From the NCBI GenBank assembly GCA_014695325.1, contig JACJNZ010000080.1:1-64000 (forward strand): a stretch of 64,000 nucleotides of DNA, given 5' to 3'. This document shows, in pieces, positions 1 through 64,000 of the stretch; position 1 is the stretch's first letter; every line of letters begins with the position of its first letter. The position numbers were made by a program, and so were the translations under genes. This stretch comes from Cyanobacteria bacterium FACHB-502. GTDB taxonomy: Bacteria > Cyanobacteriota > Cyanobacteriia > Elainellales > Elainellaceae. The notes under the pieces were generated by a model. The model did no database searches. It was not told the DNA's origin and saw nothing but the letters and a program-made list of their open reading frames with translations.

Positions 1-605
1 ACGGCGGTGAAGCGTTCGGGTTTTTTGAGGAAGGTCACGACTTCCTGGAGTTCTTCTTTGGCTTCTTCGATGCCTGCTACGTCGTCAAACATAACGCCCG
101 TTTTGGCTTCCATTTGAAACCGGGCTTTGGATTTGCCAAAGTTCATTGCCTGACCGGAGGCATTGCTGGTGCGCCGCAAAAACATCAATAACGCTGCAAT
201 GAGCACAAACGCTAAAAGCCCGTGCGTCACTAACCAGGCGATCGTCCGACTGTCGGCAGAAGGCTGAACATCAAGCTCCACATTATTGCCGCGGGCTGCT
301 TCCACCAGCTCAGGGTTTTCGCCTGTAAATAGAGTCACTTCCTGGCTGGTGTTGCCCTGATAGGGCTCTTTAAGCTGCACCTCAGCCACATTTCGAGCAG
401 GGTCAATTTGAATTCGGTTGACTTCTCCCGCTTCAACTTTTCGCAGCAGATCGCTATAGGTTAGGGCATCTTTTGCGGCTGGAGATTGAGCCAAACCCGG
501 AGGACTGCCCAGCGTACTTTGCAGCACCAGCCAGATTGCGGTTGCCGCCCCGGTCATCCAGGAACCCTGCCGCATTTTTCGATCGCGCTTTGAGGATAAG
601 ACCAT
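1..605 (-). CDS. ftsH: ATP-dependent zinc metalloprotease FtsH, N-terminal part
   Basis: FtsH is a membrane-bound AAA+ protease; in cyanobacteria it degrades damaged D1 and other thylakoid proteins. Only about the first 200 residues are inside the window. I read a hydrophobic segment near residues 16-38, an ectodomain, a second membrane segment around 124-143, then the typical junction MNFGKSKARF and the start of the AAA domain (VMFDDVAGIEEAKEEL, LKKPERF). The Walker A, Walker B and zinc motif HEXXH lie beyond the left edge. The start used is the ATG at 605; an in-frame ATG ten codons later is possible. The family is certain; which of the usual four cyanobacterial paralogues this is cannot be decided from the N-terminus. 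Confidence 0.93.
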   Translation of the reverse strand, partial: MVLSSKRDRKMRQGSWMTGAATAIWLVLQSTLGSPPGLAQSPAAKDALTYSDLLRKVEAGEVNRIQIDPARNVAEVQLKEPYQGNTSQEVTLFTGENPELVEAARGNNVELDVQPSADSRTIAWLVTHGLLAFVLIAALLMFLRRTSNASGQAMNFGKSKARFQMEAKTGVMFDDVAGIEEAKEELQEVVTFLKKPERFTA

Positions 606-728
606 ATTTGCCTGTTGCCCAGCCTGTCTCATAACCTGTTGCCCTTTGCTGTCTTGTATCGCCGAGGGAGCTGCCCTTTTTCTTTGCTTAGCACTAGTCT
701 AGCTTGCCCCATCGTAACCTTTGTTTTG

Positions 729-812
729 GTTGGTGGGGGAGTGGGGGAATGGGGGGATGCGTAGGACGGTGGAAGGGAGAATGAAGGGATGGGCAGGAGG
801 TTGGGGAAGGCA
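729..812. repeat. G-rich low-complexity tract
   Basis: Runs of G broken by T and A (GGTGGGGGAGTGGGGGAAT and similar) between ftsH and the HEAT-repeat gene. Similar tracts occur at 12744-12793, 14281-14388 and, on the other strand, 25327-25387, and inside two sensor-kinase genes. No gene is supported in 606-990. Confidence 0.7.
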
Positions 813-930
813 ATGAAGCTTGAGGAGGGTATTGGTCTGCATGAACTTCTGCCCTTTTCTCTGCAAACCTTCCCCACTTTGTACTTGCTGCTATGCTCTG
901 CCCACTTGCGCTCCTGTGATTTCTTGACCC

Positions 931-970
931 TTTATTCCTCCACTCCTTACTTTATTCCTCCACTCCTTAC
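931..970. repeat. 20-bp tandem duplication
   Basis: The 20-base unit TTTATTCCTCCACTCCTTAC occurs twice in direct contact with no mismatch, just past the stop codon of the minus-strand HEAT-repeat gene. It is C/T-rich like the other low-complexity tracts of the window, so it is probably a slippage product of that repeat type. Confidence 0.9.
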
Positions 971-990
971 CCATCCACGCATCCACCCTT

Positions 991-1902
991 CTACTGCTGA
1001 ACCTTTGTCAGAGCCATGACTGCCTGCAATCGCACATCGGGATCATTGTCCTGGGTTAACTGTTGCAGTTGTTCAATAATTTGTTCCGATTCACTGCCGC
1101 CTTGGGCTGCAATTTCGCCTAGCTCGTACACTGCTGCAACTCGAACTGTGCCGTCGCCTGTGAGGAGGGCATGCATAAAGTGTTTGGTGCGATCGTTTTG
1201 TGAGGAGAGCTGGGCATTGGCGGTGGGACGGAGTTCTGCAATTTCTTCCAGAATGGATGGCTGGTGAACCCGAGTGGGTTCTGCGTTATTGTTAAGCACT
1301 TCGCTGATGGCAGGGTCAGTGGGAATCAGATCGGGAACTTCCACTTCGCCGGATGAGTTGGGATGCACAATACTTGTGACAGACAGAGAGGCGGCAAGGG
1401 TGAGATCCGTATCTGAGTCGAACACAACGTCTGAGTCGAACACAAATGGAGAATTGCTCGGTGAGGTTGATGATTCTGAAGATGCTTCGGAAGAAGAGGA
1501 TGTTGATTCAACGGGTTCGGAAGCGGGCATTTCTGCTATCGGAGCAGGAATTTCGGGGGCGGTTTTTGGCTCGGAATTCAGGATTGGATTGTCTGAAACC
1601 GAGTCTGCAACGGAGAATTCCTGAATAGCAGGCTCGGCAACAGGCATGTCTGGAGCTTCAAGCTGAGTCGAAGCATCATTGACTAACGCTTCGATCGCCT
1701 GCTCAAATTCTGGAGCGACCTCTGAAGGTGGTGAGGCGATCGAAAACTGATCTGAAGACTGATCTACAGATCGATCGAGGCGAGCAGGAGCCGAATTTTG
1801 AGCAGAATAGCGTGCGGACTGACGTTTTCTAGCCACTCGCCGAGCCGCAAAATATGCTTCTACTAAAAGATAAGATACTAAACTAATCCAAATGAATTGC
1901 AT
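991..1902 (-). CDS. Membrane-anchored HEAT-repeat protein, conserved hypothetical
   Basis: The predicted product of 303 residues starts with a membrane segment (MQFIWISLVSYLLVEAYFA), followed by a basic stretch (RRVARKRQ). A long acidic Ser/Glu/Pro-rich linker then fills roughly residues 40-235. The last 65 residues look like one or two HEAT repeats (VRVAAVYELGEIA, DPDVRLQAVMALTKV). It is probably a membrane-tethered scaffold; no enzymatic motif is visible. The frame is open to an ATG at 1980, but the ATG at 1902 is preferred because the membrane segment starts there and an AAGG lies about 10 nt upstream. Function is unknown; the HEAT assignment rests on sequence pattern only. Confidence 0.75.
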   Translation of the reverse strand: MQFIWISLVSYLLVEAYFAARRVARKRQSARYSAQNSAPARLDRSVDQSSDQFSIASPPSEVAPEFEQAIEALVNDASTQLEAPDMPVAEPAIQEFSVADSVSDNPILNSEPKTAPEIPAPIAEMPASEPVESTSSSSEASSESSTSPSNSPFVFDSDVVFDSDTDLTLAASLSVTSIVHPNSSGEVEVPDLIPTDPAISEVLNNNAEPTRVHQPSILEEIAELRPTANAQLSSQNDRTKHFMHALLTGDGTVRVAAVYELGEIAAQGGSESEQIIEQLQQLTQDNDPDVRLQAVMALTKVQQ

Positions 1903-2385
1903 AGTTTGATTGCCTTTTACCTTGCTTTTACTACGCTTTAACCGTATTGCAGCAAATGCACCCTGGATGGCGCATCTCACTTACTGAAGAATTTTGGTAT
2001 TGCGATCGAAAATTGCTGCGCTTGATACTGCTCTTTTAGGCGATCGAAGGTACAGCGAATGCCAGAAGGTAATGCCGAACGTGAAAGCGGGATAGCAGGG
2101 GGAATGACAAGGCGAGTTTGCGGCAAATGCCCCCGCTTCGAACGGATGAGGAACTTGAACACGATCGGCGCGTGACCTGCCTGGAGCTATTTTTCGATCT
2201 ATTTATTGTGATTGTTGTGGAAGAGTTTGCTCATGATTGAGCAGAGGATATTTCATAGGCATGTGTTAGCAAATTTATCTTTTTCTGCATTTGTTTTTGC
2301 ACTTATAGCGGGTTTGGATCGGTGCAACCTCTTGCAACGACCCCTTTGAAACCGAAGGATTGAAGCCAAGAGAATTGAAAATCGA
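1903..2385. other. Intergenic region
   Basis: The spacer between the HEAT-repeat gene and phosphoglycerate mutase holds only a 61-codon minus-strand ORF (1977-2162) without recognisable similarity or a clear ribosome-binding site. I see no RNA gene or convincing terminator. Confidence 0.5.
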
Positions 2386-3081
2386 CTAATTCAAAATCAC
2401 TTTTTGCAGCACTGTGCCGTCGGTATTCATGCGATAGACGATCGGGACACCCGTAGCCAGTTCGAGTAAAGGCACTTCCTCTGAGGTGAGCCGATCGAGA
2501 TCCATGATGATCGATCGCAGCGAATTGCCGTGTGCGGCAACCAGCACATTATCGCCTGCCTTAAGCTGCGCCAAAATGCGATCGCGGAAGAAAGGCATTG
2601 CCCGGTGCATCGTATCTTCTAAGCTTTCGCCACCCGGAGGACGCTCAGAAAACGATCGCCGCCAGATCTGAACTTGTGCCGCGCCAAATTTTTCGACAGT
2701 TTCCTGCTTGTCTAAGCCCTGAAGCTTGCCGTAGTAGCGTTCGTCGAGCTGGGGTGTGGTGAAAATGGGCAATTCCTGTGCGGGTTCTCCGTCGTAGTGA
2801 TCCCAGCCGTGCCAGTTGGGGTCATCGTCACCATGTTGAAAGATGGGGGTTTTGCCACCACAGATTTCGCTGCACTCGGTTAGACACACCACTGCTGTCT
2901 CCATCGCCCGAAACAGCATACTCGTAAAGCAAACATCCACCCGGTAGTCTCTTAGCTTCTTAGAGGCGATCATCGCTTCTGCCCGTCCCCGCTCGCTTAG
3001 TGGCACATCGACCCATCCGGTAAATTTATTGGCAGCGTTCCACAAACTTTGTCCATGACGAATCAGAATCAGATCGGGCAT
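2386..3081 (-). CDS. gpmA: 2,3-bisphosphoglycerate-dependent phosphoglycerate mutase
   Basis: Interconverts 3- and 2-phosphoglycerate in glycolysis and in carbon flow out of the Calvin cycle. The N-terminus carries the phosphohistidine motif LIRHGQSLWN, followed by FTGWVDVPLSERG. The middle has the GpmA-type block LDERYYGKLQGLDK, and the C-terminal part has the second catalytic histidine in VAAHGNSLR. At 231 residues it has the normal length of the cofactor-dependent class. The frame is open to 3099, but the ATG at 3081 has GAGG eight bases upstream and begins directly at the beta-strand before RHG. It is transcribed away from the divergent secreted-protein gene at 3184. Confidence 0.93.
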   Translation of the reverse strand: MPDLILIRHGQSLWNAANKFTGWVDVPLSERGRAEAMIASKKLRDYRVDVCFTSMLFRAMETAVVCLTECSEICGGKTPIFQHGDDDPNWHGWDHYDGEPAQELPIFTTPQLDERYYGKLQGLDKQETVEKFGAAQVQIWRRSFSERPPGGESLEDTMHRAMPFFRDRILAQLKAGDNVLVAAHGNSLRSIIMDLDRLTSEEVPLLELATGVPIVYRMNTDGTVLQKVILN

Positions 3082-3183
3082 TTCGATCGCCTCACACAAT
3101 AAGCAATTTTTGCTAGCCGAATTTTTCTAATCCTTAAAGTGATAGATTAACAGGCATTTTGTATCGACCCTTAGGTATTACTT

Positions 3184-3564
3184 TTGAAGAAATTTAGAGA
3201 ATATCTCAGCTTGAAGCAAAAATTTCGCAGTATTTCAATCAGGGTGCTGGTGATGCTCCTGGGAGTTAGGCTGCTGTTTTGGCTGGCGATCGTACCCCCG
3301 GCAAACGCCGCCCCCTGTCGGATGATAGGCACTCAAACAGTCTGCATCAGCGAGATCAAGCGCAGCGCGAAATATCCCTGGGAATATCGGGTAACGCTGA
3401 GCCGGGATGGTGTGAAACAGCCCCAGGAGATTTTGAACTGTCGCGATGCGAAGCAGTTTTCCCTGCAGGGTAATCGCCGACCAGTCAATTCAGAGGCAGG
3501 TGCTGTGCTGTTTCAAACCAAGGAAACTGGAGAATGGATCTGTCGGCTGGTGAAGCGGAATTGA
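3184..3564 (+). CDS. Small secreted protein, hypothetical
   Basis: A 126-residue product with a basic N-terminus, a hydrophobic core (VLVMLLGVRLLFWLAIV) and a likely signal-peptidase site after PANAA. The mature part of about 83 residues has four cysteines (PCRMIG, TVCISEI, LNCRDA, WICRLV), suggesting two disulfides in the periplasm or lumen. The start is a TTG; no upstream ATG keeps the frame. I do not recognise the family. The clean signal sequence and codon usage matching the neighbours make it a probable real gene. Confidence 0.65.
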   Translation: MKKFREYLSLKQKFRSISIRVLVMLLGVRLLFWLAIVPPANAAPCRMIGTQTVCISEIKRSAKYPWEYRVTLSRDGVKQPQEILNCRDAKQFSLQGNRRPVNSEAGAVLFQTKETGEWICRLVKRN

Positions 3565-3653
3565 CGCAAGAAATCCTTCAAAACCTTAACTTTTGTCGGA
3601 GGTTCACTCAATAGGAGTCGGTTACACTACTCGCGAAAGTGCTGGCAGCCTCT

Positions 3654-4994
3654 ATGTTTCAGATCGGTCAACTTTTGGACGATCGCTATCAGCTCGTTGA
3701 GCCGCTCAAGATAGCTGGCGTGCGGCAAACCTGGCGATCGATCGACTTAACCTATCAGACGGCTTGCATCATCAAGCTGCTTGGATTTCACCCGACACTG
3801 CGATGGCAGGACTATGAGCAATTTGAGCGGGAAATCAGAATTCTTAAAACTCTGAAGAGTAACTTCATTCCGCGCTATTTGACCCATTTCTCGCTGGAAC
3901 TGGAGGGAATGCACTGGTGTGTCCTAGTGCAGGAAGAAATTTCGGGTACATCGCTGCAAAGTTTGCTGGAGCAGCATCACCGCTTTACCGAGGATGAAGT
4001 GTGGCAAATCGCGATCGACTTACTCCAAATTTTGATCGATTTGCAGGGGCAGTATCCACCTGTTTTGCATCGCGACATTCACCCTGGTCATGTGATGCTG
4101 ACGCCCGATCGAACAGTTTATCTAATTGGCTTTGGGGCAGCGCAAATCGGGTCAGAGGCGATCGACGATTTCACGGTAACCGGAACTTACGGCTATGTAC
4201 CGCTAGAGCAGTTTGGCGGGCAGGCTGTGCCTGCTTCTGATTTGTATGCCGTTGGCGCAACGATACTGCATTTATTAACTGGAGTTTGTCCGGCAGATTT
4301 ACCGCAGCATCAGTTTAAGCTTCAGTTTCGACCGTTTGTTTTGATTGACGATCAATTTGCTGTCTGGTTAGAAAAAATGCTAGAGCCAGATATAAAACAG
4401 CGATTTCAAACTGCAAAGCAAGCGTTAACGGTTTTGTTAAAAGCTCAATTAAAAACTGAATTAGAAACTGAGCCAGATGATAAGGCGATCGTGCTGAATG
4501 CTGATGATGGTGATCGTTCACTTCAGATTCAAAAAAGCGAATTCGATCGCGTCACACTCAATCAACTTTCTGACCAGCTACAAGTCAACATCCGCAAGCG
4601 CGGCATTCATTTTGCAGATGCGCTTTGGCTGGGTGCGGGCGCTCTTACGGGCGGCGTATCGGTATTGATGCTGTTTTCCCATGTTCATCCGGTTTTGAGT
4701 CTGTTGTGCTGGCTCGATAGTTTGCCCCTGCTGGGAATTGGCTTGATTTCTGCGCTGGGCGAAGCCTCGGTCACGCTGAGCGATCGATCGCTGTTCATTC
4801 AGTGGAAATGTTTGGGACTTTCCTATCGCAAGGTGAAACAATCTAGCCCGGCAGTGGCGATCGATTCGGCAACAACAGGAATTACGATTCAAACCGAGAA
4901 TCAGCAGCACAGTATCGGGCAATTTTCGCCGGAGTTAAGTCAGGCAGAGGCGGAGTGGTTGGTGGGGGAAATTGGGCGGTGGATGAGTGGGTGA
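3654..4994 (+). CDS. Ser/Thr protein kinase-like protein, probable pseudokinase
   Basis: A Hanks-type kinase fold fills residues 1-265. Still present are the ATP-site lysine (CIIKLL), the helix-C glutamate (FEREIRIL), the catalytic-loop aspartate (LHRDIHPGH, residue 141) and the activation segment TVTGTYGYVPLEQ with SDLYAVG. Altered are the glycine loop (PLKIAGVRQTW), the catalytic-loop Lys (His) and Asn (His), and the metal-binding DFG aspartate, which is glycine (LIGFGAAQ, residue 159). The C-terminal part has two membrane segments (about 318-355), then a cytoplasmic beta-rich tail, an arrangement common in cyanobacterial membrane kinases. Loss of DFG aspartate and catalytic Asn argues against normal phosphotransfer. 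The frame is open to a GTG at 3639; the ATG at 3654 starts the conserved kinase N-terminus. Confidence 0.85.
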   Translation: MFQIGQLLDDRYQLVEPLKIAGVRQTWRSIDLTYQTACIIKLLGFHPTLRWQDYEQFEREIRILKTLKSNFIPRYLTHFSLELEGMHWCVLVQEEISGTSLQSLLEQHHRFTEDEVWQIAIDLLQILIDLQGQYPPVLHRDIHPGHVMLTPDRTVYLIGFGAAQIGSEAIDDFTVTGTYGYVPLEQFGGQAVPASDLYAVGATILHLLTGVCPADLPQHQFKLQFRPFVLIDDQFAVWLEKMLEPDIKQRFQTAKQALTVLLKAQLKTELETEPDDKAIVLNADDGDRSLQIQKSEFDRVTLNQLSDQLQVNIRKRGIHFADALWLGAGALTGGVSVLMLFSHVHPVLSLLCWLDSLPLLGIGLISALGEASVTLSDRSLFIQWKCLGLSYRKVKQSSPAVAIDSATTGITIQTENQQHSIGQFSPELSQAEAEWLVGEIGRWMSG

Positions 4995-5005
4995 GTGAAT
5001 AGCTG

Positions 5006-6109
5006 TTAGAGTTGGGCAGCTTGGAGGCAGGTTGAGAAGGGGGCAGTGGTTTTAAGGGCTTGGGGGTTGATGTGGGTTGGGGTGGCGGCGTAGCCCCAGG
5101 ATTGCAGGGTTTGGATCAGGTGCGATCGATTGGGTAAATTTAATTTGCCGCGTCGTCCGATTTCGCGCAGGGTGTAAAAGTAGGGGGGCAGGGAAGATTC
5201 TGCCTGCATGGTTTCTAGAATGGCGATGCAGTCTGACCATTGCCGTTCCTGGGCGATCGCTTTCATTTCAGCTACATAATTTGCATCGTGTAAATCACTT
5301 AGCCACATTGCGCCACTGATGCTGAGGGGCGATCGATCGTGCGGGCAGTGGATGCGTCCCAGTTTTTCCCAGGCGATCGTCTGGTAGTCGCCGCAGGTGT
5401 GGCAGTAGCCAAGGAAGCCGTAGCTGCGGGAGTTGAGCTGGATCGACGGCACAAGCCGCACCATAACGCGATAGCTCTCTCCGGCAAACAAAGAAAAGAC
5501 GGGAACTACGCCAAATCCTTTTGCGGCAGCACTCTGCTGGACTGCGCCAATCAACAATCGAAGTCCCTGTTCGTGGGCGGCAGGATGGGAACGGGCATAT
5601 GCGCCAAAGGCGGCAAGACTGCGATCGGGCGTTGAGCCACTCGCGCTTCTGCCATCGGTGCTGGTGAGGTAGAGCAATCCGCCCAGAGCGACTGCCCATA
5701 GACTCGTACTTAAATAAGGCGCAGGTGACCCAAACGCATCAACATCGACCAGATCATAAAAATCCTGCTGACGATAGCACTCAAAAAAGACCCGATTGGC
5801 ATCCTGATTCGTGAGACGAACGCGATCGGCTGGAATTTGAGAGAGATTCTGCTGCAATACGCCACTCATTTCAGGATTGCTGTCGTTGATCCACAAATCA
5901 TTCGCTCCACTTTCCCAGAAATAGCGAAGCGATCGAATACCGCTGCCTGCCATTGCGTCTAACACGCGCAGTCGTCCGGTTTGCTGACGGTAAACGGCTG
6001 CTGCCAGCACCCCCAGATCGCGCACCATTCGACTTTGAGGGCGGTAAAAGGCATTGCCGATGTAAAAGTGAGTGTTGCGTTCGGAGGCTGCTTTGGAAGG
6101 GACGGTCAT
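5006..6109 (-). CDS. trm1: tRNA (guanine26-N2/N2)-dimethyltransferase Trm1
   Basis: SAM-dependent enzyme that methylates G26 of tRNAs. The N-terminus has the Trm1 signature FYRPQSRMVRDLGV, then the SAM motif VLDAMAGSGIRSLRYF (about 49-64) and the acidic motif INDSNPEM. The catalytic loop is VDVDAFGSPAPYLSTSL, with LLYLTSTDGRSASG behind it. The C-terminal half has a possible zinc site (CHTCGDY, IHCPHD). At 367 residues it is complete. Trm1 is typical of eukaryotes and archaea and is found in only a few bacterial groups, cyanobacteria among them. It ends 11 bp from the convergent kinase-like gene. Confidence 0.92.
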   Translation of the reverse strand: MTVPSKAASERNTHFYIGNAFYRPQSRMVRDLGVLAAAVYRQQTGRLRVLDAMAGSGIRSLRYFWESGANDLWINDSNPEMSGVLQQNLSQIPADRVRLTNQDANRVFFECYRQQDFYDLVDVDAFGSPAPYLSTSLWAVALGGLLYLTSTDGRSASGSTPDRSLAAFGAYARSHPAAHEQGLRLLIGAVQQSAAAKGFGVVPVFSLFAGESYRVMVRLVPSIQLNSRSYGFLGYCHTCGDYQTIAWEKLGRIHCPHDRSPLSISGAMWLSDLHDANYVAEMKAIAQERQWSDCIAILETMQAESSLPPYFYTLREIGRRGKLNLPNRSHLIQTLQSWGYAATPTHINPQALKTTAPFSTCLQAAQL

Positions 6110-6212
6110 CTTTATTTTTTAGATTTTTTGCAGGAGGGTTGCTCAGTGCAGTGTGAATCAACGTTGATTGAGCTTTTTCTTTATCGCCCTGCGTTAGTCG
6201 TGGCGATATCGA

Positions 6213-6310
6213 GTGACTGAGGCACAGGTTGAAGCACTGGCTTGCTCAATCAGCTTAATGACAATTTTCTCAGCACCGTCGTCCACGAACTGCGAACCCT
6301 GATGGCAAGC
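6213..6310 (+). pseudogene. Relic of a histidine-kinase H-box region
   Basis: Reading 6213 onward gives VTEAQVEALA; after a one-base shift the frame at 6242 gives NQLNDNFLSTVVHELRTLMA. Together they match the coiled-coil/H-box junction of cyanobacterial sensor kinases, for example EELTRLNLLKDDFLSTVSHEL in the gene at 48895 of this window. The frame shift, the missing Pro after HELRT and loss of similarity on both sides show a decayed fragment. An ORF covering the second half (6242-6433) is therefore not a gene. Nothing else was found in 6110-6453 apart from the start region of the photolyase gene. Confidence 0.6.
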
Positions 6311-6453
6311 TCATGTAGAGGAAAGAGGAAGATATGGTTTGAGGAATCGCGATTGGATAGAGCGATCGTTGCCCAAGTAGCCATGCCACCGTCTTCTTTA
6401 CAAAACTTAGAACTCGTTATCATAAAAGAGTAGATTCCCCAATCAAGCATTCT

Positions 6454-8019
6454 GTGACTCATTCCCCGATCGTCCTCTGGTATCGTAACGATCTGCGCCT
6501 GCACGATCATGAGCCGCTGCACCGTGCCCTGCAATCCGGTACGTCTGCCGTGATTCCGGTATATTGCTTCGACCCCCGGCAGTTTGGCGAAACGTCCTAT
6601 GGTTTTCCGAAGACGGGCGCATTTCGTGCTCGATTTTTGCTGGAAAGTTTGGTGGATTTGAGAAATTCCCTGAGGGCGATCGGCTCCAATTTAATTATTC
6701 GGATGGGAAAGCCAGAAACGGTTCTGGCAGAAATCGCGCAGGCAACGGGAGCAACGGCAATTTATTTTTCAAAGGAAGTCACTTCAGAAGAAGTCGCCGT
6801 TGAGCGGGCAGTCGCCGCAGCCGTCCAACCTTTGAACGTAACGATGCAACCCTACTGGGGCGTGTCGCTGTATCACCCGGATGATTTGCCGTTTGAAATT
6901 TCCCGCGTCCCGGAGCTGTTCACCAATTTCCGTAAAGAAGTTGAGCGAGCAGCAACGGTAATTCCGCCCTTTCCCAAGCCCCAATCTCTACCCCCGCTCC
7001 CAACCCTTGAACCCGGAAACCTGCCCGAGTTGAGTGATTTAGGGCTGGAAAAACCTGCGTTAGACGATCGGGCAGTGTTGCCGTTTAAAGGAGGCGAATC
7101 TGAAGCTCTGGCGCGGCTGCATCACTACTTTTGGCTAAACGATCACCTGAAAGTCTATAAAGAAACGCGCAACGGCATGCTGGGCGCAGACTATTCCACT
7201 AAATTTTCGCCCTGGCTGGCAAATGGCTGTTTGTCGCCGCGCTATGTCTATAAACAGGTGCAGGACTACGAATCGCAGCGATTTAAAAACGAGTCAACCT
7301 ACTGGCTCATCTTTGAATTACTCTGGCGTGACTATTTCCGCTTCATTTCTGCCAAACACGGGAATAAGATTTTCTTTGCCTCTGGGCTGCAAGGCATTAA
7401 CATTCCCTGGAAAGAAGACTGGCAGCGGTTTGATCTCTGGCGGGAAGGCATGACCGGATACCCGCTAGTGGATGCGAATATGCGCGAACTGGCAGCGACC
7501 GGCTTTATCTCGAATCGCGGCAGGCAAAATGTGGCAAGCTTCCTCACCAAAAATCTGGGTATTCATTGGATGATGGGCGCGGAGTGGTTTGAGTCGCTGC
7601 TGATCGACTATGACGTAGCCAGCAATTGGGGCAACTGGAACTATACGGCAGGCGTGGGTAACGACGCCCGTGGATTTCGCTTTTTCAACATCACCAAGCA
7701 GGCAAAGGACTACGACCCCCAGGGTGAATACGTGAAACACTGGCTGCCCGAACTGGCAAACGTCCCCGCTAGCAAAGTCCACGAACCCTGGAAGCTTCTG
7801 CCCGTAGAGCAACAGCGATTTAATATGCGACTGGGCGTGGATTATCCCAATCCGATCGTCGATCTGTTCAAATCTGCCGAAGCAAATGAGCGAATTTATG
7901 ATCAGGCGATGCGAAGCGGTTCCCCCGCTGGGGTAATGGACCAATCCACCGACCCGCGCAGGCAGGGTAACTCTCGCAACCGCTCAATGCAGCGTCCCCA
8001 ACCCTCCCGGAGACGATGA
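6454..8019 (+). CDS. CRY-DASH type cryptochrome/photolyase
   Basis: FAD-binding blue-light flavoprotein; CRY-DASH proteins repair cyclobutane dimers, mainly in single-stranded DNA, and may have signalling roles. The N-terminal photolyase alpha/beta domain starts with VLWYRNDLRLHDHEPL. The C-terminal FAD domain shows KVYKETRNGMLGADYSTKFS, WRDYFRFIS, NRGRQNVASFL, DYDVASNWGNW and the DASH-type block FNITKQAKDYDPQGEYVKHW. The start is a GTG at 6454. A short basic Arg/Ser/Gln-rich tail follows the fold (about residues 495-521). Closest alternative is a CPD photolyase, but the spacing and QAKDYDP block favour DASH. Confidence 0.92.
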   Translation: MTHSPIVLWYRNDLRLHDHEPLHRALQSGTSAVIPVYCFDPRQFGETSYGFPKTGAFRARFLLESLVDLRNSLRAIGSNLIIRMGKPETVLAEIAQATGATAIYFSKEVTSEEVAVERAVAAAVQPLNVTMQPYWGVSLYHPDDLPFEISRVPELFTNFRKEVERAATVIPPFPKPQSLPPLPTLEPGNLPELSDLGLEKPALDDRAVLPFKGGESEALARLHHYFWLNDHLKVYKETRNGMLGADYSTKFSPWLANGCLSPRYVYKQVQDYESQRFKNESTYWLIFELLWRDYFRFISAKHGNKIFFASGLQGINIPWKEDWQRFDLWREGMTGYPLVDANMRELAATGFISNRGRQNVASFLTKNLGIHWMMGAEWFESLLIDYDVASNWGNWNYTAGVGNDARGFRFFNITKQAKDYDPQGEYVKHWLPELANVPASKVHEPWKLLPVEQQRFNMRLGVDYPNPIVDLFKSAEANERIYDQAMRSGSPAGVMDQSTDPRRQGNSRNRSMQRPQPSRRR

Positions 8020-8059
8020 ACTTGCTGAAGGGTTGTAGTCAAGATTGTGCTAAAAACTG

Positions 8060-8956
8060 CTAAAGCTTGATCTTGATTCCGTCAGCAGGTGTCATTTTCT
8101 CGGTCAAAATTGCAGTTCCGTTTAAGGGAGCCTCTGAAGTGACCGGAGGGGCGATCGACGGATTCGAAGGATAGCTGCTGCCGTCAAACTGTAAACGGGC
8201 ATAGTGAGGCGTTGCGCCGCCCCCCTCCACAAAAATCATTAGATCCTTCCAGCCTGCGGTTGTGTCCTGAGCAATCACCACCGGAGGATTCACCAGCGTC
8301 ATGCGAGAAACCATCTCATAGCTCTGTCCGGCAGGTTCCAGAATCAGCATCGTGCAGCCACCCGAACCGCAGGTGTAAGACCCCATCAGATAAACCAGGG
8401 CTTCGGGTGCGCCGTCGTCGTTCAGATCCACGCGATTGTAGGTGTAGCGCATTGATTCCAGCAAAGATTTATCGCCGCTGCGGTCTACCATGATATTGAC
8501 GATCGCCGCTTCCAGAGCTGCATCTGCTGCGGTCGCTGAGGAACGATACTCAATTTGTCCCAGTCGAATTCCGTCCGGTGTGGGTAAGGGAGAATCAGGG
8601 TAAACGGCAAGCCCATCCGGCTGAACCGAGCTATCTTCATCCGGTTGAGGCGTAGAAGGTCGGGCAGCAGGCTTCGGAGTGGCGGCAGGAGGAGTTAGGG
8701 GCTTGCTGGGCGTTGCCGGAACGGGCTTGGGAATCTCTGAGGAGGCGATCGGCGTGGGGCTGGAAAGCGGACTGGGGGACGGCTGAACCGGGGTTGGCTC
8801 TGTTGTTCTTGTCGTCGTCGAAACGGTTGCTTTACGAGAATCGCAGGCAGTCAGGCTAAGGGTTGCTGCCATCAGCGCAGTCGAAATTAGCAATGCAAAG
8901 CACTTTCCCCAACGGGGCGATCGAACAACTTGAAGCGGAAGGGCAGAACGTGACAT
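8060..8956 (-). CDS. Lipoprotein with Pro-rich linker, conserved hypothetical
   Basis: From the ATG at 8956 the product has 298 residues: a basic start (VVRSPRWGK), a hydrophobic core and a lipobox LTAC near residue 38, so it is probably lipid-anchored. A Pro/Ser/Thr-rich linker covers about residues 45-125. The globular C-terminal part includes NDDGAPEALVYLMG and YTCGSGGCTMLIL, with cysteines likely to form a disulfide. The Asp-rich DLNDDG motif recalls FG-GAP/calcium-type loops seen in other bacterial lipoproteins. The frame is open to an ATG at 9046, but that start would place 30 extra residues ahead of the signal sequence. Function is unknown. Confidence 0.75.
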   Translation of the reverse strand: MSRSALPLQVVRSPRWGKCFALLISTALMAATLSLTACDSRKATVSTTTRTTEPTPVQPSPSPLSSPTPIASSEIPKPVPATPSKPLTPPAATPKPAARPSTPQPDEDSSVQPDGLAVYPDSPLPTPDGIRLGQIEYRSSATAADAALEAAIVNIMVDRSGDKSLLESMRYTYNRVDLNDDGAPEALVYLMGSYTCGSGGCTMLILEPAGQSYEMVSRMTLVNPPVVIAQDTTAGWKDLMIFVEGGGATPHYARLQFDGSSYPSNPSIAPPVTSEAPLNGTAILTEKMTPADGIKIKL

Positions 8957-9158
8957 AGCCGTTGTCTCAGCGGTATTTCTGGTTAGTGATTTAGACTGAG
9001 CACGAGGAAAAAGGTTTCTGCGGGAAATTGGGACAGTTTTGCTCAAGTTTGCTCTAGTTCACTCAACTTTGCTCTAGAGTGAAGCGTCTTGGGTTATCAG
9101 TGACGACTTGATGAGCTGCGATCGCGATTCTTTATTGCAATTTCTTAGGGTACTTCAA

Positions 9159-9206
9159 TGGCGTACATTCAATAGCACGCATTCAGTGGCGCACATTCAA
9201 TAGCAC
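9159..9206. repeat. 28-bp direct duplication, incomplete
   Basis: TGGCGYACATTCAATAGCAC appears at 9159-9178 and 9187-9206, a 28-base period, in the gap between the lipoprotein gene and the CD225/pilin-like gene. Confidence 0.85.
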
Positions 9207-9228
9207 ACAAAGATTGGGGTAGGCTGCA

Positions 9229-10221
9229 TTAGTTTTCGGACGGGCAGATTACTTTGTCATCTTCAATGCGAATCTGAGCAGGCGTAATAGGAAGATCGGT
9301 GGTGCAAATGGTTGCATGAAGAGAAGCTGTTTTTAGAAAATCACTGGATTGAGCAACGGATTTTGCCTGCCGGGTGTAGACAATTCCGATAAAATTTTGA
9401 AGCCCTGGTTTTGTGGCAGTTGCAGTAATAATCGACCGATCCGGCTCGGTTGGAATGAGCTGATACTGATAGTGATTATTAGACTGAATTGGCAACTGAA
9501 GCTGATTTACAGAATCGGCAAATTTATGATTTTCTAGCCAGTAGGCCTGCTGGCTGCGGTTAATTGCTTCGATCGCGGTTTTAGCCTGCGATTGGGAGAG
9601 CGTATCAATTTGGTTTTCGTACGCGGTGATCAGAATTGAATAGCTGCCTGCAACAAAGCCGATCGCCAGATAAAAAGGACTGGCAAGACAAATGCCGACA
9701 ATGCAAAGAATCTTTGCGGTTTCAGAAGCAGACTTCGCGCCCTCATAGTCCTGCTTTTGATACTGCAACTTAACTCGTCTGGAAAAAATCAGGGCAGCAA
9801 TGCCGAGCGGTAAAAATGCTAGAAATGTGGTCAATAAAGCCAGAGCAAAATAGGGACGAGGACGGCTTTTGGTTGTGCCTGCTTCAGCAGAATCAATCTG
9901 GATTGAAGGAAGTTTGCTCGAAGGTTTTGGTGGCGCAAGCTGAACAGTTTTTGTCCAGGTCAGGGTGTGGGTATCGCTTTGTTTGCCATGAATCTCAAGC
10001 CGATCGATTGTCGAAATTTCCAGTTTTTCGATTCCCTTCTGAAGCGACTTCGCGATCGACTGTGGCGGAACCTCTGCCCCTTCCAGCAAAATTTTGAGGC
10101 AGCTTTCATGCCGTATCAGTTTCGCGGTGATGGAGTGGGGCTGAAGCGATCGGTTGATCAAAAGGGCGATTGCTTCTAGATTTCCTTGCCTTGCAAGCTC
10201 GAACAGCGTTGGCTGACCCAT
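9229..10221 (-). CDS. Membrane protein with CD225-like and pilin-like parts
   Basis: The 330-residue product has three parts. Residues 1-70 (LFELARQGNLEAIALLINRS, CLKILLEGAEVPP) resemble an N-terminal module seen before membrane segments in other cyanobacterial proteins. Residues about 128-190 form two membrane segments around LPLGIAALIFSRRVKLQYQK and DYEGAKSASETAK, the pattern of the CD225/dispanin family. The C-terminal half starts with AIEAINRSQQAYWLENHKF, the pattern after the N-terminal helix of cyanobacterial type IV pilin-like proteins, followed by a beta-rich region ending in a Cys pair. Its start lies 20 bp behind the minE stop, so co-transcription with minE is likely. Function is unknown; domain names are pattern matches. 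Confidence 0.75.
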   Translation of the reverse strand: MGQPTLFELARQGNLEAIALLINRSLQPHSITAKLIRHESCLKILLEGAEVPPQSIAKSLQKGIEKLEISTIDRLEIHGKQSDTHTLTWTKTVQLAPPKPSSKLPSIQIDSAEAGTTKSRPRPYFALALLTTFLAFLPLGIAALIFSRRVKLQYQKQDYEGAKSASETAKILCIVGICLASPFYLAIGFVAGSYSILITAYENQIDTLSQSQAKTAIEAINRSQQAYWLENHKFADSVNQLQLPIQSNNHYQYQLIPTEPDRSIITATATKPGLQNFIGIVYTRQAKSVAQSSDFLKTASLHATICTTDLPITPAQIRIEDDKVICPSEN

Positions 10222-10241
10222 TGCCCGTGAAATGTTCCAAT

Positions 10242-10682
10242 TTAATGTTCCAGTGATGGCAGATCTGCTCTGCGGGGTGGGTCAGTTGCAGTCGGCGGTG
10301 CGGTAGATTCGGTTGATTCTGAAGACGATTCTGCACTTTGTCCTGAAGCCTGCTCCCCCGATTCTAAACTGGGGGCAAAATTCTCAACCAGGGGAGTTTG
10401 TCCGACGGGTTCTGCTTTTTTGACGCGCTTGATCGGTAAGTTGGCAATCAAAACTGTGGTTCGCTGATCATTCTCTAGCGCAAAGTCTGACTCGCCTGGC
10501 TCGATTTCGACATAGCGTGAGACGACTTCTAAAATCTCCTCGCGCATCTTTTCCACCATTGCCGGAGACAAATCAACTCGATCGTGTGCCAGAACAAGCT
10601 GAAGCCGTTTACGGGCAGTATCACGGCTGCTGTTGGCAGTTGCGCTGCGCGAGAAAATGCGATCGAGGAATTGCTGAAGCAT
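10242..10682 (-). CDS. minE: Cell division topological specificity factor MinE
   Basis: MinE displaces MinD from the membrane and drives the oscillation that places the Z ring. The ATG at 10682 begins the membrane-targeting helix (MLQQFLDRIFSR), followed by AKKRLQ-like ARKRLQLVLAHDR, the MinD-binding/anti-MinCD core, and VSRYVEIEPGESDFAL in the topological domain. The fold ends near residue 88 (VLIANLPIKRV). The last ~55 residues are a Ser/Glu/Pro-rich low-complexity tail, making this MinE longer (146) than the usual 85-105. The frame is open to 10718, but conserved sequence starts at 10682. It follows minD by 99 bp. Confidence 0.93.
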   Translation of the reverse strand: MLQQFLDRIFSRSATANSSRDTARKRLQLVLAHDRVDLSPAMVEKMREEILEVVSRYVEIEPGESDFALENDQRTTVLIANLPIKRVKKAEPVGQTPLVENFAPSLESGEQASGQSAESSSESTESTAPPTATDPPRRADLPSLEH

Positions 10683-10781
10683 GGGACAGGTAGCGCGTAG
10701 CAGGTTAGGAAAAGGCAAAAAGACGATCGGTGACGGTCAAGGATAGCAATAAGAAGCGGCTGTGCAGCAGCATGAGCAATC

Positions 10782-11588
10782 CTATTTACGGGAGGGACGG
10801 AAGATCCGCAAAATGCGAGAGAGCAAATCCTCTTGCGGAACGGTCAAATCTAGGAACGGAACGGTTTCTCCTTCCAGTCGGCGCACGATGTTGGCATAGG
10901 CTGCTGCCGCCAGCGAAGGCGTTTCAGACAACACTAACGGTTCACCCCGGTTCGTTGAGACGATCACTCTCTCATCATCAGGAACCACACCAATCAGCGG
11001 AATTGCCAAAATTTCCTGCACATCTTTAACCGACATCATCATATCCTGCTCGACCATCGCAGGCCTAATTCGGTTAATAATTAGGTGCATTTTTTTAATA
11101 TCGTTAGCTTCAAGCAAGCCCACCACGCGATCGGCATCTCGCACGGCAGCAACTTCAGGCGTGGTGACAATAATGGCTTCTTTTGCAGCGGCGATCGCAT
11201 TCAGAAAGCCCATTTCAATGCCGGCAGGGCTATCGATCAGGATGTAGTGAAACACTTTGCTCAATGCACCAACCAGCTTTTTCATTTGCTCTGGCGTAAC
11301 GGCTTCTTTGGTGCGATTTTGTGCCGCCGGCAGCAGGGCAAGATTGGGCTGACGCTTATCTTTGACCAGTGCCTGATCCAGGCGGCATTCGCCAGCAAGC
11401 ACCTCGATCGCCGTATAGACAATTCGGTTTTCTAAACCCAACAGCAAATCCAGGTTTCGCAGCCCAAAGTCAGCATCAATTACGGCAACCTTGTGCCCCC
11501 GCTGAGCCAGAGCCATGCCCAGATTCGCAGTAGAAGTCGTCTTACCAACGCCTCCCTTGCCCGATGTCATTACAATGATTCGACTCAT
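10782..11588 (-). CDS. minD: Septum site-determining ATPase MinD
   Basis: Membrane-associated ParA-type ATPase that recruits MinC and is regulated by MinE. The deviant Walker A KGGVGKTT is at residues about 11-18 (MTSGKGGVGKTTSTANLG), the switch motif is in DADFGLRNLDLLLG, and the Walker B region is HYILIDSPAGIE. The C-terminus ends in the amphipathic membrane-targeting helix (LLSRILRIFRPSRK). Its length of 268 residues is normal. It lies between minC and minE on the minus strand. Confidence 0.97.
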   Translation of the reverse strand: MSRIIVMTSGKGGVGKTTSTANLGMALAQRGHKVAVIDADFGLRNLDLLLGLENRIVYTAIEVLAGECRLDQALVKDKRQPNLALLPAAQNRTKEAVTPEQMKKLVGALSKVFHYILIDSPAGIEMGFLNAIAAAKEAIIVTTPEVAAVRDADRVVGLLEANDIKKMHLIINRIRPAMVEQDMMMSVKDVQEILAIPLIGVVPDDERVIVSTNRGEPLVLSETPSLAAAAYANIVRRLEGETVPFLDLTVPQEDLLSRILRIFRPSRK

Positions 11589-11897
11589 AGGATCTGAACG
11601 TACGTGAAACTGCTTTTGTTGGCGATTCGGTTAATATTACGCGATGTGTCAAGCGATCGTCTTGAGCCACGATCGGTCTAAAGCATCAAATACAGCGTTA
11701 AAGGTAAGATGTAACCCTGCAATTGACTCAGTAATTTGCTTTAATTTGCTTTTCACACGCAAAAGAATAGCGCAATTCAACCTGAATAAATCTAGCTTGA
11801 ATATCTCATTCTAAATATTGTTTTGCCGAATCGAACAAAAAACTTACAACTCGCTGCAAACTTCCTGTATCGCGGTGCATTTTTTCAGGCAAAGCCA
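11589..11897. other. minC-minD spacer
   Basis: This 309-bp gap is long for genes in one cluster, so minD may have its own promoter. It contains AT-rich stretches and the near-repeat TAATTTGCTTTAATTTGCTT around 11729. No ORF in it looks like a gene. Confidence 0.5.
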
Positions 11898-12707
11898 CTA
11901 GGAAAACAGCAGATCTTTAGAGAAATCGGTTCGGCGAACAATTCGAATACTGCCGTTCATCACATAAGCTACTTCCGGCTGATATTGGCTGGGCGGCGTT
12001 TCGGGAGCACGAGCCATCAGGTCGCCAATCCGAATCTGAGTCGGTTCCATTCGCAGTGCCATGACCAGACAGCGCAAATTGCCCGATGCACCCGCCTGTA
12101 CCACACCTCGCAGCGTTCCCCACACCAGCACATCTCCGTCTGCAATAATGCTGCTGCCCGGATTCACATCGCCCAGCACAATCACCGTGCCGGGATGCCG
12201 AATTTCAATCCCAGAGCGAACTGTTGTTTCCAGATAGAGCGGCTCTGCAAGTGCCTGTCCGCTTTCGTCGGACTGATTCAATCGGGGAATCGACGACTGT
12301 TGCTCAACGGAAAATCCGAGCGTGGCAGCGGCGACTGCCGTTTGTCTGCGGCTGGTATAAATGCGCTTTAGCTCCAGTTCTGCCTCACCGAGAACATCAT
12401 TAATCGCCTGAATCTGACGCCCATCCAGCAATCGATCGCGAACAATGAGATGTACGGGCGTTCTCGGCTGCCAGAAGCGTTCTCCAGCGTTCAGGCGTTG
12501 CTTGAGCTGTTGCCAGATATCTGTCCACGCCGTCGCTGCACCAGGCGTTTCTAAATCAGGCGGCAAAAGCAGCAGCAGTCGCCCATTTTCACCTTTGAGG
12601 CGCACCTGAGGCACTTCTTTTGCATCCAGATTGGGGGCAGTGGGCTGGAGTTCTCCATCAGAGGCGATCGTTGACAGTGGAGCGGAAACTGGAAAATCTG
12701 AGTTCAT
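11898..12707 (-). CDS. minC: Septum site-determining protein MinC
   Basis: Inhibitor of FtsZ polymerisation. The N-terminal domain (about residues 30-110) follows a low-complexity lead; the C-terminal beta-helix (about 155-255) shows the MinC pattern VRSGIEIRHPGTVIVLGDVN, GSSIIADGDVLVWGTLRG and the MinD-binding RCLVMALRMEPTQIRIGD. Its length of 269 residues fits cyanobacterial MinC. It is the first gene of the minC-minD-minE cluster. Confidence 0.95.
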   Translation of the reverse strand: MNSDFPVSAPLSTIASDGELQPTAPNLDAKEVPQVRLKGENGRLLLLLPPDLETPGAATAWTDIWQQLKQRLNAGERFWQPRTPVHLIVRDRLLDGRQIQAINDVLGEAELELKRIYTSRRQTAVAAATLGFSVEQQSSIPRLNQSDESGQALAEPLYLETTVRSGIEIRHPGTVIVLGDVNPGSSIIADGDVLVWGTLRGVVQAGASGNLRCLVMALRMEPTQIRIGDLMARAPETPPSQYQPEVAYVMNGSIRIVRRTDFSKDLLFS

Positions 12708-12743
12708 GCAGCGTGAGTCCGTTAAGACAGTTAAAGATTAGCA

Positions 12744-12793
12744 GGAAAAAGTGGGGAAGGGGGAGTGGGGAGGGGGTGGATGGGGGAGGGGAT
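12744..12793. repeat. G-rich low-complexity tract
   Basis: GTGGGGAAGGGGGAGTGGGG and continuing G runs, upstream of minC. Same composition and motif style as the tracts at 729-812 and 14281-14388. Confidence 0.7.
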
Positions 12794-12900
12794 AGATTGT
12801 TCGTTCAAGATTGTAGGGCAAGCGTTGTTTGGAGATTGCTGCGTCTTGAACGCTTTGAGGATGGATGAGCAAGTTTATTTTAGAAGTGGGTCGGGCTGGG

Positions 12901-14241
12901 TTAAGGTTCCTGTTTGCTGAGTCGCCGATACACTTCTGCCAGTGCTGCTCGATCGCCGACGTTGCCAGGAAACAGAACGACGGGAAGCTGGGGAAAGCGG
13001 GGATGATCGGCAGAGGTGCGGACAACGGAGACTCCGGGCAGAATTTGCCCCAATAGTCGAGCGGTGGTGAGTGCCAGCCCGGTGCTGAGGGTGTCGTTTG
13101 AGGTGATGCCGCCTTTGCTGATCAGGAAGCCGATCGTCTCTGGTAATCCTTTTTCGATGTCCATCAGCAGGGCTGAAACGGCAATGCCGAAATCGAGGCG
13201 GGTTTGAATATCGGCAAAGGTTAATTCTTGGCGGCTAGTGTAGATGACGGGCGTTTTGCCTGCCTGGTGTGCTTGATGAGCGCGATCGAGCGTTTGCTGC
13301 AATAGCTCGGCACGCTCCATCGCGGATCCTTCCAGGAGATGAACGACATCGACTTCGATCGCTTCAACTCCAGGGGCTTTTAGCAGGTCTTCGAGCTGCT
13401 CAGTGGTTTTTTTCACATGGGAACCGACGATCACTGCGCCCGGTTTTCCATCCCGCACATAGGCTGCCATGTCCTCCGACGCGACGGCTTGGGGCGGTAG
13501 GGCAGCAAGAGCAGTGAGCAGGCTGGCAGCACTCCGAAACAGAAATCGCTTTCCCTGACGGGCGGCTTGCAGCACATCGGTGGCAAACTGATTCAGGTCT
13601 GCCTGCGTTTCAGCATCAACGACAACACACTGATTATCCTGAAGCTGCATCAGGCGATCGAGCGTTCCCAATCGAATATCCGCCAGCAAAAAGCGATCGA
13701 CCTGCGAGGCAGGAATGCGTCCCCTGGTTTTTTCTTCCACGTAGTCCGGCAAATAGCTGTGCCGATAGCCAAACACTGAATCTTTCGCAAACTCGGTTTC
13801 GTGAACCGGAGTGGGTACGTCATTCACCACCAGATAATGCACGCTGTCGCGGGTGAATCGTCCGCCCTCAAAAAAAGCTGGCGTGAGGAAATGGGCATCA
13901 AACGGACCCAGCTCCTCAGCGATCGCATCGGTTTCGATCGGGTAATGTCCGCGCAGGGTGGAGTCCGATCGGCTAACCACCAGGAAATCTTGAACGCCTG
14001 CTTCTGCAATTGCCTGTTTCAGATTTTGGCAAACTTCTCGCGTGGTGGAGAGTGCTTTCTCTGGAGTGAGTGCCCTGGTGTTGGTCAGCACAAAGAAAAT
14101 GGGGGACTCGTCGGCTAAGCCCGATCGCAGCGTCTCTACGTCCCATTTCATCAACAGTAAACAGCCATGAACGGTCTGCGACCCAGTTGGATCGTCGTCC
14201 AACACAACAATTTTGGGCTTTATTTTGGGCTTTGAGGTCAT
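12901..14241 (-). CDS. Four-carbon acid sugar kinase family protein (DUF1537)
   Basis: The family phosphorylates four-carbon sugar acids such as erythronate or threonate; some members act in other small-acid pathways. The N-terminal substrate domain shows VVLDDDPTGSQTVHG, TNTRAL and SRSDSTLRGHYPIETDAI. The C-terminal nucleotide-binding domain has GSHVKKTTEQL, FLISKGGITSNDTLS and VVLFPGNVGD. It is complete at 446 residues. No partner dehydrogenase, aldolase or isomerase of the usual OtnI/DenD/PdxA2 type lies nearby, so the physiological substrate is open. Confidence 0.9.
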   Translation of the reverse strand: MTSKPKIKPKIVVLDDDPTGSQTVHGCLLLMKWDVETLRSGLADESPIFFVLTNTRALTPEKALSTTREVCQNLKQAIAEAGVQDFLVVSRSDSTLRGHYPIETDAIAEELGPFDAHFLTPAFFEGGRFTRDSVHYLVVNDVPTPVHETEFAKDSVFGYRHSYLPDYVEEKTRGRIPASQVDRFLLADIRLGTLDRLMQLQDNQCVVVDAETQADLNQFATDVLQAARQGKRFLFRSAASLLTALAALPPQAVASEDMAAYVRDGKPGAVIVGSHVKKTTEQLEDLLKAPGVEAIEVDVVHLLEGSAMERAELLQQTLDRAHQAHQAGKTPVIYTSRQELTFADIQTRLDFGIAVSALLMDIEKGLPETIGFLISKGGITSNDTLSTGLALTTARLLGQILPGVSVVRTSADHPRFPQLPVVLFPGNVGDRAALAEVYRRLSKQEP

Positions 14242-14280
14242 CGCAATTTTTTGTGGCGTAGAGCAGGTTTATTATGGCGT

Positions 14281-14388
14281 GAATTGAGGGAGTGGATGAG
14301 TGAATGAGTATATGAGGGGGGAAGGGGGTGAGGAGATGAAATGGAGGGGGTGAGAGAAAGTGATAAGAAGGGGGTGAAGTGGGCAAAC
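14281..14388. repeat. G-rich low-complexity tract with GAGTGAATGAGT-type units
   Basis: About 110 bases of GATGAGTGAATGAGTATATG followed by GGGGG-rich units lie upstream of the sugar-acid kinase gene. The rest of 14242-14636 holds a TATATAAG element at about 14614 and a ribosome-binding AAGAGG just ahead of the EamA-fusion start. Confidence 0.7.
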
Positions 14389-14636
14389 TGTGGTCGGAGA
14401 GGCTTTAGGATGGACGGGGAATGAGCGATCGCTTTACAGCAGGTTGCGTTTCAAACGTAAATTCTCAGGTGTGATACCGTTCATTTCGCTGCTTTAGAGC
14501 TATCATCTCTGTCAATTGACCGATCGGGTAGGGTATTTCTGCTTTGCCGATCGGGTATGATTCCCCAACGGGCATCGCCCTGGATTAAAGGAACAATCAG
14601 GGACAGCGCAAGTTTATATAAGAGGTTGCAAGAGGC

Positions 14637-16529
14637 ATGGGGCAACTGAACGATCGATCCGCAGAAATGGGGTCGCAGGAAAACGAATCTCAGGCAGCAT
14701 CGCGCCATTCCAGCGACGCAGAAGATGTGCTGCAAACCATGACGCAGGATCTTCGCAGCCTCCAGCAAGACCTGATCGCTCAAATGAGTCACGATGTCCG
14801 CCGCTTGCAGGCAGAAAAATCGCGCTTATTAAACGATATTGAAAAGCTGCAAAATCAGCAGCAAATGCTGGAATCTCAGTACGAAGTTGCCCTTTCTCGC
14901 CATCAGCTTGCCCAACAGCAAACCTGGGCAAAACAACTCGCTCTCACCCTGGCAAATCATCTTCACGCTGCCCTCAGTCAGCGAATTAATCAGATGGTGA
15001 CGGTTCAGCAAGTTCAGCAAGACGCTTCGGGACCCAGTCTGCCACGAATTTCGAGCAATGGCGCGATCGAATCCATAGAGGCAAACCGCTTGATGGTGTC
15101 GCTGGATGAAACGGTAAATCGCACCTTTTCAACACTCAAGCATGACTTGTCGAGCTACGAAAGTGCCTTGTCGCAGCAGATCGATCGAATGCACAACCTG
15201 GGTCAGCAGGGAGAAGTAATTCTGGAAGTGCTGGTTAAGCGCATCAGTCAGCAGCTTCAGCTTGAAATGACCCGCAGTGGCGCAATTCCTGCCAGTCCTC
15301 CCGCTCATCTTTCTGTTTCGCCTACTCCGTTTACGGCTGAATCGTTGCCGAATCCAGAAGCAAATCCGTTTGAACCGATCGAGAATCCCTATGCTGCCCC
15401 GGCTCCTGAACGAGTGCCTGAGCCTGTGCCTTTGCAGGGAACGTCTTTGCTGCCCACGCCTCCAGCAGTCGCACCTGAGCCGGTGATGGTTCCGCTTCGC
15501 TCTCCTGCCGATCCGCGTCGTTTGTCTCATTTTCAAATGGGACTCCTGCTGATTTTGCTCTCCACGCTGTCGCTGTCGTTGCACAACGTTCTTGTTGGCA
15601 TTGTGAGCAATCCCAGCCGCTTGTTTGGCTTGATTCCGATCGGCGGTTTTATTAAGTTGAACGGGTTTGGCAGTTCGCTGCTAATTTTGTGGATGCGGAT
15701 GCTGGTGGTCGTGCCCTTGATGGTGTGGCTTGCCCCCAGACTATATAAAAATACCTGGCACGAGATTCGGGGCTTCTTTCAGTCAAAAGATCGAATATTG
15801 CTAGGCAGCGTTCTGGGAAGCGGGTTTTTCCTGTTTCTGTCACAGGTTTTGATTTATATTGCGATCGGTCAAATTGGCCCTGGTGTTGCCGTCACGGTTC
15901 TGTTTATGTATCCCCTGGCAACGGTGCCGCTAGCATGGTATTTATTTGGCGATCGACCCACACGGCTCCGGCTGCTGGTGATGGCAGCGATTCTGTCGGG
16001 CGTTGTGTTTACGGCTGCTCCCAAACTAGGGACGGCGGGCGTTTCCTGGAATGGCATTTTGACCGCAGTATTTTCAGGTATTGCGTTTGCGTTCTACCTA
16101 ATTTCGATGCAAGTTAGCTTCCGCAAGCTGCACCCGGTTCCGGTCAGCCTGATCCAGTTCTCCAGCATTTTTATTTTTTCCAGCGTTAGTCTCATTGTGC
16201 TGGGCGTTGAAGTTGCCCCAACCAATCGCACCGGGCTGGCGATCGCTGGACTGCTGCTGGGCGGACTGACGCTGGCAGGCTATTTGTTGAATAACTTTGG
16301 CGTGCGGTTTATGGGGGCAGCCAGAGCGTCGATTATTGCCGCGAGTGGTCCTGCGCTCACCGCATTTCTGGCATTTTTGCTCACTCCCGGCAGACACACT
16401 GCCTTGCAAAGCGTCCAGATCCTGGGAATACTGATTGTAACGCTCGGTGTCACTGCCCTCAGCTTTGAACGAATGCTGCTACAAAATCGAACCACTCGCC
16501 AACCTAAACCCTCTAGTCAGGTCAGCTAG
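14637..16529 (+). CDS. Coiled-coil/EamA (DMT) transporter fusion
   Basis: A 630-residue product. Residues about 30-130 are a Gln/Leu-rich coiled coil (LRSLQQDLIAQMSHDVRRLQ, LLNDIEKLQNQQQMLES), followed by a helical region and a Pro/Glu linker (about 215-290). From about residue 297 to 615 there are ten predicted membrane helices with two EamA repeats (LGSVLGSGFFLFLSQVLIYIA, PGVAVTVLFMYPLATVPLAW, YLLNNFGVRFMGAARASI). DMT proteins export small metabolites; the substrate here is unknown. EamA transporters are usually near 300 residues, so the cytoplasmic front half is an addition. AAGAGG precedes the ATG. Confidence 0.85.
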   Translation: MGQLNDRSAEMGSQENESQAASRHSSDAEDVLQTMTQDLRSLQQDLIAQMSHDVRRLQAEKSRLLNDIEKLQNQQQMLESQYEVALSRHQLAQQQTWAKQLALTLANHLHAALSQRINQMVTVQQVQQDASGPSLPRISSNGAIESIEANRLMVSLDETVNRTFSTLKHDLSSYESALSQQIDRMHNLGQQGEVILEVLVKRISQQLQLEMTRSGAIPASPPAHLSVSPTPFTAESLPNPEANPFEPIENPYAAPAPERVPEPVPLQGTSLLPTPPAVAPEPVMVPLRSPADPRRLSHFQMGLLLILLSTLSLSLHNVLVGIVSNPSRLFGLIPIGGFIKLNGFGSSLLILWMRMLVVVPLMVWLAPRLYKNTWHEIRGFFQSKDRILLGSVLGSGFFLFLSQVLIYIAIGQIGPGVAVTVLFMYPLATVPLAWYLFGDRPTRLRLLVMAAILSGVVFTAAPKLGTAGVSWNGILTAVFSGIAFAFYLISMQVSFRKLHPVPVSLIQFSSIFIFSSVSLIVLGVEVAPTNRTGLAIAGLLLGGLTLAGYLLNNFGVRFMGAARASIIAASGPALTAFLAFLLTPGRHTALQSVQILGILIVTLGVTALSFERMLLQNRTTRQPKPSSQVS

Positions 16530-16540
16530 GAATTTGGGTA

Positions 16541-16590
16541 CTTCAAAGTCCCTCAGCATCGGGGGATTTAGGGGGCAATTTTTAGGGGGT
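16541..16590. repeat. Dispersed GGGGGATTTAGGGGGC-type repeat, copy 1
   Basis: TTCAAAGTCCCTCAGCATCG followed by GGGGATTTAGGGGGCAATTT. The left half can pair with the G-rich right half (CCCTCA/…GGGGG). Further copies are at 31929-31965, 33029-33044, 35181-35220, 50831-50869, 54085-54122 and 58336-58377. Confidence 0.75.
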
Positions 16591-16637
16591 AATATAGATA
16601 CTTGCGGCTTCTTAAGCAGCTTATCACTCGTTTATCA

Positions 16638-18077
16638 TTACTCGTTCATGGTGCGATAAGTTGCCACCGCGGAAGGCGAAACGCGATTCAGATAGCGGAA
16701 GATCCAGTATTTGAAAATCGTGTCGAGAATCACCGGAAAAGTGGCAATAAACAGGAAGATAAAATCGCGGTTTGCGGGCAGCCCAAAGTGTCGGGAAACC
16801 CCTTCGAGAATCACTTCCCAACCGTGAGGGGAGTGAAAGCCGACGAAGGTATCGGTAAACAGGATGATGATAAACGCTTTAGCACTGTCGCTTAAGCCAT
16901 AAACAAGCTGATCCATAAAGGATTTCAGCACAGCAATTTCGCGCTTTCCGGTTGCAATTATTACGGCAAACGCCATCACCCCAAACAAATCAGCAAACAC
17001 ATTCTTGATTGCATCCGAGCCGCGATCCCGATAGTCCTGCTGAATTTCAGCCGCTCGATCGCGCACCTGCTCCACGATTTCTTCCTCGGTTTTAGGCTCC
17101 TCTTTACCAATCAAAATTTCAAACCGAATTCGCTGTTCAAATCGCTGAAGTTCGTTCAGTGCTTCATCTTCTAACTCCTCGTTGAGAAACACCTGAACCT
17201 GCTCGTTACCAGCCCGGTAGCCATCGACGATCGGACCAACAATAAAATTTTTGGCGAGTTGCAGGGTTAAGAGCGGAATAATAATCAGCAGCAAAACAAA
17301 TCGGATTGCGGTGATCGTGCGAGATTTTGATTTGCGAAAATCCCGGACGAGTTCTTGCTCTGCTTCAGGATCAAGCTCTCGCCGAACCCGATCGACCGTC
17401 TCCAGAATCGATCGCGGCAGTACCCCGGTTTTATCCGTCAGGGACTTCATATCTCGCTTGGCAGCCCGCTTGGGCAGTTGATTTCCCGGAGACACGATCG
17501 GCGGCTCGGTCTGACTCAGCTTCTGCTCGGTTTTGGGTTGAGCGTTGCTGAGCTGAGGAGGATTGGGCTGAGCATTGGTCACAATCATCACTGAACCGGG
17601 ATTTGGCTCAGGATTGCTGTACGGTGCCAGCACTTCATCAATAAAGCGCAGCTTTTTGAGAATTAAATTAGGGCGATCGATTACATTTACGGTAAGACGA
17701 TTACTTTGCAGTTCACCAGGAGAGTAATTACTGCTGTTTTCTTCGAGTTGAACTTCGGTAATGGTTTGATTTGAAAGACGGACGATCGAGCTGCTTGCTT
17801 TGAACTCAAATAAACGGATTCTAATAATATCAAGATACTTTTTTAGCTCTTCTTTAAGATAAGTTCTGGCACTTTGGCTATAGTCACCGTTTTCAAGCGA
17901 AATTGGATTTCCATCAAAGTGAGCGTCTTCTAATGCTTTGATGGCAAGTGCCGCTTCGTAGGCCTGATCGAGGGCGCGTTCGGGAGTTTTTTGCAGCCAG
18001 CGATTAGCAGAGCGAAAATACTCCTTGAAAGATGCAAAAGCCGAATTTCTCATTGGGGCAATAGGATCGTCTGACAT
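16638..18077 (-). CDS. pxcA: Proton extrusion protein PxcA (CemA family)
   Basis: Membrane protein needed for light-induced Na-dependent proton extrusion; homologue of chloroplast CemA/Ycf10. The N-terminus has FKEYFRSANRWLQKTPERALDQA and the helical region with ALAIKALEDAHFDGNPI. A variable Pro/Gln-rich linker follows. The C-terminal CemA core has four membrane segments (LLLIIIPLLTLQLAKNFIVG; DLFGVMAFAVIIAT; FIIILFTDTFVGFHSPHGWE; FLFIATFPVILDTIFKYWIF) and ends in RYLNRVSPSAVATYRTMNE. At 479 residues it has the cyanobacterial length, far longer than the plastid form. Confidence 0.95.
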   Translation of the reverse strand: MSDDPIAPMRNSAFASFKEYFRSANRWLQKTPERALDQAYEAALAIKALEDAHFDGNPISLENGDYSQSARTYLKEELKKYLDIIRIRLFEFKASSSIVRLSNQTITEVQLEENSSNYSPGELQSNRLTVNVIDRPNLILKKLRFIDEVLAPYSNPEPNPGSVMIVTNAQPNPPQLSNAQPKTEQKLSQTEPPIVSPGNQLPKRAAKRDMKSLTDKTGVLPRSILETVDRVRRELDPEAEQELVRDFRKSKSRTITAIRFVLLLIIIPLLTLQLAKNFIVGPIVDGYRAGNEQVQVFLNEELEDEALNELQRFEQRIRFEILIGKEEPKTEEEIVEQVRDRAAEIQQDYRDRGSDAIKNVFADLFGVMAFAVIIATGKREIAVLKSFMDQLVYGLSDSAKAFIIILFTDTFVGFHSPHGWEVILEGVSRHFGLPANRDFIFLFIATFPVILDTIFKYWIFRYLNRVSPSAVATYRTMNE

Positions 18078-18294
18078 GATGCGAAGTGCGGATTCAGGAT
18101 CGTTGAAAAGGCAGCAGAACGGGTTGAACAGCAGTTTTAACGATCGATTTGCTTTATAAATTAGCTGGTTTCAAAAGAACCAACTCAAACTTCAGGTGCT
18201 TCTGGAGCAGTGATGTGAGGCAGGTTCTGCTTTAGGGCGATCGGGTTAGGTATCAACGCTACGGATCAACCAGTGAATCCAAACGATCGTTTAT

Positions 18295-18306
18295 TCTAAC
18301 GTTAGA
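18295..18306. promoter_or_regulatory. Perfect 12-bp palindrome upstream of the helicase-like gene
   Basis: TCTAACGTTAGA sits 37 bases before the GTG start at 18344 and between this gene and divergent pxcA. It has the form of a dimeric regulator site, but no regulator can be named. Confidence 0.35.
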
Positions 18307-18343
18307 TTAGAAATGATGATACCAAGCCCCTGAGGAGCGATTC

Positions 18344-20551
18344 GTGTCTCTTGATTCTATTTGGATTTCGGGTGTAACGGGCAGTGGAAAGACCACCCGA
18401 CTCATCCAGCAGTTTACCCAGGCAGCAGAGGCAAACTGGCAGCGAGACCGGACTCAGGCACGACAGACTGCGCTAGTCTTTGCGGCGATCGGCGATAATC
18501 GGCTCGATCTTGCTGATCGCATTGCCGCTGCGACACAGGGCAAATATCGATTTGACTCGGTGACGCCGTTGGGCTTTTTTCAGGACGAAGTGCGGCTATT
18601 TTTTCCTCTGCTGGCAGAACAGCTTGGGCTGAAAACCTTATTTCCCTTGCGGCTGCGCCCGGAAACCGAGCAGGAATTAGCGACCCGCCTTTGGCAACCC
18701 AATTTAGCGTCGGGTCGATTGCGCCAAACGGGAATGCGCGACTATGACCTTGTGCGTCGATCGCTTGACCTGCTTCAGCTTGCGGCGTTTAGCGGTACAC
18801 CCCATGAAGACATTGCTTTTTTGCTGAAAGAAGGATTTGCCGAACAGGAAGGTTCTTTAGATTCACGAGATTCATGGGAGGCAATTGGCGAAGCGATCCA
18901 GCAGTGGTGGGATTGGTGTCTAGCCCGTGGACTGCTCACCTATGGAATTATCACCGAACTGTACTGGCGATATCTGCTGCCCCACCCGATTTATCGGCAG
19001 CACTTAACTAGCCGCTACTATGCTGTGTTTGCCGATGACGTAGACGAATATCCAGCAGTCGCCCGCACCCTATTTGAACTGCTGCTTGATCCTCCCGCAG
19101 CGGGAACGGCGAAGCATTGCAGCATTCCGGGAACCTTTACATTTAATCCTGAAGGCGGAATTCGCCTGGGATTGGGAGCCGATCCCCAATATTTTGCAGA
19201 GCTTGCCCATCGCTGCCAGAACGAAACCCTATTTGCAGATGCCAATCGTTGCATTGGTGCAACCTGGGGACGGTCGGTGATGGAGTGGGTGCGTGAACCT
19301 TTACTGCTGCCGCAGTTGCCAGACTGCATTCGTACAATCCAAACGGCGGCGAGAGGACAGCTTTTGCGCCATACTGCTGAAGAAATTGCGGCTGCAATTC
19401 ATAAAGGCGAGGTTCGGCCCCAGGATGTTGCTGTGATCGCGCCTGGAGTAGACCCGATCGCCCGCTACACGCTGCGCGAAATTCTCACCAGTCAGGGAAT
19501 TCCCGTTGCCTCGCTCCACGACCAGCATCCGCTTGCCAGTTCGCCGCTGATTCAGGCATTGTTGACTCTGCTGGCACTGGTTTACCCCGGCTTAGGACGA
19601 TTGCTCAACCGGGAGTCGATCGCTGAAATGCTGGTGCTGTTAAGCCAGGTTCCCAACTCTGTTTATACCGAGCCAATCAGCGCACTGGAAGTTGAACCCT
19701 TGAGTCAGTCCGATTCGGGCAGCTCAACCACCTTTATGCCGCGAATTGATCCCGTTCGAGCTGGGCTGCTGACCGACCACTGTTTTGTGCCCGATTTCGA
19801 TCGCCCCCATCTGCTTCCGGCAACCGTGCTGCCTCGCTGGGATCGGTTAGGCTTTCAGGCAACTCGCGCCTATGAAGATCTGGTGCAGTGGGTCGAGTCG
19901 CAAAAACAGCAGCAGCAGCAGCGCATGATCACGAGTCCCGTTGTGTTGCTCGATCGCGCCATTCAAAAATTCTTTTTTGGCGGCAGTCATTTGCCCTATG
20001 ACCAGCTTGCCGCCCTGCGCGAACTGATGGAAACCGCTCAGCATTACTGGGAAGTGGCTACTCGCCTCCAGTCGTTCAATGCCTCAGAAGTCCTGGTGTC
20101 GCTCTCGGTGGGGCAATTCATTCAGCTCTTACGCGAAGGCACAATTACTGCAGACCCTTTTCCCTCTAGACCGATCGGTAAAGCCGCTCAAGCGGTTACG
20201 ATCGCCACAATCTATCAATATCGAAACGATCGACGCTTTCATCGCTGGCAGTTCTGGCTTGATGCCGGCTCACCCTTCTGGCTATCAGGCGGGAGCGGAC
20301 TGTTTGGTGCACCCATTTTTCTAAGAAAGCGACTCGGAGCCTGGACAACCGCAGATGAGCTAGAAGCCAATGTGCAGCGACTTCAGCGACAGGTATTTGA
20401 TTTACTTCATCGGGCAACCAGTCGGGTTTATCTCTGCCACAGTGAACTGGCAGCGAATGGACAAGAACAGGCAGGAAATTTGCTGACGCTGGTGAATGCC
20501 GCACTGCCCGTCACCGCAGGACAAATCCTTGAAAGACCGATCAATGCCTAA
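18344..20551 (+). CDS. SF1-like helicase/recombinase, cyanobacterial family
   Basis: A 735-residue protein. Walker A (GVTGSGKTT, residues about 9-17) lies at the very N-terminus and a Walker B-like site (AVFADDVDEYP, about 229-239) follows. Two later blocks (DVAVIAPGVDPIARYTLREI and GIPVASLHDQHPLASSPLIQ) match the region of UvrD/AddB-type proteins that hold the second RecA fold. The final block ATSRVYLCHSELAANGQEQ resembles motif VI of such proteins without its arginine set. I would call it a UvrD/AddB-like protein with possible helicase or structural role in recombination. The start is a GTG with AGGAG upstream. No nuclease domain is visible. Confidence 0.65.
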   Translation: MSLDSIWISGVTGSGKTTRLIQQFTQAAEANWQRDRTQARQTALVFAAIGDNRLDLADRIAAATQGKYRFDSVTPLGFFQDEVRLFFPLLAEQLGLKTLFPLRLRPETEQELATRLWQPNLASGRLRQTGMRDYDLVRRSLDLLQLAAFSGTPHEDIAFLLKEGFAEQEGSLDSRDSWEAIGEAIQQWWDWCLARGLLTYGIITELYWRYLLPHPIYRQHLTSRYYAVFADDVDEYPAVARTLFELLLDPPAAGTAKHCSIPGTFTFNPEGGIRLGLGADPQYFAELAHRCQNETLFADANRCIGATWGRSVMEWVREPLLLPQLPDCIRTIQTAARGQLLRHTAEEIAAAIHKGEVRPQDVAVIAPGVDPIARYTLREILTSQGIPVASLHDQHPLASSPLIQALLTLLALVYPGLGRLLNRESIAEMLVLLSQVPNSVYTEPISALEVEPLSQSDSGSSTTFMPRIDPVRAGLLTDHCFVPDFDRPHLLPATVLPRWDRLGFQATRAYEDLVQWVESQKQQQQQRMITSPVVLLDRAIQKFFFGGSHLPYDQLAALRELMETAQHYWEVATRLQSFNASEVLVSLSVGQFIQLLREGTITADPFPSRPIGKAAQAVTIATIYQYRNDRRFHRWQFWLDAGSPFWLSGGSGLFGAPIFLRKRLGAWTTADELEANVQRLQRQVFDLLHRATSRVYLCHSELAANGQEQAGNLLTLVNAALPVTAGQILERPINA

Positions 20552-20574
20552 AAGCCTCGTAAGACTTAAGCATT

Positions 20575-20967
20575 TTAGGAAACTGAGCTTAAAATTGCCA
20601 GTTCCAACCCCAGATTAACGCTAATCCCGATCGTCAGACTAAGGTAAACCCAGACTGCTAAGAGCGATCCAGCGTGCTGCCTGTCCCAACCAGAGGCGCA
20701 AAGCTGCTGCATGAGCCGTATCTTTTGGCTGGTTAAAGGACTGACAACCAGCGGCTTCACAATCCATTCCCCGATAGTGACCACAATGACAAAATAAAGC
20801 ACCAGTCCAATCAGCCGCAGTCCATCCGCTAAGATTTCGCCAGAACCAATGCTGACCGGAGCGGATAGCACTCCCAGCAAAGGCTTAGCTGCCTGGGCAA
20901 TGAAAACACCCGTCAAAGCAGCATAGCCAAAAATTTGAGACAGACCGAACAGGGACGATCGCTTCAT
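20575..20967 (-). CDS. Small integral membrane protein, hypothetical
   Basis: A 130-residue protein with three likely membrane segments (IFGYAALTGVFIAQAAKPLL, LIGLVLYFVIVVTIGEWIV, LLAVWVYLSLTIGISVNLGL). Its ATG overlaps the stop of the upstream 65-codon ORF in the form ATGA, so translation is probably coupled. A longer frame to 21114 exists but would overlap that gene. I do not recognise a family. Confidence 0.65.
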   Translation of the reverse strand: MKRSSLFGLSQIFGYAALTGVFIAQAAKPLLGVLSAPVSIGSGEILADGLRLIGLVLYFVIVVTIGEWIVKPLVVSPLTSQKIRLMQQLCASGWDRQHAGSLLAVWVYLSLTIGISVNLGLELAILSSVS

Positions 20968-21161
20968 AAGGGCGATCCCTGCGCGATTAAATGCTGGCTC
21001 AGCAAGGTAGGAGAAGACTCCGCCTGATGCTGATGAAGTGTAAACGCTGCCCAGGCCAGCTCGACAATACAAACTCGGCAAGCACTGGGAATTTGGGTAG
21101 GCAAAACAATCCAATAGTGCGGTGTACGTTTTGCCGCTTCAACCTGAAAGTGACGACTCAT
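20964..21161 (-). CDS. Small soluble protein upstream of the membrane protein, hypothetical
   Basis: 65 residues, beginning MSRHFQVEAAKRTPHYWIVL and containing CRVCIVELAWAAFTLHQHQA. There is no membrane segment and no known motif. Support comes from the exact ATGA overlap with the next gene on the same strand, the ATG start and a coding-like composition. It could instead be a leader ORF for the membrane protein. Confidence 0.5.
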   Translation of the reverse strand: MSRHFQVEAAKRTPHYWIVLPTQIPSACRVCIVELAWAAFTLHQHQAESSPTLLSQHLIAQGSPL

Positions 21162-21215
21162 TGCGATACAATCCGGGAAGCTAGTAAAGTTAACGTTCCC
21201 GCTCCATCGCTGTTT

Positions 21216-21246
21216 GTCTCACAGATAGATTAACTGTCTCTGAGAC
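21216..21246. terminator. Hairpin behind the 66-residue gene
   Basis: GTCTCA...TGAGAC with inner AGA/TCT pairs forms a stem about 55 bases beyond the minus-strand stop at 21302. There is no clear U-run, so it is only a possible transcription end or RNA-processing stem. Confidence 0.3.
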
Positions 21247-21301
21247 TTAATAATCTGAAACTTTTCTTGATCGTTCGATTGTTGCTGAAAGTTTGCCGAA
21301 A

Positions 21302-21502
21302 TTAAACTACTAAGTTTCGCTCAACATAAGCGCGGCCTGCCATCATCGCAGCATTGCTGGTTTCGTATTCTCTGCCATCGTTTAGCAGGGTCAGGTCTGG
21401 ATCAATCACCCAGCACAAATAGCTATCCATTAGAGCCGATCGGCTCACGCCTACGATCCATCCGGGGTAGGCAGACACTTGTACGATCGATCCATCGCTC
21501 AT
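21302..21502 (-). CDS. Small conserved-type cyanobacterial protein, hypothetical
   Basis: A 66-residue acidic protein (GSIVQVSAYPGWIVGVSRSA, LCWVIDPDLTLLNDGREYET, SNAAMMAGRAYVERNLV). A strong ribosome-binding AAGGAG lies 11 bases before the ATG at 21502; a second ATG four bases upstream is out of frame. No known domain was recognised. The strong ribosome-binding site and compact globular composition favour a real gene. Confidence 0.6.
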   Translation of the reverse strand: MSDGSIVQVSAYPGWIVGVSRSALMDSYLCWVIDPDLTLLNDGREYETSNAAMMAGRAYVERNLVV

Positions 21503-22013
21503 GGCATTTGTTCTCCTTGGGTTGGTTCAGGTAATGTGCGGACTTGAAAATTAGGTTGATTGGTAAAATTTGCAGAAATCTAATTTCCCTGCGCCTATCC
21601 TTTAACCTGGCTTGATTTTGACGGATCTGGAATTGAGCTTCCGTCTCTCTCAAGCCTCAAATCCATCTCATCCAGTCAATAGATATTACAATTGCATCCC
21701 AAATTAGGCATAGCCTCATCTTGCCCAGAATTACCCCTTACACTACCGTGGTTTCCCAAACAAGCTACTGAGAGAATAAGGAGGATTGAAAAGTTTGGAG
21801 TTGCCTCTTAAACCGCCTTTTCTGGAGAAATTGAACCCTCTGCTGCGGACTGCTTTAGCCTGCTTGAGGAAAACTTTTGGAAGTTTATTCTCGATCGAGA
21901 TTAAGGCTGGGATGATGAGAGTGAATTTTTTCCTGGAACCTCGTCCCAGTTCGCTGAATCACTTTAAAGCTCGAAAATAAAGGCTTTCAAAACTATCTCT
22001 GGGCACTAATCCA
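21503..22013. other. Intergenic region before alpha-amylase
   Basis: Divergent spacer of 511 bp. It contains AAGGAGG at about 21778-21784 followed by a 60-codon open frame starting with TTG (21795-21980), but the predicted peptide has no recognisable features and the stretch may simply be leader sequence. No RNA gene was seen. Confidence 0.4.
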
Positions 22014-23684
22014 ATGACGAACGTATTTCAACAGCTTGAACAGCGATTTCATCAATTGGGCAAAGATCTGACCCCTGAAGTCGTTGAAACTGCCACTCAA
22101 TCGCTTCAAGAATGGCTGGAACGCAATATCGATTGCCTTGCTGCCCGTAAACCAGGCGCAGAGTTTAACGGCACGATGATGCAGTGGTTCCACTGGTATC
22201 TGCCTTCAGATGGCACTCACTGGAATCAGCTTGCCGATCGCGCCCAGGAGCTTGCCAAGGCAGGAATAACCGCCATCTGGATGCCGCCCGCCTGCAAAGC
22301 AATGGAGGGAGAAAACGATGTGGGCTACGGCATTTATGACCTGTACGACCTGGGAGAATTTAACCAGAGCAAAAGCACCCGTACTAAGTACGGCACGAAA
22401 GACGAATACGTTGCTGCTGTGAAAGCAATTCAGCGAGCCGGAATGCAGGCTTATGCAGACGTAGTGTTTAACCACAAGATGGGCGCAGACTGCACGGAAG
22501 AGTTTGAAGTGGTGCCCTACGACCGGAGCGATCGCAACTGCCCGATCGACGGCGAGAGAACCATTCGCGGCTGGACAGAATTTAGCTTTCCCGGTCGGGG
22601 CGATAAGTATTCCTCAATGAAATGGCACTGGTGGCACTTTGACGCACTGGACTATGACGACGGCAATCCGGGCTACCGCGCTGTTTATCAGGTTAAGGGC
22701 AAAAGTTTTGATACCAAAGTCGATCTGCGCCAGGGCAACTATGACTATTTGATGGGCTGCGACCTGGATATGAATCATCCTGAGGTGCGGGGTGAGCTGA
22801 AATACTGGGGCGAGTGGCTGATGAACACTGTAGGACTGGACGGCTTCCGGCTGGATGCAATTAAACACATCAACGGCGATTTCTTTAGCGACTGGCTGGA
22901 TCACCTAGAGCATTACGCAGAGAAAGATCTGTTTTGCGTCGGGGAATACTGGACAGAAGACTTCGGCTCCCTGAGCTGGTATATCGGCAACGCAGGCGGG
23001 AGGCTAAATTTATTTGATGTGCCGCTGCACTACAACTTTCATCGCGCCAGTCTATCGGGTGGAAACTACGATATGCGATCGATCCTGGACAACACGCTGA
23101 TGAAGCACCTGCCCATGTTTGCCGTCACCCTAGTCGATAACCACGACACGCAGCCCTTACAAGCACTCGAATCTATAGTGGAATCCTGGTTTAAGCCACT
23201 TGCCTACGCGGTTATTCTGCTGCGGGCGGAAGGCTATCCCTGCATTTTTTATGCAGACTACTACGGCGCACATTACCGGGATAAAGGACGAGACGGCAAC
23301 GAGCATGAAATTTGGCTGGACTCCCACCGCTGGCTGATCGATCGCTTTCTGTTTGCCCGTCAATATTTCGCCTACGGAGCGCAGTACGACTACTTCGATC
23401 ACTGGGACATCATCGGCTGGACGCGACTCGGCTCTGAGCAGCACCCTGGTGCAATGGCAGTGATTATGAGCGACGGTCCCGACGGCAGCAAATGGATGGA
23501 AGTCGGCAAACCTAACACCACCTTTTACGACATCACCGAACATATCAAAGAACCCGTTCGCACAAACCAGGACGGCTGGGGCGAGTTTCGCTGTAACGGT
23601 GGATCGGTGTCCGTCTGGGTGGAGAGAGATCCTTTGTTGTCTTGTCTGACAGGATTACCGATCGAGATTCGGGTGGGTGAGTGA
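22014..23684 (+). CDS. Cytoplasmic alpha-amylase, GH13 family
   Basis: Hydrolyses alpha-1,4 bonds in glycogen or maltodextrin. There is no signal peptide, so it acts in the cytoplasm on storage glycogen. GH13 conserved regions are visible: ADVVFNHKMG (region I), GFRLDAIKHI with the nucleophile Asp (region II), FCVGEYW with the acid/base Glu (region III) and TLVDNHDTQP with the transition-state Asp (region IV). An ~45-residue helical lead precedes the barrel, which begins at GTMMQWFHWYLPSDG, the pattern of the bacterial liquefying/cytoplasmic AmyA group. The length is 556 residues. The 3' end of the gene has the GGGTGAGTGAG motif common at gene ends here. Confidence 0.93.
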   Translation: MTNVFQQLEQRFHQLGKDLTPEVVETATQSLQEWLERNIDCLAARKPGAEFNGTMMQWFHWYLPSDGTHWNQLADRAQELAKAGITAIWMPPACKAMEGENDVGYGIYDLYDLGEFNQSKSTRTKYGTKDEYVAAVKAIQRAGMQAYADVVFNHKMGADCTEEFEVVPYDRSDRNCPIDGERTIRGWTEFSFPGRGDKYSSMKWHWWHFDALDYDDGNPGYRAVYQVKGKSFDTKVDLRQGNYDYLMGCDLDMNHPEVRGELKYWGEWLMNTVGLDGFRLDAIKHINGDFFSDWLDHLEHYAEKDLFCVGEYWTEDFGSLSWYIGNAGGRLNLFDVPLHYNFHRASLSGGNYDMRSILDNTLMKHLPMFAVTLVDNHDTQPLQALESIVESWFKPLAYAVILLRAEGYPCIFYADYYGAHYRDKGRDGNEHEIWLDSHRWLIDRFLFARQYFAYGAQYDYFDHWDIIGWTRLGSEQHPGAMAVIMSDGPDGSKWMEVGKPNTTFYDITEHIKEPVRTNQDGWGEFRCNGGSVSVWVERDPLLSCLTGLPIEIRVGE

Positions 23685-23869
23685 GCGGGTCAGGGGCTTC
23701 GGGTTCCTCGCGCCAATGCTCTGCGTTGGAATGCTCATTAGGCGGCTCTGCTACAGGATTAAATCAGCGGCAGAGCTGTATCTGGGAGATTATCCAGGCT
23801 GAACCTGGACACCAAAGTTAAAGTCCCATCTGTTTGCAGGACAAATTTCGCGAATCCAGATAATTAAAG

Positions 23870-23904
23870 GAGCCGTTGAGGAAGCGAATAGATTCCAGCG
23901 GCTC
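23870..23904. terminator. Hairpin between convergent genes
   Basis: GAGCCGTTG pairs with CAGCGGCTC (one G-U pair) around a 17-base loop. It sits between the amylase gene and the convergent frameshifted membrane gene, so it may end transcription from either side; no strong U-run is present. Confidence 0.45.
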
Positions 23905-23913
23905 TGTTATTCG

Positions 23914-24467
23914 TCAACTTGTAAAGTGGATGACTAAACTATAGATTGACAGGATGAAAGTTAAGAGTGCAATAATCCATAATATCTGTAAAAAAGTTAT
24001 ATCAAAATCCTGGTTCTCAGCTTTTTTCTATCTATGAAGTAAGAGGATAAACTATTTTGACAAACCGCTGACAATACAGTGCTTGTCCATAGATGCACCA
24101 CACCAATCTTTGATTGGATAAAGATACAGGCGACGAGTACAAGTACTGAGTGAATTGTAAAAAGAATATTGGCAATAGCAAGCCTTTTCGTTTCCTCTGC
24201 TATTCCATAGCCCAAAAAAATAATCAATGAGGGAATAAGAATAAACACAAAATCAAAAACGTAAGGCTCAAAAATGAACTCGTTGGAAATTTTCAATAAC
24301 TGAGCTTGACGATCGAAGAAGCCATCAACATTAGATGCTTCAGCCACAATCATTCCACTATGCCAATATCGCCATAGCCAAAATAGGAGAAGGGTCAAGA
24401 TACTAAGATTGGTAATAATAAGCAGAATAGAAAAGCGAGAAGACTTTCCAGGCAACGATTCAAACAT
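23914..24467 (-). pseudogene. Four-helix-like membrane protein, frameshifted copy A
   Basis: Copy A of a tandem pair. Its open frame (23997-24467, 156 residues) aligns with copy B at 24649-25173: SLPxxxSRF, FWLWxYWHxGxI, FEPYxxDxxxxL, IQSKIxVxHxW. Near the end copy A reads FIDRKKLRTRILI and stops, whereas copy B has ENENQDFDKTFLSVMQIICL. One base shift at the A6 tract (24022-24027) gives AENQDFDITFLQILWIIALL and a stop at 23914, restoring the last membrane helix. Copy A is therefore a recently frameshifted gene, a phase-variable gene or carries a sequencing indel. Four membrane segments are predicted in the restored form. Function is unknown. Confidence 0.75.
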
Positions 24468-24648
24468 ACTCTTACTTTCTTTTCTAGTCTTGATAAAGAA
24501 GCATCAAAAGCTGTGAGCATCAAAATTTATAGTTTTGATTCTTTGAAATCTTTAAGGTCTGCTTGTGTGATTTCAGCGAATCAGGTTAACCGGAGAAAGA
24601 GCATTTGAGTCAATGCTTCTCTAATCCATTAGCTCTATTGTCAAAAGG

Positions 24649-25173
24649 CTAGTAGCTAAAAACGTTCAGCATAAACAATAGAAGACAGATAATTTGCATT
24701 ACTGATAGAAAGGTTTTGTCAAAATCCTGATTCTCATTTTCTTGTTCACGCCTGGAGTTGCCCGACAAGCAAGTTATAACTGACGCTGAAACTAAGGCAC
24801 TTCTCCAAATATGTAATACATCAATTTTTGATTGTATTAATACACAGGTAATGAATACTACAACAGAGTGAATAGAGAGAAAAGCATAGGCAATTGCAAG
24901 CTTTTTAGTAATAATTGACACTAAAGAACCTAGTCCCAAAAACGCAATGGCAAGAACAAGAAGAGAATCTAAAATATAAGGTTCAAAAACATACTTATTG
25001 AGAATTGAAAAGCTCACCCTGCGATTAAAGAAGCTATCAACATCAACACTCGCAATTAGTCCATCGTGCCAATACTGCCATAGCCAAAACGCGAGGAGAA
25101 GAAATATAGCGAGATTGGTAGAAATGATAAAAGCATAGAAGCGTGAATATGTTTTAGGCAAAGATTCAGACAT
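24649..25173 (-). CDS. Four-helix-like membrane protein, copy B
   Basis: Intact 174-residue paralogue of the neighbouring gene. Predicted membrane segments: AFIISTNLAIFLLLAFWLW, LDSLLVLAIAFLGLGSLV, FLSIHSVVVFITCVLIQ and a C-terminal IICLLLFMLNVF. A charged loop (RREQENENQDFD) precedes the last helix. The region is more AT-rich than the flanking genes, which together with the tandem duplication may indicate acquired DNA. I do not recognise the family. Confidence 0.65.
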   Translation of the reverse strand: MSESLPKTYSRFYAFIISTNLAIFLLLAFWLWQYWHDGLIASVDVDSFFNRRVSFSILNKYVFEPYILDSLLVLAIAFLGLGSLVSIITKKLAIAYAFLSIHSVVVFITCVLIQSKIDVLHIWRSALVSASVITCLSGNSRREQENENQDFDKTFLSVMQIICLLLFMLNVFSY

Positions 25174-25326
25174 ACTCTCAGATCCTTTTCAGCTTCGATC
25201 AGCCCCAAAGAAATTGGGTAAAACGACTGTAACTCGGGCTTCACGAGCATCCATAGCACACTCATTGAGTAGTCTACCCAGGATCTAGAGGAAACTCATA
25301 AAAGCGTAGTGTCTCAAGTTCAGCAG

Positions 25327-25387
25327 TTCTTCGCTCCCCCTCTCCCTACTCTCCCTCTCGCCCATCCACCCCTCTACCCCTCAACTC
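25327..25387. repeat. C-rich low-complexity tract
   Basis: TCGCTCCCCCTCTCCCTACT, CTCCCTCTCGCCCATCCACC and similar units, running into the 3' end of the endonuclease III gene. It is the reverse-strand counterpart of the G-rich tracts at 729, 12744 and 14281. Confidence 0.7.
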
Positions 25388-26036
25388 CCACCTGCTGACA
25401 CATCGACAGCAACGGGCATTTAGGACATTTCGGGGCATTCCCGGTACAAATGTGCTTGCCGAAGGGAACTAGCAGCGCATTAATCTCGATCCAGTATTGC
25501 TGGGGTAGTTTTGCTTCCAGGGCTGCCAGCGTTTTTTCGGGCGTGCGGCTTTGGACATAGCCCCAGCGATTGGTGACGCGATGCACATGGATATCGACGC
25601 TGATGTAGGGCTGCTCGCAGGCAATACCGAGGGCAAGATGGGCACACTTTGCCCCGATCCCTTTAAACGACAAAAAAACCTGCTCATCGCAGGGCAACTC
25701 ACCGCCATATTCACGCACAATTCGATCGGCAATATCCCAAATTTGCTGCGCTTTTGCGTCGTGGTAGGTGCTTCTTTGAATCAGCCGATCGATTTCTGCC
25801 ACGCTAAGCTGAACCATTTCCGCTGGAGTGCGAGCGCGATCGAACAGCCGTTTTGCGGTAGGCAAACTGACCTCGTCATAGGTGCGAATCGAGATGATAC
25901 AGGAAATTAACTGCTCAAACGGCGAATTATAACCCTGTGCTGCCAACTCAAACATCGCAGCCTTAGGAAAGGAAGAGACTGCCTGCCGCAGGCGATCGAT
26001 CACTTCGTCAATTTCAAACGGCTGCTTTTCAGTCAC
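25374..26036 (-). CDS. nth: Endonuclease III-family DNA glycosylase
   Basis: Base-excision repair enzyme that removes oxidised pyrimidines and cuts the abasic strand. The helix-hairpin-helix is FKGIGAKCAHLALG, with the catalytic lysine in GAK. The catalytic aspartate is in VDIHVHRVTNRWG. The [4Fe-4S] ligands follow C-X6-C-X2-C-X5-C in CTGNAPKCPKCPLLSMC. The length of 220 residues is normal. The C-terminal codons lie inside a C-rich repeat tract. Confidence 0.92.
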   Translation of the reverse strand: MTEKQPFEIDEVIDRLRQAVSSFPKAAMFELAAQGYNSPFEQLISCIISIRTYDEVSLPTAKRLFDRARTPAEMVQLSVAEIDRLIQRSTYHDAKAQQIWDIADRIVREYGGELPCDEQVFLSFKGIGAKCAHLALGIACEQPYISVDIHVHRVTNRWGYVQSRTPEKTLAALEAKLPQQYWIEINALLVPFGKHICTGNAPKCPKCPLLSMCQQVGVEG

Positions 26037-26099
26037 GATCGAGTCTTGCTACCGATGACTGTTACAGATTGCTGTTACAGATTACAGACTCACTATGAA

Positions 26100-26288
26100 C
26101 TAAGCCTTGCGCCGGAACCGTCTCTGCTTGCGTCGGGCAATGGCTTTGCGCTTTTCTTTTTCGAGCGGTGTTTCAAAGTGGCGATTCTTCTTCATGTCGG
26201 CAAAAATATCGGCTCTAGACACCTGCCGCTTAAAGCGACGCAGGGCTGACTCGATTCCTTCGTTTTCGCCGACAATCACTTGAGTCAT
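26100..26288 (-). CDS. rpsU: 30S ribosomal protein S21
   Basis: Basic 62-residue protein starting [20 protein letters not shown], with the S21 pattern [20 protein letters not shown] and an Arg/Lys-rich tail. The ATG at 26288 has GGAGAGG upstream; the longer frame to 26336 is not needed. It lies downstream of the RNA-binding-protein gene on the same strand. An rbp-rpsU pairing is known from cyanobacteria, where it is linked to cold response. Confidence 0.95.
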
Positions 26289-26426
26289 GCAATCCTCTCC
26301 TTGTTTTGATATAAATGTTTGTTCATGTTTTACCACAGAATAAAGAGCTTCCAGCAGAGCGAGGCAATCGTCTCAGCCTACTAGAAGCTCTTAACTTCAA
26401 ACTATCAATTTTGGGGAATTTAAGGC

Positions 26427-26747
26427 TTAATAGCGACGATCGTTCCGTCCACCGCGATTGCCACCACCTCCTCCCCAACCGCCACCGCCACCTGCAGGGC
26501 GTTCTTCGCGAGGCTTCGCCTTATTGACTTTTAGATCGCGTCCCATCCACTCTGCGCCGTCAAGTGCATCGATCGCAGCCTGTTCTTCAGCGTCTGAAGA
26601 CATTTCTACGAAACCAAAACCACGCATCCGACCTGTTTCCCGATCGACCGGAAGCTGAACTCGCTTTACCGTACCGTACTCAGCAAAAACAGTGGTGACG
26701 TCCTCTTCAGTAACCTGATAGGACAGGTTGCCAACATAGATTGACAT
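26427..26747 (-). CDS. RRM-type glycine-rich RNA-binding protein
   Basis: One RNA-recognition motif of about 80 residues with RNP2 (IYVGNLSY) and RNP1 (RGFGFVEM), followed by a Gly-rich tail (GGGGGWGGGGGNRGGRNDRR). Cyanobacterial Rbp proteins of this kind bind RNA and are often cold-induced. Total length is 106 residues. The 3' neighbour is rpsU, and the 5' region is a long leader-like spacer, so cold regulation at the transcript level is plausible but not shown by a recognised motif. Confidence 0.93.
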   Translation of the reverse strand: MSIYVGNLSYQVTEEDVTTVFAEYGTVKRVQLPVDRETGRMRGFGFVEMSSDAEEQAAIDALDGAEWMGRDLKVNKAKPREERPAGGGGGWGGGGGNRGGRNDRRY

Positions 26748-27336
26748 AAACTACTCCATAGAACCAATGCAGAGAATCAAATAATCAGAGTGTTGTCCGT
26801 CAATCTTTATCCAATCTTGCACAAGCACAACTAACTACCGACTATCTCAAATCCCAAATCCTATAGTAGCCTGAGATGCCCGCTTCAAGTGAAATTTATT
26901 CGTAAACAAATGTATCTTTTGTGAGATAGAAGACGTAGCAGGGGAAACAGAAAGGAGAGCGATACGGGAGGAGAGGAATCATTCAGCAGAGAGCTGCCTT
27001 CCCCCATAAAAGCCTGAAAAAGCCTAAAGCGGAAAACCCTTAGGGAATTTAGCTCAAAGGTAGCCCTCATAACTACCCCTTGTTTAGGCCTGAGTTAGAT
27101 GAGAGCAGGGCAGACGATTCGCGGTAAATCTGGGAATGGTTTAAATCTATTATCAATACTTTGTTTGTCTTAAAGGATTGTTTATAGGGATAGGGTCAGT
27201 CCTCGAGCAGGGCTAGGGAATGGGGAGGATGTTCGATGCTTGCAGGTCGTTTAATGCCCTAGCTATCGCTACCGATTTGTTATCACAACCAATGGCTATC
27301 ACAACCAATTACTGAAGCAGGACGCTGAAAAACAGC
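26748..27336. other. Long spacer upstream of the RNA-binding-protein gene
   Basis: 589 bp without a supported gene. It likely contains the rbp leader and promoter on the minus strand and the promoter of the deoxyribosyltransferase gene on the plus strand. TATCACAACCAAT is repeated at about 27281 and 27296. A 61-codon minus frame (26885-27070) shows no gene features. Confidence 0.45.
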
Positions 27337-27804
27337 ATGACAAAAGCAATTTATCTTGCCAATCCCTATGGATTTTCCAAGCAACAGCGCGATCTACTGC
27401 TGCCGCCGATCGTTTCTGCTCTGGAGTCAATCGGTGTCGAGGTGTGGGAGCCGTTTAGCCGCAACAATCAGGTTGATTTTTCCCAGCCGGGATGGGCATA
27501 TCAGGTGGCTCAGGCAGACCTGAAAGATGTGCAGCAGTGTGATGGCATTTTTGCAATCGTGAACGGAATGCCGCCGGATGAAGGGGTCATGGTCGAGCTA
27601 GGCATAGCGATCGCCCTTCAGAAAGCCATCTTTTTATTTCGAGATGATTTTCGCCGCTGCACGGATAGCGAACAGTATCCGCTGAACTTAATGGTGTTTG
27701 CCGGATTGCCGGAAGCCGATTGGCAGCGGTATTACTATACTTCGGTAGCGGAGATTAGTGCGCCGGAGAAGGCGTTGTATCAGTGGGTGAGGGGGGAGCG
27801 GTAA
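27337..27804 (+). CDS. Nucleoside 2-deoxyribosyltransferase
   Basis: Transfers deoxyribose between bases in nucleoside salvage. The fold starts AIYLANPYGFS; the active-site pattern is PPDEGVMVELGIAIAL, with the likely nucleophile Glu in MVELG, preceded by CDGIFAIVNG. The length of 155 residues is normal. The 3' end (TGGGTGAGGGGGGAGCGGTAA) contains the G-rich motif of the window. It ends 10 bp from the convergent CHAT gene. Confidence 0.88.
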   Translation: MTKAIYLANPYGFSKQQRDLLLPPIVSALESIGVEVWEPFSRNNQVDFSQPGWAYQVAQADLKDVQQCDGIFAIVNGMPPDEGVMVELGIAIALQKAIFLFRDDFRRCTDSEQYPLNLMVFAGLPEADWQRYYYTSVAEISAPEKALYQWVRGER

Positions 27805-27814
27805 AGGGATGTTT

Positions 27815-30800
27815 TTACCAGGGGTTTCCGATGATTGTGAAGGCAGCCCAGTAGTAGGGATGGGAGAGGGAGCCGCTGAGGCTGTTGTCGCCTGGGGGGA
27901 GGGGGATGCTACCAATGCCGGGGATACCCTGGATTTGACCATTGGCGATCGTGACTTGTCCGCGTACCATTGCAATTTGCGCCTGGCGGAGGGCTTCGGC
28001 TTTGATGGGCGCGATCGTGAGGGCGTCGTAGAAGCGGGTCATCAGGGCAGCGGTGGCGGTGTCATTGACGAACCAGAGGCTTGCCACCGCAGATTTAACG
28101 CCTGTTTGCACAGCAAGTCCGGCAAAGCCGAGTTCAGCCTGTTCATTGCCCAGCGCGGTTCGACAGGCACTTAAGACCAGCATTTCCACGGGCGGATCGT
28201 TCCAGCGGAGCTGACGCACCTGATCCATTAGCAGTCGCTCGTCCCAGAACTGGATGTAGGAATTCGTAATGGGTCCGGGGACGAAGTCGGCATGAGTTGC
28301 CAGGTGAATAATGCCAAAGGGCTGGGTCTGGCGAACCTGCTTGAAATTTTCGATCGTGGCATCATTATTCAGCACAATTCTGCCGCCTTGCCAGAGCCGC
28401 AGTACCAGCGTTGAGAGTTCTGTGGGAACGACAGGGAGTGGGTTTTGTCCCTGAGTACTTTCTGAGATGCCCATTGCCAGCAGTTGCGCTCCTCGGACAT
28501 CGACGTAACGGGTGTCGGTCAGGCTAAGGCTGGGCATTAAACCGACGCTGTACTGCTCGATTAAGAACTGTTGTCCGTCATGCAGTGCCGCAAAGGGAAG
28601 CGATCGCAGTCCCATATCGGGCAGAAACACGAGGTTGGTAATGCCCTGGGTTTTCAGCTCATCGGCAAGCGGCGTAATCAGCCATTGATAAAGCTGCTGA
28701 GCATCTGCCAGGTAGCTGGTGGTTTCTAGATTGCGCGGGTTGGTAATCTCACTGCGGAAGTCTTGGGCAAGTTTCAGCAGAGCCGATCGGGTTGCCTCGG
28801 GAACACGCCGCCGGATTAACCCTTGCGCGGTCACGACTACCAGATCAAGCTGATCGCTCTCTTCCGCCAATGGGTCGATCGCCAGTGGGTTTATGCCTTC
28901 TGGCACAAAAGAAATGTAGATAAATGCAGGCTGTTCGCCCGTTGCTTGCTGGATATCCTGCGCCAGCTCCTTTGCTTGATCCAGGGTAACGATCGGCTGA
29001 GGCGGCAGCCCTAAATAGTCCTCAAAGTCACTTGAATACTGCCGTTCTAGCCGGGGTAGATCAGTGTCGATCAAGGTTGGCGGCAGCGTTACCTGGGGAA
29101 TAGGCTGGGTCAGTGGCGGAGTATCCACACGCGGATCAGCAGATGTTAGCGGTTCGGATGGGGATGGGGGCAGCGGGCTGGGGGATGGCCTGGGGTCAGG
29201 GGGGCGGGGATCGGGATCAGGATCAGGCGTGGGTCGAGGATCGGGATCAGGATCAGGCGTGGGTCGAGGATCGGGACCTGGTCTGGGTCGGGGACCGGGC
29301 GTGGGAGGATTACGAATCATGACTTGAACAGCGATCGGTGCAGAGCTAGATAGAGACGGCACACCGTTCGCCAGATCCACAGCAACGACTTCAAACACAG
29401 GCAAAATGGCAGGCACATCAAGCGGCGGCGTATAGACCAGCGTATCGGTCGGAGCCAGCAGGGTTCCCGGCAGAATGGGCACTCCGTTGAGTGTCAGGGT
29501 TCCTTCGAGTGGGAGGGAAGTTAGCCGCAGCAGTGTCACATCGCCGTTGGGGTCGGTGACTCCGGCGACAAAACTGCTGACTGGAATCGAGAGCGGCTCA
29601 CCCACCAGCGTGGCTAGGGCAGTGGTTCCTGGCGTAATCGTGGGGGCGGCATTTACTGAAGCGATCGCAATCGCAGGTTCAGGATTGAGCGTGTTTCCGG
29701 CAGGTGCGACGGTATAGTTGCCTGAAGCGATCGTGCCTCCTGGTCCTGCAGTAAGGCTTCCGGCACTGCCGCTCAGGGTAGTCCCGGCGATTCCGGGTGT
29801 GCCGACGACAAACGGGCGGTTTTCAGCTCCGCCTGCAAACTGAATGGCGATCGTTCCCGGTACGCCGCCATCCAAGCCGCCGGTGACATCGATACTGGCT
29901 GCGATTCCCTCCTCGGTGGGCAAAGTGCCTGTAAGCTGCACTCGATCGCCTGCAATTGCGACATCCCCTGCTTCACCAGAAGGACTGGAAGCATCGATCG
30001 TCTCGACGGTGACATTGCCCTGCGAACTGGCGATCGTCACATCCCCTGCAAGCGCACCAAACCCTGCTGCGGTCGAAATTGCGCCTGTTGTAATGTCTCC
30101 GGTTGCGGTCAGCGTGACATCGCCTGAAGCTCCTACAAATTCACCAAACCCGCTCTGAGTGAGAATGTTGCCTGTAGCGATCGTGGCTCCAGAAATCGTC
30201 AGATCGCGTCCGTTGGTAAAAATGGTCGATGTGGGACTAAAGAATCCTCCTGTTCTGTCTCCGTCTGCATCGGCTGTAAAGCGAATCGAGCCGCCGGAAC
30301 TAGGGACAAACGACAGGGTGGCGATCGAGGGAGAAACCGTGATGTTGTTGGTGGCTTCTAGAATGATATCGGCAGTCTGAGCCGTGAGCGTAGCTGCGTC
30401 GATCGTGATATCGCCTGCAAATTCGCCTGCCAAAATATCTGGCAAAGCGGTGTCCGTACCGGGAGTCGTGGGGGCTGTGTCAGAAATCAGAATATTGGTT
30501 GGGTCAAGCAGGAGTGTGCCTAGACGACCGTTTGCTGCACTTAGGTTGACCTGTCCGGCAAAGGTAAGCTGCCCCCGGCTCGATACTTCCGCAAAGCCCC
30601 CGTTTCCGCCCGTTGCGCCCCCCGTCGCGCTGATGTTGCCAAAGAATTGCGTCCCCTGCTCTGACCAAATGATGACCTGTCCTCCGTTGCCTGCTGCCGT
30701 TGCGGAGTTGGCATTTGCAGCCAGGCTAGAACTGGGATCAACATAAACAATCTGAGACTGGGGTAATGTACCTGTGCCTTGCAGGTTGCCGCCGACCCGG

Positions 30801-31816
30801 ATTCTTCCACCTGTCGCGCTCGATGCATCCAAACTGGCATCCAGCAGGGCAATTCGATCGCCCACCACCGTAATTTCAGAACTTGCGGGTGTTCCTAACG
30901 TTGCTGCATTCAGGGTTCCAGAGACGATCGCCGTTCCGGGCTGTGTGGGAATCACTGTTCCCGACCCGCGAAGCTGCACCGTCCCGTCGGGCTGGACGAT
31001 TAGATCGGTTGCGCTTTGAAGCTCTTCGCCACCGGTAAGCAGGGACGGCAGGGAAAGTGGACTGGTTGGAAGCGGGGCATCGGTAGCATTTGCTGAACTT
31101 TCAGTGGGCAGTTCCAGGCTGAGCAGCGATCCGGTTTGGCTAAGGCGCACTCGACGGGTTCCAGGTACGGCGGCGATCGTCAAATTTCCCCCTGGTGCAG
31201 CAATTTCGCCGGTGTTCACCACAGTTCCGCCCAGCAGCGTCAGAGATTGTCCCTCAGTAACCGTTAGATTGCCAGAGTTCACGATCGCCCCCGGCTGAGT
31301 CAGGGCAAAGTCAAACCCGATCGGCTCGCCTATCAGCGCGGCATAGTCAGGGCGACCAACGTTGCTCAGCCAACTGTTAGCAAAGCCAATTCCCGTTGCG
31401 GTTGTAGCCGTAAACGCTGCTGGAACATCGAGCCGTGCATTTCGCCCAAAAATAATCCCTGCCGGATTGATCAGATAGAGATTAGAATTACCGCCCGACA
31501 CGCGTAAAATGCCGTCAATCAGCGAAGCATCGCCGCCCCGAATCCGAGCCAGAATATTACGAATCGCCGGATCAGACTGAAAGTTAGCAATCTGTTCTCG
31601 GCTCAGCCCAAACCGCTCAAAGCTGTGAAATAAATTTCTGCCGTCCCGCGATCGTCGTCCCCCCTCGATATCAAAACGATTGCCACGCTGCCGTACCTGC
31701 GTTCGAGTTCCATCATTTGCCGGAGCAATGCGCTGCGCCAGAACCGGAGAAGCAGTAAAGATTGCCAGCAGCACCAGCAGCAGCCGAAAAGCCGGGGGGC
31801 AGGAAGTCTTAGACAT
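27815..31816 (-). CDS. Secreted two-partner-secretion protein with C-terminal CHAT peptidase domain
   Basis: 1333 residues. A Sec signal peptide (LLLVLLAIFTASPVLAQ) is followed by the filamentous-haemagglutinin N-terminal/TPS domain (FHSFERFGLSREQIANFQSD, YLINPAGIIFGRNARLDVPA, NSGNLTVTEGQSLTLLGGTV). Residues about 260-850 form a repetitive beta-helix-like stalk. A Pro/Asp linker (PRPTPDPDPD units) fills about 845-905. From about 930 on is a CHAT domain with the caspase-like dyad: His1175 in HLATHADF and Cys1218 in LSACRTALG, then SAVASLWFVND. No TpsB/Omp85 partner gene is in the window. The architecture recurs in cyanobacteria, but substrates are not established. Confidence 0.9.
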   Translation of the reverse strand: MSKTSCPPAFRLLLVLLAIFTASPVLAQRIAPANDGTRTQVRQRGNRFDIEGGRRSRDGRNLFHSFERFGLSREQIANFQSDPAIRNILARIRGGDASLIDGILRVSGGNSNLYLINPAGIIFGRNARLDVPAAFTATTATGIGFANSWLSNVGRPDYAALIGEPIGFDFALTQPGAIVNSGNLTVTEGQSLTLLGGTVVNTGEIAAPGGNLTIAAVPGTRRVRLSQTGSLLSLELPTESSANATDAPLPTSPLSLPSLLTGGEELQSATDLIVQPDGTVQLRGSGTVIPTQPGTAIVSGTLNAATLGTPASSEITVVGDRIALLDASLDASSATGGRIRVGGNLQGTGTLPQSQIVYVDPSSSLAANANSATAAGNGGQVIIWSEQGTQFFGNISATGGATGGNGGFAEVSSRGQLTFAGQVNLSAANGRLGTLLLDPTNILISDTAPTTPGTDTALPDILAGEFAGDITIDAATLTAQTADIILEATNNITVSPSIATLSFVPSSGGSIRFTADADGDRTGGFFSPTSTIFTNGRDLTISGATIATGNILTQSGFGEFVGASGDVTLTATGDITTGAISTAAGFGALAGDVTIASSQGNVTVETIDASSPSGEAGDVAIAGDRVQLTGTLPTEEGIAASIDVTGGLDGGVPGTIAIQFAGGAENRPFVVGTPGIAGTTLSGSAGSLTAGPGGTIASGNYTVAPAGNTLNPEPAIAIASVNAAPTITPGTTALATLVGEPLSIPVSSFVAGVTDPNGDVTLLRLTSLPLEGTLTLNGVPILPGTLLAPTDTLVYTPPLDVPAILPVFEVVAVDLANGVPSLSSSAPIAVQVMIRNPPTPGPRPRPGPDPRPTPDPDPDPRPTPDPDPDPRPPDPRPSPSPLPPSPSEPLTSADPRVDTPPLTQPIPQVTLPPTLIDTDLPRLERQYSSDFEDYLGLPPQPIVTLDQAKELAQDIQQATGEQPAFIYISFVPEGINPLAIDPLAEESDQLDLVVVTAQGLIRRRVPEATRSALLKLAQDFRSEITNPRNLETTSYLADAQQLYQWLITPLADELKTQGITNLVFLPDMGLRSLPFAALHDGQQFLIEQYSVGLMPSLSLTDTRYVDVRGAQLLAMGISESTQGQNPLPVVPTELSTLVLRLWQGGRIVLNNDATIENFKQVRQTQPFGIIHLATHADFVPGPITNSYIQFWDERLLMDQVRQLRWNDPPVEMLVLSACRTALGNEQAELGFAGLAVQTGVKSAVASLWFVNDTATAALMTRFYDALTIAPIKAEALRQAQIAMVRGQVTIANGQIQGIPGIGSIPLPPGDNSLSGSLSHPYYWAAFTIIGNPW
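29201..29280. repeat. 30-bp tandem repeat in the CHAT gene
   Basis: The unit GGGTCGAGGATCGGGATCAG plus GATCAGGCGT occurs about 2.7 times (29201, 29231, 29261). On the coding strand it encodes the Pro/Asp linker, ten residues per unit. Confidence 0.9.
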
Positions 31817-31928
31817 GGGGCATCAGGTCTAGTCAGAACAGCTCAGAAAAGCTTTGAAAAGCAACGATGATTGCCCAAACCACCTTTCTAGCCCTCTAAT
31901 TTTGGGGAAACCGAGTTCTCCTTTGGCT

Positions 31929-31965
31929 TCTCAAAGTTCCCCGAAGTTGGGGGATTTAGGAGGCG
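31929..31965. repeat. Dispersed GGGGGATTTAGGGGGC-type repeat, copy 2
   Basis: TCTCAAAGTTCCCCGAAGTT followed by GGGGGATTTAGGAGGCG. It lies in the 325-bp spacer between the CHAT and ureD genes, which otherwise holds no supported gene. Confidence 0.75.
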
Positions 31966-32141
31966 ATGTTGAACCTCGAACACTTCTCAGACAGCTTCTC
32001 CCTCTTACGTTACGTTAGGCGATCGGGTGATTCCGTACAAACGCGCAAAAAATTAATGCAGGACAGCTTCAGGATTTGATCCATTGGTTTTAGGGTGAGG
32101 TTCGCTAAAGTAATGCGTGATGTGAACGACCAACCTCACCC

Positions 32142-33035
32142 TTGACTGCCCTAACTCCCTTGACTGCCCCCAATCCGCCAACCTCCTGGCACGGACACCT
32201 TGAATTAGACTACGCCCAACGCGAGGAAAAGACGATTCTCGATCGCGTCTTTGTCCAGGCTCCTCTGAAAGTGCAGCGTCCTTTTTATCCTGAAGCCGGA
32301 ACCTGTCATACCGTGATGCTGCATACGGCGGGAGGCATTGTGGGGGGCGATTGGCTCTCGCTGCAAATCAACCTTCAGCCCCAGACTCACGCCCTGCTTA
32401 CCTCTGCGGCGGCTGCCAAAGTCTATCGCAGTAACGGTCAAGAGGCACAGCAAATCACGCACATCAAAATCGGCGCATCTGCCTGTCTGGAATGGTTTCC
32501 GCAGGAGACGATCGTGTTTGACGGGGCGCAGTATGCTCAGCAGCTCAAAGTCGAGCTAGAACCAGGCGCAATCTGGATGGGTTGGGACATTACCCGGTTA
32601 GGACGCAGTGCCCGAGGCGAACGGTTTAACGGAGGCTACTGGCGCTCGAAAACCGAAGTCTGGCAAAACGAGCGGCTGTTGTGGATTGACCCGCAAGGCA
32701 TTCAGGGCGGACATGAGATGATGACGAGCCTGCACGGACTCGCCGGATACCCCGTGATCGGCAGCTTTGTGTTCATCGGACGCGAAGTTTCCCCCGATCG
32801 AGTTAAGGCGGCAAGAACTGCATGGTATCCCGAAGGCAAAGAACCCGAAGATTCTATTTCCCTGCATGAATCAGCCAATCAAGTCGGAGTGACTCGCCTC
32901 ACCGCCGGATTGCTCTGCCGCTATCGCGGAAACTCTACTCTAGAAGCCAGAAAATGGTTTATGCGGGTCTGGGAACTGGTGCGGCAGGAGGAGTTGGGGC
33001 GATCGATTTGTGTGCCGAGGGTGTGGCAGATTTAG
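32142..33035 (+). CDS. ureD: Urease accessory protein UreD
   Basis: UreD (UreH) acts with UreF and UreG to insert nickel into apo-urease. Recognisable blocks are HTAGGIVGGDWLSLQI, TSAAAAKVYRSNG, LEWFPQETIVFDGA and WDITRLGRSARGERFNGGYW. The start is a TTG at 32142; the same TTGACTGCCC sequence recurs 18 bases later. No ureA, ureB, ureC or other ure gene is present in the window, so ureD is separated from any urease cluster. The stop codon lies in a partial copy of a dispersed repeat (TTTAGGGGGC). Confidence 0.92.
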   Translation: MTALTPLTAPNPPTSWHGHLELDYAQREEKTILDRVFVQAPLKVQRPFYPEAGTCHTVMLHTAGGIVGGDWLSLQINLQPQTHALLTSAAAAKVYRSNGQEAQQITHIKIGASACLEWFPQETIVFDGAQYAQQLKVELEPGAIWMGWDITRLGRSARGERFNGGYWRSKTEVWQNERLLWIDPQGIQGGHEMMTSLHGLAGYPVIGSFVFIGREVSPDRVKAARTAWYPEGKEPEDSISLHESANQVGVTRLTAGLLCRYRGNSTLEARKWFMRVWELVRQEELGRSICVPRVWQI

Positions 33036-33044
33036 GGGGCAATG
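33029..33044. repeat. Dispersed GGGGGATTTAGGGGGC-type repeat, partial copy 3
   Basis: GATTTAGGGGGCAATG overlaps the ureD stop codon; the same 16 bases, apart from the first, occur in the other copies. Confidence 0.6.
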
Positions 33045-33085
33045 CAGAATCTCCACTGATCAAACAACCTCTGAGGGAGTGCAAT

Positions 33086-33529
33086 GTGAAAATTGTCGAA
33101 GTGACGCAACATGATTTCAATGAATGGCTGAATTTAGCGTTGAAACTCTGGTCAGACGATTTTGCTGAAGCAATGCAGATTACTTTGACAGAAATTCTCC
33201 AATCCCCTCGTCAGGCAGGTTTCCTGATTAGAAATGATGCTGGAACCGCGATCGGTTTTATGAATCTTTCGCTTCGATCGGACTATGTACCAGGGGCGAG
33301 TCGCAGCCCGGTTGCTTATATCGAAGGAATTTATGTGGAAGATGAATACCGCAAACAGGGAGTCGGTACGGCTTTAATTCACTATGCCGAACAGTGGGCA
33401 CTGGAGCATGGCTGTGTAGAACTCGCTTCAGACGCTTTACTCGACAACGCTATAAGCCATGAATTTCACAGCAAAATGGGGTTTCAGGAAGTAGAACGGG
33501 TTGTCGCCTACATCAAACCCATTCTTTAA
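33086..33529 (+). CDS. GNAT acetyltransferase, aminoglycoside 6'-N-acetyltransferase-like
   Basis: Acetyl-CoA-dependent transferase of 147 residues. From memory of AAC(6')-I enzymes, it shares LRSDYVPG...SPVAYIEGIYV, EYRKQGVGTALI (the acetyl-CoA loop QGVGTA), LASDALLDN and MGFQEVERVVAYIK. The GTG at 33086 begins the conserved part and has GAGGGAG upstream. A longer open frame to 32954 overlaps ureD and is unlikely. It lies 50 bp behind ureD. Real activity could be aminoglycoside acetylation or another amine substrate. Confidence 0.8.
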   Translation: MKIVEVTQHDFNEWLNLALKLWSDDFAEAMQITLTEILQSPRQAGFLIRNDAGTAIGFMNLSLRSDYVPGASRSPVAYIEGIYVEDEYRKQGVGTALIHYAEQWALEHGCVELASDALLDNAISHEFHSKMGFQEVERVVAYIKPIL

Positions 33530-33630
33530 ACTCATTCCTTTGCCCAACGAATGCTGTTCTCGCTCCGCCACTCCCCCATAATAAAAGAAGAAATGTAAAC
33601 AGATGTTTCACGGGGTATCGGTAGCGCATC

Positions 33631-35142
33631 ATGGCGAGAGATCTACGCGAATTTTTGCAGTTGCTCGAAGATCGGGGACAGCTCCGACGCATCAAAGCCC
33701 TCGTCGATCCGAATCTAGAGATCTCCGAGATCAGTAACCGGATGCTGCAATCAGGTGGACCCGCGCTGCTGTTTGAAAATGTGAAAGGCGCAGATTATCC
33801 GGTTGCAATCAACGTGATGGGAACCGTGGAGCGCATTTGCTGGGCGATGAATATGGAGCGTCCTGAGGAACTGGAAGCTCTCGGCAAAAAGCTGGCGTTG
33901 CTCTATCAGCCCCGTCCTCCCAAAAAGATTTCGCAGGCGATCGAGCTGGGTCAAGCGTTATTTGACGTGATTAAAGCAAAGCCTGGACGCAATTTCTTTC
34001 CACCCTGTCAGCAAGTTGTCCTGAAGGACGATCAGGTGGATTTAACCAAACTCCCGCTGCTGCGCGTCTATCCCGGTGACGCAGAGCGTGTGATTACGCT
34101 GGGCTTGATGATCACCAAAGATCCGGAAAATCGCACCGTAAATGTGGGTGTCTATCGCTTGCAGCTTCAGTCCAAAAATACGATGACCGTACAGTGGCTC
34201 TCGATTCGGGGTGCAACCCGTCACCTCCGAAAAGCGGCAGAGCGGGGTCAAAAGCTGGAAGTCGCTGTGGCTCTGGGGGTTGATCCACTCCTGATCATGG
34301 CAGCCGCGACTCCGATTCCGGTGGATCTATCTGAATGGCTGTTTGCCGGACTCTACAGCGGCGAAGGCGTAAAGCTGGCAAAGTGTAAAACGATCGACTT
34401 AGAAGTCCCCGCAGATGCAGAGTTTGTCCTGGAAGGCACGATTACTCCAGGCGAAACGGCGATCGACGGTCCCGCAGGTGACCACATGGGCTTTTATGGC
34501 GGCATCAATGAAAAAGCTCCCCTGATTCGCTTCCATACCGTGACGCACCGCAAAGATCCGGTTTACATGACCACGTTTAGCGGTCGTCCACCCAAAGAAG
34601 ACGCAATGATGGCACTGGCTCTAAACCGCATCTACACCCCCATTTTGCGGCAGCAGGTTCCCGAAATTGTGGATTTCTTCCTGCCGATGGAAACCCTGAG
34701 CTACAAGGCGGCAGTCCTGGCGATCGACAAGGCATATCCCGGTCACGCAAGACGGGCAGCAATGGCTTTCTGGAGTGCCCTGCCCCAGTTCAACTACACG
34801 AAATTTGTGATCGTGGTGGATAAGGACATTAATATTCGCGACCCGCGTCAGGTGGTCTGGTCGATCGCCTCCAAGGTTGATCCGGGACGTGATGTGTTTA
34901 TCCTGCCCGACACCCCTTTCGACTCCCTCGACTTTGCCACCGAAAAAGCAGGACTGGGCGGACGGATGGGCATTGATGCTACCACCAAAATTCCGCCAGA
35001 AACCGATCGCTACTGGCATGAGCCGCTTCAATCTGACCCCGATACTGCCGCAATGGTTAATCGACGCTGGGCGGAATACGGCTTAGCCGATCTGAAACTG
35101 GATGAAGTGAATCCGAATCTGTTTGGCTATGACATTCGCTAA
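33631..35142 (+). CDS. ubiD: UbiD-family prenylated-FMN-dependent decarboxylase
   Basis: Decarboxylates the prenylated aromatic intermediate in plastoquinone biosynthesis; it needs prenyl-FMN made by UbiX. The N-terminus is RDLREFLQLLEDRGQLRRIK, followed by PALLFENVKG. The prFMN/metal-binding region is GVYRLQLQSKNTMTVQWL, and the catalytic region has ETAIDGPAGDHMGFYG. It is complete at 503 residues. UbiX is not in the window. Confidence 0.92.
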   Translation: MARDLREFLQLLEDRGQLRRIKALVDPNLEISEISNRMLQSGGPALLFENVKGADYPVAINVMGTVERICWAMNMERPEELEALGKKLALLYQPRPPKKISQAIELGQALFDVIKAKPGRNFFPPCQQVVLKDDQVDLTKLPLLRVYPGDAERVITLGLMITKDPENRTVNVGVYRLQLQSKNTMTVQWLSIRGATRHLRKAAERGQKLEVAVALGVDPLLIMAAATPIPVDLSEWLFAGLYSGEGVKLAKCKTIDLEVPADAEFVLEGTITPGETAIDGPAGDHMGFYGGINEKAPLIRFHTVTHRKDPVYMTTFSGRPPKEDAMMALALNRIYTPILRQQVPEIVDFFLPMETLSYKAAVLAIDKAYPGHARRAAMAFWSALPQFNYTKFVIVVDKDINIRDPRQVVWSIASKVDPGRDVFILPDTPFDSLDFATEKAGLGGRMGIDATTKIPPETDRYWHEPLQSDPDTAAMVNRRWAEYGLADLKLDEVNPNLFGYDIR

Positions 35143-35180
35143 CCGCTGAAGGGATTTTGGAGCAGTGTTCTAGTTTCTAC

Positions 35181-35220
35181 ATCGCCTTCTAAATCCCCCA
35201 ACGCTGGGGGACTTTGATCC
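35181..35220. repeat. Dispersed repeat, copy 4, opposite orientation
   Basis: CTAAATCCCCCAACGCTGGG followed by GGACTTTGATCC, the reverse complement of the other copies, with a short CCCCCA...TGGGGG stem. It lies between convergent ubiD and the glycosyltransferase and could end both transcripts. Confidence 0.75.
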
Positions 35221-35275
35221 TTTGGTAGTTCCTTAGAGAGGAGCGAATTCATGCTGCAATTCAGCAGTGCCCGGT

Positions 35276-36292
35276 CTACTGGAGCGCAGGATTTTCTGAA
35301 AGTGAACTGTCTCTTTTGAGCCGCCGCTCTTTAGAGTGGATGAGAATCGATCGCGCAACGGAAGGGGACAGAACCATGTTGAATACAATTTTTGTCAACG
35401 CAATCTTGATCAACGCCTGTCGTCGCCAAAGCATTGATGGCTCATATCGAAAAGCTTGAAATAAATAGCGCAGAGCAATTAGATTACTCCGGCGCGATCG
35501 ACTCACTTCCGCCGCTCTTAACCCCAGATAAAAATATAAGTTGCTAAAACTCTGGTTTTTGAGGGATTGAATTGACTCAGTAGCTTCTGTAAAACAGCGA
35601 TCGAGAATCCGCATGCAGTTTCTTTCGATTCCCTTGACATTGGTAGACGCAGACCCAGGTGAAATGCGATATAAAACTTGAACTTGGGGAACACAAACAA
35701 ACGAATAATGAGCAGCAAGCCGGAGCCACATATCCCAATCTTGCGAATTGCTCAACGATGCATCAAAGTTTCCAATTTCCGAGAATGCCCGCTTACAAAT
35801 GAGCGTATTGGAACCGTTTTCAATGAAGTTCATTAACAGCAGTTTTGCATAAACATTGCCGCTGTGTTTCGCATGGCAGCCTTTACGATAAAAGCGATCG
35901 GCTTCGTCAATATAATCAGTCCAGCTATAGGCAACTGCTGCTTCCGGGTGAGTTTGTAAAGCATGAAGCTGCAACTCTAACTTCTTCGGCGTCCAAACAT
36001 CATCTGCGTCAAGCAGTGCAATGTAATCCCCAGATGCCTGCTCAATACCACGATTTCGAGTGGCAGACGAACCCGCGTGTTCACAGGAAAATACTTTGAT
36101 GCGAGGATCGGAAAAACGCTTCGCAATCTCTAACGTTGCGTCTTTTGATTCATCATCAACGATGAGCAGCTCAAAATAGGTGTAAGTCTGGATTAAGACT
36201 GATTGAATTGTTCTTTGAATTGTTGCCTCAGCATTATAAGCCGGAATCACAATTGAAATGAGCGGAGGTGAAATGGAAGGAGGATTAATCAT
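35276..36292 (-). CDS. Glycosyltransferase family 2 protein
   Basis: Inverting GT-A sugar transferase with LISIVIPAYNAEATIQRTIQ at the start, nucleotide-binding VDDESKD, GSSATRNRGIEQASG, the metal-binding DADD in ALLDADDVWTPKK and SQDWDMWLRLA for the acceptor loop. The C-terminal ~110 residues are basic and helical. The ATG at 36292 is preferred over an upstream TTG at 36310. It follows hpsE by 24 bp on the same strand, so both probably act in exopolysaccharide synthesis. Confidence 0.88.
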   Translation of the reverse strand: MINPPSISPPLISIVIPAYNAEATIQRTIQSVLIQTYTYFELLIVDDESKDATLEIAKRFSDPRIKVFSCEHAGSSATRNRGIEQASGDYIALLDADDVWTPKKLELQLHALQTHPEAAVAYSWTDYIDEADRFYRKGCHAKHSGNVYAKLLLMNFIENGSNTLICKRAFSEIGNFDASLSNSQDWDMWLRLAAHYSFVCVPQVQVLYRISPGSASTNVKGIERNCMRILDRCFTEATESIQSLKNQSFSNLYFYLGLRAAEVSRSRRSNLIALRYLFQAFRYEPSMLWRRQALIKIALTKIVFNMVLSPSVARSILIHSKERRLKRDSSLSENPALQ

Positions 36293-36316
36293 TGCTCTAC
36301 TAACTCGCAATTGAGT

Positions 36317-37270
36317 TTATCTTGGTTTATTAGCACCGCTATTTCCCCGGAGATAAATTGGACTCATGAGAATGCTGAGATACAGTTCCATTTCGCAAGC
36401 AGCAACTATATCTGTTTTGAGCTGAGCGCGATATTTGAGAAAGTGAGAAATGAGCTTGTGTAAATCTTTCCCTAAATAAGCAAACAGCATGAAGGGTTTT
36501 TGCCACGGTTTGAGGCGGCTCATGCGAATCACCGATCGCGATAATCCAATCCCGCGTAAACAAGCTGCTAAATAGGCTTGTTCGAGTCGCCAAGCGGGAA
36601 TTTTATGCCTCACCTGCATCTCCGGGTTGTACCAGATTTCCCAGCCCGACCGCTGAATATAGTTAAGTACTTCGGTATCTTCTCCCGCTAACATCGAACC
36701 CTGTACGCGGCCCACTAGAGCGGTCGTGCCCGGTACAGCTTGTAACCAGGCGTTTTTTCGCACGGCTAATCCGGCTGAAGGCGGCAACATTCGCTTTGAC
36801 GGTTCATAACAATAAGCCTGATTGCCTCGTTCCACGATCGCCAGAAATGATTGAATTCGCTTGAAATTAGGCGGCGGGGCAACTTCAAATTCACCGTGAA
36901 TCTGGCTGCCAAACGCGCCTGCCTGAGGATGGCTTTGAGCAAACTGATAGGCAGCAGCCACCCAGTGTTTATCCGGCAAGTTATCGTCGTCCAAGAATCC
37001 AATCAGGTCGCTCTGTGCCTCCTGAATAGCAAGCTGTCGGGCAAAGGCAGCCCCCTGACGTGGCTCAAGCACATACCACAGCGGACAGGGAAAATCAGAA
37101 GCTTGGTAGTCGGCAATCACCTGAGCGGTTCGATCGCGGCTGTTGTTATCTACCACGATCACTTCCCAGACTAACTCTGCAGGGACTACTTGCAATCGAA
37201 GACACTGCAACACTTCGGGCAATCGCTGTTCGCTATTGTAGGTCGGAATTGCGACTGTGAAATTTACCAT
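36317..37270 (-). CDS. hpsE: Hormogonium polysaccharide glycosyltransferase HpsE-like
   Basis: GT2 protein of 317 residues. The N-terminus is NFTVAIPTYNSEQRLPEVLQ, followed by VDNNSRDRT, EPRQGAAFARQLAI, GFLDDDNLPDKHWVAAAYQF (with DDD), AFGSQIHGEFEV and ERGNQAY. These blocks match HpsE from my knowledge of the filamentous cyanobacterial hps locus, which makes the polysaccharide needed for gliding. Other hps genes are not in the window. Confidence 0.82.
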   Translation of the reverse strand: MVNFTVAIPTYNSEQRLPEVLQCLRLQVVPAELVWEVIVVDNNSRDRTAQVIADYQASDFPCPLWYVLEPRQGAAFARQLAIQEAQSDLIGFLDDDNLPDKHWVAAAYQFAQSHPQAGAFGSQIHGEFEVAPPPNFKRIQSFLAIVERGNQAYCYEPSKRMLPPSAGLAVRKNAWLQAVPGTTALVGRVQGSMLAGEDTEVLNYIQRSGWEIWYNPEMQVRHKIPAWRLEQAYLAACLRGIGLSRSVIRMSRLKPWQKPFMLFAYLGKDLHKLISHFLKYRAQLKTDIVAACEMELYLSILMSPIYLRGNSGANKPR

Positions 37271-37697
37271 AAAGCAGGAGCAGGATTGGATGAGTGGAGG
37301 TGTCCTTAAGCATTCCCGGCTTTGAGGTAATCGGAACTTTATGTAGAACTCTGCGATTTGTTACGGCTTCTCAGCGATCGCCAATCTCGTTGCAGACAAA
37401 TATTACAAATCAAGCAAATCGTGTAAATAAAATGTTGTCAAATCAAACATTCTATGCTTCTGGAGAGAATCAAACTTATCCTCATCCACCTGCCGTTATA
37501 CATCCCTGAGGAAATGTATTACAAAATATTGCGACGTGCCTAAGAATATGAACTAAATGCCTGACAATAAATCGGGAAGATGACTGAGGATAGACCACTG
37601 AGGGGCTAGTAATCAGACACCTTTATTTCAGGCACCTTTCTGGTGTACGCCAGTATAAACATTCCTGGTACATTTTGCTTTTTGGAGGAATCCATCA
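37271..37697. other. hpsE-apcA divergent spacer
   Basis: This region must hold the apcA promoter. CTGGTGTACGCCAG at about 37642 forms an inverted repeat next to TATAAA, and GGAGG precedes the apcA start. I cannot fix the transcription start. No ORF looks real. Confidence 0.5.
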
Positions 37698-38183
37698 ATG
37701 AGTATTGTCACGAAGTCAATCGTGAATGCTGATGCTGAGGCTCGCTATCTCAGCCCTGGTGAACTGGATCAAATTCGTGGTTTCGTTACCTCGGGTGCAC
37801 GTCGCCTACGGATTGCTCAGGTTCTGACCGAATCTCGTGAGCGCATCGTGAAGCAAGCTGGCGATCAGCTCTTCCAAAAGCGTCCTGACGTTGTTTCTCC
37901 CGGTGGCAACGCATACGGCGAAGAAATGACTGCAACTTGCCTGCGCGACCTCGACTACTATCTCCGCCTCGTCACCTACGGAGTCGTTTCCGGTGATATA
38001 ACCCCGATCGAAGAAATCGGTATCGTGGGTGTTCGCGAGATGTACAAGTCTCTGGGTACTCCGATCGATGCAGTAGCTGAAGGCGTTCGCGCAATGAAGA
38101 ATGCTGCTCTGTCGATGATGTCCGGTGAAGATGCTACTGAAGCTGGCTCTTACTTCGACTACGTTATCGGCGCAATGCAATAA
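37698..38183 (+). CDS. apcA: Allophycocyanin alpha subunit
   Basis: Core phycobilisome pigment protein that passes energy to the photosystems. 161 residues with [20 protein letters not shown] at the start and the chromophore-binding cysteine in [24 protein letters not shown] lies nine bases upstream of the ATG. It is the first gene of apcABC. apcE, often found upstream in other cyanobacteria, is absent here. Confidence 0.98.
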
Positions 38184-38284
38184 GAGTTCCCGCACTGAGC
38201 TATTTTTGCTTCAGTTTGGAAAACTCATCCCTCTTTCAATTTTCTATCTTGACCCACAAGATTACGTTTTAAGGAAGCGAGATC

Positions 38285-38770
38285 ATGCAAGACGCTATTA
38301 CCTCTGTAATCAACTCAGCTGACGTTCAGGGCAAGTACCTGGATACCTCAGCAATGGAGAAGCTGAAGAGCTACTTCTCCAGCGGTGAACTGCGCGTTCG
38401 TGCAGCAACCACCATCAGCGCAAATGCTGCTGCAATTGTGAAAGAAGCTGTGGCGAAGTCTCTGCTGTACTCGGACATCACCCGTCCCGGCGGCAACATG
38501 TACACCACCCGTCGCTATGCTGCCTGCATCCGCGACCTCGACTACTACCTCCGCTATTCCACCTACGCCATGCTGGCTGGAGATCCTTCCATCCTGGATG
38601 AGCGCGTGCTGAATGGTCTGAAGGAAACCTACAACTCGCTGGGTGTACCGATCGCTGCAACCGTGCAGTCAATCCAGGCAATGAAGGAAGTCACCGCTAG
38701 CCTGGTGGGTGCTGATGCTGGTAAGGAAATGGGCGTTTACTTCGACTACATCTGCTCTGGCTTGAGCTAA
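38285..38770 (+). CDS. apcB: Allophycocyanin beta subunit
   Basis: Forms the (alpha-beta)3 trimers of the phycobilisome core. 161 residues beginning [20 protein letters not shown]; the chromophore cysteine is in [20 protein letters not shown], and the methylatable Asn is in [10 protein letters not shown]. It is separated by 101 bp from apcA and 246 bp from apcC, typical for apcABC. Confidence 0.98.
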
Positions 38771-39016
38771 TTTTCAGCTTTGGTTTTGAGCTTTAGATTC
38801 GATCGTTCTGTTTTAGTTGAACAGTGCCTTGGATTTAGGGCTGAAGGCTAAAGACTCACAGCTTGAATTTCCTGGAAGTCTGGGAAGTCTAGAGTGAGTG
38901 TTAGGCAGTCAGGGGCGGCTCACAGAGCGAGCTGAGACGGTCTAAGATTGATTCTGGACTCCCAGATTTTGATTAGGATTCAACCTACTGTTTCCGACTT
39001 TTCAGGAGAGAACACG

Positions 39017-39220
39017 ATGCGGATGTTTAAAGTAACGGCTTGCGTTCCCAGCCAGACGCGAATTCGCACTCAGCGGGAACTGCAAAATACCTACTTCACC
39101 AAGCTCGTTCCCTACGACAACTGGTTTAAGGAACAGCAGCGCATTCAGAAGATGGGCGGCAAGATTGTCAAAGTTGAATTGGCAACTGGCAAACCCGGCA
39201 TGGATGTAGGTCTGAAGTAA
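39017..39220 (+). CDS. apcC: Phycobilisome core linker ApcC (LC 7.8)
   Basis: 67-residue linker that caps core trimers. It starts MRMFKVTACVPSQTRIRTQR and contains ELQNTYFTKLVPYDNWFKEQ and GGKIVKVELATGKPG. GGAGAG lies seven bases upstream of the ATG at 39017; the longer frame to 38948 is leader. Confidence 0.97.
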   Translation: MRMFKVTACVPSQTRIRTQRELQNTYFTKLVPYDNWFKEQQRIQKMGGKIVKVELATGKPGMDVGLK

Positions 39221-39400
39221 TTCTTCAAATTTTTCACAACAAGCTATCAGGTTTATTTCGCATTTGTCGTCATTAAACCTGCACAATCTGGGCAGTGCCG
39301 CTCAACAACCAGGCTAGCTTAGTCGGTTTTGCGAGGTAGTGCCCACTTTGTATTTTTATACTTTTTATTGTATGTGCCGTCTTAAATGCTTCTAATAATA

Positions 39401-39448
39401 CTTCTAATCGCTAATACTTCTAATTACTAATACCTTTAATCGCAAAAT
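39401..39448. repeat. Degenerate 16-bp tandem repeat
   Basis: CTTCTAATCGCTAATA, CTTCTAATTACTAATA and CCTTTAATCGCAAAAT in a row, with a shortened unit CTTCTAATAATA at 39389. Located in the 737-bp gap behind apcC. Confidence 0.8.
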
Positions 39449-39766
39449 AAATCCTAATCGCACAGTAAATCGACTAACGCGATATTCTACGACTTCCGTT
39501 TTCCTATCGAACTGATTTGTCTCGGGATATTGGAACTGCTCAGTCTTTAGTGGCTGTTACGGCTCAACCCTTCCCGGCAGCAACTCATTTAGTAAGAAAT
39601 TATTAAGCCTGGGCTGCTCAAAAACACGATCGTTATACTAAAGACGGTAAAGGCGATTCCTGTATGACAAGTGTTCCAGTTGTCCAGCAAGATTTTTCGT
39701 TTACCCAGGGAATCCGTTCCGCAAGATTTCTTCAGTGACCTTAATTGCCTTAGTGTTCTGAAACTG

Positions 39767-39822
39767 ATCATCTGAAATTCATCGTCTGAAATTTACTGTT
39801 TGAAGTTTATCACCTGAAATTT
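39767..39822. repeat. 14-bp tandem repeat, four units
   Basis: ATCATCTGAAATTC, ATCGTCTGAAATTT, ACTGTTTGAAGTTT and ATCACCTGAAATTT lie end to end. The unit length is exact while bases differ. The rest of 39221-39957 shows no supported gene. Confidence 0.85.
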
Positions 39823-39957
39823 ATCGAGGCGGTTTTTAGCTTTCCGTTCTTCTGGGTATCAACGCTGAATTCACCCACGTTTCCTTTTTTGGGGCTACAG
39901 ATAAGGCAGCAGTATTCTTTTCCTTCCAATTTGCACACCCTAAAATTTTCACTTCCT

Positions 39958-40431
39958 ATGCTTACTATTATTGGCTGCGGTAATCTAAATCGATGTGATG
40001 ATGCAGTGGGCGTTATTGTCGCTCAGCGTTTACAGAGCTTTCTTAACCGATATCCCCGATCGGATGTAGGTGTGTTTGACTGCGGTACGGGCGAAACCGA
40101 TGTGATGGTTCAGGCAAGAGGCAGCAATACGCTAATTATTATTGATGCCTGCACTACGGGTTCAGAGCCAGGAGCCGTCTTTACTATGCGGGGCGCAGAG
40201 CTAGAAAGCTTACCAGAACCGGGGCACAGCCTGCACAACTTCCGTTGGGATCACGCGCTGGCAGTCGGACGTAAAATGATGGGAAAAGACTTTCCTAAAG
40301 ACATCACCGTGTATTTAATTGAGGCAGATCAGCTTAATTTGGGATTAGAACTGAGTCCGGTGGTGAAATGTGCAGCTGCGAAAGTGTTTGATGCGATCGT
40401 GGAATCGCTGCCCGTTATGAGTTATGCTTAA
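39958..40431 (+). CDS. Hydrogenase maturation protease (M52 family)
   Basis: Endopeptidase that removes the C-terminal tail of the nickel-hydrogenase large subunit after metal insertion. The start MLTIIGCGNLNRCDDAVGV has the family N-terminus with metal-binding Asp, followed by VGVFDCGTGETDVM and IIIDACTTGSEPG. A His is in the family position (HNFRWDHALAVG). The ATG at 39958 is preferred over the open frame to 39889. No hydrogenase genes are in the window. Its stop overlaps the stop of the convergent nuclease gene within TTAA. Confidence 0.87.
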   Translation: MLTIIGCGNLNRCDDAVGVIVAQRLQSFLNRYPRSDVGVFDCGTGETDVMVQARGSNTLIIIDACTTGSEPGAVFTMRGAELESLPEPGHSLHNFRWDHALAVGRKMMGKDFPKDITVYLIEADQLNLGLELSPVVKCAAAKVFDAIVESLPVMSYA

Positions 40432-41123
40432 CCGCGCCGAAACCGCCGATTGAACTCCGCGACGCGCTGCTCCCACTGCTGGCAGTATTGCTTCAGCGTG
40501 TCTGCCTCTAGCCAGAACAGCTCTGCCGGAGATTCAGGAACCGCAACCACGATCGCTGCTGCCTCCAGCTCAATGCCCTGATCGGCATAGGAAAAGTTAA
40601 ATGCGCTGTAGTAAGCTGCCAATTGCAGGGGGGCATCGTTCAGCCGATCGAGACTTTTGCGGGGGCGATCGGCAGTTTTCCAGTCGAGAATGCAGGGTGT
40701 GCCGGAATAGCTGGCAACGCAGTCAATTTTTCCAGCGTAGCCCAAATCATAGTGAAACACGCAGCTTTCCACCAACCGCACCTGATCGACCTGCTGCAAC
40801 ACGGGTGAGAGGCTGTCCCAGTAGGGTTGTACGGTTTCAGGACGGGGAACATCCTGACTCAGCAAATAGTGCTTAATGTGTTTGTGAGTTTGGGTACCGC
40901 GTCGGCTGGCATTGCCTGAAATTCGTTTGGCTTCTTCTGCCCCCACTCGATCGCGCCAGTTCATAAGTGCCTGACGAGCTTCGGGAGGCTTGGTCGCGTT
41001 CAAAATCGTTGTCACGCTGGGGAGCCGTCTTCCTTCGGCACCTACAAAGTAGCTCTGCCCCCGCTCGCGGACAGACTTGGCAGAATACACGGGTAAAAGC
41101 TGGGGAACCGGGAGCATATTCAA
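40428..41123 (-). CDS. PD-(D/E)XK-superfamily exonuclease-like protein
   Basis: A 231-residue protein with the core GYAGKIDCVAS (Asp) and PCILDWKTADRPRKS (D-x-K), the PD-(D/E)XK nuclease signature, followed by LQLAAYYSAFNFSYADQG, the QxxxY motif of RecB-like nucleases. The N-terminal part has RRLPSVTTILNATKPPEARQ, as in the MGME1/RecB-like exonuclease group. It may process single-stranded DNA ends; partners are unknown. It lies nine bases downstream of the hybrid kinase on the same strand, so both may be co-transcribed. Confidence 0.75.
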   Translation of the reverse strand: MNMLPVPQLLPVYSAKSVRERGQSYFVGAEGRRLPSVTTILNATKPPEARQALMNWRDRVGAEEAKRISGNASRRGTQTHKHIKHYLLSQDVPRPETVQPYWDSLSPVLQQVDQVRLVESCVFHYDLGYAGKIDCVASYSGTPCILDWKTADRPRKSLDRLNDAPLQLAAYYSAFNFSYADQGIELEAAAIVVAVPESPAELFWLEADTLKQYCQQWEQRVAEFNRRFRRG

Positions 41124-41132
41124 GAAAACGGC

Positions 41133-44100
41133 TCAGGAAAATTGCTTCATATCAAGCAACCGACGGATTGCCTGCAGCAGATGATCAGGATCGATCGGTT
41201 TAGACAAATGGAGCTGAAAGCCTGCCGCCATTGCCTGCTGGTAGTCGTATTCGGCAGCATAGGCAGTAAGGGCGATCGCCGGAACCTGTCCACCCTGCTT
41301 CGGAGACAACTGACGGATTTGTTTCAGCAACGTATAGCCATCGATCCGAGGCATTCCAATATCGCTGATTAGAACATCGGGAACCGTCTTGAGCAGAATC
41401 GTCAGCGTTTCTTTGGCAGAGCTAGCTAGTATGACGGTTGCCCCTGCTTCTTGCAGCAAGGTGCTGACGTATTCGCGCATATCGGCTTCGTCATCTACAG
41501 CAAGCACACAAATGCCTTTGAGCGGCTCAGCATTGGCAATCATCGGCGGCGGGGCGGGTTCTGCCAGCACCAGCGCATCGGACTGAATCAGCGGTAAACA
41601 AACAGTAAACGTTGTGCCCTGCCCTTCTCCAGCACTCTCAACGCTGACCGTGCCGCCATGGAGTTCCACCAGATGCCGCACGATTGCTAGACCCAGCCCT
41701 AAGCCGCCAAAGGTGCGCGTGATCGAGCTGTCTGCCTGCCGAAAGTAGTCAAACACATGGGGCAGGAAGTCGGGGTGGATACCTTTTCCGGTGTCGGTAA
41801 CAGTGAGTTGGGCGTAGGGGGTAGGGGGTGAAAAGGGAGAGGAGGAATGCTCGGCAGTTTTACCCGCTTGGCCACTTCCCATCTCCCCATCGCTCCCCGC
41901 AATGCGCTCTAGCTTCACTTCAACTCTGCCCCCATTAGGTGTGAATTTGACAGCGTTGGAGAGCAGGTTCCAGGCGATTTGCTGAAGGCGGGCTGCGTCG
42001 CCCGTAATCTGGTAGAGGGCAGGTAATGGGGCGAATTCGATTTGAATTGCTTTTGCTTCGGCAGCAAGCTGCACGGTTTCGATCGCCGCCTCAACCACAT
42101 TGACTAGATCGATGGGAGTCATTTGCAGACTCATCTTGCCGCGCAGAATTCGGGAGACATCGAGCAGGTCTTCGATCAGCTGGGTTTGCAGTTTGGCGTT
42201 GCGTTCGATCGTTTCCAGGGCGCGGTCGGTGGTGACGGCATCAAAAGCGCGGGTTCGCAGTAGTCTAGTCCAACCGAGAATCGGGTTGAGGGGCGATCGC
42301 AGTTCGTGGGACAGCACGGCGAGGAATTCGTCTTTGATCCGGTTGGCGGTTTCGGCTTGCTGTCGGGCAGCCTGTTCCTGGGCGAGCAGCTTTTCGCGTT
42401 CGGCTTCGGCGCGTTTACGGGCAGTTAGATCGACGTAAAAGGAAACAATCTCGGTTTGTTCGTCATACGGCTCATTCATAAACGCAGAGCCAATCAAAAC
42501 CGGAACGCGGGAGCCGTCTTTGCAAATGTATTCTTTTTCAAAGGGAGTGCTAACGCCGCGCTGCCGCAGTTCTTGTCCGGCGGCCATATCAAGCGGTAGG
42601 TATTCGGCGGGGGTCATATCGAGCCAGCGAATTCGTCCGGCTTTCAGATCCGATCGCTCATAGCCCGTCATTTTCAGGAAATAATCGTTGGCATCCACAA
42701 TATTGCCGGAAAAGTTGCCAAACGCGACCCCAAAAATATTGGATTCGGCAAGGCGACGAAATCGCTGTTCGCTGGTGCGGAGGGCTTGTTCTGCCTGCTT
42801 CGCTTCGCTGATATCGGTATGCACGCCGACCCACTCCAGCAGATTGCCGGACTCATCGAATACGGGCACTGCTCGAACCGAAAAATAGCGGTAGCTCCCG
42901 TCTGCAATTCTCACCCGATGTTCACTTTCAAAGGTGCTGCGGGTTGCCACTGCCTCGGTCCACTGTATCCTGACTCGCGATCGATCCTCGGGATGAATCA
43001 TTACCAGCCAGCCTGCGCCCAGATAATTTGGAAAGCTTTGTCCCGTCAGGCGTTCCCAGGAGGGCTGCGCCATTTCGACTTCTCCATGGGCTTCGGTCGT
43101 CCAGACGGCTTCTGCCGAGGCCAGAGCCAGCGATCGATAGCGGGCTTCTGACAGTTTGCGATCGGCAACTTCCTGTTCTAGCAAGCGATTGGTAAGTTCT
43201 AGCTCGATCGTGCGCTGAATGACTCGCCGCTCCAGATCGTCGTTGAGCGATTCGAGTTCTGCCTGAGCAGTTTGAAGCTGAGCCGTTCGCGACTGCACAT
43301 GCTGTTCGAGTTCCTGGTTCAGCCGATTGATTTCTGCGGCTGCTCGATCTCGTTCTGCTTCAACCCGGACGCGATCGGTAATGTCAAACGTGAAGGCAAG
43401 AATCTGCTGGATTTCGCCCTGTTCATCCAGCATCGGCACGTATTTAATAATCATGGTGAAGGGGTCGGTCTGGGGCAGCGTGAAACTGCACTCGATCGAC
43501 TGCATCTGTCGGGTTTCAACCGTTTTGAGCAGCGTAGGTAAATAGGCTTGCGTCACTTCTTCTGACCAGAGATCTTCATCGCGTTTACCGAGCATCTCTG
43601 CCAGCGTCAGATCGGCTCGGCGCAGTCCGGTCTCGTTGACATACTCAAATCGCCGCTCTGCATCGTAAACCACAAATACATCTGGCAAACTGTTGACTGC
43701 CAGCCGCAGTCGTTCTTCGCTCTGACGCAGGGCGGCGGCTGCCTCTTTGCTAACCGTAATATCAGTCGTGATGCCATTAATGCGATCGGGCTGTCCCTGC
43801 TCGTTTCTCACCACATAGCCCCGATCGCGAACCCAGCGAACCTGCCCATCAAGGCGGCATAGCCGATATTCTATGTCAAACTGATCGATCGATTGCTGCT
43901 GATACAGTGCCTGATCGAGTTCAATCAGGCGCGAGCGATCGTCTGGGTGAACGCAGCTTAGCCACAGATCAGACTGCTGCAAAAAATCCTGCATCGGCAA
44001 ACCACAGAGTTGCTCGACGGAGGGAGTGGTATAAAGCAGCGCTCGCGTCTCAATATCGCGTGACCACAGTACATCTTGCACCGACTTCAGCACCGCGTTT

Positions 44101-45347
44101 AACTGAGACTGGCTTTCCTGAAGCTGTGCCTGAATCTGCTTGCGTTCTGCTTCGCGGTGCTTTGCCATGGTAATGTCCCGCATCACGCCAATCATGCCGC
44201 TCGCATTGCCATCGCTGTCTTTGAGAACGGTGACCGAGGATTCGACAAAGAGCCGATCACCCTTTGCATTAAAGTGCAAGATCTCGCCGCGCCAGTACCC
44301 CTGGGTGATCAATGTTTGAGCCGCACGCTGCCGATCGCCCGGATGAAGCCACTCGTACTGCACGACCTCAGCCAGCGATCGTCCGACAACTGCCTCGGCG
44401 GGCAAGCCATACAGTTTTGCCGCACCTCCATTCCAATAAGTGATTTGCTCTTGCCGATCCACGGCAACAATAGCATCATTCACCTGCGACAAAAGCTGAA
44501 GCTGAAAATGAAGCTGCTGCTCATATTCCTGACGGCCCGCTTCAAGTTTTTTTGCGGCAGTCATATCCAGGAAGTAGGCTGCAATCCCTGTTGAACTAGG
44601 ATAAATATGAACCGAGAACCAGCGATCGAGCGAGGGATAATATTCCTCGTATTGGGCAGGTTTTTGCGATGCGATGACGCGCAGGGCAGCACGGTATGCT
44701 TTGGTTCTCCGTAGTTCTGGAAAAATCTCCCAAACACTCTGTCCCAGAAGCTGCTGGCGCGGTTTGCCTAGAAGCTGTTCTGCCCTGGCATTAATGTAGG
44801 TATATCGCCAGTTGCGATCGATAATGATGAATCCATCAGTCGTCAGTTCAAAGAACTGTTCCAGTGGAAGCTGCTCTAGCGGCTCGGTTTCCTGGTTTCT
44901 TCCCCGATTTTGATCCTGGTCGAGATTGACTTGACTGTACCAAATCTTTTTCTGGAGCTGGCTTTGACGATCGGACTGCCGATTCTGGGCTGAATTGCTT
45001 TGGCTCAGATCTTCCTGGCTCAGATCATCCTGGTCTGGATTACCCTGCTCTAGCGTGTTTTGATAGGTGCTGTTCTGATTAATGTTGTTCTGATTGGTGT
45101 AGCAGGGCTTCAGCCAGCGAAATCGATCGCTCAACAGCATTCCCACACACGCCACCGTCAAATGTGAAGTGATCTGATGAGAAGGCGGGGAACCAGGATT
45201 CCAGAATTCATCAATGAAGGCAGTCAAAGTACGTTCAAAGACCGGATCAAAGGCAAAGGGTGAATACCGATCGCAAAGCCACGTAACCGCAGCAGAAGGT
45301 AGAACCAGACTGCCAAAGAACTGAAATTGCTGAGCAAGTTTCCACAT
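41133..45347 (-). CDS. Multi-PAS hybrid sensor histidine kinase
   Basis: 1404 residues. The N-terminus (1-80) has weakly hydrophobic segments, then a Gln/Asn-rich linker (about 82-140). Six PAS domains follow, the first near 160 ([20 protein letters not shown]) and the last near 870 ([20 protein letters not shown]), with a long coiled coil near 680-760. HisKA carries His1014 in [12 protein letters not shown]. The HATPase has [15 protein letters not shown] and GLGLGLAIV, with a Ser/Pro-rich insertion between them. The receiver domain carries Asp1329 in [13 protein letters not shown]. Downstream targets are not visible. It is the largest of four sensor kinases between 41 and 54 kb. Confidence 0.93.
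41811..41900. repeat. C-rich low-complexity insertion in the hybrid kinase gene
   Basis: On the plus strand GGCGTAGGGGGTAGGGGGTG through CATCTCCCCATCGCTCCCCG. It encodes the acidic/Ser/Pro-rich stretch ([25 protein letters not shown]) between the HATPase N-box and [12 protein letters not shown]. An equivalent stretch exists at 47821-47970 in the next kinase. Confidence 0.75.
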
Positions 45348-45466
45348 GAAAGGCGAGCCAGAAGACTTATCTCTTTTTATAGATGATTCTTCGCTAGAAG
45401 AGTTTACTGTGAATTTAAGTCAGCCTGTAGACAGAGCAGTTTAGCGATGCAGTTTAGCGATCGATC

Positions 45467-45526
45467 TTAGCGAGGCAGCACGGTAAAGAAAACAAGCCAA
45501 ACAGTTAAAGCCATGACGGTAAACAT
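45467..45526 (-). CDS. Candidate 19-residue membrane micropeptide
   Basis: The ORF reads MFTVMALTVWLVFFTVLPR, one hydrophobic helix with a charged end. AGGAG lies eight bases before the ATG, the best ribosome-binding match in this gap. It is too short for ordinary gene calling. Function is unknown; chance is possible, since a 19-codon ORF is not rare. The strong ribosome-binding site and fully hydrophobic content argue for translation. Confidence 0.4.
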   Translation of the reverse strand: MFTVMALTVWLVFFTVLPR

Positions 45527-45749
45527 AAGTAGCTCTCCTGATGCTGGATAAATCTGATGTTGAACAAATAATGCTGGTTTGGTGGAAATGAGAAGCCGAA
45601 GTCGAAGCAATTTTTTAAGCGATCGTTTTTTAGCAACCGTTACTTGCTCAAACTTGCTCGCTTAAACCTAACTAACCCAAAGTGTTACTCGCGCAACCCA
45701 TACTACAGTGAAATATAAGTAGTGAAATACAAGCAGGGAGATAGAAGGA

Positions 45750-45875
45750 CTAACCCAACAGAATGCGGTTGTAAACGAACAGAGACAAAACTGGAATTGC
45801 GATCGCTATGGTCATCAGAGCCATAGTCATGGAAGTCGTTATTAAGGCAGTTATTAAAGGAAAAGTAATTAGCAT
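45750..45875 (-). CDS. Candidate 41-residue membrane micropeptide
   Basis: From the ATG at 45875 the peptide starts MLITFPLITALITTSM and continues TMALMTIAIAIPVLSLFVYN to end in RILLG; an internal ATG at 45830 would give 26 residues. Almost the whole peptide is hydrophobic with a basic C-terminal end, like a single-span membrane subunit. The ribosome-binding site is weak. It lies 220 bp upstream of the 19-residue ORF on the same strand, in a 793-bp gap with no other gene. Confidence 0.3.
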   Translation of the reverse strand: MLITFPLITALITTSMTMALMTIAIAIPVLSLFVYNRILLG

Positions 45876-46140
45876 AGCCGTAAAGTGATTTCCAGAATGC
45901 TGTTATTTTGTGGGATTACCCTGCTGCTGCACCTCTGCCCGACTGCTCAATCGTGCCTCAGTCTGTGGTGATAAATGTTTCTACGTCAGCATTCGTTTGC
46001 TCTTTATTTAGAACCAGCGATCGGATCTGTCTAATGGTCAGGCTAATGGCCAGGAATGCAGTATTTCATTCGTAATATAGAGCACATTTGATTAAATTTT
46101 CGCTAAAAAAGAATTAGTGTAGCTGAGAGGGCAGTTCACG

Positions 46141-48666
46141 GTGACTGCATCCTACAACCCAATTCTGGTCATTTTTTCGATCCTGTTGGCGATTGTTGCA
46201 GGTTATACTGCGCTCGATCTGACTGGACGAGTCAATGCGTCGGCGGGGGTTGCTCGAAAACTCTGGCTGGTGGGTGGCGCAGTCGCACTAGGCGTTGGCA
46301 TCTGGGCAATGCACTTCATCGGGATGCTGGCGTATCGCCTGCCGCTGCCAATGACCTATGACGTGCCGATCGTTTTATTTTCGCTGGTGGTGGCAGTCGT
46401 GGCTTCGGGCGTGGTGCTGTCGATCGCCAGTCAGCCTAAACTCGATTGGAAACAGCTTGCAGTTGGCAGCCTAATCTTGGGAACGGGTATTGCATCCATG
46501 CACTACACAGGCATGGGAGCTTTGCGGCTGGCAGCAATTCCGCGCTATGACTGGCGATGGGTGCTGCTGTCGATGCTGATCGCTATTGGAGCATCGTTTG
46601 TGGCTCTGCTGCTGTCATTTAAGCTGCGAAGTGCAATTAACCTGGGCGGAACGCTGCGAAAGCTGATTGGGGCGATCGGGTTAGGCAGCGCGATTTATGG
46701 AATGCACTATGCTGCAATGGCTGCCGTTCACTTTCAGCCAATGCCTACTGCGGTCTTTCAATCTGAAGAAAAACTGGAAAATTTGTGGCTGGCAGGGCTG
46801 ATCGGGTTAGCTGCGCTGGTGATTCTCATCCTGGCACTAACGGCTGCATTTATGACGCGCCGCCTTAGTGTTGAGCTTGCCAGAGCCGAGGCACTGCACG
46901 AAAGCGAAGCCCGATTTCGATCGCTCGTGCAAAACGCCTCTGACATCATTGCGGTGATCGGGGCAGACCTGCAAGTGACTGACGTAAGTTCCTCGATCGA
47001 GCAAATTCTAGACGATTCGCCGCAAAACTGGATCGGCAAAAAAGCATTTGAACTCGTGCATCCCGACGATGTGGGCAAAGCAATTCATCTGCTCCAACAG
47101 GCGATGCAAAGCAGTTCTCCCGCTGGGACGATCGCCAAAGCGCAAACCATTCAGCGAACACAGCTTCGCTTGCAGCACAAAGATGGTTCCTGGCGCGATT
47201 TTGAAGTGCTTGCCAATAGTTTGCTCAACGAACCTGCTGTTCAGGGAATTGTGATGACCTGCCGCGATATTACTGCTGCGAAGCACCTTGAAAAAATCCG
47301 CCTGCGCGTCGAAGCCGAACGAGAACAGTTGCTTGCAAGCGAGATGCTGGCACGAGGTTCCGCTGAGGTGGCAAACCGCCTCAAAGATGAGTTTCTCGCA
47401 ACCCTGTCCCACGAACTGCGAACTCCTCTCAACGCGATGATGGGCTGGGTTCAGCTTTTGCAAACCCGCAAGCTCGACGAAGCCACCGCCAGCCGCGCCC
47501 TGGAAACGATCGATCGCAACACCCGCGCTCTGAGCCGTTTGGTCGAAGATGTGCTGGATGTATCGAGCATTATTACAGGCAAACTGCGAGTCGTCGTCTA
47601 TCCGGTCGAGTTAGTTTCAGTGATCCAGTCTGCTCTCGATGCAGTGCGCCCTGCCGCAACCGCCAAACAAATCCAGCTAGAGTCCATGCTCGACCCTACT
47701 GCCGGACCCATCCTGGGCGATGCCGATCGCCTTCAGCAAATCGTCTGGAACCTGCTCGCCAATGCCATCAAATTCACGCCCAATGGGGGCAGAGTTGAAG
47801 TGAAGCTAGAGCATGTTGGGGAAAGCGATGGAGAGATGGAGAGCAGTCAAGGGAGCACAACGACTGCCGAGCATTCCTCTTCTACCTCTTCACTCCCTTC
47901 CCCCTTATCCCCTCACATCCCCATTCCCTCATCCGTTCCTTCATCCCTTTCCTCGTCCACCCCCTACGCCCAACTTACCGTCACCGACACCGGAAAAGGC
48001 ATCCACCCCGACTTCCTGCCTTATGTATTCGATCGCTTTCGGCAGGCGGATGGCTCAACGACACGCACCTTTGGTGGTTTAGGGCTGGGTCTGGCGATCG
48101 TGCGGCATTTGGTGGAACTCCACGGCGGCGCGGTCAGCGTTGAGAGTGATGGGGAAGGCAGAGGATCTACTTTTAAGGTCAATCTGCCAATTAGCAGTGT
48201 GAACCTGTCTCCTTCTGAACTGGAGCAGGGCGATCGATCGAGTCCTGTTCAGAATTCATCTAGTCAATTGTCGGTGCTGGAAGATTTGCGGGTGCTGGTT
48301 GTGGACGATGAGCCAGATGCCAGAGAACTGCTGAGGGCAATTCTAGAGCAGGACGGCGCGATTGTTGAAACCGTTGCTTCTGCTGCGGCAGCACTGCAAG
48401 CGTTGCCCCACTTTAAGCCTCATATTGTGATCAGCGACATTGGAATGCCCGAGGAAAATGGTTATGCTTTGATTCGGCAGGTGCGAGGTCTGGCGGCATC
48501 GGCAGGTGGACAAACTCCAGCGATCGCTCTGACTGCCTATGCAGGACATGAAGATTATCAGCAAGCTCTACAGGCAGGCTTCCAGCGGCACCTTGCTAAG
48601 CCGATCGATCCGGCTGATCTAGTTAAAGCTGTGGCAGAGGTAGCGGGACGGGCGTTAATTTATTAA
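46141..48666 (+). CDS. MHYT-domain hybrid sensor histidine kinase
   Basis: 841 residues. The N-terminal membrane sensor has seven helices with three MHYT-type motifs (AMHFIGML, MHYTGMG, MHYAAMA), proposed in this family to bind metal such as copper and sense diatomic gases. A PAS domain (about 260-380) precedes HisKA with His424 (TLSHELRTP), the HATPase ([24 protein letters not shown]) and a receiver domain with Asp766 (VISDIGMPEENG). The start is a GTG with GAGAGGG upstream. The HATPase contains a long Ser/Pro-rich low-complexity insertion. It is divergent from the six-PAS kinase and shares its HisKA-HATPase-REC end. Confidence 0.93.
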   Translation: MTASYNPILVIFSILLAIVAGYTALDLTGRVNASAGVARKLWLVGGAVALGVGIWAMHFIGMLAYRLPLPMTYDVPIVLFSLVVAVVASGVVLSIASQPKLDWKQLAVGSLILGTGIASMHYTGMGALRLAAIPRYDWRWVLLSMLIAIGASFVALLLSFKLRSAINLGGTLRKLIGAIGLGSAIYGMHYAAMAAVHFQPMPTAVFQSEEKLENLWLAGLIGLAALVILILALTAAFMTRRLSVELARAEALHESEARFRSLVQNASDIIAVIGADLQVTDVSSSIEQILDDSPQNWIGKKAFELVHPDDVGKAIHLLQQAMQSSSPAGTIAKAQTIQRTQLRLQHKDGSWRDFEVLANSLLNEPAVQGIVMTCRDITAAKHLEKIRLRVEAEREQLLASEMLARGSAEVANRLKDEFLATLSHELRTPLNAMMGWVQLLQTRKLDEATASRALETIDRNTRALSRLVEDVLDVSSIITGKLRVVVYPVELVSVIQSALDAVRPAATAKQIQLESMLDPTAGPILGDADRLQQIVWNLLANAIKFTPNGGRVEVKLEHVGESDGEMESSQGSTTTAEHSSSTSSLPSPLSPHIPIPSSVPSSLSSSTPYAQLTVTDTGKGIHPDFLPYVFDRFRQADGSTTRTFGGLGLGLAIVRHLVELHGGAVSVESDGEGRGSTFKVNLPISSVNLSPSELEQGDRSSPVQNSSSQLSVLEDLRVLVVDDEPDARELLRAILEQDGAIVETVASAAAALQALPHFKPHIVISDIGMPEENGYALIRQVRGLAASAGGQTPAIALTAYAGHEDYQQALQAGFQRHLAKPIDPADLVKAVAEVAGRALIY
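47821..47970. repeat. C-rich low-complexity insertion in the MHYT kinase gene
   Basis: CTCACATCCCCATTCCCTCA, TCCGTTCCTTCATCCCTTTC and similar units, encoding SSSTSSLPSPLSPHIPIPSS and more before [12 protein letters not shown]. It is about 25 codons longer than the equivalent stretch in the kinase at 41133. The flanking protein sequence is nearly identical in both genes. Confidence 0.8.
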
Positions 48667-48894
48667 TCCGATATTAATCCGAATGATGATTATCAATTTG
48701 TACCGGGCAACAGGATAGCGATACCGGGCAATAGGACATTTTAAGGTCTAGCTAAATTTGCTGGCTAACTTCCGTCAGTTAACTTTAAGGTTTGCCATTT
48801 CACTCTTTAAATTCTGTAAGTGTTGAGTAATGCAAAGATTTCTGCGCTCTAGAGAATTTAAAAGCAGGAAAGCGAACGACGCAAACCGACAAAC

Positions 48895-50733
48895 TTGGGT
48901 CAGAGCGATAAACTTGTTCAGGAAATTTTTGCATCGTTTAGAATGGCGGAAATACCCGACCTCACAGCATTGGTTTCTCCTATCGTAGAAGAAATGGGGC
49001 AAATGCCTTCTGGTGAAGTTAGAAATCGGGGGGCAGTTGAGAAGTGTTTTCCTTATGTTTCTTTGACTGCTTCGATCGCAGATGCCATTGAAGTGATGCA
49101 GCAAGCTAAAACGGACTATGTTTTAGTCGTTGATAACTTCGAGCAGTCTGCGGATTTGCTCTGTTCTGAAGAATCTGCTTTGAGCCAATCGACCGCGATC
49201 GAAACGCTGGGACTGCTGACGCAGCAAGCGATCGTGCAGGAAATTGCGGCGTCGGGCAATTTGTCGTCCTGTGATCTGACGGCACTGCCGATTCGATCGA
49301 TCGTGCAGCCCGCCCTAACCCTGAGCGAAGCCGAGGCAGAGGATCTATCGCAGGTTTTTCTGATGTTTCAACAGCATCAGTTGAGCCATTTACCTGTTCT
49401 AGACGCTGTTGGGCGGGTCAGCCGGGTGCTCACAATGAGCGATGTGAGAGATACCTGTATGCGGCTGTACGCAGAACAGGAAGTGGAAATTCAGCACAAC
49501 ACTGGACAACTGCGCCTTGTGATTGAGTTTGAGGCAATTTTGCGGCGAATTGTCGATCACATTCGCAGTTCGCTCGACGAAGCGCGGATTCTCCAGACGG
49601 CGGTAGAAGAACTGGGCGCAGGCTTAGGCATTAACTCCTGCAACATCGCGCTGTATGACCTAGAGCAGGGCACTTCCACGATTCTTTATGAGTACAACCC
49701 TCCGGTAATTCCGTTTCGCGGTCGTACGGCACGGCTTGCCAACTATCCCGAATTCTATGACCAGCTTCTGCAAGGGCAGAGCCTTCAGTTTTGCAATTTG
49801 CAGCCTAACCCGATTCGCGGACGGCGAGCGATTTTGGTGTGCCCGATTTTCGATGACCGTCAGGTTTTGGGGGATATCTGGCTGATCAACGATCGGGACT
49901 ACAGCTATCGCTCCTATGAAATTCGGCTGGTGCAGCAGGTGGCAAACCAGTGTGCGATCGGCTTACGGCAGTCGCGGCTGTATCAGGCAGTGCAGCAGCA
50001 GGTTGAGGAACTGACCCGCCTGAATCTGCTGAAGGATGATTTCTTGAGTACAGTTTCCCACGAACTGCGGAGTCCGATCACCAATGCAAAAATGGCAGCT
50101 CAAATGCTAGAAATCGTGCTTCAAAAGGCAAATATGCTCAATCCTGAGTTACCTAGGCCGCTCGATCGCTATCTGCAAATTCTCAAAGACGAGTGCCAGC
50201 GCGAAATTAGCCTGATTAACAACCTGCTCGATCTAACTCGCCTGAATGACGAATCGGAGCCGCTGCGGCTAACTGCGGTTGATCTCTCGCTGCTCATTCC
50301 TCAAATCACACAAGGCTTTTTAGAGCGCATCCAGAACCAAAATCAAGAGCTAATCTATAAATTGCCGCCTGATCTGCCGCTTGTGCAAACCGAGGTTACT
50401 GCGCTAGAGCGGGTTCTGATCGAACTGGTGAATAACGCCTGCAAATACACGCCGCCCCAGGAAAAAATCATTATCCGAGTTCAGGTTGCTCCACAAACGC
50501 TGCAAATCTCGATCTGTAATACGGGCATCGAAATTCCTGAAGCAGAGCGCAGTCGCATCTTCGATCGGTTTTATCGCATTCCGAACAACGATCCCTGGAA
50601 GCACGGCGGTACGGGATTGGGCCTAGCACTGGTGCGAAAACTGACGGAACGCTTGAAAGGAACGATTTGCCTTCAGGTCGGGTCCAATCAAACCACTTTT
50701 GTGATTGAGTTGCCCAGGGCGATCGAGGAGTAG
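48895..50733 (+). CDS. CBS-GAF sensor histidine kinase
   Basis: The product of up to 612 residues has a CBS-domain pair at about 45-200 (VSLTASIADAIEVMQQAKTD, LMFQQHQLSHLPVLDAVGRV), then a GAF domain (about 225-365), a HisKA domain with His389 (FLSTVSHELRSPITNAK) and a HATPase ending with FYRIPNNDPWKHGGTGLGLA. No membrane segment is visible, so it is a cytoplasmic sensor; CBS pairs often bind adenine nucleotides and GAF domains bind small ligands or bilins (no bilin cysteine motif is obvious). No receiver domain is present. The start used is a TTG; the ATG at 48943 (MAEIPDL) is equally possible. Confidence 0.9.
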   Translation: MGQSDKLVQEIFASFRMAEIPDLTALVSPIVEEMGQMPSGEVRNRGAVEKCFPYVSLTASIADAIEVMQQAKTDYVLVVDNFEQSADLLCSEESALSQSTAIETLGLLTQQAIVQEIAASGNLSSCDLTALPIRSIVQPALTLSEAEAEDLSQVFLMFQQHQLSHLPVLDAVGRVSRVLTMSDVRDTCMRLYAEQEVEIQHNTGQLRLVIEFEAILRRIVDHIRSSLDEARILQTAVEELGAGLGINSCNIALYDLEQGTSTILYEYNPPVIPFRGRTARLANYPEFYDQLLQGQSLQFCNLQPNPIRGRRAILVCPIFDDRQVLGDIWLINDRDYSYRSYEIRLVQQVANQCAIGLRQSRLYQAVQQQVEELTRLNLLKDDFLSTVSHELRSPITNAKMAAQMLEIVLQKANMLNPELPRPLDRYLQILKDECQREISLINNLLDLTRLNDESEPLRLTAVDLSLLIPQITQGFLERIQNQNQELIYKLPPDLPLVQTEVTALERVLIELVNNACKYTPPQEKIIIRVQVAPQTLQISICNTGIEIPEAERSRIFDRFYRIPNNDPWKHGGTGLGLALVRKLTERLKGTICLQVGSNQTTFVIELPRAIEE

Positions 50734-50830
50734 GAGAGAAGTAGGAACAGATTGATGCGATCGATTTGACGCGACCGATCCCACAAACTGCTCTCTCGCC
50801 CCCAATTCAGGGAAAATCTCTCCTACGGGT

Positions 50831-50869
50831 TCTCAAAGTCTGCCAAAACCTGGGGCATTTCGGGGGCGG
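50831..50869. repeat. Dispersed repeat, copy 5
   Basis: TCTCAAAGTCTGCCAAAACC followed by TGGGGCATTTCGGGGGCGG, between the CBS-GAF kinase and the convergent peroxiredoxin gene. Confidence 0.65.
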
Positions 50870-50908
50870 AGTAGAACTCCTAATTCTTCTCAAACACCCC
50901 CTCAAACC

Positions 50909-51346
50909 TTAACTGCCAATCTCTGCCAAAATATCAGTCGCGTGGCTTGCCGTGTCTATGGTTGAGTAAACTTTCGCAATTTTGCCCGACCCATCAATCA
51001 CATAAGTAACTCGCTTTGAGTAGCCGCCGCCGTCTACATCGTATGCCTTGGTGATCTTGCCATCCACATCTGCTAACAGCGGAAAGGGCAGATTGTACTT
51101 TTGGGTAAATGCCTGGTGAGAGGTTTCGTCGTCCATGCTCACGCCAAACACGGTGATATCTTTGCCTTGATAGTCGCTGTAGTAGTCGCGAAAACCGCAG
51201 GCTTCTTTGGTGCAGCCAGGAGTGTCATCTTTGGGGTAGAAATACAGCACGACGGTCTTTCCGGCATAGTTAGACAGCGTGACGGTGTTGCCGTGGGTAT
51301 CTTTGACGGTGAAATTGGGTGCAGTTGCGCCTTCGGTAAGCGGCAT
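50909..51346 (-). CDS. bcp: Peroxiredoxin Q/BCP
   Basis: Thiol peroxidase that reduces H2O2 and alkyl peroxides with thioredoxin. The active site is DDTPGCTKEACGFRD, with the peroxidatic and resolving cysteines in the C-X4-C arrangement of PrxQ. It starts with LTEGATAPNFTVKDTHGNTV. The ATG at 51346 has GGAG upstream; the frame open to 51379 is not needed. The 145-residue product is normal for the family. Confidence 0.93.
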   Translation of the reverse strand: MPLTEGATAPNFTVKDTHGNTVTLSNYAGKTVVLYFYPKDDTPGCTKEACGFRDYYSDYQGKDITVFGVSMDDETSHQAFTQKYNLPFPLLADVDGKITKAYDVDGGGYSKRVTYVIDGSGKIAKVYSTIDTASHATDILAEIGS

Positions 51347-51473
51347 CGTCTTGTCTCCTTTTCGAATGCGGATAGACAACCAAAAATCTTAACCTAGTTT
51401 GGGTACAGGCTGGTGAATGCGCTGGTGATTGACCGATCGCCTCATGCACGCTGAATGCATTATCAACGCACCA

Positions 51474-53968
51474 TTAATGCGCCTTCATCCAAGTAAAGTA
51501 AAAAGTCGCTCCCTGACCGATATCCGATTCGACCCAGACTCGACCCCCGCGCATTTCAACAGTTTTTTGCACTACTGCCAGTCCGATTCCGGTTCCTTCC
51601 ACCTGATCGCGGGCTTCAAGCCGCTGAAAAATGCCCCAAATTTTGGGTTGATATTCGGGCACAATTCCTGCACCGTTATCGGCAACGGCAAATTCATAAA
51701 AGTGATCCTGCTCGCGCACGCGAATCTCGATTTTGGACGGGTGTTTGGACTGTTGCAGTTCTTCCCCAGTTTTGGGATGAGGGACTTGCCCGTACTTCAG
51801 CGCATTGCTGATCAGATTGAGGAAAACTTGCTCTAGTGGCACTCTTTCCGTGATCAGCGTTGGCATTTCGGGCTGAATAATAATTTGCACTTCCGGCGGG
51901 GGAGACAATAGCTCGATCGTTTCCTGCAAAAGCTGCTGAACGCTGAGCCGCTCCAGTTTCCCCTTAAATCGTCCTGCCCGCAATACTGCAAGATCCCATC
52001 GATTAAGCCTTCCATCCGATGCACCCGCCCCCGCAGCAGTTTCATTTGCTGACATGCATCGCTGGTCAGAATGTCTTCCAGGTCTTCTTCTAGCCAGGTC
52101 GAAAGGTTGGCGATCGCCCGTAAAGGAGCTTTTAAATCGTGAGAAGCAATATAGGCAAACTGATCGAGTTCTCGATTGCTAGCTTCCAGGGCGCGGGTGA
52201 GCTGCAATAGTTCCTCTGCCTTGCGTTCAACTTCCTGCCGCGATCGAACCTGATCGGTCACATTAACTGCATGAACCATGATCCCGTAGACCTGATGGTT
52301 TGCGTCAAATAGCGGCTGGTAAACGTAGTTCCAGAAGCTCTCTTCGATTTTACCGTCGCCATTGTGATCGAAAACTGCCCGCTCCTCGCGCCCCCCATAA
52401 GCCTCACCGCTTTCATACACCCGATCGGGCAGCTCGTAAAAGCCCTGCTGATTAAGGACAGGCAACGCTTCTCGCACCGGTTGCCCAATACAGTCTTCTC
52501 CCACCAGTGAACTGCTGAAACAGAGCATTTGCCGTTTGGATTACATGATTAGAACCGTGTGTTATCCAGATGGCAGCCGGAGCCCGAGCAAACACGCCCT
52601 GAAGTTCTGCTCGCGCTGCCTGAGCTTCTGCCAGAGCCTGATCGCGCAGTTCTTGTTCCTGTTTTTGATCGGTGATATCCCGCGATACGCCAACGATTTC
52701 AACGACCTGTCCGGTGATGTCAAAAATGGGCGATTTGATCGTGTGGAAAAAGCGAACTTCACCGTCAGCGCGAACATTCGATTCTTCTGAAACTTCGATC
52801 GGCTGTCCTGAGGCAAACACTTCAGCATCAGTATCAGAATGCAGGGTGTAGTGGAAGCGCAGTTCTTCGATCGTTTTGTCGTAGTAGTTCTGGGTTGCCT
52901 GGTTTGCATAAATTAGGCGGGAGTTGGGTGCGAGGCTGTAGACCATATCCTGCACCGAGTTGAGGATTTGGGCATAGCGATATTCGCTGTCACGCAGGGC
53001 AATTTCAATCTTTTTGCTATCGGTAATGTCGCTATGAATGCCAATCCATTCACGGACAGTGCCATCGGTTTCAAGGACGGGCACGGCTCGCACAGACATT
53101 CCGCGATACATACCATCCTGTCGCCGCAGTCGATGCTCAACTTGATACATCGTTTGGGTTGTCAGCGCATGATTCCAAGCTTGAGCGGTCTGAGCGCGAC
53201 CGTCTGGATGAACTGCAGTGAGCCAGCCCCAGCCCAAATATTCTTCAAGCGATTGTCCGGTAAAGGCACTCCATCCCGGCTGCTCTGAAACGAATTCTCC
53301 GTTTGCTTTCGTATCCCAAACAATTTGCGATGTGGCTTCAACCAGCGATCGATAGCGTTCTTCGCTTTTTCGCAGGGCTTCTTTGGCAGTTTCGAATTCC
53401 TGTCGCTCCGCGCGTTCGCGCTGCAATTCCCGATGGCGTTCTTCGGCTTCTCTTTCTTTTATCTTTTCGTTTGTAATATCGAGCATGATACCGTGCAGCA
53501 TTTGCGGTCTGTTCTGGCTATCTTTGATCACACGCACGATATCTTTTAGCCAGATAATTCGCCCATCGGCAGCGATCGCTCGATACTCAAATTCGTGGTC
53601 GCGTCCTTCCTTAGCGGCACAGAGGCAGAATTGAATGCTGCGACCCGATCCTTTGGATGCAGAAGTGTATCCTGCCAAAAAGTCAGTTCCGAAAGCCACT
53701 GCTGCACTGGATACCCCAAAATCTGCTCAGCTCGATCGCTGACAAACGTAAATTGCCAGGTCGCCAGATCCATTTCCCAGACGATCGCATCCAAATCTTG
53801 CAGCAAAGTAAAAAATCGATCGCGAACTGCTGTTTCTGTCTGAACTGTTTCTGCTTGGGCTGTTTCTGTCTGAACTGTTTCTGCCTGGGCTGTTTCTGTC
53901 TGAACTTTAGTCTGGAAAGCTTCACTGGATTGCATCGATACATCACCAGATACCCCAGACCGATTCAT
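51474..53968 (-). pseudogene. Multi-PAS sensor histidine kinase broken by three frameshifts
   Basis: Four overlapping open pieces (53546-53968, 52452-53699, 51854-52528, 51474-52055) form one kinase. The order is PAS (LQDLDAIVWEMDLATWQFTF), PAS (RSLVEATSQIVWDTKANGEF), PAS (LNSVQDMVYSLAPNSRLIYA), PAS (GVFARAPAAIWITHGSNH), HisKA (FAYIASHDLKAPLR) and HATPase (LISNALKYGQVP, GTGIGLAVVQKTVEMRGG). Frame changes lie near 53600-53630, 52497-52506 (an extra base in a GGTGGG stretch) and 51980-51984 (a missing base: QYCGQD for expected QYxRAGRFKG). Each rejoined frame gives normal kinase sequence. It may be a decaying gene or carry sequencing indels. The N-terminus has a ten-residue repeat. Confidence 0.85.
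53831..53905. repeat. 30-bp tandem repeat in the broken kinase
   Basis: TGTTTCTGTCTGAACTGTTT plus CTGCNTGGGC repeated 2.5 times, encoding repeated AQAETVQTET ahead of the first PAS domain. Confidence 0.9.
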
Positions 53969-54084
53969 AATCCAATACTCCTTCGATCGCTGGCTCGATC
54001 AGTAATGATGCCAAAGGGATTATCGGCTACGGGAGTTAAAGCTACATCTATAAGGGGAGCGATGCTGCTGTGCTTCTTGCTCAG

Positions 54085-54122
54085 CTTGGAAGTCCCTCAG
54101 AATTGGGAGATTCAGGGGGGCT
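54085..54122. repeat. Dispersed repeat, copy 6
   Basis: TTGGAAGTCCCTCAGAATTG followed by GGAGATTCAGGGGGGCTG, in the gap between the broken kinase and bactofilin. Confidence 0.7.
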
Positions 54123-54193
54123 GCAAGATTTGAAACTTAAAACAGTAACCCCCCGAAACAGCACCTTCTGTAGAACAGTAGAACCAGGAAATC

Positions 54194-54262
54194 GTGCGAG
54201 TCTTTATTACAGGAGCCACGAGAAATGTTGGCGCAGAAACGATGCGGAGCCAGCATTATCCT
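54194..54262 (+). pseudogene. Possible relic of an NmrA/SDR-type NAD(P)-binding protein
   Basis: From a GTG the frame reads VRVFITGATRNVGAETMRSQ, the beta-alpha start of NAD(P)-binding proteins (normally VTGATGNVG). AGGA precedes it. Similarity ends after about 22 codons and the frame then runs into the antisense 3' end of the bactofilin gene, so only the first Rossmann strand-helix unit is left. Chance cannot be excluded with such a short match. Confidence 0.4.
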
Positions 54263-54289
54263 AAAGTCGCGATCGTTGCTAGAGTACGG

Positions 54290-54712
54290 TCACCGCAGTC
54301 TGGAACTTTCGGCAGGCGGCTGCTCCTCTTGTCCAATCAGTTCAGGATAGGAAGGTGCAACAGGCAAAGATTTCATCTCGTTAGTGGCAATATGACCCAG
54401 ATAAAATGCCCCTGCTTCAATATCCAGTGAATGGGCAGTTACATCTCCTTCCAGGCGACCTGTGCGCGTGAGCGTGAGCCGTCCTTCGGCAATCACTCTG
54501 GCTTTCACCACACCATGCACCACAATATTATTTGCTCGTAGCTCTGGACCTTCAACCAATCCCGACTGGGAAATTTCCATATCGCCCCGAACTTCCACTG
54601 TGCCATGCACAATGCCATCCACGCGCAAATTTCCCTCGACGTTAAGAACTCCCTGGATTTCGCAGGTTGAGCTGATGTAGGTCAATGAAGAAGACGGATT
54701 GCGCTTAAACAT
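54290..54712 (-). CDS. Bactofilin-family polymer-forming protein
   Basis: Bactofilins form cytoskeletal filaments from a right-handed beta-helix. The start is MFKRNPSSSLTYISSTCEIQ; the beta-helix repeats follow (GVLNVEGNLRVDGIVHGTVE, VRGDMEISQSGLVEGPELRA, NNIVVHGVVKARVIAEGRL). A short Pro/Glu-rich tail completes 140 residues. The ATG at 54712 is preferred over an upstream GTG frame. Confidence 0.9.
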   Translation of the reverse strand: MFKRNPSSSLTYISSTCEIQGVLNVEGNLRVDGIVHGTVEVRGDMEISQSGLVEGPELRANNIVVHGVVKARVIAEGRLTLTRTGRLEGDVTAHSLDIEAGAFYLGHIATNEMKSLPVAPSYPELIGQEEQPPAESSRLR

Positions 54713-54849
54713 CCTTAAACCGTAAAAAACAACCATTAAAAAAGAAGAAATAATCTAGCCTGAGCGCGAGCCTCTTGAGGGTAGTCCAAGTATCTGGTAT
54801 AGCAAGTATCCGGTATAGAACTATAGCCCATTCACACAAATTGACAAAC

Positions 54850-54877
54850 AAAAAAATCCCCCGCTATTGGAGGGATT
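54850..54877 (-). terminator. Rho-independent terminator of psbA
   Basis: Read on the minus strand, AATCCCTCCAATAGCGGGGG followed by ATTTTTTTG: a stem AATCCC/GGGATT-like with a U-run, about 45 bases past the psbA stop. Confidence 0.8.
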
Positions 54878-54919
54878 CATTGAGCCTAACCGTGAGAGAT
54901 GCTTATAACAGCAGGAGAA

Positions 54920-56002
54920 TTAACCGTTGATTACAGGAGCGGTCAGTGCAACCGGAGTTTCTGCACCCGCAGCCAGGTCAAGCGGGAAGTTGTGAGCATT
55001 ACGCTCGTGCATCACTTCCATGCCCAGGTTGGCGCGGTTTAGCAGGTCTGCCCAGGTGTTCACCACCCGTCCCTGCGAATCCAGAATGCTCTGGTTGAAG
55101 TTGAAGCCGTTCAGGTTGAACGCCATTGTGCTGATGCCCAGTGCCGTGAACCAGATACCGACCACAGGCCACGCACCCAGGAAGAAGTGTAGTGCCCGGC
55201 TGTTGTTGAACGAAGCATATTGGAAGATCAACCGACCAAAGTAGCCGTGTGCAGCCACGATGTTGTAGGTCTCTTCCTCTTGCCCAAAGCGGTAGCCGTA
55301 GTTCTGCGACTCGTTTTCGGAGGTTTCCCGCACCAGCGAAGAAGTTACCAGCGAACCATGCATTGCAGAGAATAGCGAACCGCCAAAGACAGCTGCCACG
55401 CCCAGCATATGGAACGGGTGCATCAAGATATTGTGCTCTGCCTGAAATACGAACATAAAGTTGAACGTTCCAGAGATACCTAGCGGCATACCATCCGAGA
55501 ACGAACCTTGTCCGATCGGGTAGATCAGGAACACTGCCGTTGCAGAAGCCAGCGGTGCAGAGTAAGCCACACAAATCCAGGGGCGCATTCCGAGACGGTA
55601 GGAAAGCTCCCACTGACGACCCAAGTAGCAGAAGCAGCCGATCAGGAAGTGGAAAACGACGAGCTGGTAAGGGCCACCGTTGTAGAGCCACTCATCCATG
55701 CTGGCGGCTTCCCAAATCGGGTAGAAGTGCAGACCGATCGCGTTGGACGACGGAATCACTGCACCCGTAATAATGTTGTTGCCATAAAGCAAAGAACCTG
55801 CCACAGGTTCACGGATGCCATCAATGTCCACGGGAGGAGCAGCGATAAAGGCAATGATGTAACAGATTGTTGCAGAGAGCAGCGTCGGGATCATGATGAC
55901 GCCAAACCAACCGATGTAAACCCGGTTTTCGGTAGACGTAATCCAATCGCAAAAACGCTCCCACAGACCTGCGCCTTCGCGCTTCTGAAGAGTAGTTGTC
56001 AT
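54920..56002 (-). CDS. psbA: Photosystem II D1 protein
   Basis: Reaction-centre subunit that carries the electron path to QB and most ligands of the Mn cluster. Its 360 residues include [18 protein letters not shown] (His198 region), the C-terminal ligand region [17 protein letters not shown], and a 16-residue tail after Ala344 for removal by CtpA. Residue 130 is Gln ([11 protein letters not shown]), the state of the standard-light D1:1 type; the high-light type has Glu. A promoter lies at 56067-56095 and a terminator at 54850. Only one psbA copy is in the window; cyanobacteria usually carry several. Confidence 0.99.
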
Positions 56003-56066
56003 GATTGCTATGGTTTAAGAAATGATGCGATTAAATGTATGAGCAAGTGGAACCTCGCTGTCATTT

Positions 56067-56095
56067 ATCGTAGGCGGAGTTGCAGAATTTGCCAA
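56067..56095 (-). promoter_or_regulatory. Sigma70-type promoter of psbA
   Basis: On the minus strand TTGGCA (-35, 56095-56090), a 17-base spacer and TACGAT (-10, 56072-56067), giving a start near 56060 and a leader of about 58 bases. The rest of 56003-56498 is AT-rich spacer; an 87-codon plus-strand ORF there (56124-56387) looks like chance. Confidence 0.65.
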
Positions 56096-56498
56096 GAATG
56101 GTGATTCTTTGCAACAGTAATTTATGTACCGATATGAAGACAGATTTGAGTATTTAATCAATCTATTATTTCAATCTGTTTACAATTCAAATTCAGTACA
56201 AAATTGCGATCGATTGCTTCTAATTCAATTGGAATCAGGTAATTCACAATTTGCGTTGGGTGGTACATCGGAGCAGCTTCAGCACAAAGCAACTACATCA
56301 AAATCAAAAATAGCCGCTGAAACAAAAGAATTGCTTCAAATTTCAGCAAATTTTGTTCACAACTATTCACTCAGGTTTACAAACTAATGTGTCTAATTTG
56401 TGAGTCGGATTAAATTGCCCGGCAGGGGGCACTGCCATTAGTTACCCTGCTCCTGTAAATTTGCTTTTAGAGCAAGGAAAGTCAATCATTACAGCAAT

Positions 56499-57398
56499 TT
56501 AATGAACTCTTGTAAGGGCTTTTCTCAGCAAACCTGTGACGATCGCCGGAGTCTCTAGGTGAGGTAAAACGCCTGCATCAGGAATCGTCCAAAACTCCCG
56601 AACTGCTCCAGAACTCAGCCCAGCAAGCCGTTTGCCTACAGCAGGACTGCCAAAGCGGGACTTCTCGCCCCAGACAAAGAAAGTCGGTACGTTGAGCTGC
56701 GGTAAATATAGCGACAAATCAAAACATAAGTCGCCCCTGAGCGAGGCTAGGGCTGCATAGTCCGCGTTAAGCTGCTGCGCTGAGGTGAGATACGCTTCCA
56801 CCATTTCCTGCGTCACCCGTGATCGATTCGCAAAGAGAAACTGCTCTAGAAAATTACGCACCGCAAACTCATTTGCCGCGCCTGCGGAATACAGCAAGCG
56901 ATCGATTCCTGGAATGCCTGCAATTTTCGCTGGAAGCCCGTTACCATAATTTGAATCAAAATCTGAATAGCCTGCGGGCGACACCAGAAACAGCGATTGA
57001 AACAGATCGGGACGCTGAATTGCTAATCGAATCACTAAACCCCCGGTGAGCGAAGCAGAGACGACCGTAGCAGGTGTGCCAATTTTTTCCAGCAGTTCCG
57101 TAATGACCTGAAAATAGTCTTCGGGCTGATAGTCTCGTATCGGATGGGTCGATCGTCCCCAGCCAATTAAATCGGGCGCGATCACCCGATAATCGGGCGC
57201 AAAAGCCGGATACACTTTTGACCACTCATAAGCCGACGAACCGCCACCCAAACTGTGCAGAAATACAAGCGGCGGCAAATCTTCTCCCACTTCAGGATGT
57301 CCGCGCCAGGGGCGATCGGTTGGGGTGTAGTAAACCATCACTCCCAGGAACGTGGTAATAATATGCTGCGTGAATCCGGGCGGCTGAAACTGAGGCAT
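56499..57398 (-). CDS. Alpha/beta-hydrolase fold protein
   Basis: A 299-residue protein with the oxyanion region LVFLHSLGGGSSAYEW, RVIAPDLIGWGRST, the nucleophile-elbow position VVSASLTGGLVIRLA and a C-terminal His in PDAGVLPHLETP. The elbow reads S-A-S-L-T rather than G-x-S-x-G, a variant seen in some cyanobacterial members. No signal peptide is present. The substrate is unknown. Confidence 0.85.
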   Translation of the reverse strand: MPQFQPPGFTQHIITTFLGVMVYYTPTDRPWRGHPEVGEDLPPLVFLHSLGGGSSAYEWSKVYPAFAPDYRVIAPDLIGWGRSTHPIRDYQPEDYFQVITELLEKIGTPATVVSASLTGGLVIRLAIQRPDLFQSLFLVSPAGYSDFDSNYGNGLPAKIAGIPGIDRLLYSAGAANEFAVRNFLEQFLFANRSRVTQEMVEAYLTSAQQLNADYAALASLRGDLCFDLSLYLPQLNVPTFFVWGEKSRFGSPAVGKRLAGLSSGAVREFWTIPDAGVLPHLETPAIVTGLLRKALTRVH

Positions 57399-57447
57399 CG
57401 GCTTAAAGATTAATCGGCTTAAGGATTAACAGAATTTAAATCAACTA

Positions 57448-57495
57448 ACTTCAAATCAACAAAATGAACCTACTTCAAATCAACAGAATGAACTT
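57448..57495. repeat. 24-bp tandem duplication
   Basis: ACTTCAAATCAACAAAATGA plus ACCT, then the same unit with two differences. Located in the gap between the hydrolase and SRPBCC genes. Confidence 0.85.
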
Positions 57496-57618
57496 AGGGA
57501 GGGGCAAACGTTGGGAGGGCAAACGTCCCAAGCATAGCGGATTTCATTGAGGTTCGATCGCAGCCAAAACCTTATCCAGTTCGATATCTAAATTCAATAT
57601 CTAATTCGATCGAGCCTT

Positions 57619-58056
57619 TTAACGGAACCCTTCGACGTACTGCTTTAGCTCTCTTGCCATGCGGCGTAAGCCCTGCTGCTCGTCCTGACGCAGAAACAGC
57701 AGAAAAACATGGGTCACGGCTCCCGAAAGGTTCTCCTGGTGAATGTATTTTGTGCGCTGGCGATCGATTTGCTGCAACTGGAAGACGCTCTCACTGCGAA
57801 ATCCGGGCGCGGTATAAACCCATCTCAAACAGGTTTCAGGCTGGAGTAAGGTAATGTGCGGTTCAAATTCGGTTTCACTTTCTTCGCGCACCCGCCGCAG
57901 CGACAGGTGAACTTTTCTCCCCTGAGTAAAAGGCTTTCTGGGATTGCGATCGTACAGAAACGTGTTCCAATACAGCCATTTCTCTTTATGGATCAGGGCT
58001 TCCCAGACAACTGGCTTGGGTGCATTGATTTCGATTTCGGTGTAGAGACTGGGCAT
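57619..58056 (-). CDS. SRPBCC-family lipid-binding-like protein
   Basis: 145 residues with the helix-grip start SLYTEIEINAPKPVVWEALI and WLYWNTFLYDR, then beta strands (KVHLSLRRV, EPHITLLQPE, CLRWVYTAP) and a C-terminal helix (GLRRMARELKQYVEG). This is the pattern of the polyketide-cyclase/START-like group annotated as SRPBCC. The ligand is unknown. It is not clearly in an operon. Confidence 0.8.
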   Translation of the reverse strand: MPSLYTEIEINAPKPVVWEALIHKEKWLYWNTFLYDRNPRKPFTQGRKVHLSLRRVREESETEFEPHITLLQPETCLRWVYTAPGFRSESVFQLQQIDRQRTKYIHQENLSGAVTHVFLLFLRQDEQQGLRRMARELKQYVEGFR

Positions 58057-58335
58057 AGCTGCCGGAAAGTGCTGCGTGTTTCGTGTGCAAGGGTACAGTT
58101 TAACGGGTGAGCTGCCTCTTAGACTGGGCAGTGCATCACTGCAAGGACTAAGATTTCAATAGGATTTCGATCGCCAACGATTTAAGAGTTCCGCGAATTC
58201 CCACCGATGTAACGATAGGTTTTAGAGGATGTTTGAAAAGTCATCATGATGCCTCGAACCGCCCCCTCGTGGGTCAATCGGGTTAATCGGGTCAATTTTG
58301 GCGAGAAACCCACTTTAGGAGATTCAGATTAGGGA

Positions 58336-58377
58336 ATTCAAAGTCCGCCAGTATTAAGGGGTTAGGGGGCAATGTAG
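58336..58377. repeat. Dispersed repeat, copy 7
   Basis: TTCAAAGTCCGCCAGTATTA followed by AGGGGTTAGGGGGCAATGTA. Just upstream, GGGTCAATCGGGTTAATCGG forms a short tandem motif (about 58271). The rest of 58057-58502 shows no supported gene. Confidence 0.7.
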
Positions 58378-58502
58378 GATATTAGACATTTTTCAAACAT
58401 CCTGCTAATCTGCCGCTCCCATTGAATGACTTACTTTCGGCAACTTCCATTCAGCTGCGCCCACCCTTTAGCCACGTACGCATAGGAGCATTTAGCGATC
58501 GT

Positions 58503-59894
58503 ATGGTCAGTCTGACACCCAACCCTAGCTATAGTTTAACGATTCGGATTCAGCTGCCCAACATTGCCGGGACGCTGGCTCCTGTGATTCAGGCGATCGC
58601 TGGGACAGGCGGAAATATTGGCCAGATTGATCTGATCGAAGTCAACCGCAAAACGCTTATCAGAGAAATTACCGTAGATGCATCGAGCGCAGATCATTCT
58701 GAGGCGATCGTTCACGCGATTAAAGACGTTCAGGGCATCAAGATACTGGATGTCTACGATCGCACATTCAGCCTGCATCGGGGCGGCAAGATCAGCGTGC
58801 AGAGCAAGATTTCGCTGAAGCGTCAAAGCGATCTGGCAATGGCTTATACGCCCGGAGTGGGGCGAATTTGTACGGCGATTGCCCAGCAGCCAGAGCGGGT
58901 TTATGAGCTGACGATTAAAAGTAATACGGTGGCGATCGTCACAGACGGCAGCGCAGTCCTGGGGCTGGGAAATCTGGGCGCAGCGGGGTCAATGCCTGTC
59001 ATGGAAGGCAAGGCAATGCTGTTTAAAGAATTCGCCGGAATCGATGCCTTTCCTATTTGTCTGGCGACTCAGGATGTCGATGAGATTGTGCAGACGGTGA
59101 AGCATATTGCCCCGGTTTTTGGCGGTGTGAACCTGGAAGATATCAGTGCGCCGCGCTGCTTTGAGATCGAAGCCCGCCTGAAGCAGGAACTCGATATTCC
59201 CGTGTTTCACGATGACCAGCACGGTACGGCGATCGTCACTCTGGCAGCTCTGCTAAACGCGCTCAAGGTCGTTCACAAATCGATTGATCAGGTGCGAATC
59301 GTGATTAATGGGGCAGGTGCAGCCGGAATTGCGATCGCCCAGCTTTTGCAAACCGCAGGCGCAACCCGAATTGTAATGTGCGATTCACGCGGCATTCTCT
59401 CCACCGCTCGGACTGACCTGAACGACCAAAAGCGCAAGTTTGCCGTTTCGGAAAGCGGGTTGCTAGCAGATGCCATGATCAACGCAGACGTATTCCTGGG
59501 GGTCAGTGCGCCGGGCGTAGTCAGTGTTGAAATGGTCAAATCAATGGCAGACGAGCCGATTGTCTTTGCAATGGCAAACCCTATTCCCGAAATCCAGCCC
59601 GAACTGGTGACGGATTTAGTGGCAGTCATGGCAACCGGACGCAGCGACTACCCCAATCAAATCAACAACGTCCTGGCGTTTCCCGGTGTCTTTCGCGGAA
59701 CGCTCGACTGTCGTGCCAAAACCATGACCACCCAAATGTTTCTTGAAGCGGCAAAGGCGATCGCCTCCCTAGTTAACCCAACTGACCTCAGCCGGGAACA
59801 AATTGTGCCCTCGGTCTTTGACGATCGGATCGCAATTTCAGTGGCGGCAGCAGTGCGTTATGCGGCAAGAGCTGAGGGCATTGCTCACGATTAA
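58503..59894 (+). CDS. NAD(P)-dependent malic enzyme with N-terminal ACT domain
   Basis: Oxidative decarboxylation of malate to pyruvate. The ACT domain at the N-terminus (SYSLTIRIQLPNIAGTLAPV) probably binds a regulatory amino acid. The catalytic domains have SDLAMAYTPGVGRIC, NTVAIVTDGSAVLGLGNLG, the metal region VFHDDQHGTAIVTLAALLNA and the dinucleotide motif INGAGAAGIAIA. The ATG at 58503 starts the conserved N-terminus; the frame is open to a TTG at 58422. The 463-residue length fits the bacterial type. Confidence 0.92.
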   Translation: MVSLTPNPSYSLTIRIQLPNIAGTLAPVIQAIAGTGGNIGQIDLIEVNRKTLIREITVDASSADHSEAIVHAIKDVQGIKILDVYDRTFSLHRGGKISVQSKISLKRQSDLAMAYTPGVGRICTAIAQQPERVYELTIKSNTVAIVTDGSAVLGLGNLGAAGSMPVMEGKAMLFKEFAGIDAFPICLATQDVDEIVQTVKHIAPVFGGVNLEDISAPRCFEIEARLKQELDIPVFHDDQHGTAIVTLAALLNALKVVHKSIDQVRIVINGAGAAGIAIAQLLQTAGATRIVMCDSRGILSTARTDLNDQKRKFAVSESGLLADAMINADVFLGVSAPGVVSVEMVKSMADEPIVFAMANPIPEIQPELVTDLVAVMATGRSDYPNQINNVLAFPGVFRGTLDCRAKTMTTQMFLEAAKAIASLVNPTDLSREQIVPSVFDDRIAISVAAAVRYAARAEGIAHD

Positions 59895-59948
59895 ACCTGT
59901 CAAAGATTAAACCTGTAAAATAGGAAGGAATCAAAAGAGCTGGAAGTT

Positions 59949-61748
59949 TTGCCCCTGCTGATCATCTCTCTGGTTAGCTTTTTTGGGCAAGTTGTTCTTT
60001 GCTTCCCTACTTCGATCATTAAATTTGTGCCTTATTCTGAGCTTCCTGATTCGTTTGACGTTTTGATTATTGGCGGTGGTGCGGCTGGACTATATGCAGC
60101 ACTTCGCATTCCCCAGCATTACCGCGTTGGCCTAATTACCAAAGAAACCCTCTCTCTCTCTGCAAGTGACTGGGCACAAGGGGGCATTGCAGCCGCGATC
60201 GACCCGCAGGATTCGCCGAGTTTACATATCGAAGATACGCTGAAGGCAGGGGCAGGCTTGTGCGAGCCACAGGCAGTCGAGCTTTTGGCAACCCAGGCTG
60301 CGGACTGTATTGCGTCGTTGCTTGAGATGGGCGTGCGGTTTGATCGGCGGGAAAATCAGCTCGCTCTGACGCTAGAGGCGGCTCATTCTCAACGGCGAGT
60401 GCTTCATGCAGCAGATACAACAGGCAGAGCCTTGGTGAATACGCTCGTAGAGCAGGTTTTAAAGCGATCGAACGTTCAAATCCTGGAGCAGGCATTTGTG
60501 CTGGATCTGTGGCTAGAAAACCAGCAATGTTGCGGGGTCAGTTTGCTGTACCAAAACCTGCTTTGCTGGCTGCGGGCAGGAGCGGTCATTCTGGCGACGG
60601 GTGGCGGCGGGCAGGTCTTTGCCCAAACGACAAATCCGGCAGTCAGCACAGGCGACGGGGTGGCGATGGCATGGCGGGCAGGGGCAGAGCTGCGCGATTT
60701 AGAATTTGTGCAGTTTCATCCCACTGCCTTGACTTACCCTGGCGCACCGCGATTTTTGATTAGCGAGGCGGTTCGGGGGGAAGGGGCGCATCTGGTGGAC
60801 TCGGCTGGACACCGATTTGCCTTTGACTACCATCCGGCAGGTGAACTCGCACCGCGTGATGTGGTAAGTCGAGCAATTTTTAGCCATCTGCAAAAGACGG
60901 CTGCTGATCCTGCAATTGCTCACGTCTGGCTGGATTTGCGTCCCATCCCTGCAGCAACGATTCGCCATCGCTTTCCAAACATCATGGGAGTTTGCCAGCA
61001 GTGGGGAATTGATATTTTCCAACAGCCGATTCCGGTCGCGCCTGCGGCTCATTACTGGATGGGCGGTGTGACTGCCGATCGCCTCAATCAAACCACGATC
61101 GCCGGACTCTTTGCCGTTGGCGAAACGGCTAGCACAGGCGTACATGGTGCAAATCGATTAGCCAGTAATTCGCTGCTAGAATGCATCGTCTTTGGAGCGC
61201 AGTTTTCAGCGTTAGACTTACCCGTGACAGAACCAATTGCCGACCCAACGCTGAATCAGTCTTCTATCCAACGGGTAGAATGGTTCGATCGCAGGCAAGA
61301 AACGCTGCCGTGGCAAACGGATGCTGAATACTTGAGTAAACTCCGTGACCTGATTCCCCGATTGGTCTGGCAAAGTGCGGGAATTTGTCGAGAGGCAGCC
61401 TCACTTCGGCAAGCGATCGAGCAGATCGACCAATGGCAACAAAGGTTTGACCATCTGACCCTGAGTCAGGAGCTAAATCGCTGGCTCAGCAGCCCGTCCA
61501 CTAACCGGATTACCCTGAGCGAAACTCTTGCACCATCTGCGCCATTCGAGCTAGCAAATTTGATCCGCCTGTGGGGCGAAACTCGCAATTTGCTCAACGT
61601 GGGCAATTTAATTCTTAAAAGTGCTGCCTTTCGCACTGAAAGTCGTGGAGGGCACTATCGCACTGATCACCCGAACATTGAACCTGACTGGCAAGTTCAT
61701 ACGCTGATTGAGAGCCATCGCTGGAAACGATCCGCAAGCATTGGCTGA
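59949..61748 (+). CDS. nadB: L-aspartate oxidase
   Basis: FAD enzyme that makes iminoaspartate for quinolinate and NAD synthesis. The dinucleotide motif is DVLIIGGGAAGLYAALRI; other blocks are SASDWAQGGIAAAI, FVQFHPTAL, SEAVRGEGAHLVD and HGANRLASNSLLECIVFG. The TTG at 59949 with AGGAAGG upstream gives 599 residues with an unusual hydrophobic lead of ~26; the GTG at 60027 (VPYSELPDSFDVL) would give the usual N-terminus, so the true start is uncertain. It lies 54 bp behind the malic-enzyme gene. Confidence 0.93.
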   Translation: MPLLIISLVSFFGQVVLCFPTSIIKFVPYSELPDSFDVLIIGGGAAGLYAALRIPQHYRVGLITKETLSLSASDWAQGGIAAAIDPQDSPSLHIEDTLKAGAGLCEPQAVELLATQAADCIASLLEMGVRFDRRENQLALTLEAAHSQRRVLHAADTTGRALVNTLVEQVLKRSNVQILEQAFVLDLWLENQQCCGVSLLYQNLLCWLRAGAVILATGGGGQVFAQTTNPAVSTGDGVAMAWRAGAELRDLEFVQFHPTALTYPGAPRFLISEAVRGEGAHLVDSAGHRFAFDYHPAGELAPRDVVSRAIFSHLQKTAADPAIAHVWLDLRPIPAATIRHRFPNIMGVCQQWGIDIFQQPIPVAPAAHYWMGGVTADRLNQTTIAGLFAVGETASTGVHGANRLASNSLLECIVFGAQFSALDLPVTEPIADPTLNQSSIQRVEWFDRRQETLPWQTDAEYLSKLRDLIPRLVWQSAGICREAASLRQAIEQIDQWQQRFDHLTLSQELNRWLSSPSTNRITLSETLAPSAPFELANLIRLWGETRNLLNVGNLILKSAAFRTESRGGHYRTDHPNIEPDWQVHTLIESHRWKRSASIG

Positions 61749-61780
61749 CGAGCACGATTTACCCTCAAGAAACTGAGCCG

Positions 61781-62113
61781 TTAGCGGGCTCCAGACCCCT
61801 GAGTGCGATCGGGTGTGCCTTCGCCCGGCATTGTGGGATTGTCGCTGTACTGACTGAGCTTAATCGAAGCCTTGTATACCTGCTTTGGAGCGGCAGGGCT
61901 GTTATCGTTGGCGAATAAGTTGCTGGAAAATGAATCGTTGGAAAGCGATTTTTCCTGTAAGTCGATCGATCCATTCACTGATTTTTGGATTTCACCGTTC
62001 TCACTGAATGCAGCCGCAGAGGCAGCGGGTAGAGCAATTCCAACGCTGATGCCTGCAATGTGCAAAACGTTTGCCATCACGACAACTGCAAAAACTCGCT
62101 TTAAGATATGCAT
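61781..62113 (-). CDS. Small secreted protein, hypothetical
   Basis: 110 residues. A signal peptide (HILKRVFAVVVMANVLHIAG, cleavage near ASAAA) is followed by a Ser/Asn-rich polar mature part and KQVYKASIKLSQYSDNPTMP. The ATG at 62113 is preferred over a frame open to 62140. No known domain. It is convergent to nadB, with 32 bp between stops. Confidence 0.6.
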   Translation of the reverse strand: MHILKRVFAVVVMANVLHIAGISVGIALPAASAAAFSENGEIQKSVNGSIDLQEKSLSNDSFSSNLFANDNSPAAPKQVYKASIKLSQYSDNPTMPGEGTPDRTQGSGAR

Positions 62114-62574
62114 AATTTCAACAAAACACCGTAGATTCACCCAAGTAGGGTTAGTATATCTGCCTATTTGCTAAAAAAGCCAGTGCATTCACTGACTTTA
62201 TGATGAATCCGGGAAGTAATTGCTGACACCACCCAATGGGATGAGTTATATCCTTTACTGTAACTAAATAAATTAAGCCGTAAGTTCACTGACTTTATTA
62301 ACGGCTAGAAAAGAATTTCTTCCAGAAGGAATATAGCCATTATGGCTTGCTCTCATGGAAACAACGGAGATCGTTACGCTTTGACGTGGATTGTAAACTC
62401 TTTTAGCATAGTGGCTTAATGTGATGAGATATAGCCAGTTAAATTCCGTAATCCCTACTGAGCTTTGCAAACTAAGATTCAGCTTTATGCCACTCTCCAC
62501 CAGCTACATCGGCGAGATAAAATACAAAATCTGGCATGATTAGCTCATTGTCCTGTCGTAAGCAGCTCTGAGCC
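62114..62574. other. Intergenic region before cobO
   Basis: 461 bp. TTCACTGACTTTAT occurs at about 62186 and again at about 62286. A 75-codon minus ORF (62273-62500) starts with GTG and has no recognisable features. I found no corrin riboswitch-like signature upstream of cobO that I could defend. Confidence 0.4.
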
Positions 62575-63270
62575 ATGACCTCCGACCCAGCTCATTCCCA
62601 ATCAGAAATTGCCCAATCAGAAATTGATATAGAAGCAGTCCAGCTTAATGAGTCTGCAACTTCTCCTCAGCTCGCTACTGATCAGTATCAGCGCAAAATG
62701 CAGCGGCGCAAAGAGGTACAGCAGCAGCGTTTAGCAGAGCGGACGTTAGAAAAAGGACTCATCATCGTTCACACAGGCAACGGCAAGGGCAAGACAACTG
62801 CTGCGCTGGGCATGGTGCTTCGATCGCTGGGTCACGGCTATCAAGTAGCGATCGTCCAATTTATCAAAGGAGCCTGGGAGCCTGCGGAAAAGCAAGTTTT
62901 TAGCCTCTGGCAAGATCAGCTTGCATTTCACGCGATGGGCGAAGGGTTCACCTGGGAAACTCAGGATCGCGATCGCGATATTCAAGCTGCCAAAGCTGCC
63001 TGGGAAAAAGCACTCACTTACATCAACAATCCAGAGTTTCGCCTGGTACTGCTCGATGAAATTAATATCGCGCTCAAGATGGGCTACTTGACCGTAGAGG
63101 AAGTTCTACAGGGACTCGATCGCAAACCCGAAGACTCCCATGTGATTCTCACCGGACGGGGCGCACCGCAAGCATTAGTCGATCGAGCCGATCTCGTGAC
63201 CGAAATGACGCTTGTGAAGCATCCCTTCCGCGAACAGGGAGTGAAGGCACAGCCGGGAATTGAGTTTTGA
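62575..63270 (+). CDS. cobO: Cob(I)yrinic acid a,c-diamide adenosyltransferase
   Basis: Adds the adenosyl ligand in cobalamin synthesis and salvage (CobO/BtuR/CobA type). Walker A is in LIIVHTGNGKGKTTAALG, followed by VAIVQFIKGAW and LVLLDEINIALKMGYL. The C-terminus DLVTEMTLVKHPFREQGVKA is typical. A polar N-terminal lead of ~45 residues precedes the domain. It ends 13 bp from convergent ycf39. Confidence 0.95.
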   Translation: MTSDPAHSQSEIAQSEIDIEAVQLNESATSPQLATDQYQRKMQRRKEVQQQRLAERTLEKGLIIVHTGNGKGKTTAALGMVLRSLGHGYQVAIVQFIKGAWEPAEKQVFSLWQDQLAFHAMGEGFTWETQDRDRDIQAAKAAWEKALTYINNPEFRLVLLDEINIALKMGYLTVEEVLQGLDRKPEDSHVILTGRGAPQALVDRADLVTEMTLVKHPFREQGVKAQPGIEF

Positions 63271-63283
63271 GCGGGGTTTCGAG

Positions 63284-64000
63284 CTACTTTGCAGAAGACT
63301 TAAACGGACTGCGCTTTTTCCGAGCTTTTTCTTTTGCTCTTTCCCGCTCGTATTCCAGCTCCTTGAGCTTTTTCATGATGCGCCCGAAATACTCCTGCAT
63401 ATAGGATTCCAACGTTGTGGTTTCCTCAGCCGCAATCCCGAATACTGCATAGGTTTCGTCCATCGAAGCGGCCAGCGGCTTGCCCGAAGCGACGACTTCT
63501 GAAAAGGCAAGGCGATCGGCAAGGTTCCAGCCCCATTGAAAGAAGCGAGCCGTTCGTTCGACTGCCTTCAAAATCCCGCCGGGCATCCGCGTTACTCTGG
63601 CATCTTTACCCGATAGCCGCTCACAGAGTTTGATAATTTCATAAGCTCCCCATGCTTTAGGACCCACCACGGGAAAGCTGCGACCGCTTGCTGCTGACAC
63701 TTTTAATGCCTGAACCGCAAACTTAGCAATATCTTGCGTATCCATATAGGCGATCGGCGAACTCTCACCCATCACCCAAACCGCCTGATTTTCCAGGATC
63801 GGAATGGCATATTGACCAATCAACCCTTGCATAAAGCCACACGGCTTCAAAATAGTGTAGTTTAAGCCGGATTCTGCCAGATATAGCTCGGTGCAGCGCT
63901 TGACTTCCATCAAGGGCACATTGGGAAACTTCTCTGCATCCAGGATCGAGAAAAAGATGAATCGCTCTACGGCAGCCGCTTTTGCAGCCTGAATTAGATT
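63284..64000 (-). CDS. ycf39: Ycf39-like NAD(P)-binding photosystem II assembly factor, C-terminal part
   Basis: Atypical short-chain dehydrogenase; Ycf39 (plant HCF244) helps D1 synthesis and photosystem II assembly with high-light-inducible proteins. The frame is open past the right edge: it reads LIQAAKAAAVERFIFFSILD before VPLMEVKRCTELYLAESGLN. The Ycf39 blocks LKPCGFMQGLIGQYAIPILE, SPIAYMDTQDIAKFAVQALK and SYMQEYFGRIMKKLKELE agree with what I know of the family. An ATG at 63919 is internal. The N-terminal Rossmann motif is outside the window. The basic tail KEKARKKRSPFKSSAK is not diagnostic. Confidence 0.9.
   Translation of the reverse strand, partial: NLIQAAKAAAVERFIFFSILDAEKFPNVPLMEVKRCTELYLAESGLNYTILKPCGFMQGLIGQYAIPILENQAVWVMGESSPIAYMDTQDIAKFAVQALKVSAASGRSFPVVGPKAWGAYEIIKLCERLSGKDARVTRMPGGILKAVERTARFFQWGWNLADRLAFSEVVASGKPLAASMDETYAVFGIAAEETTTLESYMQEYFGRIMKKLKELEYERERAKEKARKKRSPFKSSAK

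Follow-up and report, generated by a model that had tools for sequence, protein, structure and literature searches.

The closest described counterparts of the two small genes analysed here are single-helix or small hydrophobic proteins. The photosynthetic single-helix subunits PetN, PsbT, PsaM and PetL are 29, 31, 31 and 32 aa long, respectively, and Norf4, a 31-aa protein with one transmembrane segment, is conserved in cyanobacteria (PMC5126843). CydX, at 37 aa, is a subunit of cytochrome bd (PMC4325964). The peptides that we call P1 and P2 resemble the photosynthetic subunits in length class, in their one hydrophobic helix and in being encoded by stand-alone cyanobacterial genes at varying places. 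They differ in being patchily distributed and in giving no profile match to PDB chains of such complexes; searches of PDB, Pfam and NCBIfam revealed no sequence homology to the small subunits of the photosystems, b6f or NDH-1. Like Norf4, they are conserved one-helix micro-proteins overlooked by the original annotation, but the Norf4 primers (PMC5126843) read MTADQLL... and ...GSFAKGG, unlike P1 (M(E/D)...YNRVVLG) or P2 (MFEV...LP). CydX, accessory to a respiratory enzyme, is likewise a small hydrophobic peptide; no P1 or P2 locus examined has a cydAB neighbour.

In the 64,000-nt stretch of cyanobacterial DNA analysed (the window), a 793-bp gap between two sensor-kinase genes (45348-46140) contains both unannotated ORFs on the minus strand (Table 1). 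A sequence-only reading had proposed two micro-ORFs of 19 and 41 codons here, with AGGAG eight bases ahead of the shorter one, and all three elements were found in place. It had also described the products as hydrophobic single helices with a basic end. AlphaFold2 predicted one helix for the 41-aa P1 product (residues 4-40, mean pLDDT 95). When the gap was shuffled 1000 times (dinucleotide), two ATG-started ORFs as hydrophobic as P2 were obtained in 0 of 1000 shuffles (mean 0.067 per shuffle); two such ORFs are not expected from chance composition. The basic end holds for both peptides but amounts to one Arg in each (YNRILLG, LPR). The C-terminal part of the P1 frame reads ...PVLSLFVYNRILLG, and the last ~26 residues make up its conserved core.

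Table 1. Position and supporting evidence of features in and around the gap (window coordinates).
Feature	Position	Strand	Evidence
PAS-rich hybrid histidine kinase, ~120 bp downstream of P2	41133..45347	-	Pfam; orthologous neighbour in G001, G006
P2: 19 codons + TAA, MFTVMALTVWLVFFTVLPR	45467..45526	-	G001 orthologue; family A7 of 11 sequences
Shine-Dalgarno AGGAG of P2, eight bases 5' of ATG	45535..45539	-	sequence; AGGAG also at G001 P2 and second G000 copy
P1: 41 codons + TAG, MLITFPLITALITTSMTMALMTIAIAIPVLSLFVYNRILLG	45750..45875	-	G001 homologue, profile match, pS vs pN
Conserved leader just upstream of P1	45894..45979	-	74% identical to G001 over 86 nt
MHYT hybrid kinase, divergent neighbour	46141..48666	+	Pfam; absent from this position in G001, downstream of PAS kinase in G006

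G001, the sole other genome of the genus compared with the window's own genome (G000), retains both ORFs in the same order, place and strand, while the spacer around them has otherwise diverged. Its P2 (MFTVVALSIWLVFFTVLPR) is preceded by AGGAG and keeps 16 of 19 residues (84% aa identity). Between the two genomes P2 has accumulated 6.5 synonymous and 3.5 non-synonymous changes, with 45% of synonymous sites changed (dN/dS ~0.12), and together with its Shine-Dalgarno sequence it forms an 81%-identical island in a poorly conserved spacer. A 47-codon, TTG-started extension of P2 was rejected, because G001 lacks the upstream part and the ATG with its AGGAG is conserved. The G001 P1 (MLTNSLFAIAAIVVPLLSLSVYNRIVLG) spans only 28 codons against 41 in the window; the C-terminal half is kept, with pS of 0.60 and pN of 0.23 in an alignment with a one-codon gap. 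Alignment pairs the two start ATGs and shows an in-frame insertion of 39 nt in the window, so the N-terminus of the window P1 is lineage-specific. The aligned ATGs support the 41-aa start, with internal starts also possible.

The synonymous excess was seen again in independent close pairs: for P2, dN/dS was 0.06 in G008/G024, and G088/G037 differed by 8 synonymous and 0 non-synonymous changes; for P1, dN/dS was 0.05 in G288/G384 and 0.09 in G061/G037. The relatives' frames run complete from ATG to stop without internal stops, and AGGAG is also kept before a second P2 copy in G000. Thus the frame loss in relatives that would have counted against the sequence-only reading did not occur, and both ORFs evolve under purifying selection. 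Judged from these comparisons, both are almost certainly real protein-coding genes. Short ORFs are common, and the features by which the ORFs were first picked out are insufficient on their own to exclude chance hydrophobic frames in non-coding DNA. This explanation is nevertheless extremely unlikely in view of the shuffle control, dN/dS values well under 1 across several independent pairs and profile matches family-wide; the conservation data already contradict it.

P1 relatives were sought first with a DNA pattern describing the end of P1 and then with profiles. A reversed control pattern showed that P1 DNA patterns with 0-1 mismatch give a few chance matches, so we accepted only complete ATG-started hydrophobic frames or matches with a profile E-value. 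E-values of sequences already in a profile are circular, as for the window P1 (E 3e-12), itself one of the five rows of its profile, and the evidence lies in matches new at each round; many P1 and P2 matches outside the profile rows reached E < 1e-5. The P1 family was found in ~20 of 390 cyanobacterial genomes from four taxonomic families (f1, f3, f4 and f13), including G002, G006, G013, G016 and G024 from the same family as the window genome and others in f3, f4 and f13. Its members are mostly 26-31 aa and end in [VIL]YN[RK][IV]xxG (consensus M(E/D)xxLLxxxxxxxPxxSLxLYNR[VI]VxG). P2 was found in ~16 of the genomes searched, from two families (f1 and f3), as products of 19-50 aa of the form MFEVxALxLWLxxxTxLPxL (consensus MFEVxALVLWLxLFTVLPxL). 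Profiles placed it in G004, G008, G009, G013, G016, G017, G021, G022, G024, G029 and three f3 genomes, and a P2 relative lies directly downstream of P1 in G002. True P2 relatives beyond the genus were obtained by profiles alone; class-wide pattern matches beyond G000 and G001 (WLVFFTVLP, 2 mismatches) were rejected as unrelated frames, including parts of larger proteins with ...WLVFF.V.P. The most strongly conserved side chains are W10 and LP of P2 and YN..G of P1.

Plasmid matches were judged to be chance, and the viral contigs scanned gave none. Pfam, NCBIfam and PDB contained no P1 or P2 relative at permissive thresholds, and profiles A7 and A8 retrieved nothing relevant from all PDB chains at E<=10, a search of limited sensitivity for such short peptides. 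P1 and P2 are small genes whose general kind is known but which seem not to have been described before, the unnamed ORFs of an earlier survey having been compared in part. Second P2 copies occur in G000 and G002. The one in G000 (MFSVLALGFWLLLLTLMPSLPKRYPTP, with AGGAG; L232:4697-4780, G000:C85:19696) is flanked by a SpoIIIAA-like/R3H ATPase gene on one side and an IS4/5-type transposase on the other.

MgrB and SafA are kinase modulators of enterobacteria, and P1 and P2 resemble them as small membrane peptides near a sensor kinase. By analogy, P1 (with P2 in the genus) could modulate the adjacent PAS hybrid kinase by binding it or its sensor part. In G000, G001 and G006 (two genera), P1 indeed immediately precedes the orthologous PAS kinase gene, itself followed by p231, on the same strand and with 110-182 bp from the last small ORF to the kinase. 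However, the kinase link, which distinguishes MgrB and SafA from these peptides, is not conserved across the family: it was found in G000 and G001 and, for P1 alone, in G006. Every other P1 genome has a different neighbour, p231 neighbourhoods of other family members lack P1, G002 carries the P1-P2 pair without the PAS kinase, and outside the genus P2 has no link to it. P1 follows hemB in three f3 genomes, is convergent to nagZ in G013 and G024, and in 7 of 7 f13 genomes comes directly after genes for an NDH-2-type NADH:quinone oxidoreductase and a REG-2-like HAD hydrolase on the same strand (loci including L242, L243 and L247). P2 adjoins a HerA-like and/or winged-helix AAA ATPase gene in eight f1 genomes and precedes rpsL in three f3 genomes. 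Since the contexts vary, a role specific to the kinase is unlikely for P2 and weakly supported for P1, and we regard the modulator explanation as a whole as unlikely. The proposal of kinase-modulating micropeptides, made with the MHYT kinase next door, lost ground on these neighbourhoods and on the absence of that kinase from this position in G001, where the PAS kinase and p231 genes likewise lie downstream and the divergent neighbour is a CBS/GAF kinase. Searching the genome contigs for the MHYT kinase returned distant kinases only, and a motif scan of those loci revealed no P1 or P2.

The conserved leader upstream of P1 is probably a promoter or 5' UTR element. It was rejected as a third small ORF (no conserved start codon, changes mostly non-synonymous by eye, no Pfam match), and an Rfam scan of 44800-46600 gave no family at gathering score. 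The two ORFs presumably fall within the 5' part of the kinase transcript, and the P1 leader is conserved together with the opening bases of the kinase gene, so that inert peptides could form the small-ORF portion of a leader that regulates how the kinase mRNA is transcribed or translated. This we consider very unlikely, given that the same peptides, with their conserved side chains, stand beside or convergent to unrelated genes elsewhere. The sequence-only reading had also raised toxin-like peptides; hydrophobic type I toxins restrained by an antisense RNA are thus a further candidate, and P1 and P2 are indeed small hydrophobic peptides that resemble Ibs and TisB in length, hydrophobicity and basic end. 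Yet genomes carry a single copy or two at most, in neighbourhoods conserved over several genera, with strongly conserved side chains and no Rfam match in the region, and on these sequence grounds a toxin role appears quite improbable.

Three genomes have P1 and P2 in tandem (G000, G001 and G002, the last with different neighbours); outside these three genomes each is alone in its own context. Although frequently unlinked, and each frequently found without the other, they co-occur above expectation (6 of 7 P1 genomes carry P2 among 36 family genomes; Fisher p 0.005, a value that ignores shared ancestry and search sensitivity). The reading that we favour, at about an even chance, is that they are genuine tandem genes for single-pass membrane micro-proteins, most likely accessory, stabilising or regulatory subunits. 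P1 and then P2 would be translated into a hydrophobic helix with a short basic C-terminal end. A single helix that starts acidic or neutral and ends basic suggests, by the positive-inside rule, a topology that is probably N-out/C-in. Once in the membrane, the helices would pack against larger membrane proteins, as PetN, PsbT, PsaM or CydX do. Adjacency in three genomes suggests that P1 and P2 may be co-transcribed, perhaps with a shared partner. A sequence that stays constant while contexts move fits accessory membrane subunits or regulators, whereas the patchy distribution of both families, at the sensitivity used, speaks against their being core subunits of a photosynthetic complex common to all cyanobacteria. 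Small membrane subunits, a further suggestion of the earlier reading, stay the best account of the conserved single helix, the purifying selection and the families elsewhere; for P1, a candidate partner can be proposed from gene order.

Because context differs between families, no single partner is indicated, and the neighbourhoods examined point to none for P2. For P1 the best lead is the NDH-2-type oxidoreductase, its operon-like neighbour in f13, whose best PDB relatives are type II NADH dehydrogenases. That P1 is a single-helix subunit anchoring or regulating NDH-2, and that P1 with P2 forms a two-helix module placed beside the PAS kinase in some lineages, is a specific scheme that we hold to be distinctly unlikely as it stands. 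The constant NDH-2/HAD/P1 order offers a testable partner, and the pair shared by G000, G001 and G002 a testable two-subunit module. The two one-helix families, one of which includes a conserved member of 19 residues, enlarge the part of the cyanobacterial micro-proteome that has gone unseen; annotation pipelines relying on Pfam or NCBIfam would not name them, because neither library has a model.

Some further features of the region were recorded. The G001 orthologue of the PAS kinase (L084:10987-15284) reads as two ORFs of 1107 and 331 aa, and the part corresponding to window-kinase residues 892-988 is apparently repeated, which may reflect a frameshift or an internal duplication. In G006, a relative of the MHYT kinase lies downstream of p231 (L240:9112-9999), and the kinase cluster is locally rearranged. 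A short dispersed DNA repeat occurs at 31931-31968, 35177-35218 and 54090-54119 of the window and also in G001 (L084:5840-5881).
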